Part shown: piece after piece, positions 1 through 64,000 of the stretch
Layout: every line of letters starts with the position of its first letter
Numbering within the stretch: position 1 is the first letter of the stretch
Assembly: GCF_000689395.1 (NCBI RefSeq)
Contig: NZ_HG966617.1
Coordinates: forward strand, 692,753 to 756,752
Length of the DNA: 64,000 bases
Source of the DNA: Candidatus Phaeomarinobacter ectocarpi
Lineage (GTDB): Bacteria > Pseudomonadota > Alphaproteobacteria > CGMCC-115125
Direction of reading: 5' to 3'
Made by a program: the position numbers and the translations under genes
The notes under the pieces: model-generated
What the model was told of the DNA's origin: nothing
Databases searched by the model: none
The model's input: the letters and a program-made list of their open reading frames with translations, nothing else

Positions 1-35
1 GCCATGGCTGACATCATTGAGTTTGCGGCAATGCC

Positions 36-72
36 CATGGATCCACCGGTCAAGCCGGAGGATGGCGTGATA
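36..72. repeat. REP-like intergenic palindromic repeat
   Basis: This stretch contains CCGGTCAAGCCGG flanked by CATGGATCCA and AGGATGGCGTGAT. It matches the widespread alphaproteobacterial intergenic repeat whose usual form is a near-palindrome around GGTCAAGCC followed by GGATGACG. Such units are a known source of spurious peptides like MDPPVKPEDG, which appears in translation here. Only one copy was noticed in the window. Confidence 0.55.
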
Positions 73-103
73 AAATGGGTCCACCATCAAACACCTGCCG
101 CCA

Positions 104-124
104 TTGTCCGGTTTAACCGGACAA
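104..124. promoter_or_regulatory. Perfect palindrome upstream of ppdK
   Basis: The arms TTGTCCGGTT and AACCGGACAA are perfect inverted complements around a single T. The site lies about 103 bases before the ppdK start codon. It could be an operator for ppdK or the hairpin of an upstream transcript's end. There is no T-run after it, so an operator is slightly favoured. Confidence 0.45.
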
Positions 125-227
125 TCCAGACAACGGCAGCGCCACGCAATGCCAAGGCAGCAGAGCCGCGCAAACCGCTCCTCTTCATTCATAATCTCAA
201 ATCACACCGCAAGACAGGCGAGTAACC

Positions 228-2894
<2,667 letters not shown>

Positions 2895-2920
2895 TTCGGC
2901 ACCTGCCCGCCAGATTTTGC

Positions 2921-2980
2921 TGCATTGCACCATATATGGCTGAAAACAGCGCAAGTATGCGTGTGCAGTGCAACATATAT
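2921..2980. repeat. 17-bp direct repeat pair after ppdK
   Basis: TGCATTGCACCATATAT (2921-2937) and TGCAGTGCAACATATAT (2964-2980) match at 15 of 17 positions. Their starts are 43 bases apart, about four helical turns, so both copies would face the same side of the DNA. That arrangement is common for paired protein-binding sites. The binding protein is unknown. Confidence 0.5.
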
Positions 2981-3041
2981 TAACCGGTTTGCGTCTGGTG
3001 CATGGCCGCTTTTCACCAGAAAAAGTCCCACAATTTCAATG

Positions 3042-3114
3042 GATTAGGGAACTTCACAGGTCTGTGACGGTTCTCCTCTTGAAGACCGCATATGTAAATG
3101 CTACTTCCCTAATC
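3042..3114. ncRNA. Candidate structured RNA element
   Basis: GATTAGGGAA (3042-3051) pairs perfectly with TTCCCTAATC (3105-3114). Inside are CACAG-GT-CTGTG, GCAT-N6-ATGC and an alternative pairing GGTCT/AGACC, so a branched fold is possible. A TTGACA hexamer lies just outside at 3127, but no good -10 follows it. This could be a small RNA, a leader structure or a protein site. The evidence is folding potential only. Confidence 0.25.
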
Positions 3115-3459
3115 ACAGCGATTGTATTGACAAACTTGTCACTAGGGTTCGCTGAATGAGTTTCCGATCCGGCAACGCCACTCAGAAAAAGAGTGGCACA
3201 CAGATTGCCTGATTGTGAGTGGGCTGGATGGACTGGGCGAGGCTAGGGACGCTTTCCGCCGATTATCTCCAATTTCCAGGCCCAAAGCGGCACAGGTCAG
3301 AAGATGACGTGCCGAAGTGAGATAGCGGATACGTAGATCCGTTTGTTTTTGGGGGCGTGAAGACGGTTTGTGACGGTTGCGCAAGAGATGCGCGCCCGAA
3401 CCTTTCACGCCATCTGCTTGGGACATCTCTCGGGCAGGACTGGATTTGGAGACAGGACG

Positions 3460-4266
3460 ATGCCTAAGAGCTTCGACACCGTTGTGACCAGACTTCTGGC
3501 GTTCACCGCCAAGCGCAAAACCATGCGCATCACCGCAGCCACGGGCGTGGCAGCCCTCTTTGTTGCCATCGGCGCGGTTGCGACCGGTGCTCTGCCCGGC
3601 GTGGCGGGGCCCCTTACCCTGAAATCAGAAACGGCAAGCATCAGCGATGCGCCGCAGGTGCGCGCCGCGTCTGAGCGCGCCCGCTCGCGCGTCGCCGGTG
3701 GACGTCTTAGCGCGCCCATCAGCACGCTGCCCGCCGTCACAAAAGCGATGAGCGACGGCACCTTCTATGCCGTGGTCGAAAACGCAGTGCAGATTGCAGG
3801 CGAAGGCCGGCTGGCCGAGCGTTTTGCAAAGCTCTCTCCAAAGGCGCTTGATCGCGAACGTCTTTGCCTTGCACAGGCCATCTACTTTGAGGCCCGCAGT
3901 GAAGGCGCCAAGGGCAAGCTTGCCGTGGCGGAGGTTGTGCTGACACGGGTTGCGGACAAGCGCTACCCCAGCACCATTTGCGCGGTTGTATTCCAAGGCT
4001 CACACCTCAAGACAGGCTGCCAGTTCTCCTGGACCTGCGACGGGATCAAGGACACACCGGGTGAAAAGGATGCCTGGAAAAAGTCCCAGAACCTGGCCGC
4101 ATATGTGATGCTTGATGTGCAGTGGGAAGAAGTCACCGGCAAGGCGACGCACTACCACGCCGACTATGTTTCACCGTACTGGGCACCGACGCTGAACGAG
4201 ACCACCACAGTTGGCAAGCATATATTTTACCGGTGGGTGAATCGCCACGCGCCGCAGGAAAGCTAG
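3460..4266 (+). CDS. SleB-type cell wall hydrolase
   Basis: Predicted peptidoglycan hydrolase of the Hydrolase_2 (SleB/CwlJ) family, 268 residues. A single membrane segment (about residues 20-45, VAALFVAIGAVATGAL) anchors or exports it, followed by a low-complexity linker. The C-terminal catalytic domain has the family signature LCLAQAIYFEARSEG, then KRYPSTICAVVFQ and CQFSWTCDG. The acid residue is the Glu of YFEARSEG by family analogy. I chose the ATG at 3460 because GGAG/AGGACG precedes it. An upstream in-frame ATG at 3370 would add 30 residues that look non-coding. In vegetative alphaproteobacteria these proteins are linked to envelope remodelling rather than spore germination. It is monocistronic after a long regulatory-looking spacer. 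Confidence 0.85.
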   Translation: MPKSFDTVVTRLLAFTAKRKTMRITAATGVAALFVAIGAVATGALPGVAGPLTLKSETASISDAPQVRAASERARSRVAGGRLSAPISTLPAVTKAMSDGTFYAVVENAVQIAGEGRLAERFAKLSPKALDRERLCLAQAIYFEARSEGAKGKLAVAEVVLTRVADKRYPSTICAVVFQGSHLKTGCQFSWTCDGIKDTPGEKDAWKKSQNLAAYVMLDVQWEEVTGKATHYHADYVSPYWAPTLNETTTVGKHIFYRWVNRHAPQES

Positions 4267-4321
4267 AGCACTTCTGCCTCTAACCCTGACATGAACAAGA
4301 CGATGCGAAATGCGGCGGCTG

Positions 4322-5152
4322 CTATTGTGCAGCTGCCGCTTTTTCTTCCATCTCGCGGATAACAGCTGCCAGCGGGCCGGTGCTCTTGATCTGCTCGCGC
4401 ACAAGCTCCGGCGTGTTGCCGGCTGCTTTATCCAGATCACCAATCTCTTCCGGCACATACCAGTGCAGTTTCTCGGGCGTGTGATACGCATCCCAGACGC
4501 TGTCCGCGACAGATGACGCCGGCATCAGCCGGAACATGCCTTCGGTCGGCGCGCCGTCCTGCGTTCCCTCGGGAAGAATGGGTGTGTCAATCAAGCCGGG
4601 CAGAACATCCGCAGCGCGGACCCCATGACGCGCAAACTCAATAGACAAAGCTTCCGTCAAACCTTTGACCGCGTGCTTGGTCGCTGAATAAACGGCGATG
4701 CCCGGCATGCCATAGGTCGCTGATGAAGAAGATGTTGTGAAGCACAGCGAGTTGGGAGTGGCTTTCAACAGCGGATAGGCAAGGTGGATGCCCCGCATCA
4801 CGCCGACGAAGTTGACGTTTACGACCGCCATCACTTCATCAAATGTCATCTCATCGAAAAACCCGCCCGCGCCAATGCCGGCATTGTTGAACAGCAGGTC
4901 AAGCGTGCCGCCTGTGTCCTTGGCAAATGCTTCGAGGACCGAAGCGAAAGCATCACCGTCTGTCACATCCAGCGTCGAGATGAAGCAGTTGTCTGCGCCG
5001 ATTTCGCTTTCAAGGGCCTGCAGTCCGGCCTCATTGACGTCGGTCGCACCGACAAACCATCCTTTTTCAGCAAACAGATCCGCTGTCGCTTTACCCATGC
5101 CGCTGGCGGCACCGGTGATGAATATGGATTTGCGGTCCCCTGATTTGGACAT
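4322..5152 (-). CDS. Short-chain dehydrogenase/reductase (SDR)
   Basis: Classical SDR of 276 residues, NAD(P)-dependent, substrate unknown. The Rossmann glycine motif TGAASGMGKA is near residue 14, the NNAG motif (FNNAGIG) near residue 90, and the catalytic pair is YSATK with Ser upstream in TTSSSSATYG. The C-terminus is extended with Ala and Glu (EEKAAAAQ). The start has a strong GGAGG seven bases before ATG. It lies convergent to the cell-wall hydrolase and 46 bases upstream of nadC's stop on the same strand, so it is transcribed divergently from neither and may have its own promoter. The proximity to the nad operon does not imply a link. Confidence 0.85.
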   Translation of the reverse strand: MSKSGDRKSIFITGAASGMGKATADLFAEKGWFVGATDVNEAGLQALESEIGADNCFISTLDVTDGDAFASVLEAFAKDTGGTLDLLFNNAGIGAGGFFDEMTFDEVMAVVNVNFVGVMRGIHLAYPLLKATPNSLCFTTSSSSATYGMPGIAVYSATKHAVKGLTEALSIEFARHGVRAADVLPGLIDTPILPEGTQDGAPTEGMFRLMPASSVADSVWDAYHTPEKLHWYVPEEIGDLDKAAGNTPELVREQIKSTGPLAAVIREMEEKAAAAQ

Positions 5153-5198
5153 GGTCTTCCTCCCTGCAATACTTTTTCTAGGGAGGAGTGTAGGGCGG

Positions 5199-6065
5199 TC
5201 AGTCGCCGAAATCGATATCCAGCCCTAAATCAAGCGACGGCGCTGAGTGGGTCAGCCAGCCAACGGAGATCAGATCCACACCACTTTCGGCCACCGCCTT
5301 GATGGTGTCGCTGGTAATGCCGCCCGAAGCCTCCAACGTGGCGCGACCTGCGTTGATGGCCACAGCTTCGGCAAGCATGTCCGGTGACATGTTGTCGAGC
5401 AGAATAGCTTCCGCACCTGCGTCCAGCGCCTCGCGGAGCTGATCAAGGGTGTCGACCTCGCACTCAATCTTCACCATGTGGCCTGCCTGTGAGCGCGCAG
5501 CTGTTATGGCCGCAGTCACGCCACCAGCGACAGCGATGTGGTTGTCCTTGATGAGCAAACCATCATCGAGGCCAAATCTATGGTTCGCGCCACCGCCGCT
5601 GCGCACCGCGTGCTTTTCAAACGCGCGGAGACCAGGTGTTGTCTTGCGTGTGCAGGTCACCTTGGCTTTGGTATGAGAAATCAGGTCGGTCATGCTCTTT
5701 GCAGCGCTGGCAATGCCCGACATGTGCCCCAGAAAGTTCAGGGCAACCCGCTCGCCGGTTAGAATGGAACGCGCCTTGCCATCAAGATGACAGATTGCAT
5801 CGCCCGGCTCGATCAGATCCCCATCGCGCTTTTCAATGCCGATGAGAAGGTCTGGATCAACCATCCGAAAGGCAGCGCGTGCCGCATCAAGTCCTGACAC
5901 AACGCCTGTGGCTCTGGCTGCGATCCGTGCTTGCGCGCGTGTATTTTCCGGCACGACATAGTCCGAGGTTATGTCACCCGCACGGCCAAGGTCTTCCTCC
6001 AGCGCATTGCGCACGGCAGGCTCGACGATCAGGCGAGGCATGGGTGGGAGAGTGAGTGCTGTCAT
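5199..6065 (-). CDS. nadC: Nicotinate-nucleotide pyrophosphorylase (quinolinate phosphoribosyltransferase)
   Basis: Converts quinolinate and PRPP to nicotinate mononucleotide, CO2 and pyrophosphate, the last step specific to de novo NAD synthesis. The 288 residues are full length. The N-terminal domain contains LTGERVALNFLGHMSGIA, the active-site stretch is CTRKTTPGLRAFEKHAV with basic residues binding the phosphates, and RFGLDDGLLIKDNH and LLDNMSPD follow in the barrel. ATG is three bases after the nadB stop, so the two genes are translated from one message. It is the third gene of nadA-nadB-nadC and should share the regulation proposed for the nadA promoter. Confidence 0.96.
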   Translation of the reverse strand: MTALTLPPMPRLIVEPAVRNALEEDLGRAGDITSDYVVPENTRAQARIAARATGVVSGLDAARAAFRMVDPDLLIGIEKRDGDLIEPGDAICHLDGKARSILTGERVALNFLGHMSGIASAAKSMTDLISHTKAKVTCTRKTTPGLRAFEKHAVRSGGGANHRFGLDDGLLIKDNHIAVAGGVTAAITAARSQAGHMVKIECEVDTLDQLREALDAGAEAILLDNMSPDMLAEAVAINAGRATLEASGGITSDTIKAVAESGVDLISVGWLTHSAPSLDLGLDIDFGD

Positions 6066-6068
6066 GAA

Positions 6069-7685
6069 TCAGGCCGTTTTTGCGGTTTGTGGAGCAGGCG
6101 TTGCGGCGGTCGCGCGCGCTTCTTCCAGAGTGAGAGGCAGATGCCGCGTCAGTGCATCATCGCTCTGCGGATAGTCGAGGCGACTATGGCCGCCGCGGCT
6201 TTCATGCCGGCGATGGGCTGCGGCAACAACAAGATGCGCCGCGGCAAGCATGTTGCGGTACCCGCTGGCCGCCGGCAGCGCCTGGTCCTCAAGGTCTCGG
6301 ATCAGCGACAGCGTTTCCTCAAGCGATGTGGCGTCGCGGGCAACGCCCACATTGCGCGCCATGCTCTGGCGCAGGGTCTGTATATGTGATGCATGGGGGT
6401 CGTCGCCAGTTGGAGCGGACCCGCCAGCGGGGGCTTCCTTGGGGCGCGATGCGCCACCCGTTATCGAAGCAATGCTGTCGGCAATACGGGACCCAAAGAC
6501 GATGGATTCCAGAAGGGAATTGGAGGCAAGACGGTTGGCACCGTGGGCACCCGTGCGCGACACCTCTCCGCAGGCGTAAAGGCCGGGCAGGCTTGCGACG
6601 CCGGCAAGGTCCGTAACGACGCCGCCCATATGGTAATGCGCTGCCGGAGCCACCGGGATCGCTTGGCTGAGTGGGTCAATCCCATTGCGCTGGCAGGCGG
6701 AATACACAGACGGAAAACGATCCACAAATCGGTTCCCCACCGCATCGCGGCAATCCAGAAGAACCGTGCCGCCGCTGCCGATCTCTTTGGCAATCTCGCG
6801 CGCAACAATGTCTCGCGGCGCAAGTTCCAGATCGCGATGCACACCTTCCATCAGGCGGGACCCGTCTGCGCGCAGCAAGGTGGCCCCTTCGCCTCGCAAT
6901 GCTTCTGTTGCCAATGGAGCAGGGTCTTCATCACAGGCGATGGCTGTGGGGTGGAATTGCACAAACTCCACATCGCTTACCAACGCGCCGGCGCGCGCGG
7001 CTAGGCCAATGCCATGACCGCGCGATCCAGCGGGATTTGTCGTCACCGCATAAAGAGCGCCAACGCCACCTGTTGCAAGTACGGTCGCGTCCGCCCGGAA
7101 CCGCAGGCTAGGGGCGTCAGGCTCCACGCCACCGCGCGTGATAAGGCCCGTCACTGCGCCACCTTCGACGATCAGATCAGCAGCATGCCAGCCGGACACG
7201 ATATGGATGTTGTCGTGGGCCAGTGCAGCCTTGCCCAATGCCGACATGATGGCGGCACCTGCGCCATCGCCGCCCACATGGGCAATGCGGTTGCGCGAGT
7301 GTGCGCCTTCGCGGCCAAGGGAGAATGATCCGTCGGGTTTCTTGTCAAAGGCAACGCCAAGGGCCTCAAGGTCTGAAATGCGCGCAGCTGCGTCATCCGC
7401 CAGCGCGCGCGCGGCAGCTTCATCGACAAGTCCATCACCGGCGGCAAGTGTGTCAGCCACATGCAGGTCAGCAGAGTCATCAGCGCCCAGTGCCGCGGCA
7501 ATGCCGCCCTGCGCCCATGTGGAGGTCGCCCCGCCTTTGCGCGGGATGCCTGCCAGCACTGTGACCTGTCGGCCGGCGTTCGCCAGCTTCAATGCCGTAA
7601 ACAGGCCAGCAAGACCGGCGCCCGCCACAAGGGCGTCGCCGGCCAGCTGTTCAGCAGTTCTGTAATTGGACGTGGCCTGTGCCAT
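6069..7685 (-). CDS. nadB: L-aspartate oxidase
   Basis: FAD enzyme oxidising L-aspartate to iminoaspartate, the substrate of NadA. The 538 residues show the N-terminal dinucleotide-binding motif GAGLAGLFTALKLA, the substrate-side loop STWAQGGIAAALG, the catalytic region LAPRDIVAREI, and AAHYHMGGVVTD with conserved His and Gly. The C-terminal helical domain of the succinate dehydrogenase/fumarate reductase flavoprotein superfamily is present (LEDQALPAASGYRNMLAAAHLV). It lies 31 bases after nadA and three before nadC. The length and the presence of nadA and nadC on either side argue against a fumarate reductase subunit. Confidence 0.96.
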   Translation of the reverse strand: MAQATSNYRTAEQLAGDALVAGAGLAGLFTALKLANAGRQVTVLAGIPRKGGATSTWAQGGIAAALGADDSADLHVADTLAAGDGLVDEAAARALADDAAARISDLEALGVAFDKKPDGSFSLGREGAHSRNRIAHVGGDGAGAAIMSALGKAALAHDNIHIVSGWHAADLIVEGGAVTGLITRGGVEPDAPSLRFRADATVLATGGVGALYAVTTNPAGSRGHGIGLAARAGALVSDVEFVQFHPTAIACDEDPAPLATEALRGEGATLLRADGSRLMEGVHRDLELAPRDIVAREIAKEIGSGGTVLLDCRDAVGNRFVDRFPSVYSACQRNGIDPLSQAIPVAPAAHYHMGGVVTDLAGVASLPGLYACGEVSRTGAHGANRLASNSLLESIVFGSRIADSIASITGGASRPKEAPAGGSAPTGDDPHASHIQTLRQSMARNVGVARDATSLEETLSLIRDLEDQALPAASGYRNMLAAAHLVVAAAHRRHESRGGHSRLDYPQSDDALTRHLPLTLEEARATAATPAPQTAKTA

Positions 7686-7716
7686 TGGCTTTCGGCCTTC
7701 TGCGATCTGGCGCTAG

Positions 7717-8820
7717 CTAGTTGTTGTTGAGCGCAATCATGCGTTCAATCGGCAGCCGCGCGCGCTCTGCAATCGCCGGGTCAACCAGCACCTCATCTTG
7801 CATGGTGTGCAGGGAGGCCAGGATCTTCGGCAGGGTGATCCGCTTCATGTGTGGGCACAGATTGCACGGGCGAATGAAATCCACGTTGGGATTTTCAACA
7901 GCCACATTGTCCGACATGGAGCACTCGGTCACCATCATCACCTTGGATGGCTGATTGTCCTTCACCCAGTTGATCATGGCTGATGTGGAGCCTGAGAAGT
8001 CGGCCTCATCCAGCACATTGGGCGGGCATTCAGGGTGCGCGATGATCTTGATGCCCGGGTCATTTTCCCGGTACTCGCGCAGCTCTTCCGGCGTAAAGCG
8101 CTCATGCACCTCACAGGAGCCCTTGTACGTGATGATCTCGACGTCTGTATCTTTCTGCACATTGCGTGCGAGATACTCGTCGGGAATGCACATCACGCGC
8201 GGCGTGTTGAGGCTCTCAACAACCTTCAATGCATTGGAGGACGTGCAGCAGATGTCTGTCTCCGCCTTAACATCAGCGGATGTGTTCACATAGGTCACAA
8301 CCGGCACACCGGGGTATGCCTCGCGCATGGCGCGGACGTCTGCACCCGTGATGGAAGACGCCAGCGAACAGCCGGCCATCTCATCTGGAATGATGACGGT
8401 CTTTTCCTGGTTCAGCAGCTTCGACGTTTCCGCCATGAAGTGCACGCCGCACTGAACAATCACCTGCTCTTCAACCTTGGTGGCTTCGATGGCCAGCTGC
8501 AGGCTGTCACCGGCAATGTCAGCAACGCCATGGAAAATCTCTGGCGTCATGTAGTTGTGCGCCAGGATCACAGCATTCTTCTGCTTCTTGATCCGGTTGA
8601 TCTCGTGAATATACGGCGCGAAGAAAGGCCACTCGACAGACGGGATCACCTTGGAGAGGCGCGCGTACATCGGCGCCATTTCCTTGGCCAGACCGGGCGT
8701 GTATTCCGGCACGTCAAATTCCGGAACAGGCTTCTTCGCCACAGGCTTTTTGGCCTTGGCGCTCTTGATGCCGTCATTTGCACTGACATCATACGCGCTG
8801 CGTTCATACACAATCGTCAT
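7717..8820 (-). CDS. nadA: Quinolinate synthase
   Basis: [4Fe-4S] enzyme condensing iminoaspartate with dihydroxyacetone phosphate to quinolinate. The 367 residues include an N-terminal Lys/Pro-rich extension (about residues 20-40, [14 protein letters not shown]), as in many alphaproteobacterial NadA. The three pseudo-repeat domains carry the expected cluster cysteines: Cys124 in [11 protein letters not shown], the CCTSSNA pair at 191-192, and CNLCPH at 319/322. AHNYMTPEI and [11 protein letters not shown] are substrate-site motifs. A GGGAGG ribosome site sits seven bases before ATG. It is the first gene of nadABC; its leader holds a sigma70-like promoter covered by a perfect palindrome, so it is probably repressed by NadQ when NAD is plentiful. 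Confidence 0.96.
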
Positions 8821-8849
8821 AGCCAGGCCTCCCTTGGGGCTGGTGTGCG

Positions 8850-8874
8850 GCTTATACTCATTTAGAGCATAAAG
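8850..8874. promoter_or_regulatory. Weak second NadQ-like site in the nadA leader
   Basis: The order is left arm GCTTATACT, seven-base spacer, right arm AGCATAAAG. It keeps the ACT/GCT-N7-AGCAT core of the strong site at 8921-8945 but matches only about 11 of 18 arm positions. It lies between the proposed promoter and the nadA ribosome site. It may be chance or an auxiliary operator. Confidence 0.3.
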
Positions 8875-8920
8875 GGGGCCGCAAAAAAGGCGGACACAAC
8901 TCCGCTCTGTAAATTTCTTG

Positions 8921-8945
8921 AGTAATGCTACATATGAGCATTACT
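8921..8945. promoter_or_regulatory. Perfect palindromic operator upstream of nadABC (probable NadQ site)
   Basis: AGTAATGCT (8921-8929) and AGCATTACT (8937-8945) are exact inverted complements around a seven-base spacer. The site overlaps the spacer and -10 of the proposed nadA promoter, the position expected for a repressor. A related site precedes nadQ at 12965-12989. NadQ as binder is inference from gene content and site sharing. Confidence 0.7.
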
Positions 8946-8953
8946 CCTGTCAA
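8925..8953 (-). promoter_or_regulatory. Sigma70-like promoter of nadABC
   Basis: Read on the minus strand, TTGACA (8953-8948) is followed after exactly 17 bases by TAGCAT (8930-8925). The -35 is a perfect consensus match and the -10 matches four of six. It lies about 105-130 bases upstream of the nadA ATG and is covered by the palindrome at 8921-8945. Confidence 0.6.
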
Positions 8954-9101
8954 GTAAAGTAAATGGCCTGAAACGGGTCGCCGTCAAGGGCAGGCTGGTG
9001 TGCCATTTGTCCCAAGAAACCTGTGGCGCATGTGATGGTGCAATGGCGGTATCTGTTTTTGGCCGTGCAATCCGGTCTCTCGGCTGTGCTTTGCTCCTCT
9101 C

Positions 9102-9710
9102 ATGGAAGACATCCCCACAATAAAGGCCGTCCTCAGTGCGCTCGCCCTGATTCTGACCTTTGTGGCTTTTTATCCCTACATCCGCTCGATCCTGCGCGAG
9201 GAGACAAAGCCGCATGTGTTTTCGTGGATGATCTGGGCCGCAGGGACTGTCATCGTCTTTTTTGCGCAGCTTGCTGATGGTGCAGGCATTGGTGCTTGGC
9301 CCATCGGCATCTCCGGGGTCATCACGTTTTTTGTTGCAGTGCTCGCACTCGCCAAGTCGGCCGACAAGAGTATTGTCCCCATCGACTGGGTCTTTCTGGC
9401 GCTGGCCCTCAGTGCACTGCCACTTTGGTTTGCCACAGCAAACCCGTTCCTGGCCGTCTTTGTGCTGACGATTGTTGACCTTCTGGGCTTTGGCCCATCC
9501 GTCAGAAAAGCCTATGTCTCCCCGTATGAAGAGAATGCGCTTTTCTTTGCGCTTGGGGCCTTGCGAAACGGCTTTGTGGTAGCGGCTCTGGAAAACTATT
9601 CGTGGACAACAGTCCTGTTTCCAGCCGCTGTCGGCATCGCATGTGTGATGTTTGTTGCGGTCATACTTGTGCGGCGGAAAACCATGCCGCGAGTTATCCG
9701 TCCATCTTGA
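9102..9710 (+). CDS. Polytopic membrane protein, PQ-loop-like
   Basis: A 202-residue integral membrane protein of unknown function with about six or seven hydrophobic segments. Two similar blocks can be seen: LTFVAFYPYIRSILREETKP with a following Trp-rich helix, and LLGFGPSVRKAYVSPYEENA later. The placement of a proline-containing helix plus a short charged loop twice recalls PQ-loop/SWEET-type transporters, but this is only a resemblance. The C-terminus is basic (RRKTMPRVIRPS). It is transcribed divergently from nadA, and its 3' end overlaps the P450 gene by 17 bases tail to tail. The opposite strand holds a long frame rich in Arg, Lys and Pro that I regard as non-coding. Confidence 0.65.
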   Translation: MEDIPTIKAVLSALALILTFVAFYPYIRSILREETKPHVFSWMIWAAGTVIVFFAQLADGAGIGAWPIGISGVITFFVAVLALAKSADKSIVPIDWVFLALALSALPLWFATANPFLAVFVLTIVDLLGFGPSVRKAYVSPYEENALFFALGALRNGFVVAALENYSWTTVLFPAAVGIACVMFVAVILVRRKTMPRVIRPS

Positions 9711-10995
9711 ATCTAATAGGCACAGATTTGGGCCCGCAGACGAATTCCGATTCTGTGAATTTGACCGGGCCGGTGAGTTCCACCTCGGTGAGGCGCGGAA
9801 GAAGCGTTTGCCAGATGGTGCGGATCTCAAGACGAGCGAGATGTTGGCCCAGGCACACATGTCCACCAAACCCGAATCCGACATGGCGATTGGGTGCCCG
9901 ATCCATCTTGAAGGTAAATGGGTCGTCGAATTCTTCCTCGTCCCGGTTGGCAGACAGATACGAGATGTACAGCAGGTCGCCTTTGCGGATCGTCTGACCG
10001 CGCAGGACGTAGTCCTCAGTTGCAGATCGAATGAAGTGCTGAACCGGTGATCCCCAGCGGATGCACTCTTCGACGAAACTGGGAATAAGGTCGGGCTTCT
10101 CCTTCAACCTTGCCAGCATGTCCGGGTTCTCAGCGAGCATCTTCATGCCCAATGCGGTTGTGGCAGACGTTGTGTCGTGACCCGCTGTCGCAAGGATGCC
10201 GAAATATGAAATCATCTTGCGTTCTTCCATGCTCTCACCATTGATCTTGGCGTTTGCAATGAGTGACGCGATGTCTTCCTTGGGGTTTGCCCGGCGGGCT
10301 TCCACCAGTGGCATGAAGAACTCATGGAACTGCGTGAAAACAACGTTCCAGGTCTTGATGATTTCTTCCGGGTCCGTGATGTCCGAGCCCGGCCGTTTGA
10401 GATCAGGGTCCGCGTAGGAAAAAAGCCACTGCGTCAGCTGCAGCATCTTGGGGTGGTGCTCACGCGGGACGCCCACGATGTCCAGTACGACTTGCAATGG
10501 ATAGTTCATGGCAACGTCGTCAGCAAAGTCGCAAGTGGGCGCGAGTGACGCCATCTGGTCCACGAATTCCTGCGCTGTCTTGGCGACGTTCTCTTTCATC
10601 TTTGCAATGCCGCCGGGCATGAACTCACCCTGCAGAACATTGCGGTACGCAGTGTGTTCAGGCGGATCAAGCTGAACGAGAGACTGAAAGAGATTGGGAG
10701 AGCCGCCGGTAAAAGACCTCGCCAGCGCCTCGCCGGCCTGACTGTGAAGGATCTTCGGTCTGTCACCTGAGTGGAACAAGTTGTCCTGACGAGTGATTTC
10801 TTTGACGTCGGAATACTTGGTGACCATCCAGTGAGGGTCATATCCGGGCACTTCCACGCAGGCGAGGGGGTTGTCCTGGCGTAGGGTCGTGAAGATCCCG
10901 TCGATCTTGTCTCGATGTGAAAAACTCGCGGGGTTGAAAATCGGAGCAACCAGCTCTGATAGCGATGTTTGAGCCTTGTGTGATGCCGCACCCAT
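9694..10995 (-). CDS. Cytochrome P450
   Basis: Soluble class-I bacterial P450 of 433 residues; it needs a ferredoxin and reductase that are not encoded nearby. The I-helix oxygen-binding motif is TAGHDTTSAT, the ExxR pair is EECIRWGSP, and the heme-binding loop is FGFGGHVCLGQHLAR with the thiolate Cys. The sequence pattern (LDPPEHTAYRN, FGGHVCLGQHLARLE) is like alphaproteobacterial P450s acting on terpenoid, steroid or fatty substrates; the substrate cannot be told. A GGGAGG ribosome site precedes ATG. It is divergent from a MerR-family regulator with inverted repeats in the shared promoter, suggesting substrate-inducible expression. Confidence 0.93.
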   Translation of the reverse strand: MGAASHKAQTSLSELVAPIFNPASFSHRDKIDGIFTTLRQDNPLACVEVPGYDPHWMVTKYSDVKEITRQDNLFHSGDRPKILHSQAGEALARSFTGGSPNLFQSLVQLDPPEHTAYRNVLQGEFMPGGIAKMKENVAKTAQEFVDQMASLAPTCDFADDVAMNYPLQVVLDIVGVPREHHPKMLQLTQWLFSYADPDLKRPGSDITDPEEIIKTWNVVFTQFHEFFMPLVEARRANPKEDIASLIANAKINGESMEERKMISYFGILATAGHDTTSATTALGMKMLAENPDMLARLKEKPDLIPSFVEECIRWGSPVQHFIRSATEDYVLRGQTIRKGDLLYISYLSANRDEEEFDDPFTFKMDRAPNRHVGFGFGGHVCLGQHLARLEIRTIWQTLLPRLTEVELTGPVKFTESEFVCGPKSVPIRFKMDG

Positions 10996-11018
10996 GATAT
11001 CACCTCCCGTTTTGGTTG

Positions 11019-11066
11019 TTTCGCGTAAACACTATACGCAAAAATGCGTTACGTAAATACGCGAAA
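11019..11066. promoter_or_regulatory. Nested inverted repeats in the P450/MerR divergent promoter
   Basis: TTTCGCGTA (11019-11027) and TACGCGAAA (11058-11066) are perfect inverted complements. Inside are GCGTA-N7-TACGC (11023-11039) and ACGCA-AAAA-TGCGT (11036-11049). The repeated half-site is GCGTA/TACGC. The cluster sits between the two divergent start codons and is the likely operator of the adjacent MerR-type regulator. Confidence 0.6.
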
Positions 11067-11084
11067 ATCAGGTATCTCAATGCG

Positions 11085-11798
11085 ATGAAAATGCGAGACC
11101 TTGAACAGGCGACAGGTGTCAATCGCGAGACCATTCGCGTCTATTTCCGGCACGGGCTATTGCCCGAGCCCCAGCGCTCCAAGCCAAATGTGGCCGACTA
11201 TGATCAGGCTCATGTCGATGGCATCCGCATGATCCGCCGCCTGCATAAGGAAGAAGGTCTGACCCTGCCTCAGATCGGCCGCGTGTTGTCCGGAGAGTTG
11301 TCCGATGCGTCGCTTGGCGTCGGAGCATTTCCACATCTGGAGCAAATGGTTGCGGCGCGCCTCGATCAGTTTGATGCGCTTGTGCCGCTTTCGTCTGTTC
11401 TTGCGCGCAACCCGAATGCGCCAGAAGACGCGGCCGGTCTTCAGGAAATCGGCGCAATCGAAATGAGCACAGACACCGGTACGCCCATGCTGTCGCGCAC
11501 TGATGCTGATCTTGTTGCCATCTGGGGAGAGATGCGTGCAGCAGGCTTCACCGAAGAGAATGGATTCACGACGGAGCTCTTGGCGTTCTATGTCACATCA
11601 GCCAAGGCTCTGGGTCAGACGGAGGTTGATCGGTTTCTGGAAGCGATAGAAGGCAAGGTGCGGATTGAAGATGCTGCCGACATGGCGCTGGAAGCAATCA
11701 ATAGGATGATGACGTTCTTTGGCCATCTCAGAACAAAGGCTGTGCTGAAGGCATTTGCCGATGCTGCTGTCCTGCCCAAAAAGCCTGACTCCGACTGA
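11085..11798 (+). CDS. MerR-family transcriptional regulator
   Basis: DNA-binding regulator of about 237 residues. The N-terminal winged-helix MerR domain reads MRDLEQATGVNRETIRVYF, then YRHGLLP-like FRHGLLPEPQ and LHKEEGLTLPQIGRVL. The C-terminal part (about residues 100-237) is helical with no metal-binding cysteines, so a small organic ligand is more likely than a metal. I placed the start at 11085 (MKMRDLEQ); upstream in-frame ATG 11016 would run through the operator repeats. No strong ribosome site is seen, and a start at 11091 is also possible. It is divergent from the P450 and probably controls it and itself. Confidence 0.8.
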   Translation: MKMRDLEQATGVNRETIRVYFRHGLLPEPQRSKPNVADYDQAHVDGIRMIRRLHKEEGLTLPQIGRVLSGELSDASLGVGAFPHLEQMVAARLDQFDALVPLSSVLARNPNAPEDAAGLQEIGAIEMSTDTGTPMLSRTDADLVAIWGEMRAAGFTEENGFTTELLAFYVTSAKALGQTEVDRFLEAIEGKVRIEDAADMALEAINRMMTFFGHLRTKAVLKAFADAAVLPKKPDSD

Positions 11799-11821
11799 TC
11801 AGCAGATGAAGATGCACATCG

Positions 11822-12892
11822 TCATGATGTGCTGCGACGTGGCACACCCACCCGCATGCCGGGTGCCGCGCGCTCGGTCACGACTTCACGGCGGAACCTG
11901 AATTGCTCGGCCGGCCTTCCGCCCGTGTTCGTGGTCATGCGTCCGGTGCGCTCAACAAGCCCGGCCTTCTCTACAAGACGACGGAAATTCTGCTTGTGAA
12001 GTTTGACGCCCATGACGGCTTCAACTGTGCGCTGCAGTTCTGTGAGCGTGAATTCTTCCATGATCAGTTCAAACACGACCGGGCGATATTTCAGTTTTGC
12101 GCGCAGTCTGCCCATGGCGGTGGCTAGAATGCGCCGGTGATCATGCTGCATGGGATCGCCTAGTGGCGGCACATCCTGTTTGCCCTCTGGCGTGTTCACC
12201 TTGCGCTGAGCATTGCGCCGTCCGTCACGGGCGGCTTCATCCACAAGACCTGCTTCATAGAGCAACTCGAACCGCTCCAGAACCTTTTCCTCATCCCAGG
12301 AAACGCCACCAAGCCCAAAGCAAAGGTTCAGTCGCTGCGTGCGTTCTGACTTCAATGCCGGTGTGTTGGCACTTTCCGCCCACGCACTCACCAGGGGCGC
12401 GATAGCCTCGTCAATGATCCGCGGTCGAGCCTGCCGCCAGTCTTCCCAGGGGAAATAGCTGTACCAGCCGCGCCATCCGCTTTCCGGCGCAGATGCGTCT
12501 TCTCCAAGGTCATCGGCACTGACCAACGCAAGATATCCAACCGAAATGATGTGGGGGCCAATGTCGTCAGGCAACCGGTTTCGGCCTCGGTCGCCAAAGG
12601 TGTAGAGCTGCTCGACATACCCAAGATCAAGTCCGGTCTGTTCCTGCACCCAGGCATGCAATCCCGTCGCCATGGTCCGGTGGACAAGCGGGTCGAACGG
12701 TCCGAAGGGAAGTGCATCCCACGTGTCTGAGTGGTGAGGCGAACCTTCGTCAGGTGAGCGGACGATGAGCGTGCGCGGTTCCTGCTCCGCCACGGTGACA
12801 ATGGCGGCGTTCAAGCCAACGACCACCGCGGTCGATGTATCTCCAAATGATGCAGGCCCAATTGGAGCCATTGCATCTGATGCCGCAGCCAT
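11822..12892 (-). CDS. nadQ: NAD biosynthesis regulator, Nudix-like plus winged helix
   Basis: A 356-residue protein of the NrtR-related COG4111 type that SEED calls the NAD regulator of Alphaproteobacteria. The N-terminal two thirds are Nudix-like (AAIVTVAEQEPRTLIVR, GLHAWVQEQTGLDLGYVEQLYTFGD), but the catalytic box G-x5-E-x7-REUxEExGU is not preserved, as expected for a sensor rather than a hydrolase. The C-terminal winged helix reads KYRPVVFELIMEEFTLTELQ, LHKQNFRRLVEKAGLV and GRPAEQFRF. It is monocistronic, about 3 kb from nadABC. A site like the nadA palindrome lies 73 bases upstream of its start, pointing to autoregulation. The family assignment is recognition from memory of the fold order. 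Confidence 0.8.
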   Translation of the reverse strand: MAAASDAMAPIGPASFGDTSTAVVVGLNAAIVTVAEQEPRTLIVRSPDEGSPHHSDTWDALPFGPFDPLVHRTMATGLHAWVQEQTGLDLGYVEQLYTFGDRGRNRLPDDIGPHIISVGYLALVSADDLGEDASAPESGWRGWYSYFPWEDWRQARPRIIDEAIAPLVSAWAESANTPALKSERTQRLNLCFGLGGVSWDEEKVLERFELLYEAGLVDEAARDGRRNAQRKVNTPEGKQDVPPLGDPMQHDHRRILATAMGRLRAKLKYRPVVFELIMEEFTLTELQRTVEAVMGVKLHKQNFRRLVEKAGLVERTGRMTTNTGGRPAEQFRFRREVVTERAAPGMRVGVPRRSTS

Positions 12893-12964
12893 GCAGCCAC
12901 CCTCTCATCTGGTATAGAGCCAGCCGGACGCACTATTGCGGGTTTTGTTGACACGCACGCGACA

Positions 12965-12989
12965 CCTTTTGCTCACATTCAGCATTATG
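12965..12989. promoter_or_regulatory. NadQ-like operator upstream of nadQ
   Basis: Left arm CCTTTTGCT, seven-base spacer, right arm AGCATTATG. It matches the nadA operator at 12 of 18 arm positions, including GCT-N7-AGCATTA with identical spacing. It lies 73-97 bases before the nadQ start. Binding is inferred, not shown. Confidence 0.5.
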
Positions 12990-13022
12990 AAGGCATTGAT
13001 TCTGAAAGGCAATTTTGCGCCG

Positions 13023-13781
13023 CTATTTTGCGGCTAGGGTCGCAAATCGCTTGAGATAGGCCGATTGCGCATCGCTCGCAGGCATTGGTTTGATCCAACG
13101 GCGCGCCGCGCGGGATTGTGCCGGTGTTAGCCGCGGACGCCCGAAAATCTTTGAAGCTTCATCGGGCTCAAATCCGGCAAGCTCAACCGCCTCCAGATAG
13201 GCGGACACAGTGTCAGCGCGCTTGATAGTCCGTTCCACATGCTTGGGCGTGTGAACCGGTATGCCAAACCGCACATGAATGGCTGCTTCCAGCCGTCCTT
13301 CAAAGTCCTTGTAGTCAACGCCCAGAGCCGCCTTGAAGGGGCTGATCATGTCGCCAATCACATATTCAGGGGCGTCGTGGAGCAATGCGGCCAGCAACTT
13401 GGTTTGGTCCCAGTCCGGCGCAAATGCCTGCGCAAGGTCTGTGACCAGCAGTGAGTGCTGCGCCACGCTATAGGCATGATCTCCGGTCGTCTGGCCGTTC
13501 CATCGCGCAACGCGGGCAAGCCCGTGGGCAATGTCTTCGATTTCAACATCCAGTGGGGATGGGTCGATGAGGTCGAGCCGCCGCCCGCTCAGCATTCGCT
13601 GCCAGGCGCGCGGCGCTTCGGTCTTTTTGCGAGGGGGCAGGGCGGGTCTCCCGGTGGGCAGTGGCTCAAGGGACCTGAGTAGATAATTCGCAACCGCTTG
13701 TCGATTGCAGATGCCGAATTGAGCCTGCACAAATCGCCCGGTTTGACCCAAATCATGGCAGGAAAACGCACCGGGCTTCAC
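13023..13781 (-). CDS. HD-domain phosphohydrolase, YfbR-like
   Basis: Metal-dependent phosphohydrolase of the HD superfamily, probably acting on nucleotides. The HD residues are visible as GDHAYSVAQHSLLV and ALLHDAPEYVIGDMISP, with a further conserved block KRADTVSAYLEAVEL. The conserved family sequence begins around PRAWQRMLSGRRLDL (about residue 57), so the first 50 or so residues of the longest frame may not be translated; no clear ribosome site resolves the start. It is divergent from the universal stress gene, with a 77-base gap that contains inverted repeats. Substrate and pathway are not deducible; 5'-deoxynucleotidase activity is the nearest guess. Confidence 0.75.
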   Translation of the reverse strand: MKPGAFSCHDLGQTGRFVQAQFGICNRQAVANYLLRSLEPLPTGRPALPPRKKTEAPRAWQRMLSGRRLDLIDPSPLDVEIEDIAHGLARVARWNGQTTGDHAYSVAQHSLLVTDLAQAFAPDWDQTKLLAALLHDAPEYVIGDMISPFKAALGVDYKDFEGRLEAAIHVRFGIPVHTPKHVERTIKRADTVSAYLEAVELAGFEPDEASKIFGRPRLTPAQSRAARRWIKPMPASDAQSAYLKRFATLAAK

Positions 13782-13798
13782 ATTGTAGGGGTGGCATC

Positions 13799-13828
13799 GG
13801 CTAGACTGTTTTCAAATTTGATCTAGCC
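13799..13828. promoter_or_regulatory. Inverted repeats between HD-domain gene and uspA-like gene
   Basis: GGCTAGA (13799-13805) and TCTAGCC (13822-13828) are perfect inverted complements, and the 10-bp perfect palindrome TCAAATTTGA lies between them (13812-13821). They occupy the middle of the divergent promoter region, 31 bases before the stress gene's ATG. Candidate operator; regulator unknown. Confidence 0.5.
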
Positions 13829-13858
13829 ATTGCCACGAGCATCGAACGGAACAGTCTC

Positions 13859-14725
13859 ATGTCCATCAAACGCATTTTATGCCCCCTCTACGGTTCGCCT
13901 TCCGACATGGGCGCGCTCAATACAGGACTTGCCCTCACCAAGCGGTTTGAGGCGCAGGCGGACATTCTCTTTGTGCGGCCCAATCCGACAGATGCATTGC
14001 CCTATCTGGGGGAAGGCATATCCGGTCCTATTGTGGAGGACATCATCGACACGGCTCGCAAAGCCGCTGATTCCGCCGAAGAACAATGCCGCGCATCAGC
14101 ATCCAAGGCCGCCGAGGACGCCGGTCTGGCTTTGTCCGATGACACACAGCCCGGCACCGCGTCCGCGCGCGTGAGGGTCAAAGCAGGCCGCGCGGCTGAA
14201 GTTATTGCGGCTGAAAGCCGTCTGGCTGATCTGGTGATTGTGGCTGATGCATCTGCGCGGGATCAAACGTCCGGGCCCAATGCACTTGAAACATGCATGC
14301 TGGCCGAAGGCCGCCCCGTCCTTCTGGCCCCGGCACAGGCCACGACGACAGTGGGCACAAGCGTTGCCATCGGGTGGGACGAAAGTGGCGAAGCCGCCAA
14401 TGCGGTGACCGCGGCTATGCCGTTTCTCACGTCTGCGGCCAAAGTGACCATCGTCTGCGTTGACGAGGACGGCATCACCGATGCGCCCGGTGCGCGCTCT
14501 CTGGCTGAATATCTCACGCTTCATGGTGTCAAAGCCGAAATTCATCTCGTGCCTGAAGACAGCCGCAACACCGGCGAGGTCCTGCTGGAAGAGGCCAGCA
14601 ACCTCAAGGCGGATCTGCTCGTGATGGGCGGCTATAGCCACTCGCGTCTGCGCGAACTCGTATTGGGAGGTGTCACCCGGCACATTCGCTCCCATGCAAC
14701 CATCCCAGTCTTGATGGCTCACTAG
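13859..14725 (+). CDS. Tandem universal stress protein
   Basis: Cytosolic 288-residue protein with two UspA domains. The first (about 1-150) starts SIKRILCPLYGSPSDMGAL; the second (about 160-288) ends in LKADLLVMGGYSHSRLRELV and GGVTRHIRSHATIPVL, the usual ATP-binding G-x2-G-x9-G(S/T)-like stretch. ATP-binding is likely in the second domain, and the first is more divergent. Usp tandem proteins help survival under starvation or oxygen and envelope stress. It is followed 26 bases later by a small acidic conserved protein, probably co-transcribed, and the pair ends at a strong terminator. Confidence 0.88.
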   Translation: MSIKRILCPLYGSPSDMGALNTGLALTKRFEAQADILFVRPNPTDALPYLGEGISGPIVEDIIDTARKAADSAEEQCRASASKAAEDAGLALSDDTQPGTASARVRVKAGRAAEVIAAESRLADLVIVADASARDQTSGPNALETCMLAEGRPVLLAPAQATTTVGTSVAIGWDESGEAANAVTAAMPFLTSAAKVTIVCVDEDGITDAPGARSLAEYLTLHGVKAEIHLVPEDSRNTGEVLLEEASNLKADLLVMGGYSHSRLRELVLGGVTRHIRSHATIPVLMAH

Positions 14726-14751
14726 AGAGCCAACTGAAGAGGAGTACTTCC

Positions 14752-15120
14752 ATGGCGCTTTATCGCGTGCATCTCAATGTCGCTCGGTCCGAGCAATACC
14801 CGTCCGGGTCATCCGAATGCGGATATGAGTTCATCGTGCCCCTGGACGGGCAAATGCAGCTTGATCCCGAAGCATGGAAGAACCACAAGGACGACTGCAC
14901 CGTGCATCGCTTCTGGGAAGATGAAGCAGATCTGCGCGGTCACCTGCGTCATGTGGGGAAAGGCTGGAAATTCGACTACGACAAGTCCGACGACGAGGAT
15001 GACGAACTGCTTTTCAAGCTGGATCGCCACAAACTGGCAGAAGGCGAATACGTCTCCATCACTGAAAGCGACGGCGAGATGCATACCTTCAAGGTGATGG
15101 CCGTCCGTCCTTATCCGTAG
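14752..15120 (+). CDS. Conserved acidic small protein of unknown function
   Basis: A 122-residue soluble protein with no signal peptide or membrane segment. It is acidic in the middle (DYDKSDDEDDELLFKLD) and has conserved-looking aromatic positions (VHRFWEDEADLRGHL, GKGWKFDY). The second half, EGEYVSITESDGEMHTFKV, resembles a small beta-barrel ending. A GAGGAG ribosome site precedes ATG 14752. It follows the universal stress gene closely and precedes a strong hairpin terminator, so the two are likely one transcript. I do not recognise a named family; a function tied to stress response is only guilt by association. Confidence 0.75.
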   Translation: MALYRVHLNVARSEQYPSGSSECGYEFIVPLDGQMQLDPEAWKNHKDDCTVHRFWEDEADLRGHLRHVGKGWKFDYDKSDDEDDELLFKLDRHKLAEGEYVSITESDGEMHTFKVMAVRPYP

Positions 15121-15144
15121 GTCGCAGATGCCCTCGACACAAAG

Positions 15145-15180
15145 AAGGCCCCGGCAGACTTGCCGGGGCCTTTTGCTTTT
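15145..15180. terminator. Strong bidirectional intrinsic terminator
   Basis: A perfect 12-bp GC-rich stem, AAGGCCCCGGCA and TGCCGGGGCCTT around a GACT loop, is followed by TTTTGCTTTT on the plus strand. On the minus strand it is followed by TTCTTT. It sits between convergent genes and can end both transcripts. Confidence 0.9.
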
Positions 15181-15199
15181 CAGTGATGTCTAAAATCCG

Positions 15200-16321
15200 T
15201 CAGACCCGTCGCACCAGCACACTGCCCGCGGAATACCCCGCACCAAACGAGCAGATGACGCCGACATCCCCCGGCTCAAGGTCTTCGCTGTACTGATTGA
15301 ATGCGATGATCGACCCGGCTGAACTCGTGTTCGCATATTCCTTGAGAATATTCGGTTGCTCTTCTTCAGATGGCGGGCGACCCATCACCTTCTTGCCGAT
15401 GAGATCGTTCATGCTGGCATTCGCCTGGTGCAGCCACATGCGCTTCAAATTGTTGTTGCCGATGTTCTCGTCCGCCAGATGTTCCAGGATCATTGCCGAT
15501 ACCATCGGCACCACTTCCTTGAAGACCTTGCGGCCTTCCTGAACAAACAGCTTGTCCTTGGCGCCAATGCCTTCCGGCGCTGTGCGGTTCAAGAACCCGA
15601 AATTGTTGCGGATGTTGTTTGAGAACTGCGTTTTGAGGCGTGTGCCGATGATCTCAAACGGATGCTCTGCCGTCGCAGTGTCCTTGGCTTCAAGAATGAT
15701 GGCCGTTGCCACATCCCCGAAAATAAAGTGGCTATCGCGATCGCGGAAATTGAGATGGCCCGTGCAGATTTCAGGATCAGTCACAAGCACGCATTTGGCA
15801 GAGCCGGAGCGCACCATGTCATAGCCCTGCTGGATACCAAAGGTGGCAGACGAGCAGGCGACGTTCATGTCAAACGCAAAGCCGTCAATGCCAAGCAGGT
15901 CCTGCACCTCGATGGCGATAGCCGGGTAGGCGCGCTCAAGATTGGAACAGGCAACCACAACGGCGTCAATGTCTGCGGCTGTCTTGCCAGCCTGCTTCAT
16001 TGCGTCTTTGGCGGCTTTAACGGCCATCTCCGCAAGGATGGACGGCTCTTCGTTGGGCCGCTCCGGCAGTCGGGGAGCCATAATGTCCGGGTCCAGAATC
16101 CCGGACTTGTTCATGACGTGCCGACGATGAATGCCAGATGCTTTTTCGATGAAGGGCACGCTGGAGTCCGTAAGCGCCTCGACTTCGCCCCGCTCGATCG
16201 CGTCCTTGTTATCGGCATTGAATTTGGCAACATACGCGTTGAACGCTTCAACCAGTTCTTCGTTGGTGATTGTGTCTTCGGGCGTAAAAACGCCGGTTCC
16301 GCTGATGACGACTTTGGTCAA
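15200..16321 (-). CDS. FabH-like 3-oxoacyl-ACP synthase III
   Basis: Thiolase-fold ketosynthase condensing an acyl-CoA or acyl-ACP with a malonyl thioester. The catalytic triad is visible: Cys in NVACSSATFGIQ, His in WLHQAN and Asn in YANTSSAGS. The length (373) is longer than FabH of fatty-acid initiation (about 320) and fits the family that includes Pseudomonas PA3286-like enzymes. I favour TTG at 16321, since AGGTGG lies five bases before it and gives MTKVVISGTG; GTG at 16330 would lack a ribosome site. It stands alone, with no other fatty-acid genes beside it. A role in initiating chain elongation or in feeding special acyl chains into lipids is possible. Confidence 0.85.
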   Translation of the reverse strand: MTKVVISGTGVFTPEDTITNEELVEAFNAYVAKFNADNKDAIERGEVEALTDSSVPFIEKASGIHRRHVMNKSGILDPDIMAPRLPERPNEEPSILAEMAVKAAKDAMKQAGKTAADIDAVVVACSNLERAYPAIAIEVQDLLGIDGFAFDMNVACSSATFGIQQGYDMVRSGSAKCVLVTDPEICTGHLNFRDRDSHFIFGDVATAIILEAKDTATAEHPFEIIGTRLKTQFSNNIRNNFGFLNRTAPEGIGAKDKLFVQEGRKVFKEVVPMVSAMILEHLADENIGNNNLKRMWLHQANASMNDLIGKKVMGRPPSEEEQPNILKEYANTSSAGSIIAFNQYSEDLEPGDVGVICSFGAGYSAGSVLVRRV

Positions 16322-16543
16322 CCGTACCACCTGAGTTTGTCACGCACCCCTGACCCTTTGTGGGCCCAATAGCATGGACGTGACCTGTTTCATTCCCTCC
16401 AACGTCAGCTTTTCGCCCCTCAAGGACGCTAGCCAGCGCTGATTAATGAGATAATTTAGGGGAACGCGGCACGCCATGCCAGCGTAACCCGCGTGAATTG
16501 GTGAACATCCAGCAATGCCGCCGCGCACCGCAAAGGAACCAAC

Positions 16544-17206
16544 GTGACCGACACCACCATTTCCGACCGCCAGGACGGGTCTGAACCAGACAAAGCCGCC
16601 GGGCAGCCCGACTATTATTCCCAGCTTGACGCAGCGGAAAACATGGCCTGGGACATGTTGGAGAAGGGTGCCGCCTCGGCGAAACAGGCTTTTCACACCC
16701 CTGTTCTGGCCACTGTCACAGCCGACGGTGCCCCTCAGGCGCGCACGATTGTCATGCGCGAAGCGGACCGTGACACACTCATGCTGCGCGGAAACACCGA
16801 CCAACGTGCGCCAAAGGCCCACCAGATAGCCAACGATTCGCGTGTTCAGCTCCTCTTTTATGATGCCTCCGCCAAGGTGCAGATCCGTGTCACAGCCCAC
16901 GCGGATCTGATCACACAGGGGGCAACGCGTACCGAAGCCTGGGCAACCTCCATGCCGGGCAGCAAAGTCTGTTATCTGGCTCAAGGGGCGCCGGGCACTG
17001 ATCAGGATGCCCCGACATCAGGCCTCCCGGACTACGCTGATCAGGGACAGCGCGTGGCACCTGACAAACTGGAAGCAGGCATGAAGAATTTCGCGGTCAT
17101 CCGCTTCAGTGTAGAGGCGATTGATTGGCTTTATCTCGATAGCAACGGGCATCGACGCGCCCAGTTTGACTATGTTTCCAACAAGAAAAGCTGGGTCATT
17201 CCGTAG
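16544..17206 (+). CDS. Pyridoxamine 5'-phosphate oxidase-like flavin protein
   Basis: A 220-residue split-barrel protein of the PNPOx-like FMN-binding superfamily, related to the Alr4036 type. The barrel start is PVLATVTADGAPQARTIVM, then DSRVQLLFYDASAKVQIRV, and the C-terminus is WLYLDSNGHRRAQFDY. The GTG start has AAAGGAA eight bases upstream. It lacks the complete PdxH C-terminal signature, and a real PdxH is encoded at 55542-56177, so a role in PLP synthesis is unlikely. Flavin-dependent oxidoreductase activity or flavin sequestration is more likely. Lone gene between convergent tag and divergent ketosynthase. Confidence 0.75.
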   Translation: MTDTTISDRQDGSEPDKAAGQPDYYSQLDAAENMAWDMLEKGAASAKQAFHTPVLATVTADGAPQARTIVMREADRDTLMLRGNTDQRAPKAHQIANDSRVQLLFYDASAKVQIRVTAHADLITQGATRTEAWATSMPGSKVCYLAQGAPGTDQDAPTSGLPDYADQGQRVAPDKLEAGMKNFAVIRFSVEAIDWLYLDSNGHRRAQFDYVSNKKSWVIP

Positions 17207-17225
17207 GCAATGCGGGCAGGTTTGG

Positions 17226-17825
17226 TCAGCGTGCGAGGTCCTGGCATGCCTTGTGGCGCGGGCAGGACGTCTGGTGGTCATTCACCATGCCCACCGCCTG
17301 GGCAAAGGCGTAAACGATGGTTGGCCCGCAGAATTTGAAGCCGCGCTTTTTCAGATCTTTCGACAGCGCTTCACTCATGGGAGTGGCGGCGGGCATGTCC
17401 TTCCAGTTCTTTGATTTGGAAACCAGCGGCTGGCCATCCACATAGTTCCATAGATATCCGGCAAAGCCGTCAGGCTCCTTGTCCATGATTTCAAGATAGG
17501 CCCTGGCATTGCCGATCGTCGCTTCGATTTTGCCGCGATGACGGATGATGCCCTCATTGCCAAGAAGGCGTTCCACGTCTTTGTCCGTATACCGTGCAAT
17601 TCTCTCCGGCTTGAAGCCGTGAAACGCTTTGCGGAAATTCTCGCGCTTGCGCAGGATCGTGATCCAGGCAAGCCCAGCCTGAAACCCGTCAAGGATCATT
17701 TTCTCAAACAGCGCACGATCATCATATTCCGGCACGCCCCACTCATCATCGTGATAGGCGACATAAAACGGGTCATCGCCGCACCAGCCGCAGCGTTCTT
17801 CTTTTTTGCGGGCCTGCTTGCTCAC
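17226..17825 (-). CDS. tag: DNA-3-methyladenine glycosylase I
   Basis: Base-excision repair enzyme removing N3-methyladenine from alkylated DNA. The 199 residues match the Tag family: RCGWCGDDPFYVAYHDDEWG carries the first zinc ligands (Cys and His), the helical core contains LFEKMILDGFQAGLAWITIL with the catalytic Glu, and NDHQTSCPRH supplies the last His and Cys zinc ligands. The start is GTG and overlaps the ygfZ stop (GTGA), which indicates translational coupling. Zinc-binding residues all present, so it should be active. Confidence 0.95.
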   Translation of the reverse strand: MSKQARKKEERCGWCGDDPFYVAYHDDEWGVPEYDDRALFEKMILDGFQAGLAWITILRKRENFRKAFHGFKPERIARYTDKDVERLLGNEGIIRHRGKIEATIGNARAYLEIMDKEPDGFAGYLWNYVDGQPLVSKSKNWKDMPAATPMSEALSKDLKKRGFKFCGPTIVYAFAQAVGMVNDHQTSCPRHKACQDLAR

Positions 17826-18706
17826 GCGCTGTCTCCTTCAAGTGAGAACGAGGCGTAGGGCGGCACACTTAAGGTCAGTTTGCTATCGCCCGCCTGTGCC
17901 TCAACGCTTTGTGCTTTGGCAACCCGGTCGGTGAACACCAGGGCGAGCGCATTGCCACCGGCACTGCCGGCGATACGGCCAACTTTGGCCTCGCCAATGA
18001 GCACGTCCGACCCTGGCTCCGGTGTGTCGCCGTCCAACGCAGCAACAACCAGCCGCTTGCGTGCCTTGCCTTTGCGATGCGTCCTCGACGCAACTTCCTG
18101 CCCGACAAAGCAGCCCTTGTGGAAATCAATACCGTTCAGCAGGTCCAGATTGCTCTCAATCGGGAAGTCCTTGTCAGCCCCAATATCCAGTGATCCGTCG
18201 GGAACACCCATGCTCACACAAAACGCCCGGTAGTCAGCAGCTGATGCGGCTGTGCCGTCCGACTTGTCTAAAACCGCAGACGCTTCTGAGGTGGGAACAA
18301 CGCAGCGATAGCCCAGACGGGCGTCACGCGGGTCCAGGTAGCATGGGGCCTCGTCAACGAGCGACGCGTTGGCGCCCCAGTGCGCGATCACCTGAAAATC
18401 GGCGCTCACATCATCAAAGGCCGCGTCCGCGCGCAGCTTGTACATGGTCAGGCGTTTTTGAAGATCAGCAGCGCGTGTCTTGGCGCAGTCAATCAGCATT
18501 GCACCTTCATTCGCCGGGTCACTGACCATGAAGAAATCAAACAGAAATTTGCCCTGTGGCGTCAAAAGCAGGGAGTAGACGCCGTTGCCTGGCGTCACCT
18601 GATCCAGATTGCCGGTCACAAGGCGCTGCAATAGCTCGTACATGTCGCTCCCGGAGGCACGAAGAACGGCTCGATCATCCAGCAGGGCAAGGTGGGGACT
18701 ACTCAT
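17822..18706 (-). CDS. ygfZ: tRNA-modifying protein YgfZ (folate-binding, Fe-S related)
   Basis: Folate-dependent protein of the GcvT-like fold that helps assemble or repair certain Fe-S enzymes, including MiaB. The family signature K-G-C-[FY]-[IV]-G-Q-E appears as KGCFVGQEVASRTHRKGKARK, with the reactive Cys. The N-terminal half shows LLDDRAVLRASGSDMYELLQ and QLLTPQGKFL-like LLTPQGKFLFDFFM. I chose ATG 18706 because homologues begin close to SSPHLALLDD; further upstream starts (18721, 18730, GTG 18745) are possible. Four-base overlap with tag downstream suggests a two-gene operon. Confidence 0.9.
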   Translation of the reverse strand: MSSPHLALLDDRAVLRASGSDMYELLQRLVTGNLDQVTPGNGVYSLLLTPQGKFLFDFFMVSDPANEGAMLIDCAKTRAADLQKRLTMYKLRADAAFDDVSADFQVIAHWGANASLVDEAPCYLDPRDARLGYRCVVPTSEASAVLDKSDGTAASAADYRAFCVSMGVPDGSLDIGADKDFPIESNLDLLNGIDFHKGCFVGQEVASRTHRKGKARKRLVVAALDGDTPEPGSDVLIGEAKVGRIAGSAGGNALALVFTDRVAKAQSVEAQAGDSKLTLSVPPYASFSLEGDSA

Positions 18707-18915
18707 TACGTCGACTCGCATTTCAGTCATGACAAGAAAGGGCACGGCTCAAGGGTGGTGTCCCCGCTAGCAGGCTTCAAGAGGAATGTTTACCCTTTGT
18801 ACCCGTCTTGGCGCCGCGGAGCGAGGTCATATTGGCTTTCCCCCTCATGCCAACCTATAAGGCAGAGACCTGATTTACTGCCCGCCACCAACTTCTTGCG
18901 AGCCAGCCGCCTCAG

Positions 18916-20673
18916 ATGAAGCAGATCCTCTTCGTCACCTACAACCGTATCGGCGATGCCGTGCTGTCGAGTGGTGTGCTGTCATGGCTGGCAGACCGGT
19001 ATCCAGACGCTGAAATTACGGTCGCCTGCGGACCTGCAACGGCAACCCTGTTTCGTGATCAGCCGGGCGTTGTGCGCATTATCGAGATGGCGAAAAAGAA
19101 GCGGGCGGGCCACTGGTTCTCACTGTGGAAACAGACCGTCGGCACGCGATGGGACATGGTGGTCGATCTCCGCGCCTCGCTCATTTCCTACCTGCTTCGC
19201 GCCAAATCCCGTCATGTCCTGCGACAGGACACCTCGCTGCATCGTGTTCCGCACATCGCAACAGTGTTGGGTCTCAAACCTCCACCCCCGCCGCGGCTGG
19301 CGACCGGCGCGACATCCCGTCAGACGGCGACCGGCCTTGTTCCCGACGGTGCGCCTGTTCTTGCCATTGGACCGACGGCAAATTGGGCCGGTAAGGCATG
19401 GCCGGCTGAGCGTTTCATAGAGCTGATCAAGCGCTTGACCGCTGCTGATGGTGTTCTGCCCCATGCGCGCATCATGATTATCGGAGCCGCAGCAGAGCGG
19501 GATGCGGCACTGCCGGTCATCAATGCATTTTCACCCGATCGTGTAATCGATCTGGTCGGCAAAACGGATCTGCCGCAGACCGCCGCATGTTTGGAACGCG
19601 CAGACTGTTATGTTGGCAACGACTCTGGCCCCATGCACATGGCCGCAGCCGTGGGGCTGCCGACGCTTGGATTGTTTGGCCCCAGCCCGGAGGCGCGCTA
19701 TGGCCCCTGGGGACCCAAATGCGCGAGCATCCGTGGGGCGCGCAGTTTTGAAGAAATCATTTCTGACCCCTCTTACGATTTTAGGTCGACGAAAAGTGAA
19801 ATGACCGGCCTGAGCGTGGATGACGCCTATCAGGCAGCGTACACGCTGAAGGCAAAAATTGATGCGCAGGCGATGAACAAAAGTCCAAAGCTCTCCACTC
19901 TCACTGTTGCCCACAATGAGGAACACAATCTCAAGGCCTGCCTAGATGCGCTATCCTTCGCTGATGAACGTGTTGTGGTTCTTGATCGGTGTACGGATGG
20001 CTCAAAGCAGGTCGCACTGGCGGCCGGCGCCGATACAATCATCGAAGGGGCGTGGCCCATTGAGGGTGATCGCCGCAATGCAGGCATTGAGGCATGCAAG
20101 GGCGAGTGGGTGCTGGAAGTCGATGCCGATGAGCGCGTGCCAGCTGATCTTGCCCGCGAGATTGATGCCGTCACTCTTGCGTCACCCTCTGGCTACTACC
20201 TCATCCAGTTCGACAATTATGTGGGCAAGACCCGGGTGCGATACGGCTGGGGTGCGTATATTGGTGCAAGTGCAGCACCACGCCTTTTTGCACGAGGCAC
20301 AAAAAAATGGGGCCGCCAGCGCGTGCACCCGGCGCTTGAACTGGGCCCGCGCCTTGGCATGCTGGAAACCCGTGTTGACCACCTGGTGGATGACAACATC
20401 ACCGACATGCTGGCACGCTTTGATCGCTACACCACTGGCAACGCGCGCGATCTGATCTCGTCCGGCAAGGTCGAAACAGAAACCCTACGCCGAAACATTC
20501 GTCGTATCCCATCCCGGTTCTACAAAGCCTATGTCCGTCGCAAAGGGTATCGCGAGGGAGGATATGGTTTTCTCGTCGGGGTCCTTGCAGGCCTCTACCC
20601 GGTGGTGTCCTACCTCAAGGCCTCGCTTGAGCCCGAGCACTATACGGATGGCAACGAGAGCGACCAGAAGTGA
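18916..20673 (+). CDS. Fused glycosyltransferase: GT9 heptosyltransferase-like plus GT2 WaaE-like
   Basis: A 585-residue cytosolic or membrane-peripheral enzyme combining two transferases. Residues 1-315 are a GT9 ADP-heptose:LPS heptosyltransferase-type domain (NRIGDAVLSSGVL, VVDLRASLISYLL, GPTANWAGKAWP, VGNDSGPMHMAAAVG). Residues 320-585 are a GT2 domain like WaaE/KdtX core glucosyltransferase (STLTVAHNEEHNLKACLDAL, VVLDRCTDGS, VLEVDADERVP). An internal ATG at residue 320 with the sequence MNKSPKL is where a separate protein might once have started; no stop or frameshift separates the halves. It overlaps the next gene by four bases (GTGA) and starts the surface-sugar operon. Likely role: inner-core LPS assembly. 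Confidence 0.85.
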   Translation: MKQILFVTYNRIGDAVLSSGVLSWLADRYPDAEITVACGPATATLFRDQPGVVRIIEMAKKKRAGHWFSLWKQTVGTRWDMVVDLRASLISYLLRAKSRHVLRQDTSLHRVPHIATVLGLKPPPPPRLATGATSRQTATGLVPDGAPVLAIGPTANWAGKAWPAERFIELIKRLTAADGVLPHARIMIIGAAAERDAALPVINAFSPDRVIDLVGKTDLPQTAACLERADCYVGNDSGPMHMAAAVGLPTLGLFGPSPEARYGPWGPKCASIRGARSFEEIISDPSYDFRSTKSEMTGLSVDDAYQAAYTLKAKIDAQAMNKSPKLSTLTVAHNEEHNLKACLDALSFADERVVVLDRCTDGSKQVALAAGADTIIEGAWPIEGDRRNAGIEACKGEWVLEVDADERVPADLAREIDAVTLASPSGYYLIQFDNYVGKTRVRYGWGAYIGASAAPRLFARGTKKWGRQRVHPALELGPRLGMLETRVDHLVDDNITDMLARFDRYTTGNARDLISSGKVETETLRRNIRRIPSRFYKAYVRRKGYREGGYGFLVGVLAGLYPVVSYLKASLEPEHYTDGNESDQK

Positions 20674-21701
20674 ACATCCTTCACACCATAGCTGGTGGCC
20701 CTGTTGGTGGGGCCGAGCGGTTCTTCGTTGATCTTGCCGTTGCGTTCAAGAATGAAGGGCACAAGTCGCAAGCCGTCATGCGTCCGAATGAGGCGCGTGG
20801 TCGTCTGCTGGACGAAGCCGGCGTGCCTCACACGGATGTGCCTTTTGGACGTTGGCTGGATTTCAAGACGACCCGCACAATCCGCGCGACCGCGCGCAAA
20901 ATGAATGCTGACATCGTCATGTCATGGATGGGACGAGCCTCACGCGCGACGCCTAAGGGACCCTATGGGCGTGTGGCGCGTCATGGGGGCTACTACAACT
21001 ACAAATCATTCCGCGGCTTTGACGCGCAGATTTGCAACACACCTGACCTCGTCCGCTATCTCACCGACGGTGGATTTGATCCGGCAACAGTGCATTTCAT
21101 TCCCAACTTTACGCCGGTTGATCCGCGGCCGGCCCTGGCGCGAAGCGATTTCGACACACCTGAAGATGCAACGCTGCTGCTGGCCATGGGCCGGTTGCAC
21201 GACGCCAAAGCCTTTGACGTGACGTTGGACGCGCTTGCGGCAACGCCGGGCGCTTACCTCTGGATTGCCGGGGCCGGCCCGCTTGAGGCCGACCTCAAGA
21301 ACCAGGCGCGGGAACTGGGACTTGGGTCCCGTGTCCGCTGGCTTGGCTGGCGGGATGATCCCGGCCGCCTCCTGCGCACGGCAGACATCTGCGTGTTCCC
21401 GTCCCGGGTTGAGCCGTTCGGCAACGTGATTATTGCGGCATGGGCCCACGGCACACCCGTGATTACAGCAAATGCGACGGGTCCTGAATGGCTGGTCCGT
21501 CCGGGCGAGGATGCTTTGCTGGTGCCGCGCGATAACGCGCCCGCCGTGGCAGCGGCCATCGCGCAGCTCACCTCTGACAAGGCTTTGGCAGCCAGGCTTG
21601 TGGCGGCTGGTGCTAAGCGGGCCAAGGCGGAATTTTCACAATCAGCCTGCCTGGAGCGTTACCTTTCCGTCTTCAGACAGGTACAAGAAGCGCGTGCCTG
21701 A
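20670..21701 (+). CDS. GT4-family glycosyltransferase
   Basis: Family-4 (GT-B) glycosyltransferase of 343 residues, probably adding a sugar to the LPS core or another surface glycan. The N-terminal glycine loop is TIAGGPVGGAERFFVDL. The C-terminal nucleotide-sugar half shows LLAMGRLHDAKAFDVTLDAL, LWIAGAGPLEADL, VRWLGWRDD and the E-x7-E-like site FPSRVEPFGNVIIAAW. The start codon is GTG inside the overlap with the preceding fused transferase, so translation is coupled. Donor and acceptor cannot be read from the sequence. Confidence 0.9.
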   Translation: MNILHTIAGGPVGGAERFFVDLAVAFKNEGHKSQAVMRPNEARGRLLDEAGVPHTDVPFGRWLDFKTTRTIRATARKMNADIVMSWMGRASRATPKGPYGRVARHGGYYNYKSFRGFDAQICNTPDLVRYLTDGGFDPATVHFIPNFTPVDPRPALARSDFDTPEDATLLLAMGRLHDAKAFDVTLDALAATPGAYLWIAGAGPLEADLKNQARELGLGSRVRWLGWRDDPGRLLRTADICVFPSRVEPFGNVIIAAWAHGTPVITANATGPEWLVRPGEDALLVPRDNAPAVAAAIAQLTSDKALAARLVAAGAKRAKAEFSQSACLERYLSVFRQVQEARA

Positions 21702-21734
21702 TTTTGGCGCGGACAAGTAGGATTTAGCGACGGC

Positions 21735-23504
21735 ATGTGCGGAATTGCGGGTATGCAGACCACAAGCGGGCAGGCGCCGTCCTCGTCCGTGCTTGATGTC
21801 ATGTCGGATGCGCTCACCCATCGCGGGCCGGACGGCGAAGGTAATTTCATTTCTGGCGCCACCGGCCTCGTCCAGACCCGCCTCGCCATCATTGACCTGG
21901 AAACAGGCGATCAGCCGCTGTTTGATGACGAAGGGCTGGCCCTCGTGGCAAACGGCGAGATCTACAACTATCTGGAATTGCGCCGCGAGTTCGGCGAGCA
22001 CACCTTCACCACCAACTCCGATTGCGAAACACCGCTCAAGCTGTATCGCCGTGACGGCAGTCACTTCGCGGACGCCCTGCGGGGCATGTACGCCATCGCC
22101 ATGTACGATCCCGACGGCGAGCGGCTGTTGCTGGCCCGTGACCCGTTCGGCATCAAGCCTCTCTACTACGCTGAGACGTCTGAGGGGCTGCTGTTTGCCT
22201 CCGAACCGCAGGCGCTTCTGGCCACCGGGCTGGTCAGCCGCGACATGGACAGCTCCGCCGCTGGCGAACTGCTGCAGTTGCAGTTCACAACAGGTCGCCG
22301 TACGGCGTTCAAAGGCATCCTGCGCGTGCTGCCGGGCGAGACGCTCGTCATCGAACGTGGCCGGGTTATTGAGCGGCTCCGCCGTGCTGCATTGCCTTCC
22401 GGCGCTCCTGTAGCGGTCAGCGAGGAACGCGCCCTTGTCGCCCTGGAAGACGCCCTGATCGACAGCGTGCGTGTGCACCAGCGCTCGGACGTTCCATATG
22501 GCATGTTCCTGTCCGGCGGCATCGACAGTTCTGTCATCCTGGCCTGCATGGCGCGTCTGAATGACCAGCCCGTACGCTGCTATACCGCTGGTTTTTCTGG
22601 CACGAAGGTGAGGGACGAGCGCGAGCACGCAGCCCATGTTGCGTCTGCGACCGGCGCAGATCACGTCAGCATTGATGTGACCGAAGATGACTTCTGGAAC
22701 ACGCTTCCCGCCATTGCAGCCGCAGTGGATGACCCGACAGCGGACTATGCGATTATTCCGACCTTCAAGCTCGCGTCCGTTGCCGCCCAGGACGTAAAGG
22801 TCGTGTTGTGCGGTGAAGGAGGAGACGAACTCTTCGCCGGCTATGGCCGATACCGCGCCATAACCCGTCCGACGTGGTTAGGCGGGCGTGCCATGCGAGC
22901 CCGTGGCGCGCTTGATAGCCTGAAGCTGCTGCGCAAAGAAACACCGGATTGGCGTGATGGGATTGCAGCCGCCTGGAACAAGAAGGATGGTGGCAAACGC
23001 TCCCGTCTCCAGCGCGCACAGGCCGTAGATTGCGCAGACTGGCTGCCCAATGATCTGCTGATCAAGCTTGATCGCTGCTTGATGGCGCACAGCCTGGAGG
23101 GGCGCACACCGCTCCTCGACCCGGCCATTGCACAAGCTGCGTTCCTTCTGCCGGACTCCCTCAAGCTCAAAGGCCGTGTCGGCAAATACATGCTGCGCGC
23201 ATGGCTTGCCAAGCATCTGCCGGAGGCGGAGCCCTTTGCGCGCAAGCGGGGCTTTACAGTGCCGGTCGGAGAGTGGATCGCAGGGCGTGGGTCACGTCTG
23301 GCGTCTCTGGTCGCCGATCAGCGGGGTATTCAGGAGATGTGCAATCCGGATCGTGTGAAAGCGCTATTTGCCGGATTGGGCTCAACACCTGCAAAGCGCG
23401 ACGGTCAGGCTGCCTGGATACTGCTTTTCTTTGCCCTCTGGCACCAACACCATGTGCTCGGAGTGCCATCCGATGGCACGGTGGAAGAAGTGCTTTCTGC
23501 GTAG
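21735..23504 (+). CDS. asnB: Asparagine synthase (glutamine-hydrolysing)
   Basis: Makes asparagine from aspartate, glutamine and ATP, or amidates another carboxylate. The 589 residues hold the class-II glutaminase with catalytic Cys2 (MCGIAGM), THRGPDGEGN, NGEIYNYLELR and FGIKPLYY, followed by the ATP-pyrophosphatase synthase domain with FLSGGIDSS near residue 260 and CGEGGDELFAGYGRY. It lies 33 bases after the GT4 gene and on the same strand, as commonly seen for AsnB paralogues in surface-polysaccharide clusters, where they may amidate uronic acids. Housekeeping asparagine synthesis is equally possible. Confidence 0.92.
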   Translation: MCGIAGMQTTSGQAPSSSVLDVMSDALTHRGPDGEGNFISGATGLVQTRLAIIDLETGDQPLFDDEGLALVANGEIYNYLELRREFGEHTFTTNSDCETPLKLYRRDGSHFADALRGMYAIAMYDPDGERLLLARDPFGIKPLYYAETSEGLLFASEPQALLATGLVSRDMDSSAAGELLQLQFTTGRRTAFKGILRVLPGETLVIERGRVIERLRRAALPSGAPVAVSEERALVALEDALIDSVRVHQRSDVPYGMFLSGGIDSSVILACMARLNDQPVRCYTAGFSGTKVRDEREHAAHVASATGADHVSIDVTEDDFWNTLPAIAAAVDDPTADYAIIPTFKLASVAAQDVKVVLCGEGGDELFAGYGRYRAITRPTWLGGRAMRARGALDSLKLLRKETPDWRDGIAAAWNKKDGGKRSRLQRAQAVDCADWLPNDLLIKLDRCLMAHSLEGRTPLLDPAIAQAAFLLPDSLKLKGRVGKYMLRAWLAKHLPEAEPFARKRGFTVPVGEWIAGRGSRLASLVADQRGIQEMCNPDRVKALFAGLGSTPAKRDGQAAWILLFFALWHQHHVLGVPSDGTVEEVLSA

Positions 23505-23609
23505 GATGGGCAGCATCCCCCACGCCAGACTTGACGCCCCGCCAGCGATAGGGTCCCGTTGCGCCCGAAAACACCACAACGCTTTAGTACGCTTTCAGGA
23601 GACACTTTT

Positions 23610-24602
23610 ATGGCTGACTCATTCCGCGCCCTCATGGTCACCAAGACCGATGATGGCCAATCCGTTGAATTAAAAGACATTACTGACGCGGAGCTCATGG
23701 AGGGTGACGTAACAGTCGCCGTCAGCCACTCCACTGTGAACTACAAGGATGGTCTGGCAATCACGGGTTCAGCGCCCATTCTGCGCGCGTCGCCCATCAT
23801 TCCGGGCATCGATTTTTCCGGCGATGTCATTTCATCTGATCACGCAGACTGGAAGCCCGGCGATAAGGTCGTTCTCAATGGCTTTGGTGTCGGGGAAGGC
23901 CACAGCGGTGGGTACGCGCAGCGTGCACGCGTGAATGGTGACTGGCTCGTAAAACGCCCGGATGCCTTCTCAGCCGCAGATGCCATGGCCATCGGCACTG
24001 CCGGGTACACATCCATGCTGTGTGTTCTGGCGCTTGAGAAGCACGGCATTGGGCCCAAGGACGGCGACATTCTGGTAACGGGTGCCAATGGTGGTGTGGG
24101 CTCCGTCGCCATCGCCCTCCTTGCCAAGCTCGGCTATCGCCCTGTCGCGTCAACGGGTCGCCCGGAAGAAGCGGATTACCTCAAGAGCCTCGGCGCGGTT
24201 GATGTGATTGACCGCAAGGAATTCTCCGAACCCGGACGGCCTCTCGGCAAAGAACGCTGGGCTGGCGCGATTGATTCTGTCGGCAGCACGACGCTTGCCA
24301 ATGTCATTTCTCAGACGAAGTACGGCGGAACGGTCGCTGCATGTGGCCTGGCCGGTGGTCTGGACCTGCCTGCAACCGTTTATCCGTTTATTCTGCGTGG
24401 CATCACACTGGCGGGTATCGACAGCGTGATGGCGCCGCGTGGCATTCGGGAAGAAGCGTGGAGCCGGTTGGCCCGTGACCTTGATCTGGACAAGCTCAAC
24501 GCCATGACAAACACCATCGGACTTTCTGGTGTTGAAGGTGCCGCAGCGGATATCATGGCAGGCAAAGTGCGTGGCCGCCTTGTCGTGGACGTCAACGCCT
24601 AG
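23610..24602 (+). CDS. acuI: Acrylyl-CoA reductase-type zinc-free alcohol dehydrogenase
   Basis: NADPH-dependent MDR-superfamily reductase of 330 residues, YhdH/AcuI type, that reduces acryloyl-CoA to propionyl-CoA. Motifs: STVNYKDGLAITG, the substrate-side PGIDFSGDV, NGFGVGEGHSGGYAQRARV, the dinucleotide loop VTGANGGVGSVAIALL, and STGRPEEADYLKSLGA. The ATG at 23610 has AGGAG nine bases upstream; an upstream in-frame ATG at 23559 has no ribosome site. Acryloyl-CoA arises from DMSP, 3-hydroxypropionate or related compounds and is toxic. A DmdC-like dehydrogenase 16 kb away fits a link to sulfur-compound breakdown, but the genes are not clustered. Confidence 0.85.
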   Translation: MADSFRALMVTKTDDGQSVELKDITDAELMEGDVTVAVSHSTVNYKDGLAITGSAPILRASPIIPGIDFSGDVISSDHADWKPGDKVVLNGFGVGEGHSGGYAQRARVNGDWLVKRPDAFSAADAMAIGTAGYTSMLCVLALEKHGIGPKDGDILVTGANGGVGSVAIALLAKLGYRPVASTGRPEEADYLKSLGAVDVIDRKEFSEPGRPLGKERWAGAIDSVGSTTLANVISQTKYGGTVAACGLAGGLDLPATVYPFILRGITLAGIDSVMAPRGIREEAWSRLARDLDLDKLNAMTNTIGLSGVEGAAADIMAGKVRGRLVVDVNA

Positions 24603-24670
24603 AAATCAAACATGATCCGGATCGGCCCCATTATAGAGGGCTGACCGGTTGCTCTGGGGAGGGTGCGTGC

Positions 24671-26536
24671 ATGTCATTGCCGCCATTCAGAAAAGTCGAC
24701 TTCGTTGAAACGCGCGTGGATGTGGAACGCCGGGACGATGGTTCCATCGTTCTGGAAAACCCACATCCCATGGGAGACCCGGCGGCCAACGTCATTGAGC
24801 CATTAAAGAAGTGGGCATCGGAAGCCCCTGACCGTGTTTGGCTGGCCAAGCGTCGGGCACCTGAACCCGGTCAGGAATTCGGTGAGTGGGAGACGATCAC
24901 CTACGCGCAGGCTTATGATCGTGTGCGCAGGATTGCGCAGGCCCTGATTGATCGCGGTGTGGAGCCTGGCAAACCTTTGATGATCCTCTCAGGTAATTCC
25001 CTTGAGCACGCCATGATGACCTATGGCGCCATGGCGACGGGAGCTGCTGCGGTTCCCGTCTCTCCAAGCTACAGCCTCATATCGTCTGACTACGCCAAGC
25101 TGCGTTATGTCTTTGAGCTCATCGAGCCCCAGGCCATTTTCGTGCAGGACGGCGTTATGTTCGAGAAGGCCATGGGCGCTCTCGACGTTGAGAACCTCAG
25201 TCTCATCCACGTGGAAAATCCAGGTCCGGCTTTCCATGGGTCGACGTCTTATGATGACCTGCTGAAGACTGAGCCTACAGATGCCGTAGACGCTGCCTAT
25301 GAAGCGCTCGACTACGACACAGTCGCGAAGTACCTCTTCACGTCCGGTTCCACCGGTATGCCCAAGGCCGTCATTACGACCCACCGCATGATGTGTGTGA
25401 ATGCCGTCATGGCGACCAAGCTCATTGAAGAAGGACCTGACGATCCACCACCAACCCTCGTCAATTGGCTGCCTTGGAACCACGTGTTTGGTGGCAATGC
25501 AGTGCTCAATAATCTGCTGACGGCCGGCGGCACCCTTTACATAGATGGCGGTCGGCCCGTCGCTGGTCAGTTCGCTGAAACGGTACAGAACCTGCGCGAG
25601 GTGGCACCAACCACCTACACCAACGTCCCTGCTGCATACGTCATGCTGATAGAAGAGCTCGAACGCGATGATGTGCTGGCGAAGAACTTCTTTTCCCGGC
25701 TTCGCTCCATGGGCTATGGCGGGGCGGCGTTGAATCAGGATCTTGCCGAGCGCATGCAGGCTGTTGCCATTCGCATCACCGGTGAACGCATCTTGTTTAC
25801 GTCAGGCTACGGCGCCACAGAGACGGCGCCCACGATCATGAACACCCATTGGGAAACAGAGCGCATGGGCCTGCTTGGCCTTCCGCTCCCCGGTGTCCAG
25901 ATCAAGCTGGTGCCAGCCGGCCTCAAGATGGAGGTCCGAGTCAAAGGCGACTGCATCACGCCGGGCTATTACAAGAACCCGGAAAAAACAGCCGACGCCT
26001 TCGATGAAGAAGGATTCTACAAGCTCGGCGATGCCGCCAAGTTCGTGGATGAAAACGATCCCAAGCAGGGCATTGTTTTCAACGGTCGCGTTGTCGAGGA
26101 TTTCAAACTTTCCAGCGGTACCTGGGTCAATGCGGGCCGCATGCGTGTCCAGGCGGTGGAGGCGGGCGGTGGCCTCATCAATGATTGCCTTGTCGCGGGG
26201 CTTGATGAGCCATATGTCGGCGTTCTTGGTTTTCCCAACCTGCCTGCATGTCGCAAGGCTGCAGGGCTTGCCGACGATACACCGGCAGATGATGTTGTGC
26301 GCGCGCCTGGTGTGCTGGAGCGCATCGCGGAAGGTTTGCGGGAGCACAATTCGCGAAATCCTGGCTCGTCCACACAGATCCGCCGCGCTTTGTTGCTGGC
26401 AGAACCACCATCGCTTGATGCTGGCGAGCTCACAGACAAAGGTTACATCAACCAATCCGTGTCATTGACCCGGCGTAAGGACATGGTGGACAAACTTTTC
26501 ACCGATCCTCCCGGCAACGACGTGGTGGTTGTCTAA
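24671..26536 (+). CDS. Feruloyl-CoA synthase-like acyl-CoA ligase
   Basis: AMP-forming ligase of 621 residues from the ANL superfamily, closest in layout to feruloyl-CoA synthases, which activate ferulate or other hydroxycinnamates. The phosphate loop is YLFTSGSTGMPKAV, A4-type LVNWLPWNHVFG, A5 TSGYGATETAP, A8-type VVEDFKLSSGTWVNAGRMRV, and the C-terminal catalytic lysine motif is LTDKGYINQ. The A8 hinge carrying KLSSGTWVN is typical of this subgroup and differs from medium-chain fatty acid ligases. No enoyl-CoA hydratase/aldolase (Ech) or vanillin dehydrogenase is next to it, so the substrate remains open. Confidence 0.75.
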   Translation: MSLPPFRKVDFVETRVDVERRDDGSIVLENPHPMGDPAANVIEPLKKWASEAPDRVWLAKRRAPEPGQEFGEWETITYAQAYDRVRRIAQALIDRGVEPGKPLMILSGNSLEHAMMTYGAMATGAAAVPVSPSYSLISSDYAKLRYVFELIEPQAIFVQDGVMFEKAMGALDVENLSLIHVENPGPAFHGSTSYDDLLKTEPTDAVDAAYEALDYDTVAKYLFTSGSTGMPKAVITTHRMMCVNAVMATKLIEEGPDDPPPTLVNWLPWNHVFGGNAVLNNLLTAGGTLYIDGGRPVAGQFAETVQNLREVAPTTYTNVPAAYVMLIEELERDDVLAKNFFSRLRSMGYGGAALNQDLAERMQAVAIRITGERILFTSGYGATETAPTIMNTHWETERMGLLGLPLPGVQIKLVPAGLKMEVRVKGDCITPGYYKNPEKTADAFDEEGFYKLGDAAKFVDENDPKQGIVFNGRVVEDFKLSSGTWVNAGRMRVQAVEAGGGLINDCLVAGLDEPYVGVLGFPNLPACRKAAGLADDTPADDVVRAPGVLERIAEGLREHNSRNPGSSTQIRRALLLAEPPSLDAGELTDKGYINQSVSLTRRKDMVDKLFTDPPGNDVVVV

Positions 26537-26596
26537 GCCACCGCGGTCAGGCACATGAGTGGACAACGTCCATCTGCTCTTAGAACAAGGCCCTGA

Positions 26597-27238
26597 ATGC
26601 CCGACTGGTATCTAGTTTTGAACGGCGTGCTTATCGGCATCGTGGTTGCGGCGCCCATCGGTCCGGTCAACTTGATCTGTATTCGCCGCACACTGGCCTA
26701 TGGGCGTCTCAACGGATTTCTGTCCGGTCTGGGCGCTGCGGTAGGGGACGCTGTTTTTGCAATCGTCGCAGCGTTCGGCTTGACGGCCGCAGCCTCAATG
26801 CTGGTCTCGGTCGGCGATTGGCTTCAGGCTTTTGGTGGGATTTTTCTCATCGCACTGGGCATCCACACCTATCTGAGCAAACCCGCTGACAATGATACTG
26901 TTGCAACCAATACCAGCAGCAAGTTGGCGGCGGCAGTTTTGGCAACCTTCGTTCTGACAATTACCAACCCTGCCACAATGCTGGGCTTCGTCGCGATTTT
27001 CGGCGGTGTTGGAGGCCTGGTGACAACCGAGCCAAGTCTGTTGACCGCCACGCTACTCGTGGCAGCGGTCTTCATCGGGTCAGCATTGTGGTGGCTTGGT
27101 GTTACCATGACAGTGGGGTTGTTGCGTCATCGCATGACAGATCAAACACTGATCCTGATCAATCGCGTATCTGGCGTATTGATTGTATCCTTCGGTCTCT
27201 TTGTCATCGGACGATTGATCTACAATTCACAGGCCTAG
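26597..27238 (+). CDS. LysE/ArgO-family exporter
   Basis: Inner-membrane exporter of 213 residues with about six hydrophobic segments. The family hallmark near the N-terminus, VVAAPIGPVNLICIRRTLAYGR, is clear, followed by GFLSGLGAAVGDAVFAIVAAFG; a second conserved helix contains FVLTITNPATMLGFVAIF. The likely role is efflux of a basic or small neutral amino acid, amine or similar metabolite. It lies between the acyl-CoA ligase and the ThDP enzyme on the same strand (60 and 57 base gaps), possibly co-transcribed. A 5-bp stem with a CTT loop (27257-27269) lies downstream. Substrate not deducible. Confidence 0.85.
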   Translation: MPDWYLVLNGVLIGIVVAAPIGPVNLICIRRTLAYGRLNGFLSGLGAAVGDAVFAIVAAFGLTAAASMLVSVGDWLQAFGGIFLIALGIHTYLSKPADNDTVATNTSSKLAAAVLATFVLTITNPATMLGFVAIFGGVGGLVTTEPSLLTATLLVAAVFIGSALWWLGVTMTVGLLRHRMTDQTLILINRVSGVLIVSFGLFVIGRLIYNSQA

Positions 27239-27295
27239 GCCAAGGGTTAGAAATCCGGGCGCTTCGCCCAAGAACAAACTAAGGGAGTAGGGCAC

Positions 27296-28840
27296 ATGAA
27301 TGGTGCAGAGAGCCTTGTGCAGACTTTCGTCAATTGCGGCGTGGAAGTCTGCTTCTCAAATCCTGGCACATCCGAAATGCATTTCGTGGCGGCCCTCGAC
27401 AGAATTGACGGCATCCGTCCGGTGCTCGGTCTGTTTGAAGGCGTTGTGACCGGTGCAGCTGATGGCTATGGCCGCATGGCCGGAAAACCTGCAGCGACGC
27501 TTCTCCATCTTGGTGCCGGGCTCGGCAACGGTTTTGCCAATCTGCACAATGCCCGCCGCGCGGCCACGCCGATCATCAATGTTGTGGGTGAGCACGCAAC
27601 GTATCACCGTCAATATGATGCGCCGCTGGCATCTGACATCGCCAGTGTCGCACGCCCGAACTCCGTCTGGATGGAAACTCCGGAGGAGGCAACTGAAGTG
27701 GCCGCCGCTGGTGCGCGGGCCTACGCAGCATCCATGAGCGCGCCAGGCGGTATCGCCACACTTATTCTTCCCGCTGATACCGCATGGCTTGATGCCGACG
27801 GCGCAGCAGACCCGGTTGAGATTGCCGCGTATAGCGAAGTTGATGGCGCCACGATCGACAAGGTCGCCGCTGCCCTCAAGAACGGAAAGAAATCTGCAAT
27901 CCTCTTGCGCGGTCGCACGCTGCTGGCAGATGGTCTTGAACTTGCTGGACGCATTCAGGCGGCAACCGGCGCCCGTGTACTGTGTGATACTTTCACGCCC
28001 CGCATGCAGCGCGGTGCTGGTCGCGTAAAGATCGAACGCATTCCGTATTTTGCAGAACAGGCGGTCGAGCACATTGCTGAAGTCGAGCAGCTTATCCTGT
28101 GCGGTTCACAGAACCCGGTCGCCTTTTTTGCCTATCCCGGCAAGGAAAGCTGGCTGACGCCGCCCGACGCGGAAACGCTTGTTCTTGCGCGCCCGGAAGA
28201 AGACAGCCTGGCAGCTCTTGAGGCTCTGGCAGAAGCCGTTGGCGCACCAGCCCAGGCGCCTGAGCATGTCGCACTGGCAAAACCAGATCTTGGGTCCGGC
28301 ACTCTTGACGCTGACGGCGTTGGTCGTGCGATCGCCCATTTCCTTCCCGATGGTGCTGTTGTTTCAGATGAGGGGGCAACAGCCGGGCTCTTTACAAATA
28401 TCTACACCGAGACGGCAGCTCCACACGACCACATGACCCTCACCGGTGGAGCCATTGGACAGGGACTTCCGCTGGCTGCCGGTGCGGCACTGGCTTGCCC
28501 CGACCAAAAAGTCGTCTGCTTCCATGGTGACGGCGGCGCCATGTACACGCTGCAGGCCCTTTGGACCATGGCGCGAGAGAAGCTGGATGTTGTAACCGTC
28601 ATTCTGTCGAACCGCTCATACGCCATCCTCAACATTGAGCTGATGCGTGTGGGGGCTGAAAATCCCGGCCCCAAGGCGCTCTCCATGCTGGATCTTCATA
28701 ATCCGGAACTGAACTGGACCCAGCTCGCCAATGGCATGGGCGTTGAGGCCGTGCGCTGTGAGACCGCCGAGAAGTTCAATGACGCCTTCAAGTCGTCAAT
28801 GTCCCGCAAAGGGCCATTCCTGATTGAGGCCATGATCTAG
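27296..28840 (+). CDS. Thiamine-diphosphate enzyme, acetolactate synthase/benzoylformate decarboxylase-like
   Basis: A 514-residue ThDP-dependent enzyme. The N-terminal PYR domain has NPGTSEMHFVAAL and FEGVVTGAADGYGRMAGKP with the catalytic Glu, and the C-terminal PP domain has the metal/ThDP motif GDGGAMYTLQALWTMAREKL ending in NRSYAIL. A middle domain without FAD-type motifs lies between. It is annotated in relatives as a large-subunit acetolactate synthase homologue, but this is shorter than IlvB (about 570) and no IlvH regulatory subunit follows. A 2-keto-acid decarboxylase or carboligase role is more plausible. A GGGAG ribosome site precedes ATG. Confidence 0.85.
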   Translation: MNGAESLVQTFVNCGVEVCFSNPGTSEMHFVAALDRIDGIRPVLGLFEGVVTGAADGYGRMAGKPAATLLHLGAGLGNGFANLHNARRAATPIINVVGEHATYHRQYDAPLASDIASVARPNSVWMETPEEATEVAAAGARAYAASMSAPGGIATLILPADTAWLDADGAADPVEIAAYSEVDGATIDKVAAALKNGKKSAILLRGRTLLADGLELAGRIQAATGARVLCDTFTPRMQRGAGRVKIERIPYFAEQAVEHIAEVEQLILCGSQNPVAFFAYPGKESWLTPPDAETLVLARPEEDSLAALEALAEAVGAPAQAPEHVALAKPDLGSGTLDADGVGRAIAHFLPDGAVVSDEGATAGLFTNIYTETAAPHDHMTLTGGAIGQGLPLAAGAALACPDQKVVCFHGDGGAMYTLQALWTMAREKLDVVTVILSNRSYAILNIELMRVGAENPGPKALSMLDLHNPELNWTQLANGMGVEAVRCETAEKFNDAFKSSMSRKGPFLIEAMI

Positions 28841-29004
28841 CGTCAAATCCCACCACTCCGGGGCAAAGCTATGCTTTGCATCGGGTGTCTGCGCTGGATA
28901 CGGATTAACCAGCTAAGTAACTGGTGCAAAAAGCATCTTTGCTGTTACGATCTGCGGGCCGGGCAGGGGTAGCCTGGTGCGTACTCGCCTTGTTGGGGAT
29001 CGGC

Positions 29005-29053
29005 CCGGCCTTTGCATATTTGTGCATGAATGGTCCGGGCAAAGGCCGGTTTT
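29005..29053. other. Long-loop inverted repeat with T-run
   Basis: CCGGCCTTTGC (29005-29015) and GCAAAGGCCGG (29039-29049) are perfect 11-bp inverted complements separated by 23 bases, and TTTT follows. It lies 165 bases after the ThDP gene and 87 before the GspE-like gene. The loop is long for a terminator. A shorter hairpin, GCAAAGC-TAT-GCTTTGC, sits at 28863-28879, just after the ThDP stop. Either could end the ThDP transcript. The rest of the roughly 300-base gap shows nothing recognisable. Confidence 0.4.
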
Positions 29054-29139
29054 GAGACGCGCCTTGCTGCCCGGCACAAGTTTTGTGTGGCCGGTTGGAT
29101 ATCCAACACGGTGATTGCAGCAGGATTCTGGGGGCGTCG

Positions 29140-31218
29140 ATGAGCATGACCTTCGACAAGAAAAATACCGATAACTCTGAAACAGGCGGTCAGCCACCTG
29201 CTGATCAGGCCAAGCCGCGCGACGCGTCTTCGTTGAATATCCATGACCTGGGTATCGATGTGGATGTTGCCGCAGAGGAATTCGTTGAACTGGACGCACC
29301 CGACGACGTGGATCGTGGCATTGAGCGCCTGATCCGCTCGGCCGGCGTTACCCCGCCAAAACGCGCAACGCCGTCAGCAAGTGTCACGCCCATCAGCGCT
29401 GCTGGAATGTCTGAAGCAGCCATCGGGCAAGCAACGGAACAAGCCGTCTCGGCAATGCCGAGTCCAGCAATCAAGGTCACTGATCCTGAAATTGCAGAAC
29501 AGGTAGAGATCGCGGATGCCTCATCACGGATTCGCTCAAAGGCTGCTCTTGGTGACATGCAGCGCCCCATTGGCGAGCGCCTGGTAGAACTGGGTTATGT
29601 CAGCCGCACCGGTCTTGATGCTGCCATTGCTGAGCAAGAACGCAGCCCGCACAAACTGCTGGGCCGCATCCTGTCTGACCTGGATCTGTTTGAAGGCGAA
29701 CAGGAGCAGACATCTGATAGCGCAGGGCATGATCCCCTGCACACCCTTATTGACCCTGAAGCTATTCAGGTGGCTCCGCAGGACTTGATCCGCTCAGCGC
29801 AGGTGCTCCCGGTGTCCCGTGGCAATGGCGCCATCATGGTGGCGATTGCTCACCCCAAAGACATTGATCGGATCGAAGACCTGCGTCCCTACCTTCCCGC
29901 GGGCACGCGTGTTGAGCCGTGCTTTTGGCCAAAAGACGCCTTGGATGAGACGATCGAGGCCGTCCTCGACCATGAAATGTCCGCTGAAGGGATCCTCAAA
30001 GGTCTTGCACACGGCACCGAAGAACGCGGTGCGGAGGCTACCGTTTGGGCTGATCCTGCCGTGCGGCTCGTTAATGCGGCCCTGCTTGATGCCGTGCGCG
30101 CAGATGCCAGCCATGCACACTTCGAGCCGGTAGATGGCTATGTCCGTCTTCGCTACCGAGTTGACGGTGCCATGCAACAGTCATCGTCGATCGACAAGCG
30201 CTTCTGGCAGCCTATCGCCACACACATGCGCAATCTCGCAGGCCTGGATGGTGCATTGGGTCAGGAGGGTGCAGAGCTTGGTGAATTCACCATGCGTCTG
30301 GGTGATCGCTTTTTCGTCTGTTCACTCAAGACATTCGACACATTGAATGGCGAACGCATGACGATTCGCATGGGCGAGATCGCGCGTGACCCGATGTCTC
30401 TTGGTGAGATCGGACTGTCAGACCATTCATCCGCTCTGGTACTGCGCTCACTGGTTCGGCCATCGGGCATGGTGGTTGTGGCAGGTGGCCGCGCGTCTGG
30501 TCGCACAACCAGCCTCTACGGCATGCTCGGTGAAATGAAGGCGGCAGAACGCTCCATTTTCACTGTGGAGCGTCGTATCGGCTATCGCTTGCCGCTGGTA
30601 AGCCAGCTTGAAGTGACCACCCAGCAGGCAAACAACCCGCAGACGCTGATTGAGGATGTTGTTGCACAGGATCCTGATGTCCTGTTGTTCGACAAGATCG
30701 ACGGCAAAGCCGCTGCGCGTTCTTTGGCAAATGCTGCGTCAGCAGGTCGTCTGGTTCTGACCTCCATGGATGCGCCGGATTCCCTGTCGGCGTTGATCGA
30801 ACTCATCGGTATGGTCGATGACCCACGTCACCTCGCAGGACGCATAACGACAGTCATGGCGCAACGCCTTGTTCGTCGCCTTTGCTCCGTGTGCAAACAA
30901 TCACGCACGGCCAGCGCAGACGAGTGCTTCATTTTCGGACTTGATCCAACTGATCGACCAACCGTCTACCATCCCAACGGGTGCCCATCGTGCCGCTCGA
31001 CCGGCTATCGCGGGCGGACGGTGATTTCGGAAGTCCTCATCATCGATGATGAAATGAATGACCTGATCGCCGAAGGTGCAAGCATTGCTGACCTTCGCGC
31101 AACGGCAGCCGACAAGGGCTTCCAGTCATTGGCTGATGATGGCGTACGCAAGGTATTGCACGGTGAAGTCAGCCCCGGTGAACTTGCCCGCGCGGTTGAT
31201 CTGGCCGCGCGCCTGTAG
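29140..31218 (+). CDS. GspE/PilB-like ATPase homologue with substituted nucleotide motifs
   Basis: A 692-residue cytosolic protein with the layout of type II secretion or type IV pilus assembly ATPases: an acidic N-terminus, an N1E-like domain (GERLVELGYVSRTGLDAAIAE), a helical linker, the ATPase core (YVRLRYRVDGAM, LNGERMTIRMG) and a zinc domain (CSVC from Cys582, then CPSCRSTGYRGRTVISEVL). The Walker A is GGRASGRTTS, with Arg455 replacing the lysine, and the Walker B region is DPDVLLFDKIDG, with Lys519 where family members have Glu and Gly522 where they have Asp. The histidine box is also changed (SMDAPDS). No GspF or pilin gene is adjacent. ATG 29140 follows GGGGG. Probably a pseudo-ATPase or strongly altered enzyme. 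Confidence 0.75.
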   Translation: MSMTFDKKNTDNSETGGQPPADQAKPRDASSLNIHDLGIDVDVAAEEFVELDAPDDVDRGIERLIRSAGVTPPKRATPSASVTPISAAGMSEAAIGQATEQAVSAMPSPAIKVTDPEIAEQVEIADASSRIRSKAALGDMQRPIGERLVELGYVSRTGLDAAIAEQERSPHKLLGRILSDLDLFEGEQEQTSDSAGHDPLHTLIDPEAIQVAPQDLIRSAQVLPVSRGNGAIMVAIAHPKDIDRIEDLRPYLPAGTRVEPCFWPKDALDETIEAVLDHEMSAEGILKGLAHGTEERGAEATVWADPAVRLVNAALLDAVRADASHAHFEPVDGYVRLRYRVDGAMQQSSSIDKRFWQPIATHMRNLAGLDGALGQEGAELGEFTMRLGDRFFVCSLKTFDTLNGERMTIRMGEIARDPMSLGEIGLSDHSSALVLRSLVRPSGMVVVAGGRASGRTTSLYGMLGEMKAAERSIFTVERRIGYRLPLVSQLEVTTQQANNPQTLIEDVVAQDPDVLLFDKIDGKAAARSLANAASAGRLVLTSMDAPDSLSALIELIGMVDDPRHLAGRITTVMAQRLVRRLCSVCKQSRTASADECFIFGLDPTDRPTVYHPNGCPSCRSTGYRGRTVISEVLIIDDEMNDLIAEGASIADLRATAADKGFQSLADDGVRKVLHGEVSPGELARAVDLAARL

Positions 31219-31220
31219 AA

Positions 31221-31616
31221 CTAACTGCCCAGACGACCTGCCAGCTGGCGTGCTTGCTGTGCGCCTTGGCGCGCATAAGTATTCCCAAGATTTGCTGCCG
31301 CAGCAGTGCACCGGCTATGCGCAGATTGCTGTCGCGAGTAGCCGGCATTGAACGCGCCGATAAGGGCGTTGCGCGACGCCTGGTCAATGTCGTTCGACGA
31401 CAGAATATCCAGCATCTTGTTGCGCCATTGTTGACCCTCGCTGGGTCGGCAGAGTGTGCGCAGATAGTGAACCGCGCCAAGTGTTCCCGCCAGACGCGAC
31501 AAGCCGTCTTCCAGTATTGGATTCGCGCGTGCAGGATCAGCCGCCGCAACCGTCATCATCAAAGACAGGGCGATCAACACGCATTGCAAAATTCGTCTTG
31601 GACCAACATTTGTCAT
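31221..31616 (-). CDS. TIGR02301-family secreted protein
   Basis: A 131-residue exported protein. The signal peptide is clear (ILQCVLIALSLMMTVAAADPARA). The mature part contains LSRLAGTLGAVHYLRTLC, GQQWRNKMLDIL, and NALIGAFNAGYSRQQSAH with a second Cys in SRCTAAAANL, the pattern of the alphaproteobacterial conserved hypothetical family TIGR02301. Two cysteines suggest a periplasmic disulfide. It is convergent with the GspE-like gene, stop codons two bases apart. Function unknown; no operon partner. Confidence 0.75.
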   Translation of the reverse strand: MTNVGPRRILQCVLIALSLMMTVAAADPARANPILEDGLSRLAGTLGAVHYLRTLCRPSEGQQWRNKMLDILSSNDIDQASRNALIGAFNAGYSRQQSAHSRCTAAAANLGNTYARQGAQQARQLAGRLGS

Positions 31617-31693
31617 TGCAGGCGATTATGCCTCAGCGAGAAGGTCTGCCAAAGCCTGATACGCTCATCTCAAACAAATAAATGAGGTTTGCC

Positions 31694-32113
31694 ATGCCCG
31701 AGATGCTGGATTTTGTTGCCATTGATCATGTTGTCCTTCGTGTTGCGGACACGGAGCGGTCAATAGCCTTTTATGAGGGCGTACTCGGGATGCAGGTCGA
31801 GCGCCGCGTGGACATTGGCCTGGTGCAACTGCGCGCCGGGGCAAGCCTGGTAGATCTGGTCGATGTAGACAGCGAGCTTGGCCGCGCGGGCGGTGCTGCT
31901 CCAGGCTCTTCGGGCAACAACATGGATCATTTTTGCCTGGCCCTTGCGGAGTTTGACGAACAAGACATCCGCAACTGGCTCAAGGCCAATGGTGTGGAAG
32001 TTGGTGATGTTGCCCGGCGCTATGGGGCGGGAGGCTTTGGCCCCTCGCTCTACCTGTCAGATCCGGACGGCAATACGGTAGAGCTCAAGGGGCCTCCTGA
32101 TCTCAACCAGTAA
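31694..32113 (+). CDS. VOC (glyoxalase-fold) family protein
   Basis: A 139-residue single-module protein of the vicinal-oxygen-chelate superfamily. The two beta-alpha-beta-beta-beta repeats begin AIDHVVLRVADTERSIAFYE and MDHFCLALAEFDEQDIRNWL. Candidate metal ligands are His in IDHVVL, His in MDHFCL and Glu in NTVELKG. A GAGG ribosome site is six bases before ATG 31694; the ATG at 31682 lacks one. Could be a glyoxalase I-like lyase, a dioxygenase or a resistance protein; the sequence does not decide. Lone gene, divergent from the TIGR02301 gene. Confidence 0.85.
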   Translation: MPEMLDFVAIDHVVLRVADTERSIAFYEGVLGMQVERRVDIGLVQLRAGASLVDLVDVDSELGRAGGAAPGSSGNNMDHFCLALAEFDEQDIRNWLKANGVEVGDVARRYGAGGFGPSLYLSDPDGNTVELKGPPDLNQ

Positions 32114-32199
32114 GACGCGCATACTTAGAGTTTGCACCCTCCGCAAATTTAGTTAGGATAACTTACTAAGTGGGCGTGCACGCCCTGACGGGAGGAAGT

Positions 32200-32601
32200 A
32201 TGCGTAATCTGTTTACAGCCGCTTTTTTGGCCTCAGTACTGCTGGTTGGTGCGGTTTCAACACCATCAAATGCTCAGAGTTACCCTTTTCCGCTTTCTGA
32301 CATCTCCACCGAATTGGGAATGACAGAAGAGAGATTTGAGCGGTGGTGGTCTCAGGCACCGGCATCCATGAAGTCCGAATTGTCCAGCCAGCCACTGGGC
32401 AAATGGCGACCCACAGTTGTGTGTGACGTACTTGGTTTTCGCATTGGCTCCACAGAAGGCGCTGAATGCCGTGAAACCAAATACAAGGAACGTATGGCTA
32501 CAGCGGATCAATGGAACGCTGATGGATCCTACAAGGGACCGTCAGACGAATGCCTTGCCCGCAACAAGACCGACAAATGGGGTCGCCTGATCTGCGGCTA
32601 G
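32200..32601 (+). CDS. Secreted cysteine-containing protein, one-module paralogue
   Basis: An exported 133-residue protein with a signal peptide (FTAAFLASVLLVGAVSTPSNAQS). Its mature part is one module: ERFERWWSQAP, WRPTVVCDVLGFRIGST, EC, then QWNADGSYKGPSDECLAR and WGRLICG. Four cysteines are likely to form two disulfides in the periplasm. It is clearly related to the next gene, with identical ERFERWW, QWNADG and GRLIC segments. GGGAGG precedes ATG 32200 by a few bases; an earlier in-frame ATG at 32170 is less likely. No known domain is recognised. A small inverted repeat (AGTTA-GGA-TAACT, 32151-32163) lies just upstream. Confidence 0.75.
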   Translation: MRNLFTAAFLASVLLVGAVSTPSNAQSYPFPLSDISTELGMTEERFERWWSQAPASMKSELSSQPLGKWRPTVVCDVLGFRIGSTEGAECRETKYKERMATADQWNADGSYKGPSDECLARNKTDKWGRLICG

Positions 32602-32647
32602 CACCACACTAGCCTCGGCGGCCCATACAATCTGGGAGGAACATCTG

Positions 32648-33244
32648 ATGCGATTGCGTTTTGGTTCTCTGTCTCTTCTGGCAGCCATGATGGCGTTTGC
32701 TGCGCCTTCTGCGAGTGCGGCCGAGTATACGCCAGAGCTACGCGCGTTCATGACCACCATGAATGACGTGGAGAAGGAGCGTTTTGAGCGGTGGTGGCGG
32801 GATATGCCCAGCTATTTCAAGAGCTCCCTTCATGATGCGCCATTTGAAGAATGGCGGGCCGTTATCTATTGCGATTTTCTGGGCTTCCGCGCCGGCACGG
32901 CACAAAGCGACAAATGTGTCGAAATGCGTACCAAGAGCTGGCAGCAAAATGCCAGTCAGTGGAACGCGGACGGCACGTTCAGAGGACCATCCTCGGAGTG
33001 TCAAGCGCGCGGACGAACAGACGAGTTCGGGCGGCTCATCTGTGTCGATGAAGACCTGCGTGAGGAAGTGCAGGAATATTGGGACAGCCTGCCGCACGAC
33101 CAGAAGCTGAAAGAGTTTGCCCGCCCCGGCCACTTCTGGGAGGCCATGCAGCATTGCTATGAGGGTGAAGGCTACGCTGTTGGCAGCGAACTCTATACCC
33201 AATGCGAGCTGGCCTATGCCAACCGCAACGTACCGATCAACTAA
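32648..33244 (+). CDS. Secreted cysteine-containing protein, extended paralogue
   Basis: An exported 198-residue protein with a signal peptide (LSLLAAMMAFAAPSASAAE). The first part matches its upstream neighbour module for module: ERFERWWRDMP, WRAVIYCDFLGFRAGTA, QWNADGTFRGPSSECQAR, FGRLICVD. After that comes a second copy of the first half: VQEYWDSLP, FWEAMQHCYEGEGYAVGS and C. So the pattern Trp-x2-(M/L)-Pro ... Trp-x-(A/T) ... Cys-x3-Gly-x3-Gly ... Cys occurs three times across the two genes. It is 46 bases after the paralogue, and a strong terminator follows, so the pair is probably an operon. Function unknown; envelope or adhesin-like roles are guesses. Confidence 0.75.
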   Translation: MRLRFGSLSLLAAMMAFAAPSASAAEYTPELRAFMTTMNDVEKERFERWWRDMPSYFKSSLHDAPFEEWRAVIYCDFLGFRAGTAQSDKCVEMRTKSWQQNASQWNADGTFRGPSSECQARGRTDEFGRLICVDEDLREEVQEYWDSLPHDQKLKEFARPGHFWEAMQHCYEGEGYAVGSELYTQCELAYANRNVPIN

Positions 33245-33266
33245 GGCTTGCCGCCCGCAACGAATA

Positions 33267-33302
33267 GGGGCCGGAGCAGCAACACGCTCCGGCCCCTTTT
33301 GT
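33267..33302. terminator. Strong intrinsic terminator
   Basis: A perfect 11-bp stem, GGGGCCGGAGC (33267-33277) and GCTCCGGCCCC (33286-33296), with an eight-base loop is followed by TTTTGT. It ends the secreted-paralogue transcript and lies just before the convergent SDR gene's 3' end. Confidence 0.9.
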
Positions 33303-33313
33303 ATGTCCAGCCT

Positions 33314-34099
33314 CTAGAAAATCGCGTAACCGCCATCGATCACAAACGTATCCCCTGAGTGATAGGTGGACGCATCGGATGCCAGGTAAACGGCAACGCC
33401 ACCAAAGTCTTCAGGTTCGCCCCAACGACGTGCCGGCACACGTGGAATGACTTTCTCGGCAAAGGCCGGCGCGTCCTGCGCTGCAGATGTCATGTCTGTT
33501 GCAATCCAGCCGGGCAGGATGGCGTTCGCGCGCACGCCGTGTTTTGCAAACTCGACAGCCACTGCTTTCATCATGGAAATCACAGCGCCCTTGGTGGCCG
33601 CATAGTGTTCATTGCGTCCTGCCCCTTCGATGGCCGCAAGACTTGCAATACCCACAATCGAGCCACCTGGATCTCCATTTTTTGAGCGCTCTTCCATATG
33701 GCGGCAGGCCTCGCGAAAGGTCCAGAAAACGCCATCCAGATTGACAGAAAGCACCTTGCGATACATTTCGGTGGTGATGTTCAAAAACGAGTTCGCACCA
33801 TATCCGATGCCAGCATTCGCATAGACCGCATCAATCCGGCCCATCTGCTCTGCCGTCTTCACCATCGCGCTCACAACCGCATCTTCATCGGATACGTCCA
33901 CGCGCATCGCAGCAATCTTGCCGCGCCCGTGCGCTTCAAGCTGCGCGACAGCCTTCTTATTTTTTTCTTCGTTGGTGCCCCAGATCATGATGTCAGCGCC
34001 GGACTGAGCCATGGCGTCTGCCATGCCAAGGCCGATGCCGCCATTGCCACCTGTTACCAGGGCAACCTTGCCGGTCAGATCAAACGGATTGTAAGCCAT
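33314..34099 (-). CDS. SDR-family oxidoreductase
   Basis: Classical SDR of 261 residues, possibly a 3-oxoacyl-ACP or hydroxy-acid reductase. Motifs: TGGNGGIGLGMADAMA for NAD(P), NAGIGYG, and catalytic Tyr-x3-Lys as YAATKGAVIS, with Ser upstream in GIASLAAIEG. C-terminal part DTFVIDGGYAIF is typical of the FabG-like subgroup. I chose ATG 34099 because GAGGAAGC lies just upstream; the longest frame would start 23 residues earlier with no ribosome site. It follows a Nudix gene on the same strand by 55 bases. Substrate unknown. Confidence 0.85.
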   Translation of the reverse strand: MAYNPFDLTGKVALVTGGNGGIGLGMADAMAQSGADIMIWGTNEEKNKKAVAQLEAHGRGKIAAMRVDVSDEDAVVSAMVKTAEQMGRIDAVYANAGIGYGANSFLNITTEMYRKVLSVNLDGVFWTFREACRHMEERSKNGDPGGSIVGIASLAAIEGAGRNEHYAATKGAVISMMKAVAVEFAKHGVRANAILPGWIATDMTSAAQDAPAFAEKVIPRVPARRWGEPEDFGGVAVYLASDASTYHSGDTFVIDGGYAIF

Positions 34100-34154
34100 G
34101 ATTGCTTCCTCGAATATTTGTTGTCTTTTGACGCTGAATGCGTTTTCCCCAGCA

Positions 34155-34583
34155 CTATAACGCGCCAAGCGCCTCCGCCATATGCTCCGCCAAAGGCAGA
34201 GTCAGTGCATCCTTTGGTGTGATCCACTGAATGCCAGCCGCATCATCGGCCGCGACGGCAACTCCCTGTGCATAGTGAGCCTTGAAAACAACAAGCGCGT
34301 ATCGCTTGGGGCCAGCATCAATCGAAAACCGGCCCAACTCACTCACAATGGTCGCAGTGACGCCGGTTTCTTCCAGCAGCTCCCTGTGCGCTGTCTGTTG
34401 GAAGGTTTCATTTGTCTCCACCTTGCCACCAGGAAACGCCCAGACACCCGCATTCTTACCGGTACGTCTGAGTACGAGCAGCACAAGCTCACCGTGCATC
34501 ACCGCAATGCTTGCGGCATTGATGACGTTGGAATAGGTGCAAGAAGAAGTCGAAGGTGTTGGCGCGGATGATCGATCGGTCAT
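34155..34583 (-). CDS. Nudix hydrolase
   Basis: A 142-residue Mg-dependent hydrolase of nucleoside diphosphate-linked compounds. The Nudix box is intact: GGKVETNETFQQTAHRELLE followed by ETG, satisfying G-x5-E-x7-REUxEExGU. The N-terminal strand NAASIAVMHGELVLLVLRR and WAFPGG are typical of MutT-like or ADP-ribose-type enzymes. Its start overlaps the preceding gene's stop as ATGA, so translation is coupled to the uncharacterised 179-residue protein. Substrate could be oxidised nucleotide or NAD-related; nothing in the sequence singles one out. Confidence 0.92.
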   Translation of the reverse strand: MTDRSSAPTPSTSSCTYSNVINAASIAVMHGELVLLVLRRTGKNAGVWAFPGGKVETNETFQQTAHRELLEETGVTATIVSELGRFSIDAGPKRYALVVFKAHYAQGVAVAADDAAGIQWITPKDALTLPLAEHMAEALGAL

Positions 34584-35119
34584 TCGGCCAGTATGGCGTC
34601 AATTTCCGATTGGTCTATGCGCAGGCCCTGCCCATTGATGACGCCGCTGGCCATATCGACAAGGCGACGCAGCGATCCGGTGTACTTTGTCGCCATTTCA
34701 GAAACGACGGCGGCGTCAAAATCTTCACCATCGCCAATTGCCTTGGTCAGGGCTTCTGCAGCTTCGCCGGCCAACCTGTTGGCCTGCTCCACGATGGCGT
34801 CAAACGGCGCGCGGTGTTTTTCAGGTGCGTTTTCGTAGGCCAGAATGGCCAGGTCCTTTTCAGCAAAAGCCGATCGCAAAAAGTGTTCCTGGTAGCTAAG
34901 AGGCTGCCATTCGGCAATGTCCTCAATGCAGTCCGGCATATCCGCCGACATTTCAATCAGCATGACAACTTCATTGAAGTGGTTGAGGTAGTCGGTCGCC
35001 AAAAGTGTCTCAGGATTGATGTTCTTGCCGCCCGCCAGCAAGCCAAGCGTCCGCGGCCAGCCCATTTGCTTGGGCTTCTGTGCAGTTCTTACGTCACAGA
35101 GGGCATCCGTCGGGGCCAA
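34580..35119 (-). CDS. Conserved alphaproteobacterial protein of unknown function
   Basis: A 179-residue soluble protein without signal peptide or membrane segments. Strongly conserved-looking blocks are GGKNINPETLLATDYLNHF and the following EVVMLIEM, then QPLSYQEHFLRSAFAEKDLA. The C-terminal half is helical and acidic (AGEAAEALTKAIGDGEDF, DQSEIDAILAE). The start is TTG with CAGGA nearby; a later start at an internal Met near MGWPRTLGLL (35065) is also possible. Four-base overlap with the Nudix gene links it to nucleotide sanitising or metabolism by context only. I recognise no named domain. Confidence 0.7.
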   Translation of the reverse strand: MAPTDALCDVRTAQKPKQMGWPRTLGLLAGGKNINPETLLATDYLNHFNEVVMLIEMSADMPDCIEDIAEWQPLSYQEHFLRSAFAEKDLAILAYENAPEKHRAPFDAIVEQANRLAGEAAEALTKAIGDGEDFDAAVVSEMATKYTGSLRRLVDMASGVINGQGLRIDQSEIDAILAE

Positions 35120-35216
35120 GAAATCCTGCCTGTATAAACCTGGGTGTTGCCACTTAGGGTTGCAGGCTAACAGGCGATCCTTACTGCCGGCTTACTAGCT
35201 AAACAGCGAGAAAAGC

Positions 35217-35540
35217 CTAGTCTTCAGCGCTTTTTGTGGAATCCACGGACCTGATTTCATCAAGAACCGAGCATTCAAACTGGGTTTTGTAGCTCAATGC
35301 CTCATGGTCCGGCACAAGCGCGCAGCTATACATGCTCGCGTCCTGGACCAAAATCAGGGCGCCGCCAAGAATGCCTTTGATCTCGTAGCCCTTTTCCAGC
35401 AGACCGCCGAGCATCTCGTCAGTTTTGACAAAAGGCCCATGTCTTTGATCATCGGAGCCGTTCTGAGCGAACGCCGTGCCAAAGCCGAGACTAGCCAAGG
35501 TAAATGAGAGAGTGGCGGTGCATAGGCAAGCAAGGCGCAT
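35217..35540 (-). CDS. Small secreted protein of unknown function
   Basis: A 107-residue protein with a clear signal peptide (LCTATLSFTLASLGFGTAFAQ) and a short mature part (KTDEMLGGLLEKGYEIKGIL, then FECSVLDEIRS) containing two cysteines that could pair. An AGGAG ribosome site stands before ATG. It is divergent from the SRAP gene and downstream of no obvious partner. It may have a periplasmic binding or inhibitor role, but this is not shown by the sequence. The signal peptide and start site support that it is a real gene. Confidence 0.6.
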   Translation of the reverse strand: MRLACLCTATLSFTLASLGFGTAFAQNGSDDQRHGPFVKTDEMLGGLLEKGYEIKGILGGALILVQDASMYSCALVPDHEALSYKTQFECSVLDEIRSVDSTKSAED

Positions 35541-35627
35541 GGATGTCTCCTGAACAGTCTCAAACGGCTGGATAGCCAGCGTTTTGCCACTGGAGCAGTT
35601 AATGATCCATGCATAGTATCGCGTCCC

Positions 35628-36365
35628 ATGTGCGGACGATATTCAATAACGACACCCCCTCAGGCAATGGCGGAGCTGTTCAATTTTCCAGAGCAGCCGA
35701 ACTTTCCGCCGCGATGGAACATTGCCCCAACCCAACCGGTTCCCATCATCCGAAAGGGAGCCGATGGGCAACGCCATTTCATTCTTGTGAGATGGGGACT
35801 GGTGCCTGATTGGGCGCGTGAGGTGGGCTCAAAGCCACTCTTTAACGCCCGCGGTGAAACTGTTGCAGAGAAACCCGCATTCAGATCCGCATTCAAACGC
35901 CGCAGATGTCTTGTCCCAGCGGATGGGTTTTATGAGTGGAAGCCGGGCGGGGCTCAGCCAAAACAACCATATCTGATCCGCAGGCGCGATCGGGCACCCA
36001 TGGCGTTTGCGGGTATTTGGGAGCATTGGCAGTCTCCCGAAGGTTCGGAGCTTGAAAGCTGCAGCATCATTACGACGCAAGCCAATGCGACACTGGCGCC
36101 CGTCCATCACCGCATGCCGGTCATCCTGAATCAGGCGGACTGGGAAACTTGGATTGATACGTCTGAGACTTTGGGGAAGCGGGCATTGGAACTGCTTGTT
36201 CCGTCTGCTGATGATTTGTTAGACATCGTTCCAGTTTCCACCCGCGTCAACGCGGTTGCCAATGACGATGCCGCTCTTCAGGACGAAGTCGACCCGGTTC
36301 AGGCAGAGCCGCCAGCAAAAACGAAGTCGGACAAAAAGCCTGATGACCAGATGACGCTTTTCTAA
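35628..36365 (+). CDS. SOS response-associated peptidase (SRAP/YedK/HMCES)
   Basis: Protein of 245 residues that covalently traps abasic sites in single-stranded DNA. Catalytic Cys2 is in MCGRYSITTP, the conserved Asn in NARGETVAEKPAF, Glu in DGFYEW, and His in HHRMPVIL. All active-site residues are present. The C-terminal tail is charged and repetitive (PPAKTKSDKKPDDQMTLF), outside the core. ATG TGC must be the start because Cys2 is used after Met removal. No LexA-type box (GTTC-N7-GTTC) is seen in the 87-base promoter region, so SOS control is not evident. Confidence 0.95.
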   Translation: MCGRYSITTPPQAMAELFNFPEQPNFPPRWNIAPTQPVPIIRKGADGQRHFILVRWGLVPDWAREVGSKPLFNARGETVAEKPAFRSAFKRRRCLVPADGFYEWKPGGAQPKQPYLIRRRDRAPMAFAGIWEHWQSPEGSELESCSIITTQANATLAPVHHRMPVILNQADWETWIDTSETLGKRALELLVPSADDLLDIVPVSTRVNAVANDDAALQDEVDPVQAEPPAKTKSDKKPDDQMTLF

Positions 36366-36378
36366 TCCATACAGTCAA

Positions 36379-36822
36379 TCAATCCCCATCGAGCCTCTTG
36401 CCCATCTGCGTATTTGGCTCCACCTGATACCCGATCGACTCGTAGAACCCCACGACCTTGTCGTTCCCGGACCGTACAATCAGGTTCATCTTGGGCACGC
36501 CGAGTGCCTGAAGCCACTGCTCCGCTTCTCTCATCACCAGCGCGCCCAGACCCTTTTCGCGACACGAGGGATGGACGCTCACATAGTAGATGCCGCCCCG
36601 GTGCCCATCATGGCCCACCATTGCGCTTGCGACGATGTTGCCGTCAATCAGCCCTACCAGAACGGTGGATGCGGGACCGGCCAATGCGAATTCGAAGTCC
36701 GCGTTGGCATCGTTCCAGGGCCGCGTAAGCCCGCAAATATCCCACAATTCTGTGACTTTTGCGCGATCCTCTGGCTTTGCTGAAGCGAACCGGATAGGAA
36801 TTTGAGTGTGATTTTCGGCCAT
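36379..36822 (-). CDS. GNAT acetyltransferase
   Basis: A 147-residue Gcn5-related N-acetyltransferase, YpeA-like. The acetyl-CoA loop R/Q-x2-G-x-G/A is in SCREKGLGALVMREAEQWL, preceded by the strand GGIYYVSVHPS, and the end motif is NDKVVGFYESIGYQ. It lacks any N-terminal extension. It is convergent with the SRAP gene (13-base gap) and divergent from the CNNM/CBS protein. Substrate may be a small amine or a protein N-terminus; no call is possible. Confidence 0.88.
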   Translation of the reverse strand: MAENHTQIPIRFASAKPEDRAKVTELWDICGLTRPWNDANADFEFALAGPASTVLVGLIDGNIVASAMVGHDGHRGGIYYVSVHPSCREKGLGALVMREAEQWLQALGVPKMNLIVRSGNDKVVGFYESIGYQVEPNTQMGKRLDGD

Positions 36823-36925
36823 TTTGCGCGCCTCCCGCTAAAGTTTTGGCGGGAACGCCCGCAAAAACGAGCAAATCACGTTACAAGGCCCTATATTAGT
36901 TGAATAGGGTCGGCTTGGATTCCTG

Positions 36926-38266
36926 ATGGCACTCGACATCTTCATTCTACTAGCGCTGGTTGGATTAAACGGCTTCTTCGCCTTATCGGAGATGGCCGTT
37001 GTTTCCTCGCGCTCTGCACGTCTGCAAGCTCTTGCGGACGGAGACCGTCGTGCCAATGGGGCGAAGGTTGCGGCACAGCTGCGCGAAAAACCTGAACGCT
37101 TTCTCTCCACGGTTCAGATCGGCATCACAATGATTGGCGTTCTGTCCGGTGCCTTCGGTGCCGCCACGGTGTCGGAGCCCCTTGGCCAGATGCTGTCCGG
37201 CATTGAGTGGATCGGCAGCTACGGGCAGCCTGTGGCGCTTGGTCTGGTGGTCGTGGTTGTCACGATCCTGACGCTGGTGATCGGTGAACTGGTCCCCAAG
37301 CGCATTGCCCTGGGCAATCCTGAGTACATCGCCAGTGGCATTGCCCGGCCGATGCTGGGCCTCTCCAAAGTCTTCTCCCCGCTTGTCGATTTCCTGTCGA
37401 TACTAAGTGATCTGGCATTGCGTGTGCTGGGCATATCGGCGGAGCCCGTAAGCCAGGTGACGGAAGAAGAAATCCGTCAACTCGTGGTCGAGGGTGCCGA
37501 AGCGGGCGCAATTGAGGACGTCGAGCGCGACATCGTCCACCGCGTGTTCCGGCTCGGCGACAAGATGGCGTATGATATCATGACGCCAAGGCGTCAGGTC
37601 CCGTGGCTTGATCTGGACGCGCCACTGGAAGTGAACGCGGAAATCATTCGTGAAGCCCAGTCCATGCGCTATGTCGTTGGCCAAGGGCCAACGCGTGTTC
37701 CCGTTGGCGTTGTCAGGGCAGAGGATGTGCTTGCGGCACTACCGACCGATCTTGAGTTCGATATCTTTGCCAGCATGAGCGCGCCGCTTTACGTGCCTGA
37801 ATCAGCGAAGGCCCTTCAGGTGCTCGGCACCATGCAGTCAGAAAACAAGTTCATGGCCCTCGTTGTGGATGAATTCGGCGAGGTCCAGGGCGCAATCACC
37901 ATGGCGGAGATTTTCCGTGCCATGGTCGGTGACGTTACCGGCGACGGCAGCGCGCCGCGCATGAATGTTATCAACCGCAAGGACGGGTCATTTCTGGTCG
38001 AAGGCGGGGCAGCAGTAGACGAGCTCAAGGAGGTTCTGGGTCTTCAGTCCCTGCCGGGCGAAGACTCTGAGGATTTCAACACCCTTGCCGGCGCCATGCT
38101 GCACTTCTTTGGCAGATTGCCAACCGAAGGCGATGAGTTTGTCTGGGATGGCTATCGTTTTGAGATCGTCGATGTAGATGGCACACGCATCGACAAGGTG
38201 ATGATTGCCCCGCTTCGCAATATTCCAATTGCAGGCCTGCGGAGCCCTGCGAGCAAGGCCAGCTAA
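36926..38266 (+). CDS. CNNM/CBS-domain membrane protein (hemolysin C/YtfL family)
   Basis: A 446-residue membrane protein with a four-helix DUF21 (CNNM) domain at residues 1-185 (ALVGLNGFFALSEMAVVSSR, GITMIGVLSGAFGAATVSEP, LVIGELVPKRIALG), then two CBS domains (about 200-340, with MTPRRQVPWLDLD and FGEVQGAITMAEIFRAMVGD) and a C-terminal CorC_HlyC domain. These proteins are proposed to move or sense Mg or Co or to bind amines; the name hemolysin is historical. Its stop overlaps the FAD-oxidase stop by four bases. No partner gene is nearby. Confidence 0.9.
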   Translation: MALDIFILLALVGLNGFFALSEMAVVSSRSARLQALADGDRRANGAKVAAQLREKPERFLSTVQIGITMIGVLSGAFGAATVSEPLGQMLSGIEWIGSYGQPVALGLVVVVVTILTLVIGELVPKRIALGNPEYIASGIARPMLGLSKVFSPLVDFLSILSDLALRVLGISAEPVSQVTEEEIRQLVVEGAEAGAIEDVERDIVHRVFRLGDKMAYDIMTPRRQVPWLDLDAPLEVNAEIIREAQSMRYVVGQGPTRVPVGVVRAEDVLAALPTDLEFDIFASMSAPLYVPESAKALQVLGTMQSENKFMALVVDEFGEVQGAITMAEIFRAMVGDVTGDGSAPRMNVINRKDGSFLVEGGAAVDELKEVLGLQSLPGEDSEDFNTLAGAMLHFFGRLPTEGDEFVWDGYRFEIVDVDGTRIDKVMIAPLRNIPIAGLRSPASKAS

Positions 38267-39687
38267 AGCAGCTTGCCAGGGTTCATGATGCCCTTGGGAT
38301 CCAGCGCCGCCTTTATCGCGCGCATCACGCCAAGTTCAACGTCGGATTTGTACGTCTTGATCTCGTCACGTTTGAGCGTGCCGATCCCATGTTCAGCTGA
38401 GATTGAGCCGCCCAGCGATGCAACGATCCCATGCACAATGTCATTCATGGCCTGCCACTGATCCAGAAAAGCTTGCGGGTCCATGGCAATGGGCTGACTG
38501 AGATTGAAATGGATATTGCCATCGCCAATGTGGCCGAACGGAACAGGCCGAACTCCCGGCATCGCCGCTGTGACGGCATCCGTCGCTTGCTGAAGAAACG
38601 CAGGAACGCTTGAAACCGGGACGGACACATCGTGCTTGATGCTGGCGCCTTCCAGTTTCTGCGCTTCCGACATGTTTTCCCGAAGCGCCCACAGCGCAGC
38701 CCTCTGGGTCTCGCTCTCAGCAAGTGTCGCATCCAGTACAAGACCATCGTCAATGGCATTGCCAAGGGCTGTCTCCAGCATGGTGCGCAGCCAGCCATCA
38801 GTGCCGGCTGTCACTTCTGCGAGCACATACCAATCGGAAGGGTGGGACAGCGGGTCTTTGGCACCTTCAAAATGCCGGAGTGTGAGTTCAAAACCGCTAT
38901 CGCTGATGATCTCGAATGTTGAGACGAGGCCGCCGCTGGCATCTTGCAGGCGTGCCAGCAGTTCTACGGCAGCCTGCGGGTCTCGCAGGGCTGCAAAAGC
39001 GGTTTCCGTCGCCCTGGGTTTGGGAAACAGCTTCACAACCGCGCCGGTAATGATGCCCAAAGTCCCCTCGGCGCCGGCCAGAAGGCGGGTCAGATCATAG
39101 CCTGTATTGTCCTTGCGAAGTCCGGAGAGCCCATCCCAGATTTCGCCATTTGGCAGCACCGCTTCCAGCCCCAGAACCAGGTCGCGCATGGAGCCGTACC
39201 GCAATACCGCCGTACCCCCCGCATTCGTGGAGATGACTCCGCCGACCTGGCATGACCCCTCCGATGCAAGGCTCAAAGGAAAAAGCCTGTTGTTGCTGGC
39301 TGCCGCCTCTTGCGTCGTCTGCAACGTACATCCTGCATCCACTATCATCGTGTTGTTGAGAGGATCAACAGTCCGCACAGAATTCATGCGCTCGAGCGAT
39401 ACAATGACTTGGCTGCCGGACATGTCGGGTATCTGTCCACCAACAAGCCCCGTGTTGCCGCCCTGCGGCACAAGACCGGTGCCGGTTTCATGGGCAATGC
39501 GAACAATCGCTGCAACAGCGTCAACGCTTGCCGGTCGCAGCACGAGGGGAGTTTCCCCATGAAACAGGCCGCGCCACTCCACCAGATAGCGCGCAAGATC
39601 TTCAGAGTCCGGTCGTAGTGCACCCGCCGGCCCGGCGGCGTCCGCCAGCCTTGAAAGTGTGTCTGCTGATGGTCCACTCATATTCAT
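38263..39687 (-). CDS. FAD-linked oxidase, D-lactate/D-2-hydroxyglutarate dehydrogenase type
   Basis: VAO-fold flavoprotein of about 474 residues oxidising a 2-hydroxy acid. The FAD-binding half shows VPQGGNTGLVGGQIPD, ASEGSCQVGGVISTNAGG and GAEGTLGIITGAVVKL. The C-terminal substrate domain has PVPFGHIGDGNIHFNLSQP with the metal or substrate His residues, then ISAEHGIGTLKRDEI. I prefer ATG 39687 (MNMSGPS), although the frame is open to a TTG at 39723. It lies just after tsaC on the same strand, a neighbourhood I recall as recurrent in alphaproteobacteria. D-2-hydroxyglutarate, D-lactate and glycolate remain possible substrates. Confidence 0.88.
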   Translation of the reverse strand: MNMSGPSADTLSRLADAAGPAGALRPDSEDLARYLVEWRGLFHGETPLVLRPASVDAVAAIVRIAHETGTGLVPQGGNTGLVGGQIPDMSGSQVIVSLERMNSVRTVDPLNNTMIVDAGCTLQTTQEAAASNNRLFPLSLASEGSCQVGGVISTNAGGTAVLRYGSMRDLVLGLEAVLPNGEIWDGLSGLRKDNTGYDLTRLLAGAEGTLGIITGAVVKLFPKPRATETAFAALRDPQAAVELLARLQDASGGLVSTFEIISDSGFELTLRHFEGAKDPLSHPSDWYVLAEVTAGTDGWLRTMLETALGNAIDDGLVLDATLAESETQRAALWALRENMSEAQKLEGASIKHDVSVPVSSVPAFLQQATDAVTAAMPGVRPVPFGHIGDGNIHFNLSQPIAMDPQAFLDQWQAMNDIVHGIVASLGGSISAEHGIGTLKRDEIKTYKSDVELGVMRAIKAALDPKGIMNPGKLL

Positions 39688-39741
39688 ACCTACTGACGTA
39701 GAGCCGATTGGCATACCCGTCAAAGCCCACTGGTCATGTCT

Positions 39742-40707
39742 TCAGGTTTTGGGCGCGGCCGCCCTTTTGAGCCGATCGTTTATGGCCTCACCAATGCCAT
39801 CAGCTGGAATGGGCGTCACGGCAATGCCGCGCGCGCCTGTCGCATCAAGCTGCCGCAGCATGGCAAAGAGATTGGCAGCCGCCTCAACCAGATCAGCCGA
39901 AGGGCTCAGATTCGCAATCGGGCCATCGTGTTGAGGCAAATCCGGCCCAAAACCCAAAAGAGCCTCATTGTCGGCAGGCGCTGATACATTGAGTCGCACG
40001 GATGCGTTCGGCGCATAGTGACTTACCAGCATCCCCGGTGCCTCAATCGCGTTACTCTTTGTTTCCTCTAGCGCCCCGCATACGCCTTCCAGCTGGTTAC
40101 GGGTAATGGTCCCGGGTCGGAGCAGGCGTACTTGATCGGCCACAATTGAAACAACCGTAGATTCAAGCCCAACAGTGCACGGGCCTCCATCAAGGACCAT
40201 GTCGATCCTGCCCTTGAGGCCATCTGCTGCATGCTGTGCGGTCGTAGGGCTTACCCGACCGGACGGATTGGCGCTGGGCGCAGCCAACGGCCTTTGGACA
40301 CGTCCGATCAGTGCTTGTGCCACCTTATGGTTCGGCATGCGTATGGCGATGGTATCCAGCCCCGCAGAGGCCAGCAGTGACACGGGACAATCGGCAGATC
40401 GGGGCACCACAAGCGTCAATGGCCCCGGCCAGAAGGTATCGGCGAGCGCCAATGCCAGGTCGCTCAACTCGCCGAGTTGCCGGGCCATCTCGACGCCCGA
40501 CACATGGCTGATAAGCGGGTTGAACTGAGGCCGGCCCTTGGCCTCAAAAATCCGAGCCACCGCCCGGTCGCTGGTTGCGTCAGCGCCAAGCCCGTAAACC
40601 GTCTCGGTCGGAAAAGCGACAAGCCCCCCCGCAAGCAGGCACTGGGACGCGCGGTCGATCGCGTCTTTGTCAGCCTTGGTTGGGGTGAGGGCGGCAGGGG
40701 GTGTCAT
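39742..40707 (-). CDS. tsaC: L-threonylcarbamoyladenylate synthase (Sua5/TsaC)
   Basis: Makes threonylcarbamoyl-AMP from threonine, bicarbonate and ATP for the t6A37 modification of ANN-decoding tRNAs. The 321 residues comprise the YrdC domain (CLLAGGLVAFPTETVYGLGA, RPQFNPLISHV, PLAAPSANPSG) and the extra C-terminal Sua5 domain (LRPGTITRNQLE, SHYAPNASVRL). Start ATG at 40707 (MTPPAAL); the open frame extends 51 residues further back through the promoter of the divergent gene and is not translated. It overlaps no neighbour and precedes the FAD-oxidase gene, probably as one transcript. Confidence 0.95.
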   Translation of the reverse strand: MTPPAALTPTKADKDAIDRASQCLLAGGLVAFPTETVYGLGADATSDRAVARIFEAKGRPQFNPLISHVSGVEMARQLGELSDLALALADTFWPGPLTLVVPRSADCPVSLLASAGLDTIAIRMPNHKVAQALIGRVQRPLAAPSANPSGRVSPTTAQHAADGLKGRIDMVLDGGPCTVGLESTVVSIVADQVRLLRPGTITRNQLEGVCGALEETKSNAIEAPGMLVSHYAPNASVRLNVSAPADNEALLGFGPDLPQHDGPIANLSPSADLVEAAANLFAMLRQLDATGARGIAVTPIPADGIGEAINDRLKRAAAPKT

Positions 40708-40844
40708 GGCGGCAACCTGCCACGACCGACCCGTCTTCAAAAGCGCAAAAGCGGCATAAATACCCTGCGGCTGGATATGCCCGCCATTTCTGCTATCTGT
40801 TTGCCTAATGACCCTTCCTCGATTGCCGAGATGAGAGAAACCGC

Positions 40845-42641
40845 ATGACCTACCGCCCACCCGTCCGTGACATGTCCTTTGCCCTCAATGAGATTGCAGG
40901 CCTCAAGGAGCTTTGTGGCTCCAAGGCTTTCCCCGATCTGGAACCGGATCTGATCGAACAGGTGCTTGAGGAATCCGGCCGCATGGCGGGAGATCTGCTG
41001 GCCCCTCTCAACTGGACCGGCGACCAGCAGGGCTCGCAGCTCGGTGCGGATGGCGTGAAAGCCCCGGATGGATTTGCTGACGCCTACAAACAGTGGTTTG
41101 AAGCGGGCTGGTGCTCCATTCCCGGTGACGTCAATTATGGTGGGCAGGGTCTGCCTTTGTCCCTGGCCGTTGCCGTGCAGGAATACATCAATCAGGCCAA
41201 CATGGCTTTTGGCCTGTGCCCCATGCTCAGTCAGGGTGCGGTAGAGAGCCTGACGCAGCACGGCTCGGACGAGTTGCGCGACAAATACCTCCCCAAACTG
41301 CTGTCGGGTGAGTGGACAGGCTCCATGAACCTGACCGAGCCGCAAGCCGGCTCCGACGTTGGCGCGCTCAAGGCAAAAGCGGAGCCAGTGGGAGATGGTA
41401 CCTACAAGATAAAAGGCACGAAGATCTACATCACGTGGGGCGACCACGACATGGCGGAAAATATCATTCACCTGGTTCTTGCCCGCCTGCCGGATGCACC
41501 CGAGGGCACCAAGGGCGTTTCGCTCTTCCTCGTACCGAAGTTTTTCGTGAACGATGACGGATCTCTGGGCGACCGCAACGACGTCAAGTGCATCGGTCTG
41601 GAAAAGAAGCTTGGCATTCATGCCAGCCCCACCTGCGTCATGGCCTATGGCGAGGAAGAGGGCGCCATCGGGTGGCTCATCGGTGAAGAAAACAAAGGCA
41701 TGCGCTGCATGTTCACCATGATGAACAATGCCCGGCTCAATGTGGGCATGCAGGGCGTCGGCATCGCTGAGCGAGCCTACCAGCAGGCGCTTGACTATGC
41801 GATGGAGCGTAAGCAGGGCAAGGCATTCACACCGTATACGGACAAACCGGACGGCATGTCGCCGATTATTGATCACCCTGATGTGCGCCGCATGCTGCTC
41901 ACCATGAAGGCAATGACGGAAGCAACGCGGGGCATCTGCTACGCCAACGCTGTGGCGCTCGACCTCGAGCACAATGGCGAAGACGAGGACAAGCGCAAAT
42001 GGGGGCAGGGACGTGCTGCTCTTCTCACGCCAATTTCAAAAGGTTTCTCAACGGATGTGGGCGTGGACGTTGCCTCCATTGGCATTCAGATTCACGGCGG
42101 TATGGGCTTCATTGAAGAAACCGGCGCTGCTCAGCATCTGCGCGATAGTCGTATTGCGCCGATCTATGAAGGCACAAATGGCATCCAGGCCATCGACCTT
42201 GTCAGCCGCAAGCTGACAATGGACGGCGGCAAGGTCATCGCTGATTTCCTTGATGAGATCGATCAGACAGCCAAGTCCTGCTCGGCCTCCAATGATGAAA
42301 AGCTGGTTACGATTGGTAGGGAATTGTCGCAAGCCAACGCCACGTTGCGCGAAACCACAGATTGGCTGTTGGAAGCTCTGAAATCAGAAGCAACCGATGC
42401 TCTGGGCGGCGCGACACCATATCTCAAGATGATCGGGACCGTGGCCGGCGGTGCCTATCTCGCCAAGGGTGCGCTCGCAGCCCATCCCAAGGCCGGGGAA
42501 GACAGCTATCTCGCCGGTCGTGTCGAGATGGCGGCGTTCTATGCAACAAATATCCTGCCTCAGGCTGCCGGCCTCAAGGCACCTGCGACGTCGGGTGCCG
42601 CTGGCCTTTATGCCCTCAGCACGGATTTGCTCACGTCCTAG
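40845..42641 (+). CDS. Acyl-CoA dehydrogenase, DmdC (3-methylmercaptopropionyl-CoA dehydrogenase)-like
   Basis: FAD-dependent dehydrogenase of 598 residues with the extra C-terminal domain of the DmdC subgroup. Motifs: NLTEPQAGSDVGALKAKAEP, YITWGDHDMAENIIHLVLAR, FLVPKFFVNDDG, GEENKGMRCMFTMMNNARL and the catalytic Glu in PIYEGTNGIQAIDL. DmdC oxidises 3-methylmercaptopropionyl-CoA in DMSP demethylation, though relatives use other medium or branched acyl-CoAs. No dmdA, dmdB or dmdD is seen in this window, so the role in DMSP use is unproven. The MBL hydrolase follows 64 bases later on the same strand. Confidence 0.85.
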   Translation: MTYRPPVRDMSFALNEIAGLKELCGSKAFPDLEPDLIEQVLEESGRMAGDLLAPLNWTGDQQGSQLGADGVKAPDGFADAYKQWFEAGWCSIPGDVNYGGQGLPLSLAVAVQEYINQANMAFGLCPMLSQGAVESLTQHGSDELRDKYLPKLLSGEWTGSMNLTEPQAGSDVGALKAKAEPVGDGTYKIKGTKIYITWGDHDMAENIIHLVLARLPDAPEGTKGVSLFLVPKFFVNDDGSLGDRNDVKCIGLEKKLGIHASPTCVMAYGEEEGAIGWLIGEENKGMRCMFTMMNNARLNVGMQGVGIAERAYQQALDYAMERKQGKAFTPYTDKPDGMSPIIDHPDVRRMLLTMKAMTEATRGICYANAVALDLEHNGEDEDKRKWGQGRAALLTPISKGFSTDVGVDVASIGIQIHGGMGFIEETGAAQHLRDSRIAPIYEGTNGIQAIDLVSRKLTMDGGKVIADFLDEIDQTAKSCSASNDEKLVTIGRELSQANATLRETTDWLLEALKSEATDALGGATPYLKMIGTVAGGAYLAKGALAAHPKAGEDSYLAGRVEMAAFYATNILPQAAGLKAPATSGAAGLYALSTDLLTS

Positions 42642-42705
42642 ACCAATGGCGGAGCGTTGACGCTTACGTCAGCGTCACGTACCCCATTGGTGAACAGGAG
42701 CAACA

Positions 42706-43803
42706 ATGTCCATTTCCGCAGCACCCCAAAAGCCAACGCAGACGCCGACAGAAATCTCCTACCCCCACGGCCTGAAAGAGTTTCCAGCGCCGGGTGAGAC
42801 AATTGAGATTTCTCCAGGCATTCATTGGCTGCGGATGCCGCTCCCCTATTCGCTGGATCACATCAATCTGTATCTGATCGAGGATGGAGACGGCTGGGTC
42901 ATCGTCGATACGGGTGTGAATACATCTAAAGTCCGCGATCTTTGGGAACAGCACTTCGCGGGTGTCATGGGTGGGCGGCCCGTTACCAAGGTCATCGTCA
43001 CTCATCTGCATCCCGATCATGTGGGACTTGCCGGTTGGCTGTGCCGTCGTTTCGGTGTCGAGCTGTGGATGTCGCGTACTGACTATCTGATGTGCTGCAA
43101 CCTTGTGCTCGATACTGGTACCGAAGCGCCGGAAGAGGGGGTACGGTTCTATCGGGAGGCTGGTTTCAACGACGCCCAGATCGAAACCTATCGACGGCGT
43201 TTTGGTGGGTTTGGGCGTGATGTGTCCACCATGCCCCAGAGCTTTCGGCGTCTGGTCGGTGGCCAGCAACTGGAAATCGGCGGCCGCACCTGGCAGACCG
43301 TAGAGGGGCGGGGCCATGCCCCGGAGCATATGTGCCTGTGGTGCCCGGATGCTGCTGTTCTCCTGTCCGGTGATCAGGTGCTCCCGCGTATTTCCTCAAA
43401 CATCAGTGTTCATCCAACCGAGCCTCAGGCAGACCCGCTGTCAGACTGGTTGGAGAGTTGCGCGCGCATCCGCGACCAGTTACCAGCTGACACACTCGTT
43501 GGCCCCGCCCACAACGAACCGTTCTATGGTCTTAAGGTCCGCTTGCAAGACTTGATCGACGAACACGAAACCGATTTGGGCAAGCTCGAAGAACTGATCG
43601 GCGAGCCCAAGCGCGCGAACGAAGTGTTCGGAGCCCTGTTCCGCCGTCCGATCACGGATGACCTGGTACACATGGCAACCGGTGAGAGTTTGGCGCACCT
43701 GAATTGCCTGATTGAACGGGGGCTTGCTCGGCGCTTCATGGGCGACGACGGGGTTGCCCGCTACGAGCGAGTTTCCCATGCGCAGGCAACCGCCGCCGAA
43801 TAG
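42706..43803 (+). CDS. MBL-fold metallo-hydrolase
   Basis: A 365-residue metallo-beta-lactamase-fold hydrolase. The metal-binding sequence is VTHLHPDHVGLAGWL (HxHxDH), the preceding VIVDTGVNTSK is typical, and the later His (GRGHAPEHMCLW) and Asp (LLSGDQVLPRIS) ligands are present. A C-terminal winged helix, as in LACTB2-like proteins, is likely (DDLVHMATGESLAHLNCLIE). It follows the acyl-CoA dehydrogenase and precedes the convergent SnoaL-like gene by nine bases. The context suggests a thioesterase-like or ring-opening hydrolase in the same pathway. Confidence 0.85.
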   Translation: MSISAAPQKPTQTPTEISYPHGLKEFPAPGETIEISPGIHWLRMPLPYSLDHINLYLIEDGDGWVIVDTGVNTSKVRDLWEQHFAGVMGGRPVTKVIVTHLHPDHVGLAGWLCRRFGVELWMSRTDYLMCCNLVLDTGTEAPEEGVRFYREAGFNDAQIETYRRRFGGFGRDVSTMPQSFRRLVGGQQLEIGGRTWQTVEGRGHAPEHMCLWCPDAAVLLSGDQVLPRISSNISVHPTEPQADPLSDWLESCARIRDQLPADTLVGPAHNEPFYGLKVRLQDLIDEHETDLGKLEELIGEPKRANEVFGALFRRPITDDLVHMATGESLAHLNCLIERGLARRFMGDDGVARYERVSHAQATAAE

Positions 43804-43812
43804 CCAATAGCC

Positions 43813-44268
43813 TTAGACGTAGGACGCATCCATATAGCTGCCATGTTCCGCAAGCCATGCCAGCGCTTGCTGGTTTTCAACAAGAGTCACATCCCAGACA
43901 TCGGTCATGGCATTAATCTTTCCATCGCGGAAATGCCAGAATCCGTGCGCCGCAATGCGCACATCGGGAAGTCCGGCCTTTTGGTATCTGCCCCAGGCAA
44001 TCGCTGAAACGGTATCAGGGTCATAGGTTTTAACGCCAACAGGCTCGTGCTGACGGCTGTCAAATTTGCGGTCAAATCCGCGAATGGACTTTGCAAAACC
44101 AGCAATCACCGCTGCGCGCCCCTGAATATGGCAAGCCATGAACATGCCCGTCACCCGGTACTGAACGTCTTCGGTCAAAAATGGTTCAAGCGGTGACCAC
44201 TCGTCTGTCTCGCAGGCTGTATTGAATGTATCCAGGAAGTCGCGCCATGTTTGAAGCATTTCGGTCAT
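43813..44268 (-). CDS. SnoaL/NTF2-like protein
   Basis: A 151-residue cone-barrel protein of the nuclear transport factor 2/SnoaL superfamily. FLDTFNTACETDEWSPLEPFL and the central YRVTGMFMACHIQGRAAVIAG are typical of the first helices and strand, and the end reads GFWHFRDGKINAMTDVWD. This fold covers small hydrolases, isomerases and dehydratases. ATG 44268 has GGAG upstream; the open frame further upstream would cover the operator palindrome. It is divergent from the TetR regulator and shares its promoter, so it is a likely regulatory target. Confidence 0.75.
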   Translation of the reverse strand: MTEMLQTWRDFLDTFNTACETDEWSPLEPFLTEDVQYRVTGMFMACHIQGRAAVIAGFAKSIRGFDRKFDSRQHEPVGVKTYDPDTVSAIAWGRYQKAGLPDVRIAAHGFWHFRDGKINAMTDVWDVTLVENQQALAWLAEHGSYMDASYV

Positions 44269-44295
44269 CTGTGTTCTCCAGTCAGGATCAATGAG

Positions 44296-44317
44296 TTCTA
44301 TGGTGATCACCATAGAA
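44296..44317. promoter_or_regulatory. Perfect 22-bp palindrome, probable TetR operator
   Basis: TTCTATGGTGA and TCACCATAGAA are exact inverted complements with no spacer. The half-site CATAGAA recurs at 44341-44347. The palindrome starts 28 bases before the SnoaL-like ATG (on the minus strand) and 46 before the TetR ATG, so it can control both divergent genes. Confidence 0.75.
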
Positions 44318-44362
44318 TTACGACTATCTAGACCAACCGCCATAGAAAAGCTACAAGCTTTT

Positions 44363-44917
44363 ATGGCCAGACCGTCAAACGCCCGTCAGCAACTTGTTGA
44401 AACAGCCGCCCGCCTGTTCCAGTCCCGTGGATTTCACGGAACTGGCCTGTCGCTTATTCTTGAAGAAAGCGGGGCGCCCAAAGGCTCGTTCTATCACCAC
44501 TTCCCTGGGGGCAAGGATGAACTGGCTGTGGCGGCCATGCAGTGGTCAAGCCTGGAGATTGAAGACTTCATCGAAACCGCATTCAAGGACGCCAAGACCT
44601 TTCAGGCCGGGGCCAAGGCTTTCAGTGTCAGGCTGGCGGATTGGTTCGAGAAATCAGGATTTTCAGAAGGGTGTCCGGTCGCATCTGTCCTGCTTGAGAC
44701 AGCGCCCGAGTCAGATGACCTCAGGCGCGAAGCGCTGGCCATTTTTGATCTATGGATTGGTGCGCTTGAAAGCCAGGCCAGGCGGCTGGGATACAACCAC
44801 CCGCGCAAGACTGCAGAAGCCCTGATGATGGGGCTGGAAGGAGCCTGGCTGCTTGCGCGCGCGCGTCAGTCCCGCAAGCCTTTTGAGATCGCGGTCTCAT
44901 CAGCCCTGGCGGGCTAG
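44363..44917 (+). CDS. TetR-family transcriptional regulator
   Basis: A 184-residue repressor. The N-terminal helix-turn-helix is RQQLVETAARLFQSRGF, GTGLSLILEESGAPKGSFYH with the typical FYHHF end, and the C-terminal ligand domain (SEGCPVASVLLETAPESDDL) resembles LmrA/YxaF-type proteins. I chose ATG 44363 (MARPSN), since the frame upstream runs through the palindromic operator. It ends by overlapping the stop of the convergent ZntB-like gene by three bases. Probably controls the SnoaL-like gene and itself; inducer unknown. Confidence 0.88.
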   Translation: MARPSNARQQLVETAARLFQSRGFHGTGLSLILEESGAPKGSFYHHFPGGKDELAVAAMQWSSLEIEDFIETAFKDAKTFQAGAKAFSVRLADWFEKSGFSEGCPVASVLLETAPESDDLRREALAIFDLWIGALESQARRLGYNHPRKTAEALMMGLEGAWLLARARQSRKPFEIAVSSALAG

Positions 44918-45930
44918 AGCCATTTGCGCCGCCTGAAAATGTAAACCTGGATAGCAACGAGAAAAACAAGCGAACCCACAACGATCCAGAATCCATTGCC
45001 ACTATGGGCAAGTGGCAAGCCGCCCACATTGATGCCAAGCAGGCCCGTAATGAAGCCCAGTGGCAACATAATCGCTGCAACGACCGAGAGCATATACATA
45101 TTGCGGTTCATCTGATCAGACGCCCGGTGCATCAGCTCTTCCTGAACCACCGCAGCGCGCTCACGCGTTGCATCCAGATCTTCAAGAATACGTAGATTGT
45201 GATCTACAACTTCCCGCAGATGCGCCCGTTGACGATCCGTAAATGGGCCAATAACGGATTGAAGTGACCCAAGGGCCTCACGCTGGGGCGCCAGAAACCG
45301 TCGCAGCGTGATGGCCCGCCGTCGCATTTGCCCCAGCTGCCTTTCAAGTCCACGACCTGATGCTGTCGCATCATCCAGGGCCGCCTCTTCGAGATGATCT
45401 ACCGTTTCATCAATCAGACTTACGGCATCATCAACGCGGGCGGACAGCCGGTCCGCCAGCAGATGGAACAGATCGTTCACGTTTTTTGGTTTTGTCGCAC
45501 CAGCCAGACGGTCACGTAGGGCATCAATGCTTTGAAGTCGCCTGTGGCGTGTCGTTATCAGCCGACCCTTCTCGATCCAGCAACGGATGGAGATCATGTC
45601 TTCAGGCCGCTCGCCGGGGTTGAGGTTTACGCCGCGGAGGGTCACCAGCACCGCCTCATCAAACGGCATGGCTCTTGGACGAGAATCCTCGGCAACAAGC
45701 GCATCAGCTGCAATGGGATTGATACCGCATTGTTCTCGCAGATAGGTGACTGCCGAAGCCTGCGTGTAGTCGAGATGGACCCAGATCTCACCGTCACTTG
45801 GTGTCCAGCTGACAACTTCGCTCCATCCAATGGGCTTGGCGCCGCCATTGCCATCAATCAGATAGGCGCAAACAAGGCCGCCATCATCTTTTTGCGCATC
45901 CATGTGTGATGCGTGGTCTTCCACTGCCAT
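44914..45930 (-). CDS. CorA/ZntB-family divalent metal transporter
   Basis: A pentameric inner-membrane channel-like transporter of 338 residues. The large cytosolic domain (IWVHLDYTQASAVTYLREQC, MISIRCWIEKGRLITTRHRR) is followed by a long helix (SLIDETVDHLEEAALDDATA) and two C-terminal membrane segments with the signature GLLGINVGG between them, which is the GxN motif in its ZntB form (GIN, not the GMN of CorA). Zinc or another divalent ion is therefore favoured over Mg. Start ATG 45930 follows GGGAGGG; the open frame further upstream overlaps the divergent gene. Divergent from the histone-deacetylase-like gene. Confidence 0.88.
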   Translation of the reverse strand: MAVEDHASHMDAQKDDGGLVCAYLIDGNGGAKPIGWSEVVSWTPSDGEIWVHLDYTQASAVTYLREQCGINPIAADALVAEDSRPRAMPFDEAVLVTLRGVNLNPGERPEDMISIRCWIEKGRLITTRHRRLQSIDALRDRLAGATKPKNVNDLFHLLADRLSARVDDAVSLIDETVDHLEEAALDDATASGRGLERQLGQMRRRAITLRRFLAPQREALGSLQSVIGPFTDRQRAHLREVVDHNLRILEDLDATRERAAVVQEELMHRASDQMNRNMYMLSVVAAIMLPLGFITGLLGINVGGLPLAHSGNGFWIVVGSLVFLVAIQVYIFRRRKWL

Positions 45931-46017
45931 ATCGCAGCCCTCCCCCGAACAACAGGCGTGTCTGATTCGCCTCTGGTGCGAGTTTGCAGCGGCGGGCAGG
46001 TGGGGCACAATGGCAGT

Positions 46018-46947
46018 ATGACAACAGCTTTGATCACCCACAGCGATTGTGCGCTGCATCAACCACCCACCCGGCATCCTGAAAGCCCGGCACGGCTGCA
46101 AGCCGTACTTGATGGCCTGACGGGCGTAGCCTTTGAGGCCCTGCAACGCCATCAGGCTATTGCCGCCACCTCAGACCATCTTTTGCTGGTGCACCCACAA
46201 TCACACATTGACGCCATGAAAGGCAGCGTGCCTGCGGACGGCTACCATTTTGTGGATGAAGACACGGTGATGTCAGCACGCAGCTTTGACGCCGCACTTC
46301 TCTCCGCCGGTGCCGCCATTCAGGCTGTTGACATGGTGGTCGGCGAAACCGTCGACAACGCTTTCTGCGCGACACGTCCCCCCGGGCACCATGCGGAGCC
46401 AGACCGCGCGATGGGCTTTTGTTTCTTCTCAAATGCGGCAATCGCGTCCCGGTATGCTCAGGAGCAGCACGGTCTGTCACGTGTGGCGGTCGTGGATTTC
46501 GATGTGCACCACGGCAATGGCACAGAGGCGGCCTTCCTGTCCAATGGCGCCCTTATGTATGCCTCCACTCATCAGCACCCACTTTATCCCGGCACCGGAT
46601 CAGCAAATACAACCGGGATCGACAACAACATCGTAAATGCGCCCCTGCCGGCCCATGCCGCCGGGCCAGACTTTCGCGACGCTTATGAGAGCCGCATTTT
46701 TCCAGCCCTTGAGGCATTTGACCCGGACCTGCTGATCATTTCAGCCGGGTTTGACGGTCATCGGCGTGATCCCCTGGCTCAGATGGATCTGGAGGATGAG
46801 GATTATGGGTGGGTGACCACCGAGCTCTGCAACATTGCATCCAAGTGTTGCGGTGGGCGTGTCGTATCGCTACTGGAAGGGGGGTATGATCTAGAAGCCC
46901 TCGCCAGCGCCTCGCGCGCTCACGTGAAGGCACTTTTGGCTGCATAG
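46018..46947 (+). CDS. Histone deacetylase-family amidohydrolase
   Basis: A zinc amidohydrolase of 309 residues, class-II HDAC/acetylpolyamine amidohydrolase type. Active-site blocks are ATRPPGHHAEPD with the catalytic His pair, VVDFDVHHGNGT with Asp and His zinc ligands, and IISAGFDGHRRDPLAQ with the second Asp. It likely removes acetyl or other acyl groups from polyamines, acetoin-related or protein lysines. ATG 46018 is chosen over earlier in-frame starts that lie within the divergent promoter. It is 28 bases upstream of xseB, an arrangement I recall in many alphaproteobacteria. Confidence 0.92.
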   Translation: MTTALITHSDCALHQPPTRHPESPARLQAVLDGLTGVAFEALQRHQAIAATSDHLLLVHPQSHIDAMKGSVPADGYHFVDEDTVMSARSFDAALLSAGAAIQAVDMVVGETVDNAFCATRPPGHHAEPDRAMGFCFFSNAAIASRYAQEQHGLSRVAVVDFDVHHGNGTEAAFLSNGALMYASTHQHPLYPGTGSANTTGIDNNIVNAPLPAHAAGPDFRDAYESRIFPALEAFDPDLLIISAGFDGHRRDPLAQMDLEDEDYGWVTTELCNIASKCCGGRVVSLLEGGYDLEALASASRAHVKALLAA

Positions 46948-46975
46948 CCGCACGACCCTCTGCTAGGAATCCCAG

Positions 46976-47233
46976 ATGGCTGACAAAATTCCCGCCGATA
47001 TCAAAAAGCTCTCCTTCGAGGCCGCGCTTCAGGAGCTTGAGGCCATTGTCAGTGAGCTGGAAGCAGGTGACGTTGATCTGGAGAAATCAATCCAGGTCTA
47101 TGAACGCGGCACGGCCCTCAAGGCCCATTGTGAAGCCAAGTTGCGTGAAGCCGAAATGAAGGTGGAAAAAATTACGCTGGGATCAGCGGGAGCTGTCAAA
47201 GGGTCCGCTGCGGCTAACCTTGATGATGACTAG
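46976..47233 (+). CDS. xseB: Exodeoxyribonuclease VII small subunit
   Basis: The small subunit of the ExoVII nuclease that degrades single-stranded DNA and supports repair. It is 85 residues, a typical length. The conserved coiled-coil core is [20 protein letters not shown] followed by [18 protein letters not shown] and [16 protein letters not shown]. The large subunit XseA is not in this window. In many alphaproteobacteria xseB is followed by ispA and dxs, then tlyA; here tlyA follows directly after 65 bases. Confidence 0.93.
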
Positions 47234-47298
47234 GCTCGCCACGGCGATCCGCACGACTTCATCAACTGTGTCTCCCCGTTTGATTGCGGAGAAAACGC

Positions 47299-48030
47299 GT
47301 GAGGCTTGATCTGCTGATGGTGGAGCGGGGGCTGGCCCCGTCGCGCGCCCGCGCCCAGGCGGAAATCAAAGCAGGACGCGTGCTGGTGCGTGGGGTTACC
47401 GCTGCAAAGCCCGCCCAGGAGTTTGATGTCACTACAGAAATTGCGTTGGAAGATCCGGCGATCCCCTATGTCTCACGCGCGGGCTTGAAACTGGCGCACG
47501 CGCTTGATCAGTTCGGCATTCCCTCCAAAGACAAAACTGTGCTTGATGTTGGTGCATCCACAGGCGGGTTCACAGACGTTGTGCTCACTCGCGGTGCGGC
47601 GCGGGTTTACGCAGTGGACGTAGGGCGTGATCAGCTATCTCCCAAATTTCGCGCGGATGCTCGCGTTGTCTCGCTAGAAGGGCAGGATGCGCGCTCTCTG
47701 ACGCCCGAGCAGATCCCCGTTCCGGTTGATCTGGTCGTGTGCGACGTATCGTTCATTTCGGCAACCAAAGTATTGCCCCATGCCTGTAGCTTCGCCGGCG
47801 ATGCAGCGCGTTTGGTCGTGTTGGTGAAGCCGCAGTTTGAAGTTGGGCGCGGGGCAATCGGCAAAGGCGGCATCGTGAAAGACAGTGCAGCACGGGAAAA
47901 ATCGATTGAAACGGTCAGTGCTGCCGTGGAAGCCATGAACGGCTGGACCGTGACCGGTTGCGTTGAAAGCCCCATTGCCGGGGGAAGCGGCAATGTCGAA
48001 TTTCTATTGGGAGCACGCAAGGATGGCTGA
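47299..48030 (+). CDS. tlyA: TlyA-family RNA methyltransferase
   Basis: A 243-residue 2'-O-methyltransferase that in other species modifies 16S and 23S rRNA. The N-terminal S4 RNA-binding domain is RLDLLMVERGLAPSRARAQA and GRVLVRGVTA, and the FtsJ-like Rossmann domain shows VLDVGASTGGFTDVVLTRGA, VYAVDVGRDQL and CDVSFISATKVLP. GTG 47299 has GGAG seven bases upstream; a TTG at 47284 has none. The stop overlaps the next gene's ATG by eight bases. The old name hemolysin is not supported. Confidence 0.9.
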   Translation: MRLDLLMVERGLAPSRARAQAEIKAGRVLVRGVTAAKPAQEFDVTTEIALEDPAIPYVSRAGLKLAHALDQFGIPSKDKTVLDVGASTGGFTDVVLTRGAARVYAVDVGRDQLSPKFRADARVVSLEGQDARSLTPEQIPVPVDLVVCDVSFISATKVLPHACSFAGDAARLVVLVKPQFEVGRGAIGKGGIVKDSAAREKSIETVSAAVEAMNGWTVTGCVESPIAGGSGNVEFLLGARKDG

Positions 48031-49273
48031 AGCTGTAACGCGCGCCACAATTGCTGATCTCGCACACAAGGGCGACGCAGTCGCGGACATTGATGGCGAC
48101 CAGGTTTACGTCGAAGGCGGTGTGCCGGGTGACGTCGTAAGCCTTGACATCTCGGGCTCACGCGGCCGCATCGTTGCTGTGCATGAACCATCTACCCATC
48201 GCGTCACACCCCCATGCCCCAAGGCTGGTCAATGCGGGGGGTGCTCCCTTCAACACATCGATGACACCTATGTGGCTGACTGGAAACGCGGCCAGGTCAT
48301 CGCCGCGCTGGCCCATCGCGGTATCGAGACAGAAGTGAAGCCCACCATCACATCACCGGCCCGCTCACGGCGGCGCGTAACCTTTGCCGCCCGGCGCGGT
48401 GGCGCAGGGGTGGTGATTGGGTTTCACGAAAAGGCATCGCAACACATCGTTGATGTATCCGAATGCGAAATCGCAGATCCCGCCCTCACCAAGGCGCTGC
48501 CGGGCATTGCGGCAATGTTGGAAGATGGGCTGACACGCCGTGGTGAAGCCAAGGTTGCCGTGACGACGACACAAAATGGCCTGGACGTTGCCGTGGATAT
48601 GCCGGGCAAGGCGCTGACGGGCCAACTCCTGTCAAAACTATCCACTGCTGGGCAGGCTGCTGGTCTTGCCCGCCTGACGTGGAACAATGAGCAGGTAGCA
48701 GAATGGCGATCCCCGGTCATTTCGTTCGACGGGTTGGAGTGCGTGCCCCCTGCTGGTGGATTCCTGCAGGCCGTGGAGCACGCAGAAGACACACTGCGCC
48801 AACACATCATTGAGGCTGCGAAAGGTCGAAAACGCCTCAAGCGCGTGGTTGATCTGTTCTCAGGGTGTGGTGCGTTTTCGCTGCCACTGGCGCGGCTTGC
48901 CAAAGTCGATGCTTTTGACAGCGACCCCGCAGCAATTGCCGCTCTGGACCAGGCAACCAGAAACCTCCAGGGCCTGAAACCCCTGGTTGCAGAACGCCGC
49001 GACCTTTTTCGCCGCCCGGTTTTTGCTTTGGATCTGAAAAACTATGATCTGGCTGTTCTGGATCCCCCGCGAGCCGGCGGTCAGGCGCAGGCAGAGCAAT
49101 TGGCAAAGTCCATAGTACCTGCCGTGGTATCGGTTTCCTGCAATCCCGCAACCTTCGCGCGCGATGCGCGTATCCTGATTGACGGGGGCTACATGATCGG
49201 GGCTGTGACCCCGGTTGATCAATTCAGGTGGTCCGCTCACATAGAGGTGGTCGCACTCTTCGAACGGGCCTAG
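48023..49273 (+). CDS. RlmD/TrmA-family RNA (uracil-5-)methyltransferase
   Basis: SAM-dependent RNA methyltransferase of 416 residues. The N-terminal TRAM-like domain (GDAVADIDGDQVYVEGGVPG) binds RNA. Cys residues of an [4Fe-4S] cluster are in PCPKAGQCGGCSLQHI plus Cys in VSECEIAD. The catalytic domain has VVDLFSGCGAFSLPLARLA, LDPPRAGG and VSCNPATFARD with the nucleophilic Cys. The exact target (23S U747, U1939 or tRNA U54) cannot be assigned. It overlaps tlyA by eight bases, and a third methyltransferase follows 10 bases later, making a three-gene methyltransferase operon. Confidence 0.9.
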   Translation: MAEAVTRATIADLAHKGDAVADIDGDQVYVEGGVPGDVVSLDISGSRGRIVAVHEPSTHRVTPPCPKAGQCGGCSLQHIDDTYVADWKRGQVIAALAHRGIETEVKPTITSPARSRRRVTFAARRGGAGVVIGFHEKASQHIVDVSECEIADPALTKALPGIAAMLEDGLTRRGEAKVAVTTTQNGLDVAVDMPGKALTGQLLSKLSTAGQAAGLARLTWNNEQVAEWRSPVISFDGLECVPPAGGFLQAVEHAEDTLRQHIIEAAKGRKRLKRVVDLFSGCGAFSLPLARLAKVDAFDSDPAAIAALDQATRNLQGLKPLVAERRDLFRRPVFALDLKNYDLAVLDPPRAGGQAQAEQLAKSIVPAVVSVSCNPATFARDARILIDGGYMIGAVTPVDQFRWSAHIEVVALFERA

Positions 49274-49283
49274 ATTTATCTGC

Positions 49284-50351
49284 ATGAGCGAAACGCACTC
49301 CCGACCAAATGCCAAACCAGCTTTGCGGCTTGCCTATGGCTTGAGCCAGGGCGTCCGTGTTGCTTGGTATCTGGGGCAATCAGTTGTCACGCGCCGCATG
49401 GTCGGTCCGCTGAGTGATGAGTCCAGCAGGCCCCGACGATCGTCATCCAAAGCGCCTGACCGCAGGCAGCTCTTGAAAGCTGTTGCAGACCTGTTCGCAG
49501 CCGATTGGCGAAATGTGGAACGCGGCATTTACGCAGCCCCTCACGATATGGCGCTTCGGTTGCTGAAAGGCATCAGCAAGGCAAAGGCCTATCTGGCAGA
49601 TGTACCGAAAGTTGATGGTCGTCGCCGGGCCAAGGCGCATTCAGAAGTCCTGAATGAGGAGCGACGCAGCCGCTTCCCGCGCTATTACCTTCAAAACTTC
49701 CACTACCAGACAGGTGGCTGGCTCGATGACGCGTCAGCTGACATCTACGACACTCAGGTCGAAGTCCTGTTTACCGGCACGGCGGATGCCATGCGGCGTC
49801 AGGCCTTGGTACCGCTGGCGCAGGCACTGCAGGGACGCGACCAGCGCGAGGTAAGTGTTCTCGACGTCGCCTGCGGAACCGGGCGGTTTCTCACATTCGT
49901 GTGTGACAACTATCCCCGTTTGAACCTTACAGCCGTTGATCTGTCACCCAACTATCTGGCAAAGGCGCGCCGCACACTGAGCAAGTGGCGCAACGTGTCC
50001 TACCTCAATGCAAACGCGGAAAAACTGCCTGTTGCTGATGCGAGCCAGGACGTGGTGACGTGCATCTACCTGTTTCATGAGCTGCCGCCGAAAATCAGGC
50101 GGGTGGTGGCATCAGAAATTGCCCGTGTGCTGAAGCCGGGAGGGCGGTTGATTTTCACAGACGCCCTGCAGAAAGGCGACAAGGCCTCGCTGGACATGCT
50201 TCTGGATTTCTTTCCCTGGGCATTCCATGAGCCATATTTCGCGTCTTACACCAAAGAGGACTTTACCGGCCTGTTTGACGAGACTGGGCTTGGCCAGCTC
50301 AGCGAAACGCCGGCTTTCCTGTCCAAGGTGATGGTGTTTGAAAAACGCTAG
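49284..50351 (+). CDS. SAM-dependent methyltransferase, UbiE-like
   Basis: A 355-residue class-I methyltransferase. The catalytic Rossmann domain covers about residues 180-355: motif I VLDVACGTGRFLTFV, post-I LTAVDLSPNYLAKARR, SQDVVTCIYLFHELP and LKPGGRLIFTDALQKGD. The N-terminal 170 residues are basic and helical with an unusual unrecognised domain (RRQLLKAVADLFAADWRNVE, RFPRYYLQNFHYQTGGWL). It looks like a quinone, lipid or small-molecule methyltransferase rather than an RNA enzyme. It is 10 bases after the RlmD-like gene and probably co-transcribed. Confidence 0.85.
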   Translation: MSETHSRPNAKPALRLAYGLSQGVRVAWYLGQSVVTRRMVGPLSDESSRPRRSSSKAPDRRQLLKAVADLFAADWRNVERGIYAAPHDMALRLLKGISKAKAYLADVPKVDGRRRAKAHSEVLNEERRSRFPRYYLQNFHYQTGGWLDDASADIYDTQVEVLFTGTADAMRRQALVPLAQALQGRDQREVSVLDVACGTGRFLTFVCDNYPRLNLTAVDLSPNYLAKARRTLSKWRNVSYLNANAEKLPVADASQDVVTCIYLFHELPPKIRRVVASEIARVLKPGGRLIFTDALQKGDKASLDMLLDFFPWAFHEPYFASYTKEDFTGLFDETGLGQLSETPAFLSKVMVFEKR

Positions 50352-50357
50352 CGCGCA

Positions 50358-50909
50358 CTAGGCGCCCGGAAGGTAGCGCCGCATGGCTGCCAGAATCTCT
50401 TCCGGTGTGGCCCGTAGAGGTTCAAGGCGGATCACGATCGTTGAATTAGCGGAGCCGTCTTTGCCGCGCTTGAGCGTCCATGTCTTCGCCATCAGCACGC
50501 GCATGGAGTCCGGCTTGTCGTCTGACAGCAGAATTTCTTCTGCGGGCGCCGCAAGCGCCAGTTCCAGATGCGCATTGCGGATGGTGCGGACTGACCGGTC
50601 ATACATCCGTACGTCCCGAATCCCTGTCCATGGCAACCAGCCCAGGCCATCGAGAAAAAATCCCTTGGCCTCGATGCGCAGCTGCGCCTTTTCGGTGCGG
50701 ATCATCGGATAGAAGTAAAAGGCCGCCCCGAGCATGGCTGCGGCCAGAGCAAACAAAGCCAGCGTGCCGGACATCACGCCGCCAAGCAGAAAAAACAGCC
50801 CGAAAAACGTGCCGCCATAAACCATCATCTCACCGGCCTGGCGTTGGTAGGTCGTGGCGAGAGCCGCCGCCTTTGGGGCGTTGTCCTCGAAGGGGTCAGA
50901 TCCGCTCAT
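50358..50909 (-). CDS. Small membrane protein, unknown function
   Basis: A 183-residue protein with two closely spaced hydrophobic segments near the N-terminus (GGTFFGLFFLLGGVMSGTLA and LFALAAAMLGAAFYFYPMI) and a soluble C-terminal domain (GLGWLPWTGIRDVRMYDRS, TIVIRLEPLRATPEEILAAM) that looks like a bacterial PH-like fold. Start ATG 50909 avoids the overlap with aroC that a longer frame would need. It lies 35 bases after aroC on the same strand and is likely part of the fabI-aroC transcript. No named family is recognised. Confidence 0.65.
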   Translation of the reverse strand: MSGSDPFEDNAPKAAALATTYQRQAGEMMVYGGTFFGLFFLLGGVMSGTLALFALAAAMLGAAFYFYPMIRTEKAQLRIEAKGFFLDGLGWLPWTGIRDVRMYDRSVRTIRNAHLELALAAPAEEILLSDDKPDSMRVLMAKTWTLKRGKDGSANSTIVIRLEPLRATPEEILAAMRRYLPGA

Positions 50910-50944
50910 GGCCGTGCATCCTTGGGTTATGGATAGGACGTATC

Positions 50945-52072
50945 TCAGTCGCCAAGCGGCAAACCGTCGTGTCGTCCGGTCTGCGCGCGATGCCGAAGTA
51001 ACTGATCCGCGAGCACGCAAGCCATCATGGCTTCACCTACTGGTACCGCACGAATGCCAACACATGGATCATGCCGTCCTTTGGTCACGATATCAGTTTC
51101 ATCGCCTGACAGGTCAACGGTATCGCGCGGCGTGAGAATGGAGGATGTGGGCTTCACGGCAAATCGCGCAACAATGTCCTGACCTGTGGAGATGCCGCCT
51201 TGCACCCCACCGGCATGATTGGACTTGAAGATGGGTTCGCCATTCTTCATACGCATCTGGTCCGCATTCTTTTCGCCGGTCAGCTTGGCGGCTTCCATAC
51301 CGTCGCCAATCTCAACGCCCTTCACCGCGTTGATGCTCATCAGGGCACCGGCAAGTTCAGCATCGACTTTGCCATAGATTGGCGCGCCCAGGCCGGCCGG
51401 AATGCCCGACGCCTGAACCTCGATCACCGCACCGCATGATGACCCCGCCTTGCGAATGCCATCGAGATAGTCGGCCCACTTGTCCGCTGTTTCAGCATGG
51501 GGGCACCAGAATGGGTTGTCATTGATGACACCCCAGTCCCACTTGGTGCGGGACTTGGGCACCTTGTGGGGTCCCATCTGGACAAGGGCACCACGAATGG
51601 TGACCTCGCCAAGAACGCTCTCAAGTACCTTGCGAGCAATCGCACCGGCCGCAACACGGGCAGCTGTTTCCCGCGCGGACTGCCGCCCGCCACCGCGATA
51701 ATCGCGAATGCCATATTTGGCATAATAGGCGTAATCGGCATGACCAGGTCGAAACTTGTTCTTGATGTCTCCATAGTCTTTGGAGCGCTGGTCGACGTTC
51801 TCAATCATCAAGCTGATTGGCGTGCCTGTCGTGACCTGCACGCCTTCAGCATTTGGGAAAACACCTGAGAGAATGCGGACCTGATCAGGTTCGCGCCTTT
51901 GGGTGGTGTATTTGTTTTGCCCCGGCTTGCGCTTTTCCATCCATACCTGGATGTCTTCTTCCGTAAGCGGAATGCCGGACGGGCAGCCATCAACAACACA
52001 ACCAAGCGCCGGCCCATGGGACTCGCCCCAGGTCGTTACGCGAAACAGATGTCCAAATGTGTTGTGGCTCAT
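50945..52072 (-). CDS. aroC: Chorismate synthase
   Basis: FMN-dependent lyase making chorismate from EPSP, the last shikimate-pathway step. The 375 residues match the family: [47 protein letters not shown] and [21 protein letters not shown]-terminal [16 protein letters not shown] is the last signature. It lies 37 bases after fabI on the same strand, so both are likely in one transcript, followed by a small membrane protein gene. Confidence 0.97.
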
Positions 52073-52109
52073 GGGTATTTCGTCTGAACAGGCAGCCTGC
52101 GCTTGCGCG

Positions 52110-52919
52110 TCAGGTTACGTCGATGTCCGGGGCGTCCTCTGCCTTCATCCCGACGACATGGTAGCCGCCATCCACATGATGCACTTCGCCTGTTACAGCG
52201 CGGCCCATGTCCGACAGAAGATACAGAGCTGACTGACCAACTTCATCAATCGTCACAGTCCGGCGCAACGGTGCGTTGTATTCGTTCCACTTGAGAATAT
52301 AGCGGAAGTCGCCAATGCCGCTCGCAGCCAGGGTCTTGATCGGTCCAGCGGAAAGCGCGTTGACCCGAATGGCCTTCTTGCCGAGATCTTCGGCCATATA
52401 GCGAACACTTGCCTCAAGCGCGGCCTTGGCAACACCCATCACATTGTAATGTGGCATGACTTTTTCAGCGCCGTAATAGGTGAGAGTCACCATGGAGCCA
52501 CCGTCGGTCATCAGCTTCTCCGCACGTTGCGCAATGGCCGTGAAGGAGTAGCAGGAGATGTTCATGCTCATCAGGAAGTTGTCGAGGCTGGTATCGACAT
52601 ACCGGCCCTTGAGCTCTTCCTTGTCAGCAAAGGCAATGGCGTGAACTAGGAAGTCCAGTTTGCCCCATTCTTTCTCGATGGTCTCAAAGACAGAGTCCAT
52701 GGATGCTGCATCGGTCACATCGCAGGGCAGAACAAGATTTGCACCAACACCTTCTGCCAGCGGGGCCACCCGCTTTTTCAGGGCATCACCCTGATAGGTG
52801 AAAGCCAGCTCGGCGCCTGCATCTGCTGCAGCCTTGGCGATGCCCCATGCGATGGAGCGATCATTGGCGACCCCCATAATCAGGCCGCGTTTTCCCGCCA
52901 TCAGCCCCGTCCCGCTCAT
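52110..52919 (-). CDS. fabI: Enoyl-ACP reductase (NADH)
   Basis: Reduces trans-2-enoyl-ACP to acyl-ACP in fatty-acid elongation. The 269 residues show the FabI-specific SDR pattern: [20 protein letters not shown] with the modified glycine motif, [16 protein letters not shown], and catalytic Tyr-x6-Lys as [18 protein letters not shown]. The [16 protein letters not shown] end is typical. It should be sensitive to FabI inhibitors such as triclosan, by family. It is the first gene of a likely fabI-aroC unit, with 171 gene-free bases before it. Confidence 0.96.
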
Positions 52920-53090
52920 CTAGACCTCGTCTTTTTTGCTCTTGTGGGCAATCCCGCAAAATCGCGGAAACGCGCCATTTGTATAAATTGAACCAATGCC
53001 ATAGCCGATCCGGCAAGGGCTGACCAGCACAAGCAAATCACGGAATGTAAGCAAATATGGCGAGGCTCGGGTCGGGAGCGGCTTTGGGAC

Positions 53091-54062
53091 CTAGTTCAGG
53101 CCAAAAGCAGCCCGTGGATCGTGGGATTTCGCCCCCGGCCACCGCCGCACAAAGTCAGCCAGATCTGCGTCCGGCGTGTCTGGAAGCATGACGATTAGCT
53201 CAATCAGCTGGTGTCCATGCACGCCATCAGGATTCGCCAGGCCTTTGCCGGCCAAACGCAGAACCGTCCCTGAATTTGACCCAGCGGGAATGGTTACCCA
53301 GACACGGCCTGAGACCGTAGGAACCTGCACTTTCGCCCCATCCACAGCCTCTGCGATGGAAATCGGCAGAGCCAGGCGGATATCGTAGCCCTCGCGGCTG
53401 AAATAAGGATGCGGCTCAATATCAACGGTTATCAGTGCGTCGCCAGCACTGCCGCCCGCCGATCCTTCCATGCCAAGGCCGCGAAGCCGGACCTGTTTGC
53501 CGTCTTCAATGCCCGGAGGCAGGGATACGTCCACCGTACGGTCATTCGGCAGGGTCACCCGGTGGTTTCCCCCCGTGGCAGCATCCAGGAATGGCAGATG
53601 TAGCGAGCATGCCAGATCATCGCCGCGTCGCTTGAAGGGTTTGATGCCTGCTTGCCGCAGATTTTCGAAAAACTCCGCAGCCCGGCCTGGCGTTTTTTTG
53701 TCATCGCCAGGTTGTTGTTCATCTGCCTCTTGCTGACCAGAAGCTTGCTGATGTGAGCGAGAGGAGGCGTCAGATTTGGACTGGGATGTGCCAGCTTCAG
53801 CTTCGCCAGACTCCGGTTCCGGGCGTGGCTGCTCATAGGCACGTGTGGCTTCCGCTGCACTCGCAACGATCCGCTCCTCACTTGCCTCAAGGGCTCTTAT
53901 GGCGCGGTAAGCGTCGGAAACTTCCTGAAAGCGGGAATGGGTGCGCGTGTCGTTGCCAGCCGTATCTGGGTGATACTGCTTCGCCAGCCGTCGGTAGGCA
54001 CGTTTGACGGTGTCTGCGTCAGCGCCTTTGGCAACGCCTAGAACCTGATGCGGGTCGCGCAT
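53091..54062 (-). CDS. J-domain co-chaperone (CbpA/DnaJ-like, no zinc domain)
   Basis: A 323-residue Hsp40 protein. The J-domain is HQVLGVAKGADADTVKRAYR with the HPD motif in LAKQYHPDTAG. A Gln/Glu/Ser-rich linker (about residues 90-150) replaces the G/F region, and two C-terminal substrate-binding domains follow (VSLPPGIEDGKQVRLRGLG, ISIAEAVDGAKVQVPTVSG, VWVTIPAGSNSGTVLRLAGK). The cysteine-rich zinc centre of true DnaJ is absent, so it is CbpA-like. ATG 54062 (MRDPHQVL) has GGGCGAA upstream. Between the SEL1-repeat gene and fabI on the same strand. Confidence 0.9.
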   Translation of the reverse strand: MRDPHQVLGVAKGADADTVKRAYRRLAKQYHPDTAGNDTRTHSRFQEVSDAYRAIRALEASEERIVASAAEATRAYEQPRPEPESGEAEAGTSQSKSDASSRSHQQASGQQEADEQQPGDDKKTPGRAAEFFENLRQAGIKPFKRRGDDLACSLHLPFLDAATGGNHRVTLPNDRTVDVSLPPGIEDGKQVRLRGLGMEGSAGGSAGDALITVDIEPHPYFSREGYDIRLALPISIAEAVDGAKVQVPTVSGRVWVTIPAGSNSGTVLRLAGKGLANPDGVHGHQLIELIVMLPDTPDADLADFVRRWPGAKSHDPRAAFGLN

Positions 54063-54150
54063 ATGATTTGTTCGCCCGGAAATGATCGAAAATTCGACGA
54101 TCAGTTTGCCGCAGCGGGCCATACCATAGGGTTAATGCGCGGAAATCCGG

Positions 54151-55383
54151 CTAATTTCTCGCGGTCAATTGAGAGATAAGTGCCTTGAACTGAGCGGCTT
54201 CCCGTTCAGCCTCTCCGCGTTGACGTGGTCCCAGTTCCCGGTGCAGGTCGCCGGCGGCCTTTTCTGACTTGGCGTGACCGGCTTCAGCCGCAACTGTCCA
54301 CCATGCCAGCGCGGCCACGGGGTCTCGGGGCTCGCCCTCGCCACGGTTGCGCATACGTCCAAGCCGATATTGAGCTTCGCTGTTTCCCCTGTAAGCCAAA
54401 GCTTCAAACTGCAATTGCGCGTCCCGGTAGCTGCGTGACGAGTAAGCCGATAGGGCTTCATCCAGTTCAGATGGCACCACATCTTCCGCGGTTTGCGTCG
54501 AGACCTCTGGGTCTGCCGTTTCCAATGAAGCTTCAGGTGCCGGTGACGTTTCAGGAATGGTGGGTGCTTCGACAGGCGGTTCAGCAGCACTTACGTCTGG
54601 GTCTAACGCTGTTGCCTCGACCGGATCTGGCTCATCACGCACGTCTTCTGCTGCGGTCTCATCGAGGTCGGAAGAGGGCGCATCAGCGATGTCGCGGGGC
54701 TTTTCCGCGTTACTGCTGGGACCGGGCAGAATCATGACCAGCTCAGCAAGGCGGTCCAATGACGGTTGGTGGCCTGACCTTGAAGCCAGTGCGTACCATC
54801 CCAGCGCCCGGCCTGGATTCGGCTCTACGCCGGTACCGGTTTCATAAAGCCTTGCCAAATGGAACTGGGCAATGGGGTGCCCGCCGCGCGCTGCCCGATC
54901 CAGCCAGTAAGCAGCCTCTTCTGGCTCAGGTTCGCCGCCTTCACCCTCCAACAGCATGACGGCAAGGTTGGTTTGCGCGGTTACGAACCCGAACTCTGCT
55001 GATTGCTCGTAGAATTTTCGGGCACGCGGCAGGTCCTGTTCTACGCCAAGCCCACGCCGCAGCAGGTGGGCGACATTGCGCTGAGCGGCCAGGTCACCGT
55101 TCTGAGCGAGAGGAAGCCAGAGTTCAAAGGCGCGCCCATATTTCTTGGAGTCGTAAGCGCTGACACCCTGACGAAACTGCCTGGCAAGAACCTCATTGGC
55201 TGCGGTGGAATTGTCATTGCTCGCAGCAGGCGAAGTGTCTGCAATGGTGGCCTCGGTGGGCGGTGCCCCCGGAGTTTCAACGGCGCCATCAGTGCTCTGC
55301 GCGAAACTCCCGGCAGGGGCTGCAAATGTCGAGAAAACCATTGCAAAAACAAGCAGAAAGGAGTGAGGGCGAGATATATGCAC
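54151..55383 (-). CDS. Secreted SEL1-like repeat protein
   Basis: A 410-residue exported protein with SEL1 (TPR-like) repeats. The start is GTG 55383 (MHISRPHS), which gives a signal peptide (FLLVFAMVFSTFAAPAGSFAQ). The repeats read YGRAFELWLPLAQNGDLAAQ, RNVAHLLRRGLGVEQDLPRA, TNLAVMLLEGEGGEPEPEEA and RLYETGTGVEPNPGRALGWY, then after a long Pro/Glu/Asp-rich linker (about residues 215-300) two more copies near the C-terminus. The protein may be a periplasmic scaffold. It is divergent from pdxH and 88 bases upstream of the J-domain gene on the same strand. Confidence 0.8.
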   Translation of the reverse strand: MHISRPHSFLLVFAMVFSTFAAPAGSFAQSTDGAVETPGAPPTEATIADTSPAASNDNSTAANEVLARQFRQGVSAYDSKKYGRAFELWLPLAQNGDLAAQRNVAHLLRRGLGVEQDLPRARKFYEQSAEFGFVTAQTNLAVMLLEGEGGEPEPEEAAYWLDRAARGGHPIAQFHLARLYETGTGVEPNPGRALGWYALASRSGHQPSLDRLAELVMILPGPSSNAEKPRDIADAPSSDLDETAAEDVRDEPDPVEATALDPDVSAAEPPVEAPTIPETSPAPEASLETADPEVSTQTAEDVVPSELDEALSAYSSRSYRDAQLQFEALAYRGNSEAQYRLGRMRNRGEGEPRDPVAALAWWTVAAEAGHAKSEKAAGDLHRELGPRQRGEAEREAAQFKALISQLTARN

Positions 55384-55541
55384 TGGAGTTTGATTCCTCG
55401 TATTGCCAGCGGACAAAGACCACCGAATGCGTAGCTGCCATGCAGGACTTGATGAAGGCCACGGCCTATGTGCGATGATAGAATACACTCTGTCCAAATT
55501 AGGACATTGATGTACCAGCCAAATAATTCTGGGTCGATCAC

Positions 55542-56177
55542 ATGACGGACGCAACACTCGACGACACGCCCGACGTTTTCACGTCGCAGGACCCCTTGGT
55601 TCTTTTCGAGGAATGGTTGGAGGCTGCCGGAAAGAGTGAGCCAAATGATCCCAATGCCATGGCCCTGGCAACCGTGGACGAAGAGGGGTTGCCTGACGTC
55701 AGAATGGTGCTGCTGAAGGGTGCAGACCGTGGCGGCTTCGTTTTCTACACCAACCTTGAAAGCGCAAAAGGTCGTGAACTGTTGACCAGTAGCAAGGCAG
55801 CGGCGTGTTTCCACTGGAAAAGCATGCGTCGACAAATCCGGGTGCGCGGCCCCATCGCTCAGGTCAGCGATCAGGAGGCGGATGCTTATTTTCAGTCCCG
55901 TGCACGCGATAGCCGCATAGGGGCCTGGGCGTCTCAGCAGTCCCGTCCGCTTGAAGGCCGCTTCGAACTGGAAAAAGAAGTTGCTCGCTACGCAGCCAAG
56001 TACGCCATAGGCGAAGTGCCTCGTCCACCGCACTGGTCTGGCTTCCGCATCATGCCGCAACAGATCGAGTTCTGGCGTGATCGGCCGTTTCGCCTGCATG
56101 ACCGATTGGTGTTTCACCGTCAGGGAGATGTAACAGGCAATGGCTGGGATTGGACGACCGAGCGTCTGTATCCCTAG
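55542..56177 (+). CDS. pdxH: Pyridoxamine 5'-phosphate oxidase
   Basis: FMN enzyme that forms pyridoxal 5'-phosphate from PNP or PMP. The 211 residues have [53 protein letters not shown] and the C-terminal signature [18 protein letters not shown] with RFRLHDRL-like [11 protein letters not shown]. The active-site Arg and His of the family are in place. ATG 55542 lies 158 bases from the divergent SEL1-repeat start. PLP produced here serves the class-III aminotransferase further on, but the two are not in one operon. Confidence 0.96.
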
Positions 56178-56198
56178 ATCGCCACGGACCATCTCTCC

Positions 56199-56235
56199 AG
56201 ATGCAAATGCATCTCAAAAAAATGATTTGAAATCA
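56199..56235. promoter_or_regulatory. Two palindromes upstream of the CDF transporter
   Basis: AGATGC-AAAT-GCATCT (56199-56214) and TGATTT-G-AAATCA (56223-56235) lie in the 98-base gap between pdxH and the cation transporter, the second 40 bases before its ATG. A metal-responsive repressor is plausible from context. The pattern does not match a Fur or Zur consensus I can cite. Confidence 0.4.
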
Positions 56236-56275
56236 AAGGCTTAAGCCGCACAGCTGCCTGTGATAGAACCCGCCC

Positions 56276-57250
56276 ATGAAATCAACTGACGCACCAGCAT
56301 CCTATCGCCGCCATGTAACCCCGGAGCGGGCTGCCACGCTCATGAAGCGCGCAACCTACGCCTCTGTCGCTGTAGCGCTGGTATTGATCTCCATGAAGGC
56401 GTGGGCGGTTTGGGCAACAGGCTCCATGGCCCTGCTCGCGACCTTCCTTGATTCACTGCTGGATGGCGCTGCCTCCCTCGTGAACCTCATTGCGGTGCGC
56501 GTGGCCCTGACACCTGCTGACCGTCAGCACCGATTTGGCCACGGCAAAGCAGAGGCGTTGGCAGGGCTTGGACAGGCAGCGCTTATTGGCGCGTCCGCTC
56601 TGTTCCTGGCGGTGGAGAGCATTGGCCGTCTGCTTGACCCGGCACCGGTCACTGAATCGGCATTGGGGATAGCCATCATTGTCGTTTCACTGGGCTTCAC
56701 GTTGGCGCTTGTGACTTATCAAAGGTACGTCCAGCGGCTTACAGGCTCACTTGCTATTGCCGCGGACAGTTTGCATTACGCCAGCGACGTCGTGTTGAAC
56801 CTGGGCGTCATCGCCGCCTTGATCATCGCAGGTTTGTTCAACGTGCCTTGGGCGGATCCGGTCATTGCGTTGGCGCTTGCCGTCTGGATTGGCCGCGCCG
56901 CCTGGGAAATTGTCTCCCGGTCCACAAGCGAGTTAATGGACAAGGAATTGCCTCACGAAGACCGGCTGCGCATTGAAGAAATCGCGCTGTCCCATCCTCA
57001 GGTGCACACCATCCATGATTTGCGCACCAGAACAGCCGGACGCAAGGTTTTCATCCAGTTTCATCTGGAAATTCCCGGCGACATGCCTTTGCGGCAGGCC
57101 CATGACATTGCAGACACGGTCGAGCTCGCCATTGCGACGGAGTTCCCCGATGCTGAAATCCTGATCCACCAGGATCCTGCCGGACATGAAGATGTGCCTG
57201 AAGAGATGCAGCCAGAGAGTCCCATGGCGCCGACGCCCGCAAACGCCTAG
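56276..57250 (+). CDS. Cation diffusion facilitator transporter (FieF-like)
   Basis: A 324-residue proton-coupled efflux pump for Zn, Fe, Cd or Mn. Six membrane helices are expected, with metal site A residues in LATFLDSLLDGAASLVNLIA (Asp pair) and SLHYASDVVLNLGVIAALII (His, Asp). The cytosolic domain has EDRLRIEEIALSHPQVHTI, FIQFHLEIPGDMPLRQAHDI. The C-terminus is Pro-rich (MQPESPMAPTPANA). It is preceded by two palindromes and followed 9 bases later by an SDR gene that is likely co-transcribed. Metal specificity unknown. Confidence 0.9.
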   Translation: MKSTDAPASYRRHVTPERAATLMKRATYASVAVALVLISMKAWAVWATGSMALLATFLDSLLDGAASLVNLIAVRVALTPADRQHRFGHGKAEALAGLGQAALIGASALFLAVESIGRLLDPAPVTESALGIAIIVVSLGFTLALVTYQRYVQRLTGSLAIAADSLHYASDVVLNLGVIAALIIAGLFNVPWADPVIALALAVWIGRAAWEIVSRSTSELMDKELPHEDRLRIEEIALSHPQVHTIHDLRTRTAGRKVFIQFHLEIPGDMPLRQAHDIADTVELAIATEFPDAEILIHQDPAGHEDVPEEMQPESPMAPTPANA

Positions 57251-57259
57251 GCTGCCGCC

Positions 57260-58009
57260 ATGGAACCGGACACCCGTAAACGCACGCTCATTCTCACAGG
57301 CGCCAGCCGTGGCATCGGTCACGCGACGGTTATGCGGTTTTCGCAGGCTGGCTGGCGCGTGATTACATGCTCGCGTCATGCGTTCCCTGAGAATTGCCCA
57401 TGGGAGGCTGGTCCCGAAGATCATATTCAGGTTGACCTGTCCGACCCTGCCGATACCCAGCGCGCTGTTGCCGAGATGCGCACCCGCCTCGAAGATCAGG
57501 GCAGCCGGCTTGATGCACTCGTGAACAATGCTGGCATCAGTCCCAAAGGCCCCGATGGTGGTCGGTTGGGTACGATGAACACAGACCTGTCCGACTGGTT
57601 GCATGTGTTCCATGTCAATCTCTTCGCGCCCGTCAGCCTGGCGCGCGGACTCGTTGAGGAACTCAAGGCCGCGTCCGGGGCGGTTGTAAATGTTACATCG
57701 ATTGCAGGCAGCCGCGTCCATCCGTTTGCCGGGTCGGCCTATGCCACGTCCAAAGCAGCGCTGGCCTCGCTGACACGGGAAATGGCGTCTGACTTCGGGC
57801 CACTTGGTGTGCGGGTCAATGCCATCGCGCCGGGCGAGATTGATACGTCAATCTTGTCACCGGGGACCGACAAATTGGTCGAAGAACTCCCCATGCGCCG
57901 TTTGGGTCAACCGTCCGAAGTAGCCGAGACGATTTTTTATCTGTGCTCGGAGCAATCCAGCTACGTGACCGGTGCGGAAATCCACATCAATGGCGGGCAA
58001 CACGTCTGA
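57260..58009 (+). CDS. SDR-family oxidoreductase
   Basis: Classical SDR of 249 residues. Motifs: LTGASRGIGHATVMRFSQAG, NNAGISPKG, catalytic Ser/Tyr/Lys as VNVTSIAGS and YATSKAALASLTREMA, and the C-terminal EIHINGGQHV. Substrate unknown. ATG is nine bases after the CDF transporter's stop, so translation is likely coupled in one transcript. The gene is convergent with the aminotransferase, stops three bases apart. Nothing in it points to a metal-related reaction. Confidence 0.88.
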   Translation: MEPDTRKRTLILTGASRGIGHATVMRFSQAGWRVITCSRHAFPENCPWEAGPEDHIQVDLSDPADTQRAVAEMRTRLEDQGSRLDALVNNAGISPKGPDGGRLGTMNTDLSDWLHVFHVNLFAPVSLARGLVEELKAASGAVVNVTSIAGSRVHPFAGSAYATSKAALASLTREMASDFGPLGVRVNAIAPGEIDTSILSPGTDKLVEELPMRRLGQPSEVAETIFYLCSEQSSYVTGAEIHINGGQHV

Positions 58010-58012
58010 CCA

Positions 58013-59398
58013 TCATGCGGATCGCAGACCTTTCTTGGTCACCCAGTGCTCTGTGGCATCAAGCGCACGCTCAAGCCGGTCAAAAACTTCATTGATCTCG
58101 TCTTCCTTGATAATGAGCGGTGGGCACAGTGCCACGATGTCACCACCAAGGGCGCGGGTGATGAGGCCTTCTGCTTCAGCAAATGCCTGACATGCAGCAC
58201 CGACCTTCAATGAGGCATCAAATGCACGCTTTGTGCTCTTGTCGGCCACGATTTCAACCGCACCAATCAGACCTTTCGCACGCGCATCACCAACAAGGGG
58301 ATGGTCTGCCAGCTTTGCAAAACGCCCTTCAAAGACAGGAGCGACGCTTTGCACATGGCCGACAATGTTGCGTTTCTTGTAGATCTCCAGCGTTTTGATG
58401 GCGACCGCCGCGCATACGGGATGAGCTGTGTAGGTAAAGCCATGGCCGAACACGCCGATCTTCCGGCTCTCATCCAGCATCGCCTGATACATGTCCTCGC
58501 CAACTGTAATCGCGCCAATTGGCAGATACGCAGATGAAAGAGCCTTCGCGACGGAGATGGTGTCGGGCTTCATGCCGAAGGTCTGCGATCCGAACATTTC
58601 ACCGGTGCGCCCAAACCCGCAGATGACTTCGTCTGCGATGAAATACACATCGTACTTGTCGAGCACTTTTTGAATTTTGGGGAAGTAGCCTTCAGCCGGA
58701 AGGAGCACGCCACCTGCGCCCTGAACCGGTTCCGCAATGAAGGCGGCAACAGTGTCGGGACCTTCACGCTGAATATACTCATCCAGCTCAACGGCCAGCC
58801 GATCCGTAAATTGATCGTCAGTTTCGCCAGGCGCCGCCTCCCGGTACGCAAATGGGCAGTTGACGTGATGGATGCGGTCAATGGGCAGATCAAAATCCAT
58901 CTGGTTCGCGGGCAGGCCCGTAAGGCTGGCGGTTGCGACAGTTACCCCGTGATAGGCCCGTTTGCGCGAGATGATCTTCTTCTTGGCCGTGCGTCCAAGC
59001 GCATTGTTGTAATACCAGACCAGCTTGATCTGTTGATCATTGGCTTCCGAGCCGGACCCGCAGAACAGCACTTTCGACGCATCATGCGGGGCTATTTCCT
59101 TGAGCATCTCGGCAAGCTCGATCGCGCGCTCATGGCTCTTGCCGGCAAATGTATGTGTGAAGGGTAGGGTGCTGAACTGCTCCATGGCAGCATCAACCAA
59201 CTCTTGTTCGTTGTACCCAAGGGACGTGCACCACAGGCCGGACAAGCCCTCAATATACTGCTTGCCGTTGGTATCCCACACATGGATGCCCTCACCGCGC
59301 TCCATGACGACTGGTCCCGTCTGCCGAAAGGCATCCAGGTTGGTGTAGGGGTGGATAAGCGTTTCAATATCGCGCATCTGCGCGTTGGTAAGGTCCAT
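58013..59398 (-). CDS. Class-III aminotransferase (omega-amino acid type)
   Basis: PLP enzyme of 461 residues, probably moving amino groups from an omega-amino acid or amine (beta-alanine, GABA, putrescine) to pyruvate or oxoglutarate. Motifs: VLFCGSGSEANDQQIKLVWY, RKRAYHGVTVATASLTGLP, EPVQGAGGVLLPAEGYF, the aspartate in VYFIADEVICGFGRTGEMFG, and the PLP lysine in SVAKALSSAYLPIGAI. The opening LIHPYTNLDAF is typical of beta-alanine/pyruvate and related aminotransferases. It is divergent from an SDR gene, with inverted repeats in the shared promoter. Confidence 0.9.
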   Translation of the reverse strand: MDLTNAQMRDIETLIHPYTNLDAFRQTGPVVMERGEGIHVWDTNGKQYIEGLSGLWCTSLGYNEQELVDAAMEQFSTLPFTHTFAGKSHERAIELAEMLKEIAPHDASKVLFCGSGSEANDQQIKLVWYYNNALGRTAKKKIISRKRAYHGVTVATASLTGLPANQMDFDLPIDRIHHVNCPFAYREAAPGETDDQFTDRLAVELDEYIQREGPDTVAAFIAEPVQGAGGVLLPAEGYFPKIQKVLDKYDVYFIADEVICGFGRTGEMFGSQTFGMKPDTISVAKALSSAYLPIGAITVGEDMYQAMLDESRKIGVFGHGFTYTAHPVCAAVAIKTLEIYKKRNIVGHVQSVAPVFEGRFAKLADHPLVGDARAKGLIGAVEIVADKSTKRAFDASLKVGAACQAFAEAEGLITRALGGDIVALCPPLIIKEDEINEVFDRLERALDATEHWVTKKGLRSA

Positions 59399-59454
59399 GT
59401 CCTGTTCCTCATCTCATGTGTGAGAGGTGGACATAGTTAGCAACGGTGCACCGC

Positions 59455-59510
59455 GACAAGTCAAAAGCTTGTCTGTAGTAGCGTCGATCCCATATATGAC
59501 CAAAGGTCAT
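59455..59510. promoter_or_regulatory. Two inverted repeats in aminotransferase/SDR divergent promoter
   Basis: GACAAG-N7-CTTGTC (59455-59473) and ATGACC-AAA-GGTCAT (59496-59510) both have perfect six-base arms. The second ends 19 bases before the SDR ATG. They are candidate operators; neither matches a consensus I recognise. Confidence 0.45.
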
Positions 59511-59529
59511 GCAAGCAGGGGAACTATTC

Positions 59530-60342
59530 ATGTCGCGTTTCAAGGGACTAAACGCCGTCATCACCGGGGGCGCAGACGGTATCGGTGCAGCCTACGCGCT
59601 GGAGCTTGCCTGGGCAGGCGTCAATGTTGCCGTGCTTGATGTTCTGGAGGACAAGGCCCAGGCGACGGCTGATGCGGTGCAAGCGCAGGGCGTCAAGTCA
59701 ATTGCAGTGGCTGCGGACGTAACTGACCGCCAAAGCCTGTCCGCGGCAGCTGACACGGTGGCTGCTGACCTGGGCGCCGTTGCGCTGCTTATCATCAATG
59801 CCGGCGTGGGTATCGGCGGTGGCTATGTGGGGGCATCCGAGCGTGCGGTTGACTGGCTGCTCAATGTCAATGTGCTCGGGCCAATCAACACCACCCGCGC
59901 TTTCGCTCCTGCGATGATGGAAGCCGACGGTCCGCGCCACGTGGCCTTTACGGCATCGTCTGCATGCCTCGCTCCGCTCGATGAAGGCCTTGCTGCCTAT
60001 GGCGCCAGCAAGAAGGCCATGGCCGGACTTGCCGAAGGTGTGCGTGCCGAACTCACCCCAAAGGGTATCGGCGTCACAACAATCTACCCGGGCCTCGTCA
60101 ACACCCGCATTTGGGACGCTGCGCGGTCGCGACCAGAGCGCTTCGGTGGTGCCCGTCACCAGCCCGAAGAAGCTGGTGCCTACTGGCGGGATGAAGGCAT
60201 GACAGTGGAGCATGTGGCCGCGCGGGCGATAGCATCTATCGAGGCAAACGAGCCGCATTGCGTCGTCCCGGACGCCAGTACCCGCAGCAAGTTCGATGAA
60301 ACGATGGCCGCACTGCAGGCGGGCTTTCCCGCCGATGCGTAG
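59530..60342 (+). CDS. SDR-family oxidoreductase
   Basis: A 270-residue SDR. Motifs: AVITGGADGIGAAYALELAW, NAGVGIGGGYVGASERAVDW, ASSACLAPLDEGLAAYGASK with the Ser/Tyr/Lys pattern, then KGIGVTTIYPGLVNTRIWD. The AGGGGAA ribosome site is six bases before ATG 59530; an upstream in-frame ATG (59509) is less likely. It is divergent from the aminotransferase and convergent with a small hypothetical gene three bases away. Substrate unknown; many close relatives are annotated only as SDR. Confidence 0.88.
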   Translation: MSRFKGLNAVITGGADGIGAAYALELAWAGVNVAVLDVLEDKAQATADAVQAQGVKSIAVAADVTDRQSLSAAADTVAADLGAVALLIINAGVGIGGGYVGASERAVDWLLNVNVLGPINTTRAFAPAMMEADGPRHVAFTASSACLAPLDEGLAAYGASKKAMAGLAEGVRAELTPKGIGVTTIYPGLVNTRIWDAARSRPERFGGARHQPEEAGAYWRDEGMTVEHVAARAIASIEANEPHCVVPDASTRSKFDETMAALQAGFPADA

Positions 60343-60345
60343 TCT

Positions 60346-60696
60346 CTAGAACTTTTCTTCGCCGCGCGTGCGGTGTGGGTCAGGAAAATCGCGATAGAGC
60401 GCAAAGGTAATGCCAGCGATCTTTTGATTGACTGCCGCATGCTTTGCTTCAACGTCACCGGCGCGCCCTGAGACATGGGCAAAGGCATCATCCAGTTGCG
60501 CAAGGCCAGTGACTTCAATCATCAAATGGAACTCTCCCATCTCTTTGGGCCCTAGGCCAAGTTTGCGACGCATCAGCCGCCAGCCTTCAATCCTGCCTTC
60601 CGACTTGAGAAAAGACATGAAGCCGGCAAGGTCGTCTGCAAATTCAGTATCGGACTGACCGTCGGTGAGATCAAAAAACCCGTGATAGATGTCCAC
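60346..60696 (-). CDS. Small conserved protein, possibly DUF6614-like
   Basis: A 116-residue soluble protein. MDIYHGFFDLTDGQSDTEFA, GRIEGWRLMRRKLGLGPKEM and EFHLMIEVTGLAQLDDAFAH are conserved-looking and match a small family that I recall as DUF6614, unverified. The layout suggests a ferredoxin-like alpha-beta dimer. It follows the amidase on the same strand by 41 bases, so the two may form an operon. No signal peptide or metal site is visible, and a function cannot be assigned. Confidence 0.65.
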   Translation of the reverse strand: MDIYHGFFDLTDGQSDTEFADDLAGFMSFLKSEGRIEGWRLMRRKLGLGPKEMGEFHLMIEVTGLAQLDDAFAHVSGRAGDVEAKHAAVNQKIAGITFALYRDFPDPHRTRGEEKF

Positions 60697-60737
60697 GTCT
60701 CATGCTCTCCAAAACGTCCCGGCCACAATGCTCACTA

Positions 60738-62198
60738 TCAGGTAAAGTTGGGTGGTGCCACAAACCCGCCGAGCTCTCGCTCAAGCATGCTGCCGATGGC
60801 AATCGTAGTGAAGTCTTCCAGATAGGGTCCAACCACCTGAATGCCAACGGGCAACCCAGCATCTGTCCGACCAACCGGCACAGCCGTTCCTGGAAGGTAA
60901 GAAACAAGCGGCAACCCTGACCAACTCACAAGATCAAGATAGGGACGCTCCTCCCCATTCACTGAAAGTGTGCGGTGGTGAAAATTGGATTGTTGATCAT
61001 GTGGAAAAGCTGAAACCGGTGCCACTGCCATGAGTACTGCGTCATAGGTCTCAAAGAAGCGGGCCCATTTGGCACGCATCTGCGCCTGAACTTCTTTCCA
61101 GACGAGCCATTCATGATAGCTGAGCGTCGCTCCACGCGCCTGCATGGCCTGATGGGATTTGTCTTCAGGGTCCAGCGTCCTCGCGGTTTCGCGCAGGCGC
61201 TCAAGGACATGCGGCGGGAATCCCCGGGTGGTTCCTCCGTTCAGCAGCGTTGCATAGACTTCAAAGGCTTCGCCAAAGGAGACATCCGGGCGGGCGTCTC
61301 GATGGATTGTCGCACCAGCTTGCTCAAGAGCGTCTGCCGCGCGCTCCATGATTTTAACGTTCTCGGCTTCAACCGGGCAGTAGGGATCATCAAACCATGT
61401 GGCGATGGTCAGCTCGCGTGGATCTCGCGCGCGAGGTTCAGGCAGAGCAGGTGTCATGCCAACGCTGTCAAAATCATCCGGCCCCATGATCATCGACAGA
61501 GCAATCTCAAGATCGCGGGCCGAGCGTCCCATTGGTCCGACAACAGATAGGTCACCGGTGAAAAGCGCACCAGGCACGCCTGGCACATGGCCACGTTTGG
61601 ACACGAGATTGAAACTTGGCTTGTGACCAAAGACGCCGCACAGATGCGATGGTGTGCGGATTGAGCCACCGATATCTGAGCCGATTTCAAGGGGCGTCAG
61701 GCCGGCAGCCAGCGCCGCCGCCGCGCCGCCGGATGACCCGCCTGGACCGCGCGTCACATCCCATGGGTTGTTGGTTGTACCGTACACGTCGTTGTAGCTC
61801 TGCAGATCACCAGAGAAGAACGGCACGTTGGTTTTGGCAAAGACAATAGCGCCCGCGGCCTTAATGCGAGCAACAGCGTCAGCATCTCGATCCGGGATAT
61901 GAGAGGCAAAATCGGTGGCACCCCCGGTGGTAACCAGACCCTCTGTTTCCAGAGCATCTTTGATGGTCATGGGCACCCCATGATAGGGGCCCCAGAAATC
62001 ACCGCGTGAGACGGCATGATCGGCCTCTTCAGCCTGAGCAAGTGCCCGCTCGAAATCCGTGGCAACTATGGCGTTGAGAGCAGGGTTGTGCGTGTTGTAG
62101 CGGCTGATGAGATGATCAAGCAGCTCAACCGATGAAATCTCGCGTCGTCTGATCATGGCGGCCAGAACATGGGCCGGCGCGAAGGTAATATCGCTCAT
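60738..62198 (-). CDS. Amidase (amidase-signature family)
   Basis: A 486-residue hydrolase with the Ser-cisSer-Lys triad: Lys in VPMTIKDALETEG, the linking Ser in RGPGGSSGGAAAALAAGLTP and nucleophile Ser in SDIGGSIRTPSHLCGVFGHK. It could be a GatA-like or a free-standing amide hydrolase; lack of gatB and gatC nearby argues for the latter. The N-terminus, ITFAPAHVLAAMIRRREISS, is typical of AmiE/6-aminohexanoate-type enzymes. It is divergent from the acyl-CoA ligase gene across 226 bases containing a tandem repeat. Confidence 0.9.
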   Translation of the reverse strand: MSDITFAPAHVLAAMIRRREISSVELLDHLISRYNTHNPALNAIVATDFERALAQAEEADHAVSRGDFWGPYHGVPMTIKDALETEGLVTTGGATDFASHIPDRDADAVARIKAAGAIVFAKTNVPFFSGDLQSYNDVYGTTNNPWDVTRGPGGSSGGAAAALAAGLTPLEIGSDIGGSIRTPSHLCGVFGHKPSFNLVSKRGHVPGVPGALFTGDLSVVGPMGRSARDLEIALSMIMGPDDFDSVGMTPALPEPRARDPRELTIATWFDDPYCPVEAENVKIMERAADALEQAGATIHRDARPDVSFGEAFEVYATLLNGGTTRGFPPHVLERLRETARTLDPEDKSHQAMQARGATLSYHEWLVWKEVQAQMRAKWARFFETYDAVLMAVAPVSAFPHDQQSNFHHRTLSVNGEERPYLDLVSWSGLPLVSYLPGTAVPVGRTDAGLPVGIQVVGPYLEDFTTIAIGSMLERELGGFVAPPNFT

Positions 62199-62241
62199 CA
62201 GCGGTCTTCCTCTTGAATCTTATGTGTTTTTGCCGCTGAAC

Positions 62242-62273
62242 TTTGTGCAAAGCCCTTAGCCATTTTGTGCAAA
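62242..62273. promoter_or_regulatory. Tandem TTTGTGCAAA repeat between amidase and acyl-CoA ligase genes
   Basis: TTTGTGCAAA occurs at 62242-62251 and 62264-62273, starts 22 bases apart or about two helical turns. Each copy is itself an inverted repeat (TTTG-TG-CAAA). They lie 44-75 bases from the amidase start. Possible operator for a dimeric regulator. Confidence 0.5.
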
Positions 62274-62424
62274 CCAAAGTGATTGCCGCGTTGAGCCTCA
62301 GGCCTGCCTCGCCTAAAGTACGGCCAAATGTCGGGCTGCCACCATGCGGCACTCAAAAAGACCATGCAATCATTTAGGCGCGCGGGCATAGCCACGCGAG
62401 GCTGGAAAACAGGGAGACTACCCC

Positions 62425-64000
<1,576 letters not shown>

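Follow-up and report, generated by a model that had tools for sequence, protein, structure and literature searches.

A PilB-like protein with altered catalytic motifs conserved across Candidatus Phaeomarinobacter

The best-described relatives of the protein reported here are PilB, the extension ATPase of type IVa pili (T4aP), and GspE, the ATPase of type II secretion (T2SS). According to the accessible text of PMC5424180, H420 of G. metallireducens PilB sits on the gamma-phosphate of the nucleotide, H413 and H420 lie around T411, and R271 goes with E357; R257 bridges to E357 in the open AMP-PNP interface, the T327-T411 contact of the closed interface runs backbone to backbone, and R455 spans the open, empty (apo) interface to the T411 backbone. 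In M. xanthus, PilB with the Walker A substitution K327A neither hydrolyses ATP nor supports pilus-driven motility, yet EPS production is on, and nucleotide-free (apo) PilB was proposed as the signalling form; the Walker B variant E391A did not turn on EPS (portions available of PMC5544727). An ATPase-dead PilT of V. cholerae still supports PilU-driven retraction, and the two proteins interact (PMC6821130, accessible text).

The available part of a review (PMC11656802) names no inactive PilB relatives, and a literature search at the level of titles and abstracts, with subscription literature thinly covered, returned no natural pseudo-PilB or pseudo-GspE; ComGA, considered as a further precedent from the available part of PMC4896167, was given no weight. 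The family and fold described below are known, and what appears new against these partly available sources is a pseudo-PilB that occurs naturally and is fixed throughout a genus where neither T4aP nor T2SS was found.

The protein is encoded in the window, by which we mean the whole 64,000-nucleotide stretch of the Candidatus Phaeomarinobacter ectocarpi genome that was analysed. It resembles PilB (PDB 5tsg/5tsh) in fold, domain order, the zinc tetracysteine, one arginine finger and the arginine of the apo interface, and differs from it in having lost the Walker A Lys, the catalytic Glu, the Mg-binding Glu, the HIS box and one arginine finger. It shares with GspE its family, PF00437 membership and the zinc site; unlike GspE, it has lost the catalytic residues and scores under the cut-off of TIGR02533. 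The setting differs from both, with no T4aP or T2SS genes found in the genus. The PilBs of alphaproteobacterial pilus operons (loci L055-L059; genomes G019, G005, G053, G008 and G016) fall in the same clade as the genus protein, and have canonical motifs and an adjoining pilC, whereas the genus protein has neither.

Gene, domains and genomic setting

The host genome (G000) is a single contig of 3,415,905 bp. The mechanically called open reading frame opens upstream, at TTG 29083; we took ATG 29140 as the start because the N-terminal MxMTF that it yields is conserved in all four Candidatus Phaeomarinobacter members. The gene and the N-terminal parts of its product are as follows.

29140..31218, + strand: pseudo-PilB/GspE gene, 692 aa plus stop, with PF00437 and MshEN matches; present in 4/4 genus genomes
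29140..29562, + strand: N-terminal extension, residues 1-141, mostly predicted disordered, with pLDDT below 50 over most of it
29563..29691, + strand: degraded MshEN c-di-GMP bundle, residues 142-184; Pro at the first position of motif I, no second helix in motif II
29740..29982, + strand: Pfam MshEN match, residues 201-281

Membership of the PF00437 (T2SSE) family is clear, with residues 305-682 scoring 204.3 bits against a cut-off of 24.9, and the equivalog models are missed by a wide gap: 255 bits for TIGR02538 (PilB) and 261.9 bits for TIGR02533 (GspE), below NCBIfam cut-offs of 675.65 and 630.25, respectively. The AlphaFold model has a mean pLDDT of 77.8, the ATPase domain being mostly confident and residues 1-141 mostly disordered, and the top PDB matches of the model in Foldseek are PilB/PilF structures, 5tsh and 5oiu (TM by target 0.89 and 0.93). 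The fold is that of a PilB/GspE-type secretion ATPase. The N-terminal extension contains two genus-invariant segments, LNIHDLG (residues 32-38) and GIERLIRSAG (60-69), and found no match better than E 5.7 among the relatives in our set.

An earlier note on this DNA took the N-terminal domain to be intact, and here we disagree. As described in the accessible part of PMC11731258, MshEN is a four-helix bundle in which the motif (R/K/L)LGxx(L/V/I)(L/V/I)xxG... occurs twice, 24 residues each. The genus protein is like an MshEN receptor in having a recognisable domain (35.5 bits, above the Pfam cut-off), but two complete motifs are not present: motif I opens with Pro143-Ile144-Gly145 (Pro-Ile/Leu-Gly across the genus) in place of (R/K/L)LG, and the second helix of motif II gives way, beyond residue 184, to a polar stretch that falls short of the one in L007 by 5 residues, or by 8 in species L005. 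Pro occupies the same motif I position in two canonical relatives as well, L072 and L079. In the AlphaFold model there are three helices in residues 142-184 and none until 206, with pLDDT below 50 at 188-195, and the score for the NCBIfam c-di-GMP motif, 31.2, is below the cut-off of 38. Because the motifs are altered, a helix is absent and the score falls short, ordinary c-di-GMP binding seems unlikely from sequence and model.

The gene is flanked by a thiamine-diphosphate enzyme gene and by a DUF2385 gene encoded on the opposite strand; the flanking genes in G002 are the same, and in a Pfam scan of the window the neighbouring genes give no hint of its role. Upstream, 28838-29139 contains blocks identical in three genomes, including TTAACCAGCTAAG and GGGGATCGGCCCGGC, and could possibly hold a binding site. 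A hairpin upstream of the gene was rejected, being barely better than shuffled sequences (z -0.5 in G000, z -1.1 in G001); a scan of 28700-31700 for sigma-70-type promoters gave none on the + strand and one on the - strand, against 1.1 expected by chance. Downstream, 32170-32601 and 32648-33244 encode two small proteins in tandem, each opening with what looks like a signal peptide; they have a FERWW segment in common and no Pfam match.

The earlier note had suggested that the protein partners a type II or type IV system encoded elsewhere, and proposed searching the genome for a canonical GspE and GspF. G000 has just one further PF00437 match, two T2SSF matches and one secretin, all clustered at C1:99871-106032, which gene order and sequence suggest is a Tad-type locus; corresponding PF00437, GspF and secretin matches likewise lie together in G002 and G001, and in G003 (81% complete) the secretin is a fragment below cut-off at a contig end. 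Family searches of the four genus genomes for GspF/PilC, class III pilins and the secretin of a T4aP or T2SS returned only Tad-type copies, and the N_methyl class III pilin was not found in any of the four, while 8 of 14 control genomes were positive. A search of the same four genomes, run without a positive control, found no match to the PilM/N-like protein of the G019 operon. The suggested T2SS or T4aP partner is not supported, as the family searches yielded only the Tad-type locus and, in G001 alone, a third PF00437 gene (C1:2532953-2533711, L062) beside a large open reading frame resembling a conjugation ATPase, which is perhaps part of a conjugative element. The available part of the Ca. 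P. ectocarpi genome paper holds nothing on pili, secretion systems or motility (PMC4110880).

The surroundings of related genes are quite different. A pilC match occurs in the fetched flanks of 22 of 25 non-genus clade members and 39 of all 46 other homologues, versus none of the four genus loci, and the stretch around the G019 gene contains GspF, two N_methyl pilins and a secretin. In three of the nearest pilus operons an ABC-type ATP-binding-like open reading frame lies slightly downstream of the pilus genes (L055:6612-7352, L056:5704-6420 and L057:2308-3018, all on the minus strand).

What stands of the partner suggestion is a possible link to the Tad pilus, to which nothing in particular points. 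As a regulatory or structural partner, a dead ring would bind the Tad platform proteins or the working CpaF-type ATPase, so that an inactive ring sits beside an active one. No related filament machine other than the Tad-type locus was found in the four genomes, and its CpaF P-loop is canonical in G000 and G002. The pairing of ATPase-dead PilT with PilU in V. cholerae is a precedent (PMC6821130, as available); however, PilT and PilU share one system and PilB and CpaF do not. The gene also lies about 0.62 Mb from the Tad locus on the G000 contig, and we noticed no sign of co-evolution in passing. We regard such a partnership as unlikely.

Catalytic and interface residues

Our alignment set the four genus proteins against 46 further homologues, with a single locus fetched from each genome: 26 loci from a search of 96 genomes of relatives and 20 from a search of 385 genomes of the class. 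Counts among homologues leave out weaker matches and second copies in the searched genomes, as well as L033 (identical in sequence to L005), L063 (the same gene as L006) and five further loci already in the set as genes (L064, L071, L076, L077 and L087); a structure alignment took in 39 of the 50 rows. Residue roles, taken from the accessible text of PMC5424180, were mapped onto G. metallireducens PilB through a phmmer alignment. The chain number was taken as the published number plus 20, an inferred offset under which E357, E395, R257, R271, R286, T411, H413, H420 and R455 all coincide with the expected residue. The corresponding segments of the gene are these.

30052..30384, + strand: N2 domain of the ATPase, residues 305-415, with Ser395, Glu382 and Arg410
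30478..30510, + strand: altered Walker A, residues 447-457, GGRASGRTT, Lys to Arg455
30562..30615, + strand: altered ASP box, residues 475-492, EDPVE to ERRIG, Mg-binding Glu to Gly481
30670..30717, + strand: altered Walker B, residues 511-526, GEIRD to DKIDG, catalytic Glu to Lys519
30742..30777, + strand: altered HIS box, residues 535-546, T/H/H to A535/R537/D544 (T411/H413/H420)
30874..30876, + strand: Arg579, equivalent of R455 in G. metallireducens PilB, retained
30883..30993, + strand: tetracysteine zinc site, C582 C585 C615 C618, intact in 4/4 genus proteins

Two substitutions named in the earlier note, Arg455 in GGRASGRTT and Lys519 in the Walker B region, are both present as read. The Walker A consensus GxxxxGK(T/S) is broken by Arg at position 455 in all four genus proteins, where the 46 others all have Lys, and the catalytic Glu (E395 type), present in 46/46 others, is Lys519 in 4/4. 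The third reported change, Gly522, holds for two of the four species and is not a general trait, the other two keeping the canonical Asp. Alongside it, position 518 is Asp and position 521 Asp or Glu throughout the genus (canonical Gly and Arg, respectively, in 46/46 others), and the Mg-coordinating Glu (E357 in G. metallireducens PilB) is Gly481 in 4/4 and Glu in 46/46. The HIS box has gone as well: position 544 is Asp in the genus and His in all 46 others, position 537 is Arg in the genus and His in 45 of the 46 (a single homologue is without this first HIS-box His), and position 535 is Ala in the genus where all 46 have the canonical residue.

An active PilB/GspE motor has two arginine fingers, and one of them is lost here. 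The R271-type finger is Ser395 (Ala in two genus species; Arg in 46/46 others), and the R286-type finger is kept as Arg410. At the interfaces, the R257 position is Glu382 and the T327 equivalent is Arg451. The zinc-binding tetracysteine is intact, as the earlier note had it. Its reading of the protein as a pseudo-ATPase is borne out and extended by losses that it did not list (Gly481, Ala535/Arg537/Asp544, Ser395 and Asp518), and the pseudoenzyme identity is well supported. Most of the side chains for binding the nucleotide, closing on it and sensing it are thus lost, and one contact of the empty interface remains.

The changes reach beyond the nucleotide site. Among 80 columns conserved in at least 90% of the 46 canonical proteins, the genus has preserved 48; the G000 protein departs from the consensus in 32, and 29 of these departures recur in each of the four species. 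A single canonical row departs in 9 of the 80 at most. At the nucleotide site 15 columns are changed and 16 retained, compared with 17 changed and 32 retained elsewhere, so a clustering of changes at the site, which we had considered, is not significant (Fisher p 0.25), and other surfaces were therefore remodelled too. Nine further loci from the phylum were read, and in 9/9 the Walker A, ASP-box, Walker B and HIS-box motifs are intact; one has unread letters in a cysteine pair and one has Ser at the Arg395 position in a pairwise alignment.

Such a protein might still depend on a nucleotide, either by binding one other than ATP or by hydrolysing ATP in a rewired way. The shape of the P-loop may persist, given that Gly449, Gly454, Thr456, Thr457, Glu477 and Arg410 are kept; Arg455 would stand in for Lys, and the charge swap in Walker B (Glu519 to Lys, Arg521 to Asp/Glu) has a compensated look. 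However, the Walker A Lys, the catalytic Glu, the Mg Glu, three HIS-box positions and one finger are lost together, and we consider this improbable.

Selection and descent

The gene is under strong purifying selection. For the closest pair within the genus, dN is 0.010 and dS 0.419 (dN/dS 0.025), with no nonsynonymous differences in residues 441-580, the 140-codon core that contains the altered motifs; eight neighbouring genes in the same pair range from 0.009 to 0.064, so that the pseudo-PilB value falls inside. Synonymous sites are near or at saturation in the deeper genus pairs, and the argument for selection consequently rests on the close pair and on the altered residues 455, 481, 519, 535, 537 and 544, which are invariant across the four species. 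The earlier note's view of a full-length gene under selection agrees with these values.

Closest among the sequences in the relatives search is that of G019, at 38% identity, and the nearest five (L055-L059) span 28-38%. No closer relative outside the class was present among 398 sampled genomes of the phylum, the best row outside the class scoring 330 bits versus 426 for G019 within it. In a tree of 50 ATPase regions the genus forms one branch with full support, so the Arg and Lys substitutions, which the earlier note proposed to check for clade conservation, do mark a single clade at the end of a very long stem. That stem carries 2.91 changes per column, versus 0.08 for the longest branch inside the genus, in a tree whose bootstrap had not settled and in which the placement of so long a branch is unsure. 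The proportions suggest rapid change along the stem followed by a freeze.

A decaying relic of a lost pilus would agree with the finding of no other part of such a pilus operon (the search for the G019 PilM/N-like protein having had no positive control), but decay is ruled out by the low dN/dS and the invariance of the altered catalytic positions, together with the unchanged core in the closest pair and full-length genes in 4/4 genomes, and we give this reading very little credence. A sequencing or assembly artefact hiding a normal GxxxxGK(T/S) loop has nothing in its favour and can be set aside with near certainty, as Arg455 and the other altered residues recur in four genomes whose other three proteins, all full length, are 98, 85 and 78% identical to that of G000.

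A possible role outside the motor

Our preferred reading, which we hold with some reserve, is of an exapted pseudo-motor: a PilB descendant whose ring is biased to the nucleotide-free state and acts as a scaffold or signalling platform. Most of the residues for using ATP are lost and no pilus of the PilB-driven kind was found in these genomes, so the protein probably has some other job. An alphaproteobacterial ancestor would have carried a type IV pilus like that of G019 and later lost it, and the motor gene would have survived in a second role that called for its shape and not its ATPase. The catalytic centre would have been lost along one long stem, and purifying selection would have frozen the gene thereafter. 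The protein would probably still fold as a zinc-stabilised PilB subunit and form a ring, which would sit in an apo-like state, with Arg579 bridging the empty, open interface, and serve as scaffold or signalling platform instead of motor.

Since the side chains that hold the nucleotide are mostly gone and Arg579 is kept, such a ring should be apo-like; ring formation and apo bias are predicted from interface residues, and the signalling role is proposed. The bias can be read only in part from the sequence. The closed-interface T327-T411 contact runs through the backbone, as does the R455-T411 contact on its far side, and substitutions need not abolish either; R257 of the open interface is lost too (Glu382).

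A precedent is the K327A variant of M. xanthus PilB, which cannot use ATP and acts as a signal independently of pilus assembly, and we propose by analogy that the genus protein may signal in a similar way. K327A is, however, an engineered variant in a piliated species, whereas the genus protein is natural, fixed and found with no such pilus, and it is changed at both Walker A and Walker B, unlike the single M. xanthus variants. That its c-di-GMP site is apparently broken makes a direct transfer of the M. xanthus model less convincing.

Elsewhere, G000 encodes a family 2 glycosyltransferase of 788 aa in which Pfam places an MshEN domain at the C-terminus (G000:C1:2933966-2936332; L053:1967-4333, minus strand). 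By domain order we take it to resemble NfrB, and it is a candidate c-di-GMP-controlled polysaccharide synthase. Proteins with an N-terminal MshEN-like part and, by eye, a glycosyltransferase-like part are encoded at L106:71-2086 on the minus strand (G000:C1:336570-338585), where the MshEN score is under the cut-off, and at L107:1775-3736 on the plus strand (G001). E. coli NfrB has been described as a c-di-GMP-controlled polysaccharide enzyme (PMC8669469 and PMC8669472), and this case and the MshEN glycosyltransferases in the genome do no more than suggest polysaccharide as a sensible starting point.

Taken further, the exaptation reading would have the genus fix as wild type, after loss of the pilus, a signalling or scaffold ring made from the pilus motor and always free of nucleotide, the state imitated by the Walker A mutant of M. 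xanthus PilB, a proposal that we offer tentatively and with more doubt than confidence; the ring may then control surface polysaccharide or the Tad pilus. Research on pilus and secretion motors treats them as engines. A non-motor role of PilB has so far been argued from point mutants in a piliated species (PMC5544727, as available), and a natural, conserved PilB with a dead engine, in a genus where its machine was not found, would separate the non-motor from the motor role.
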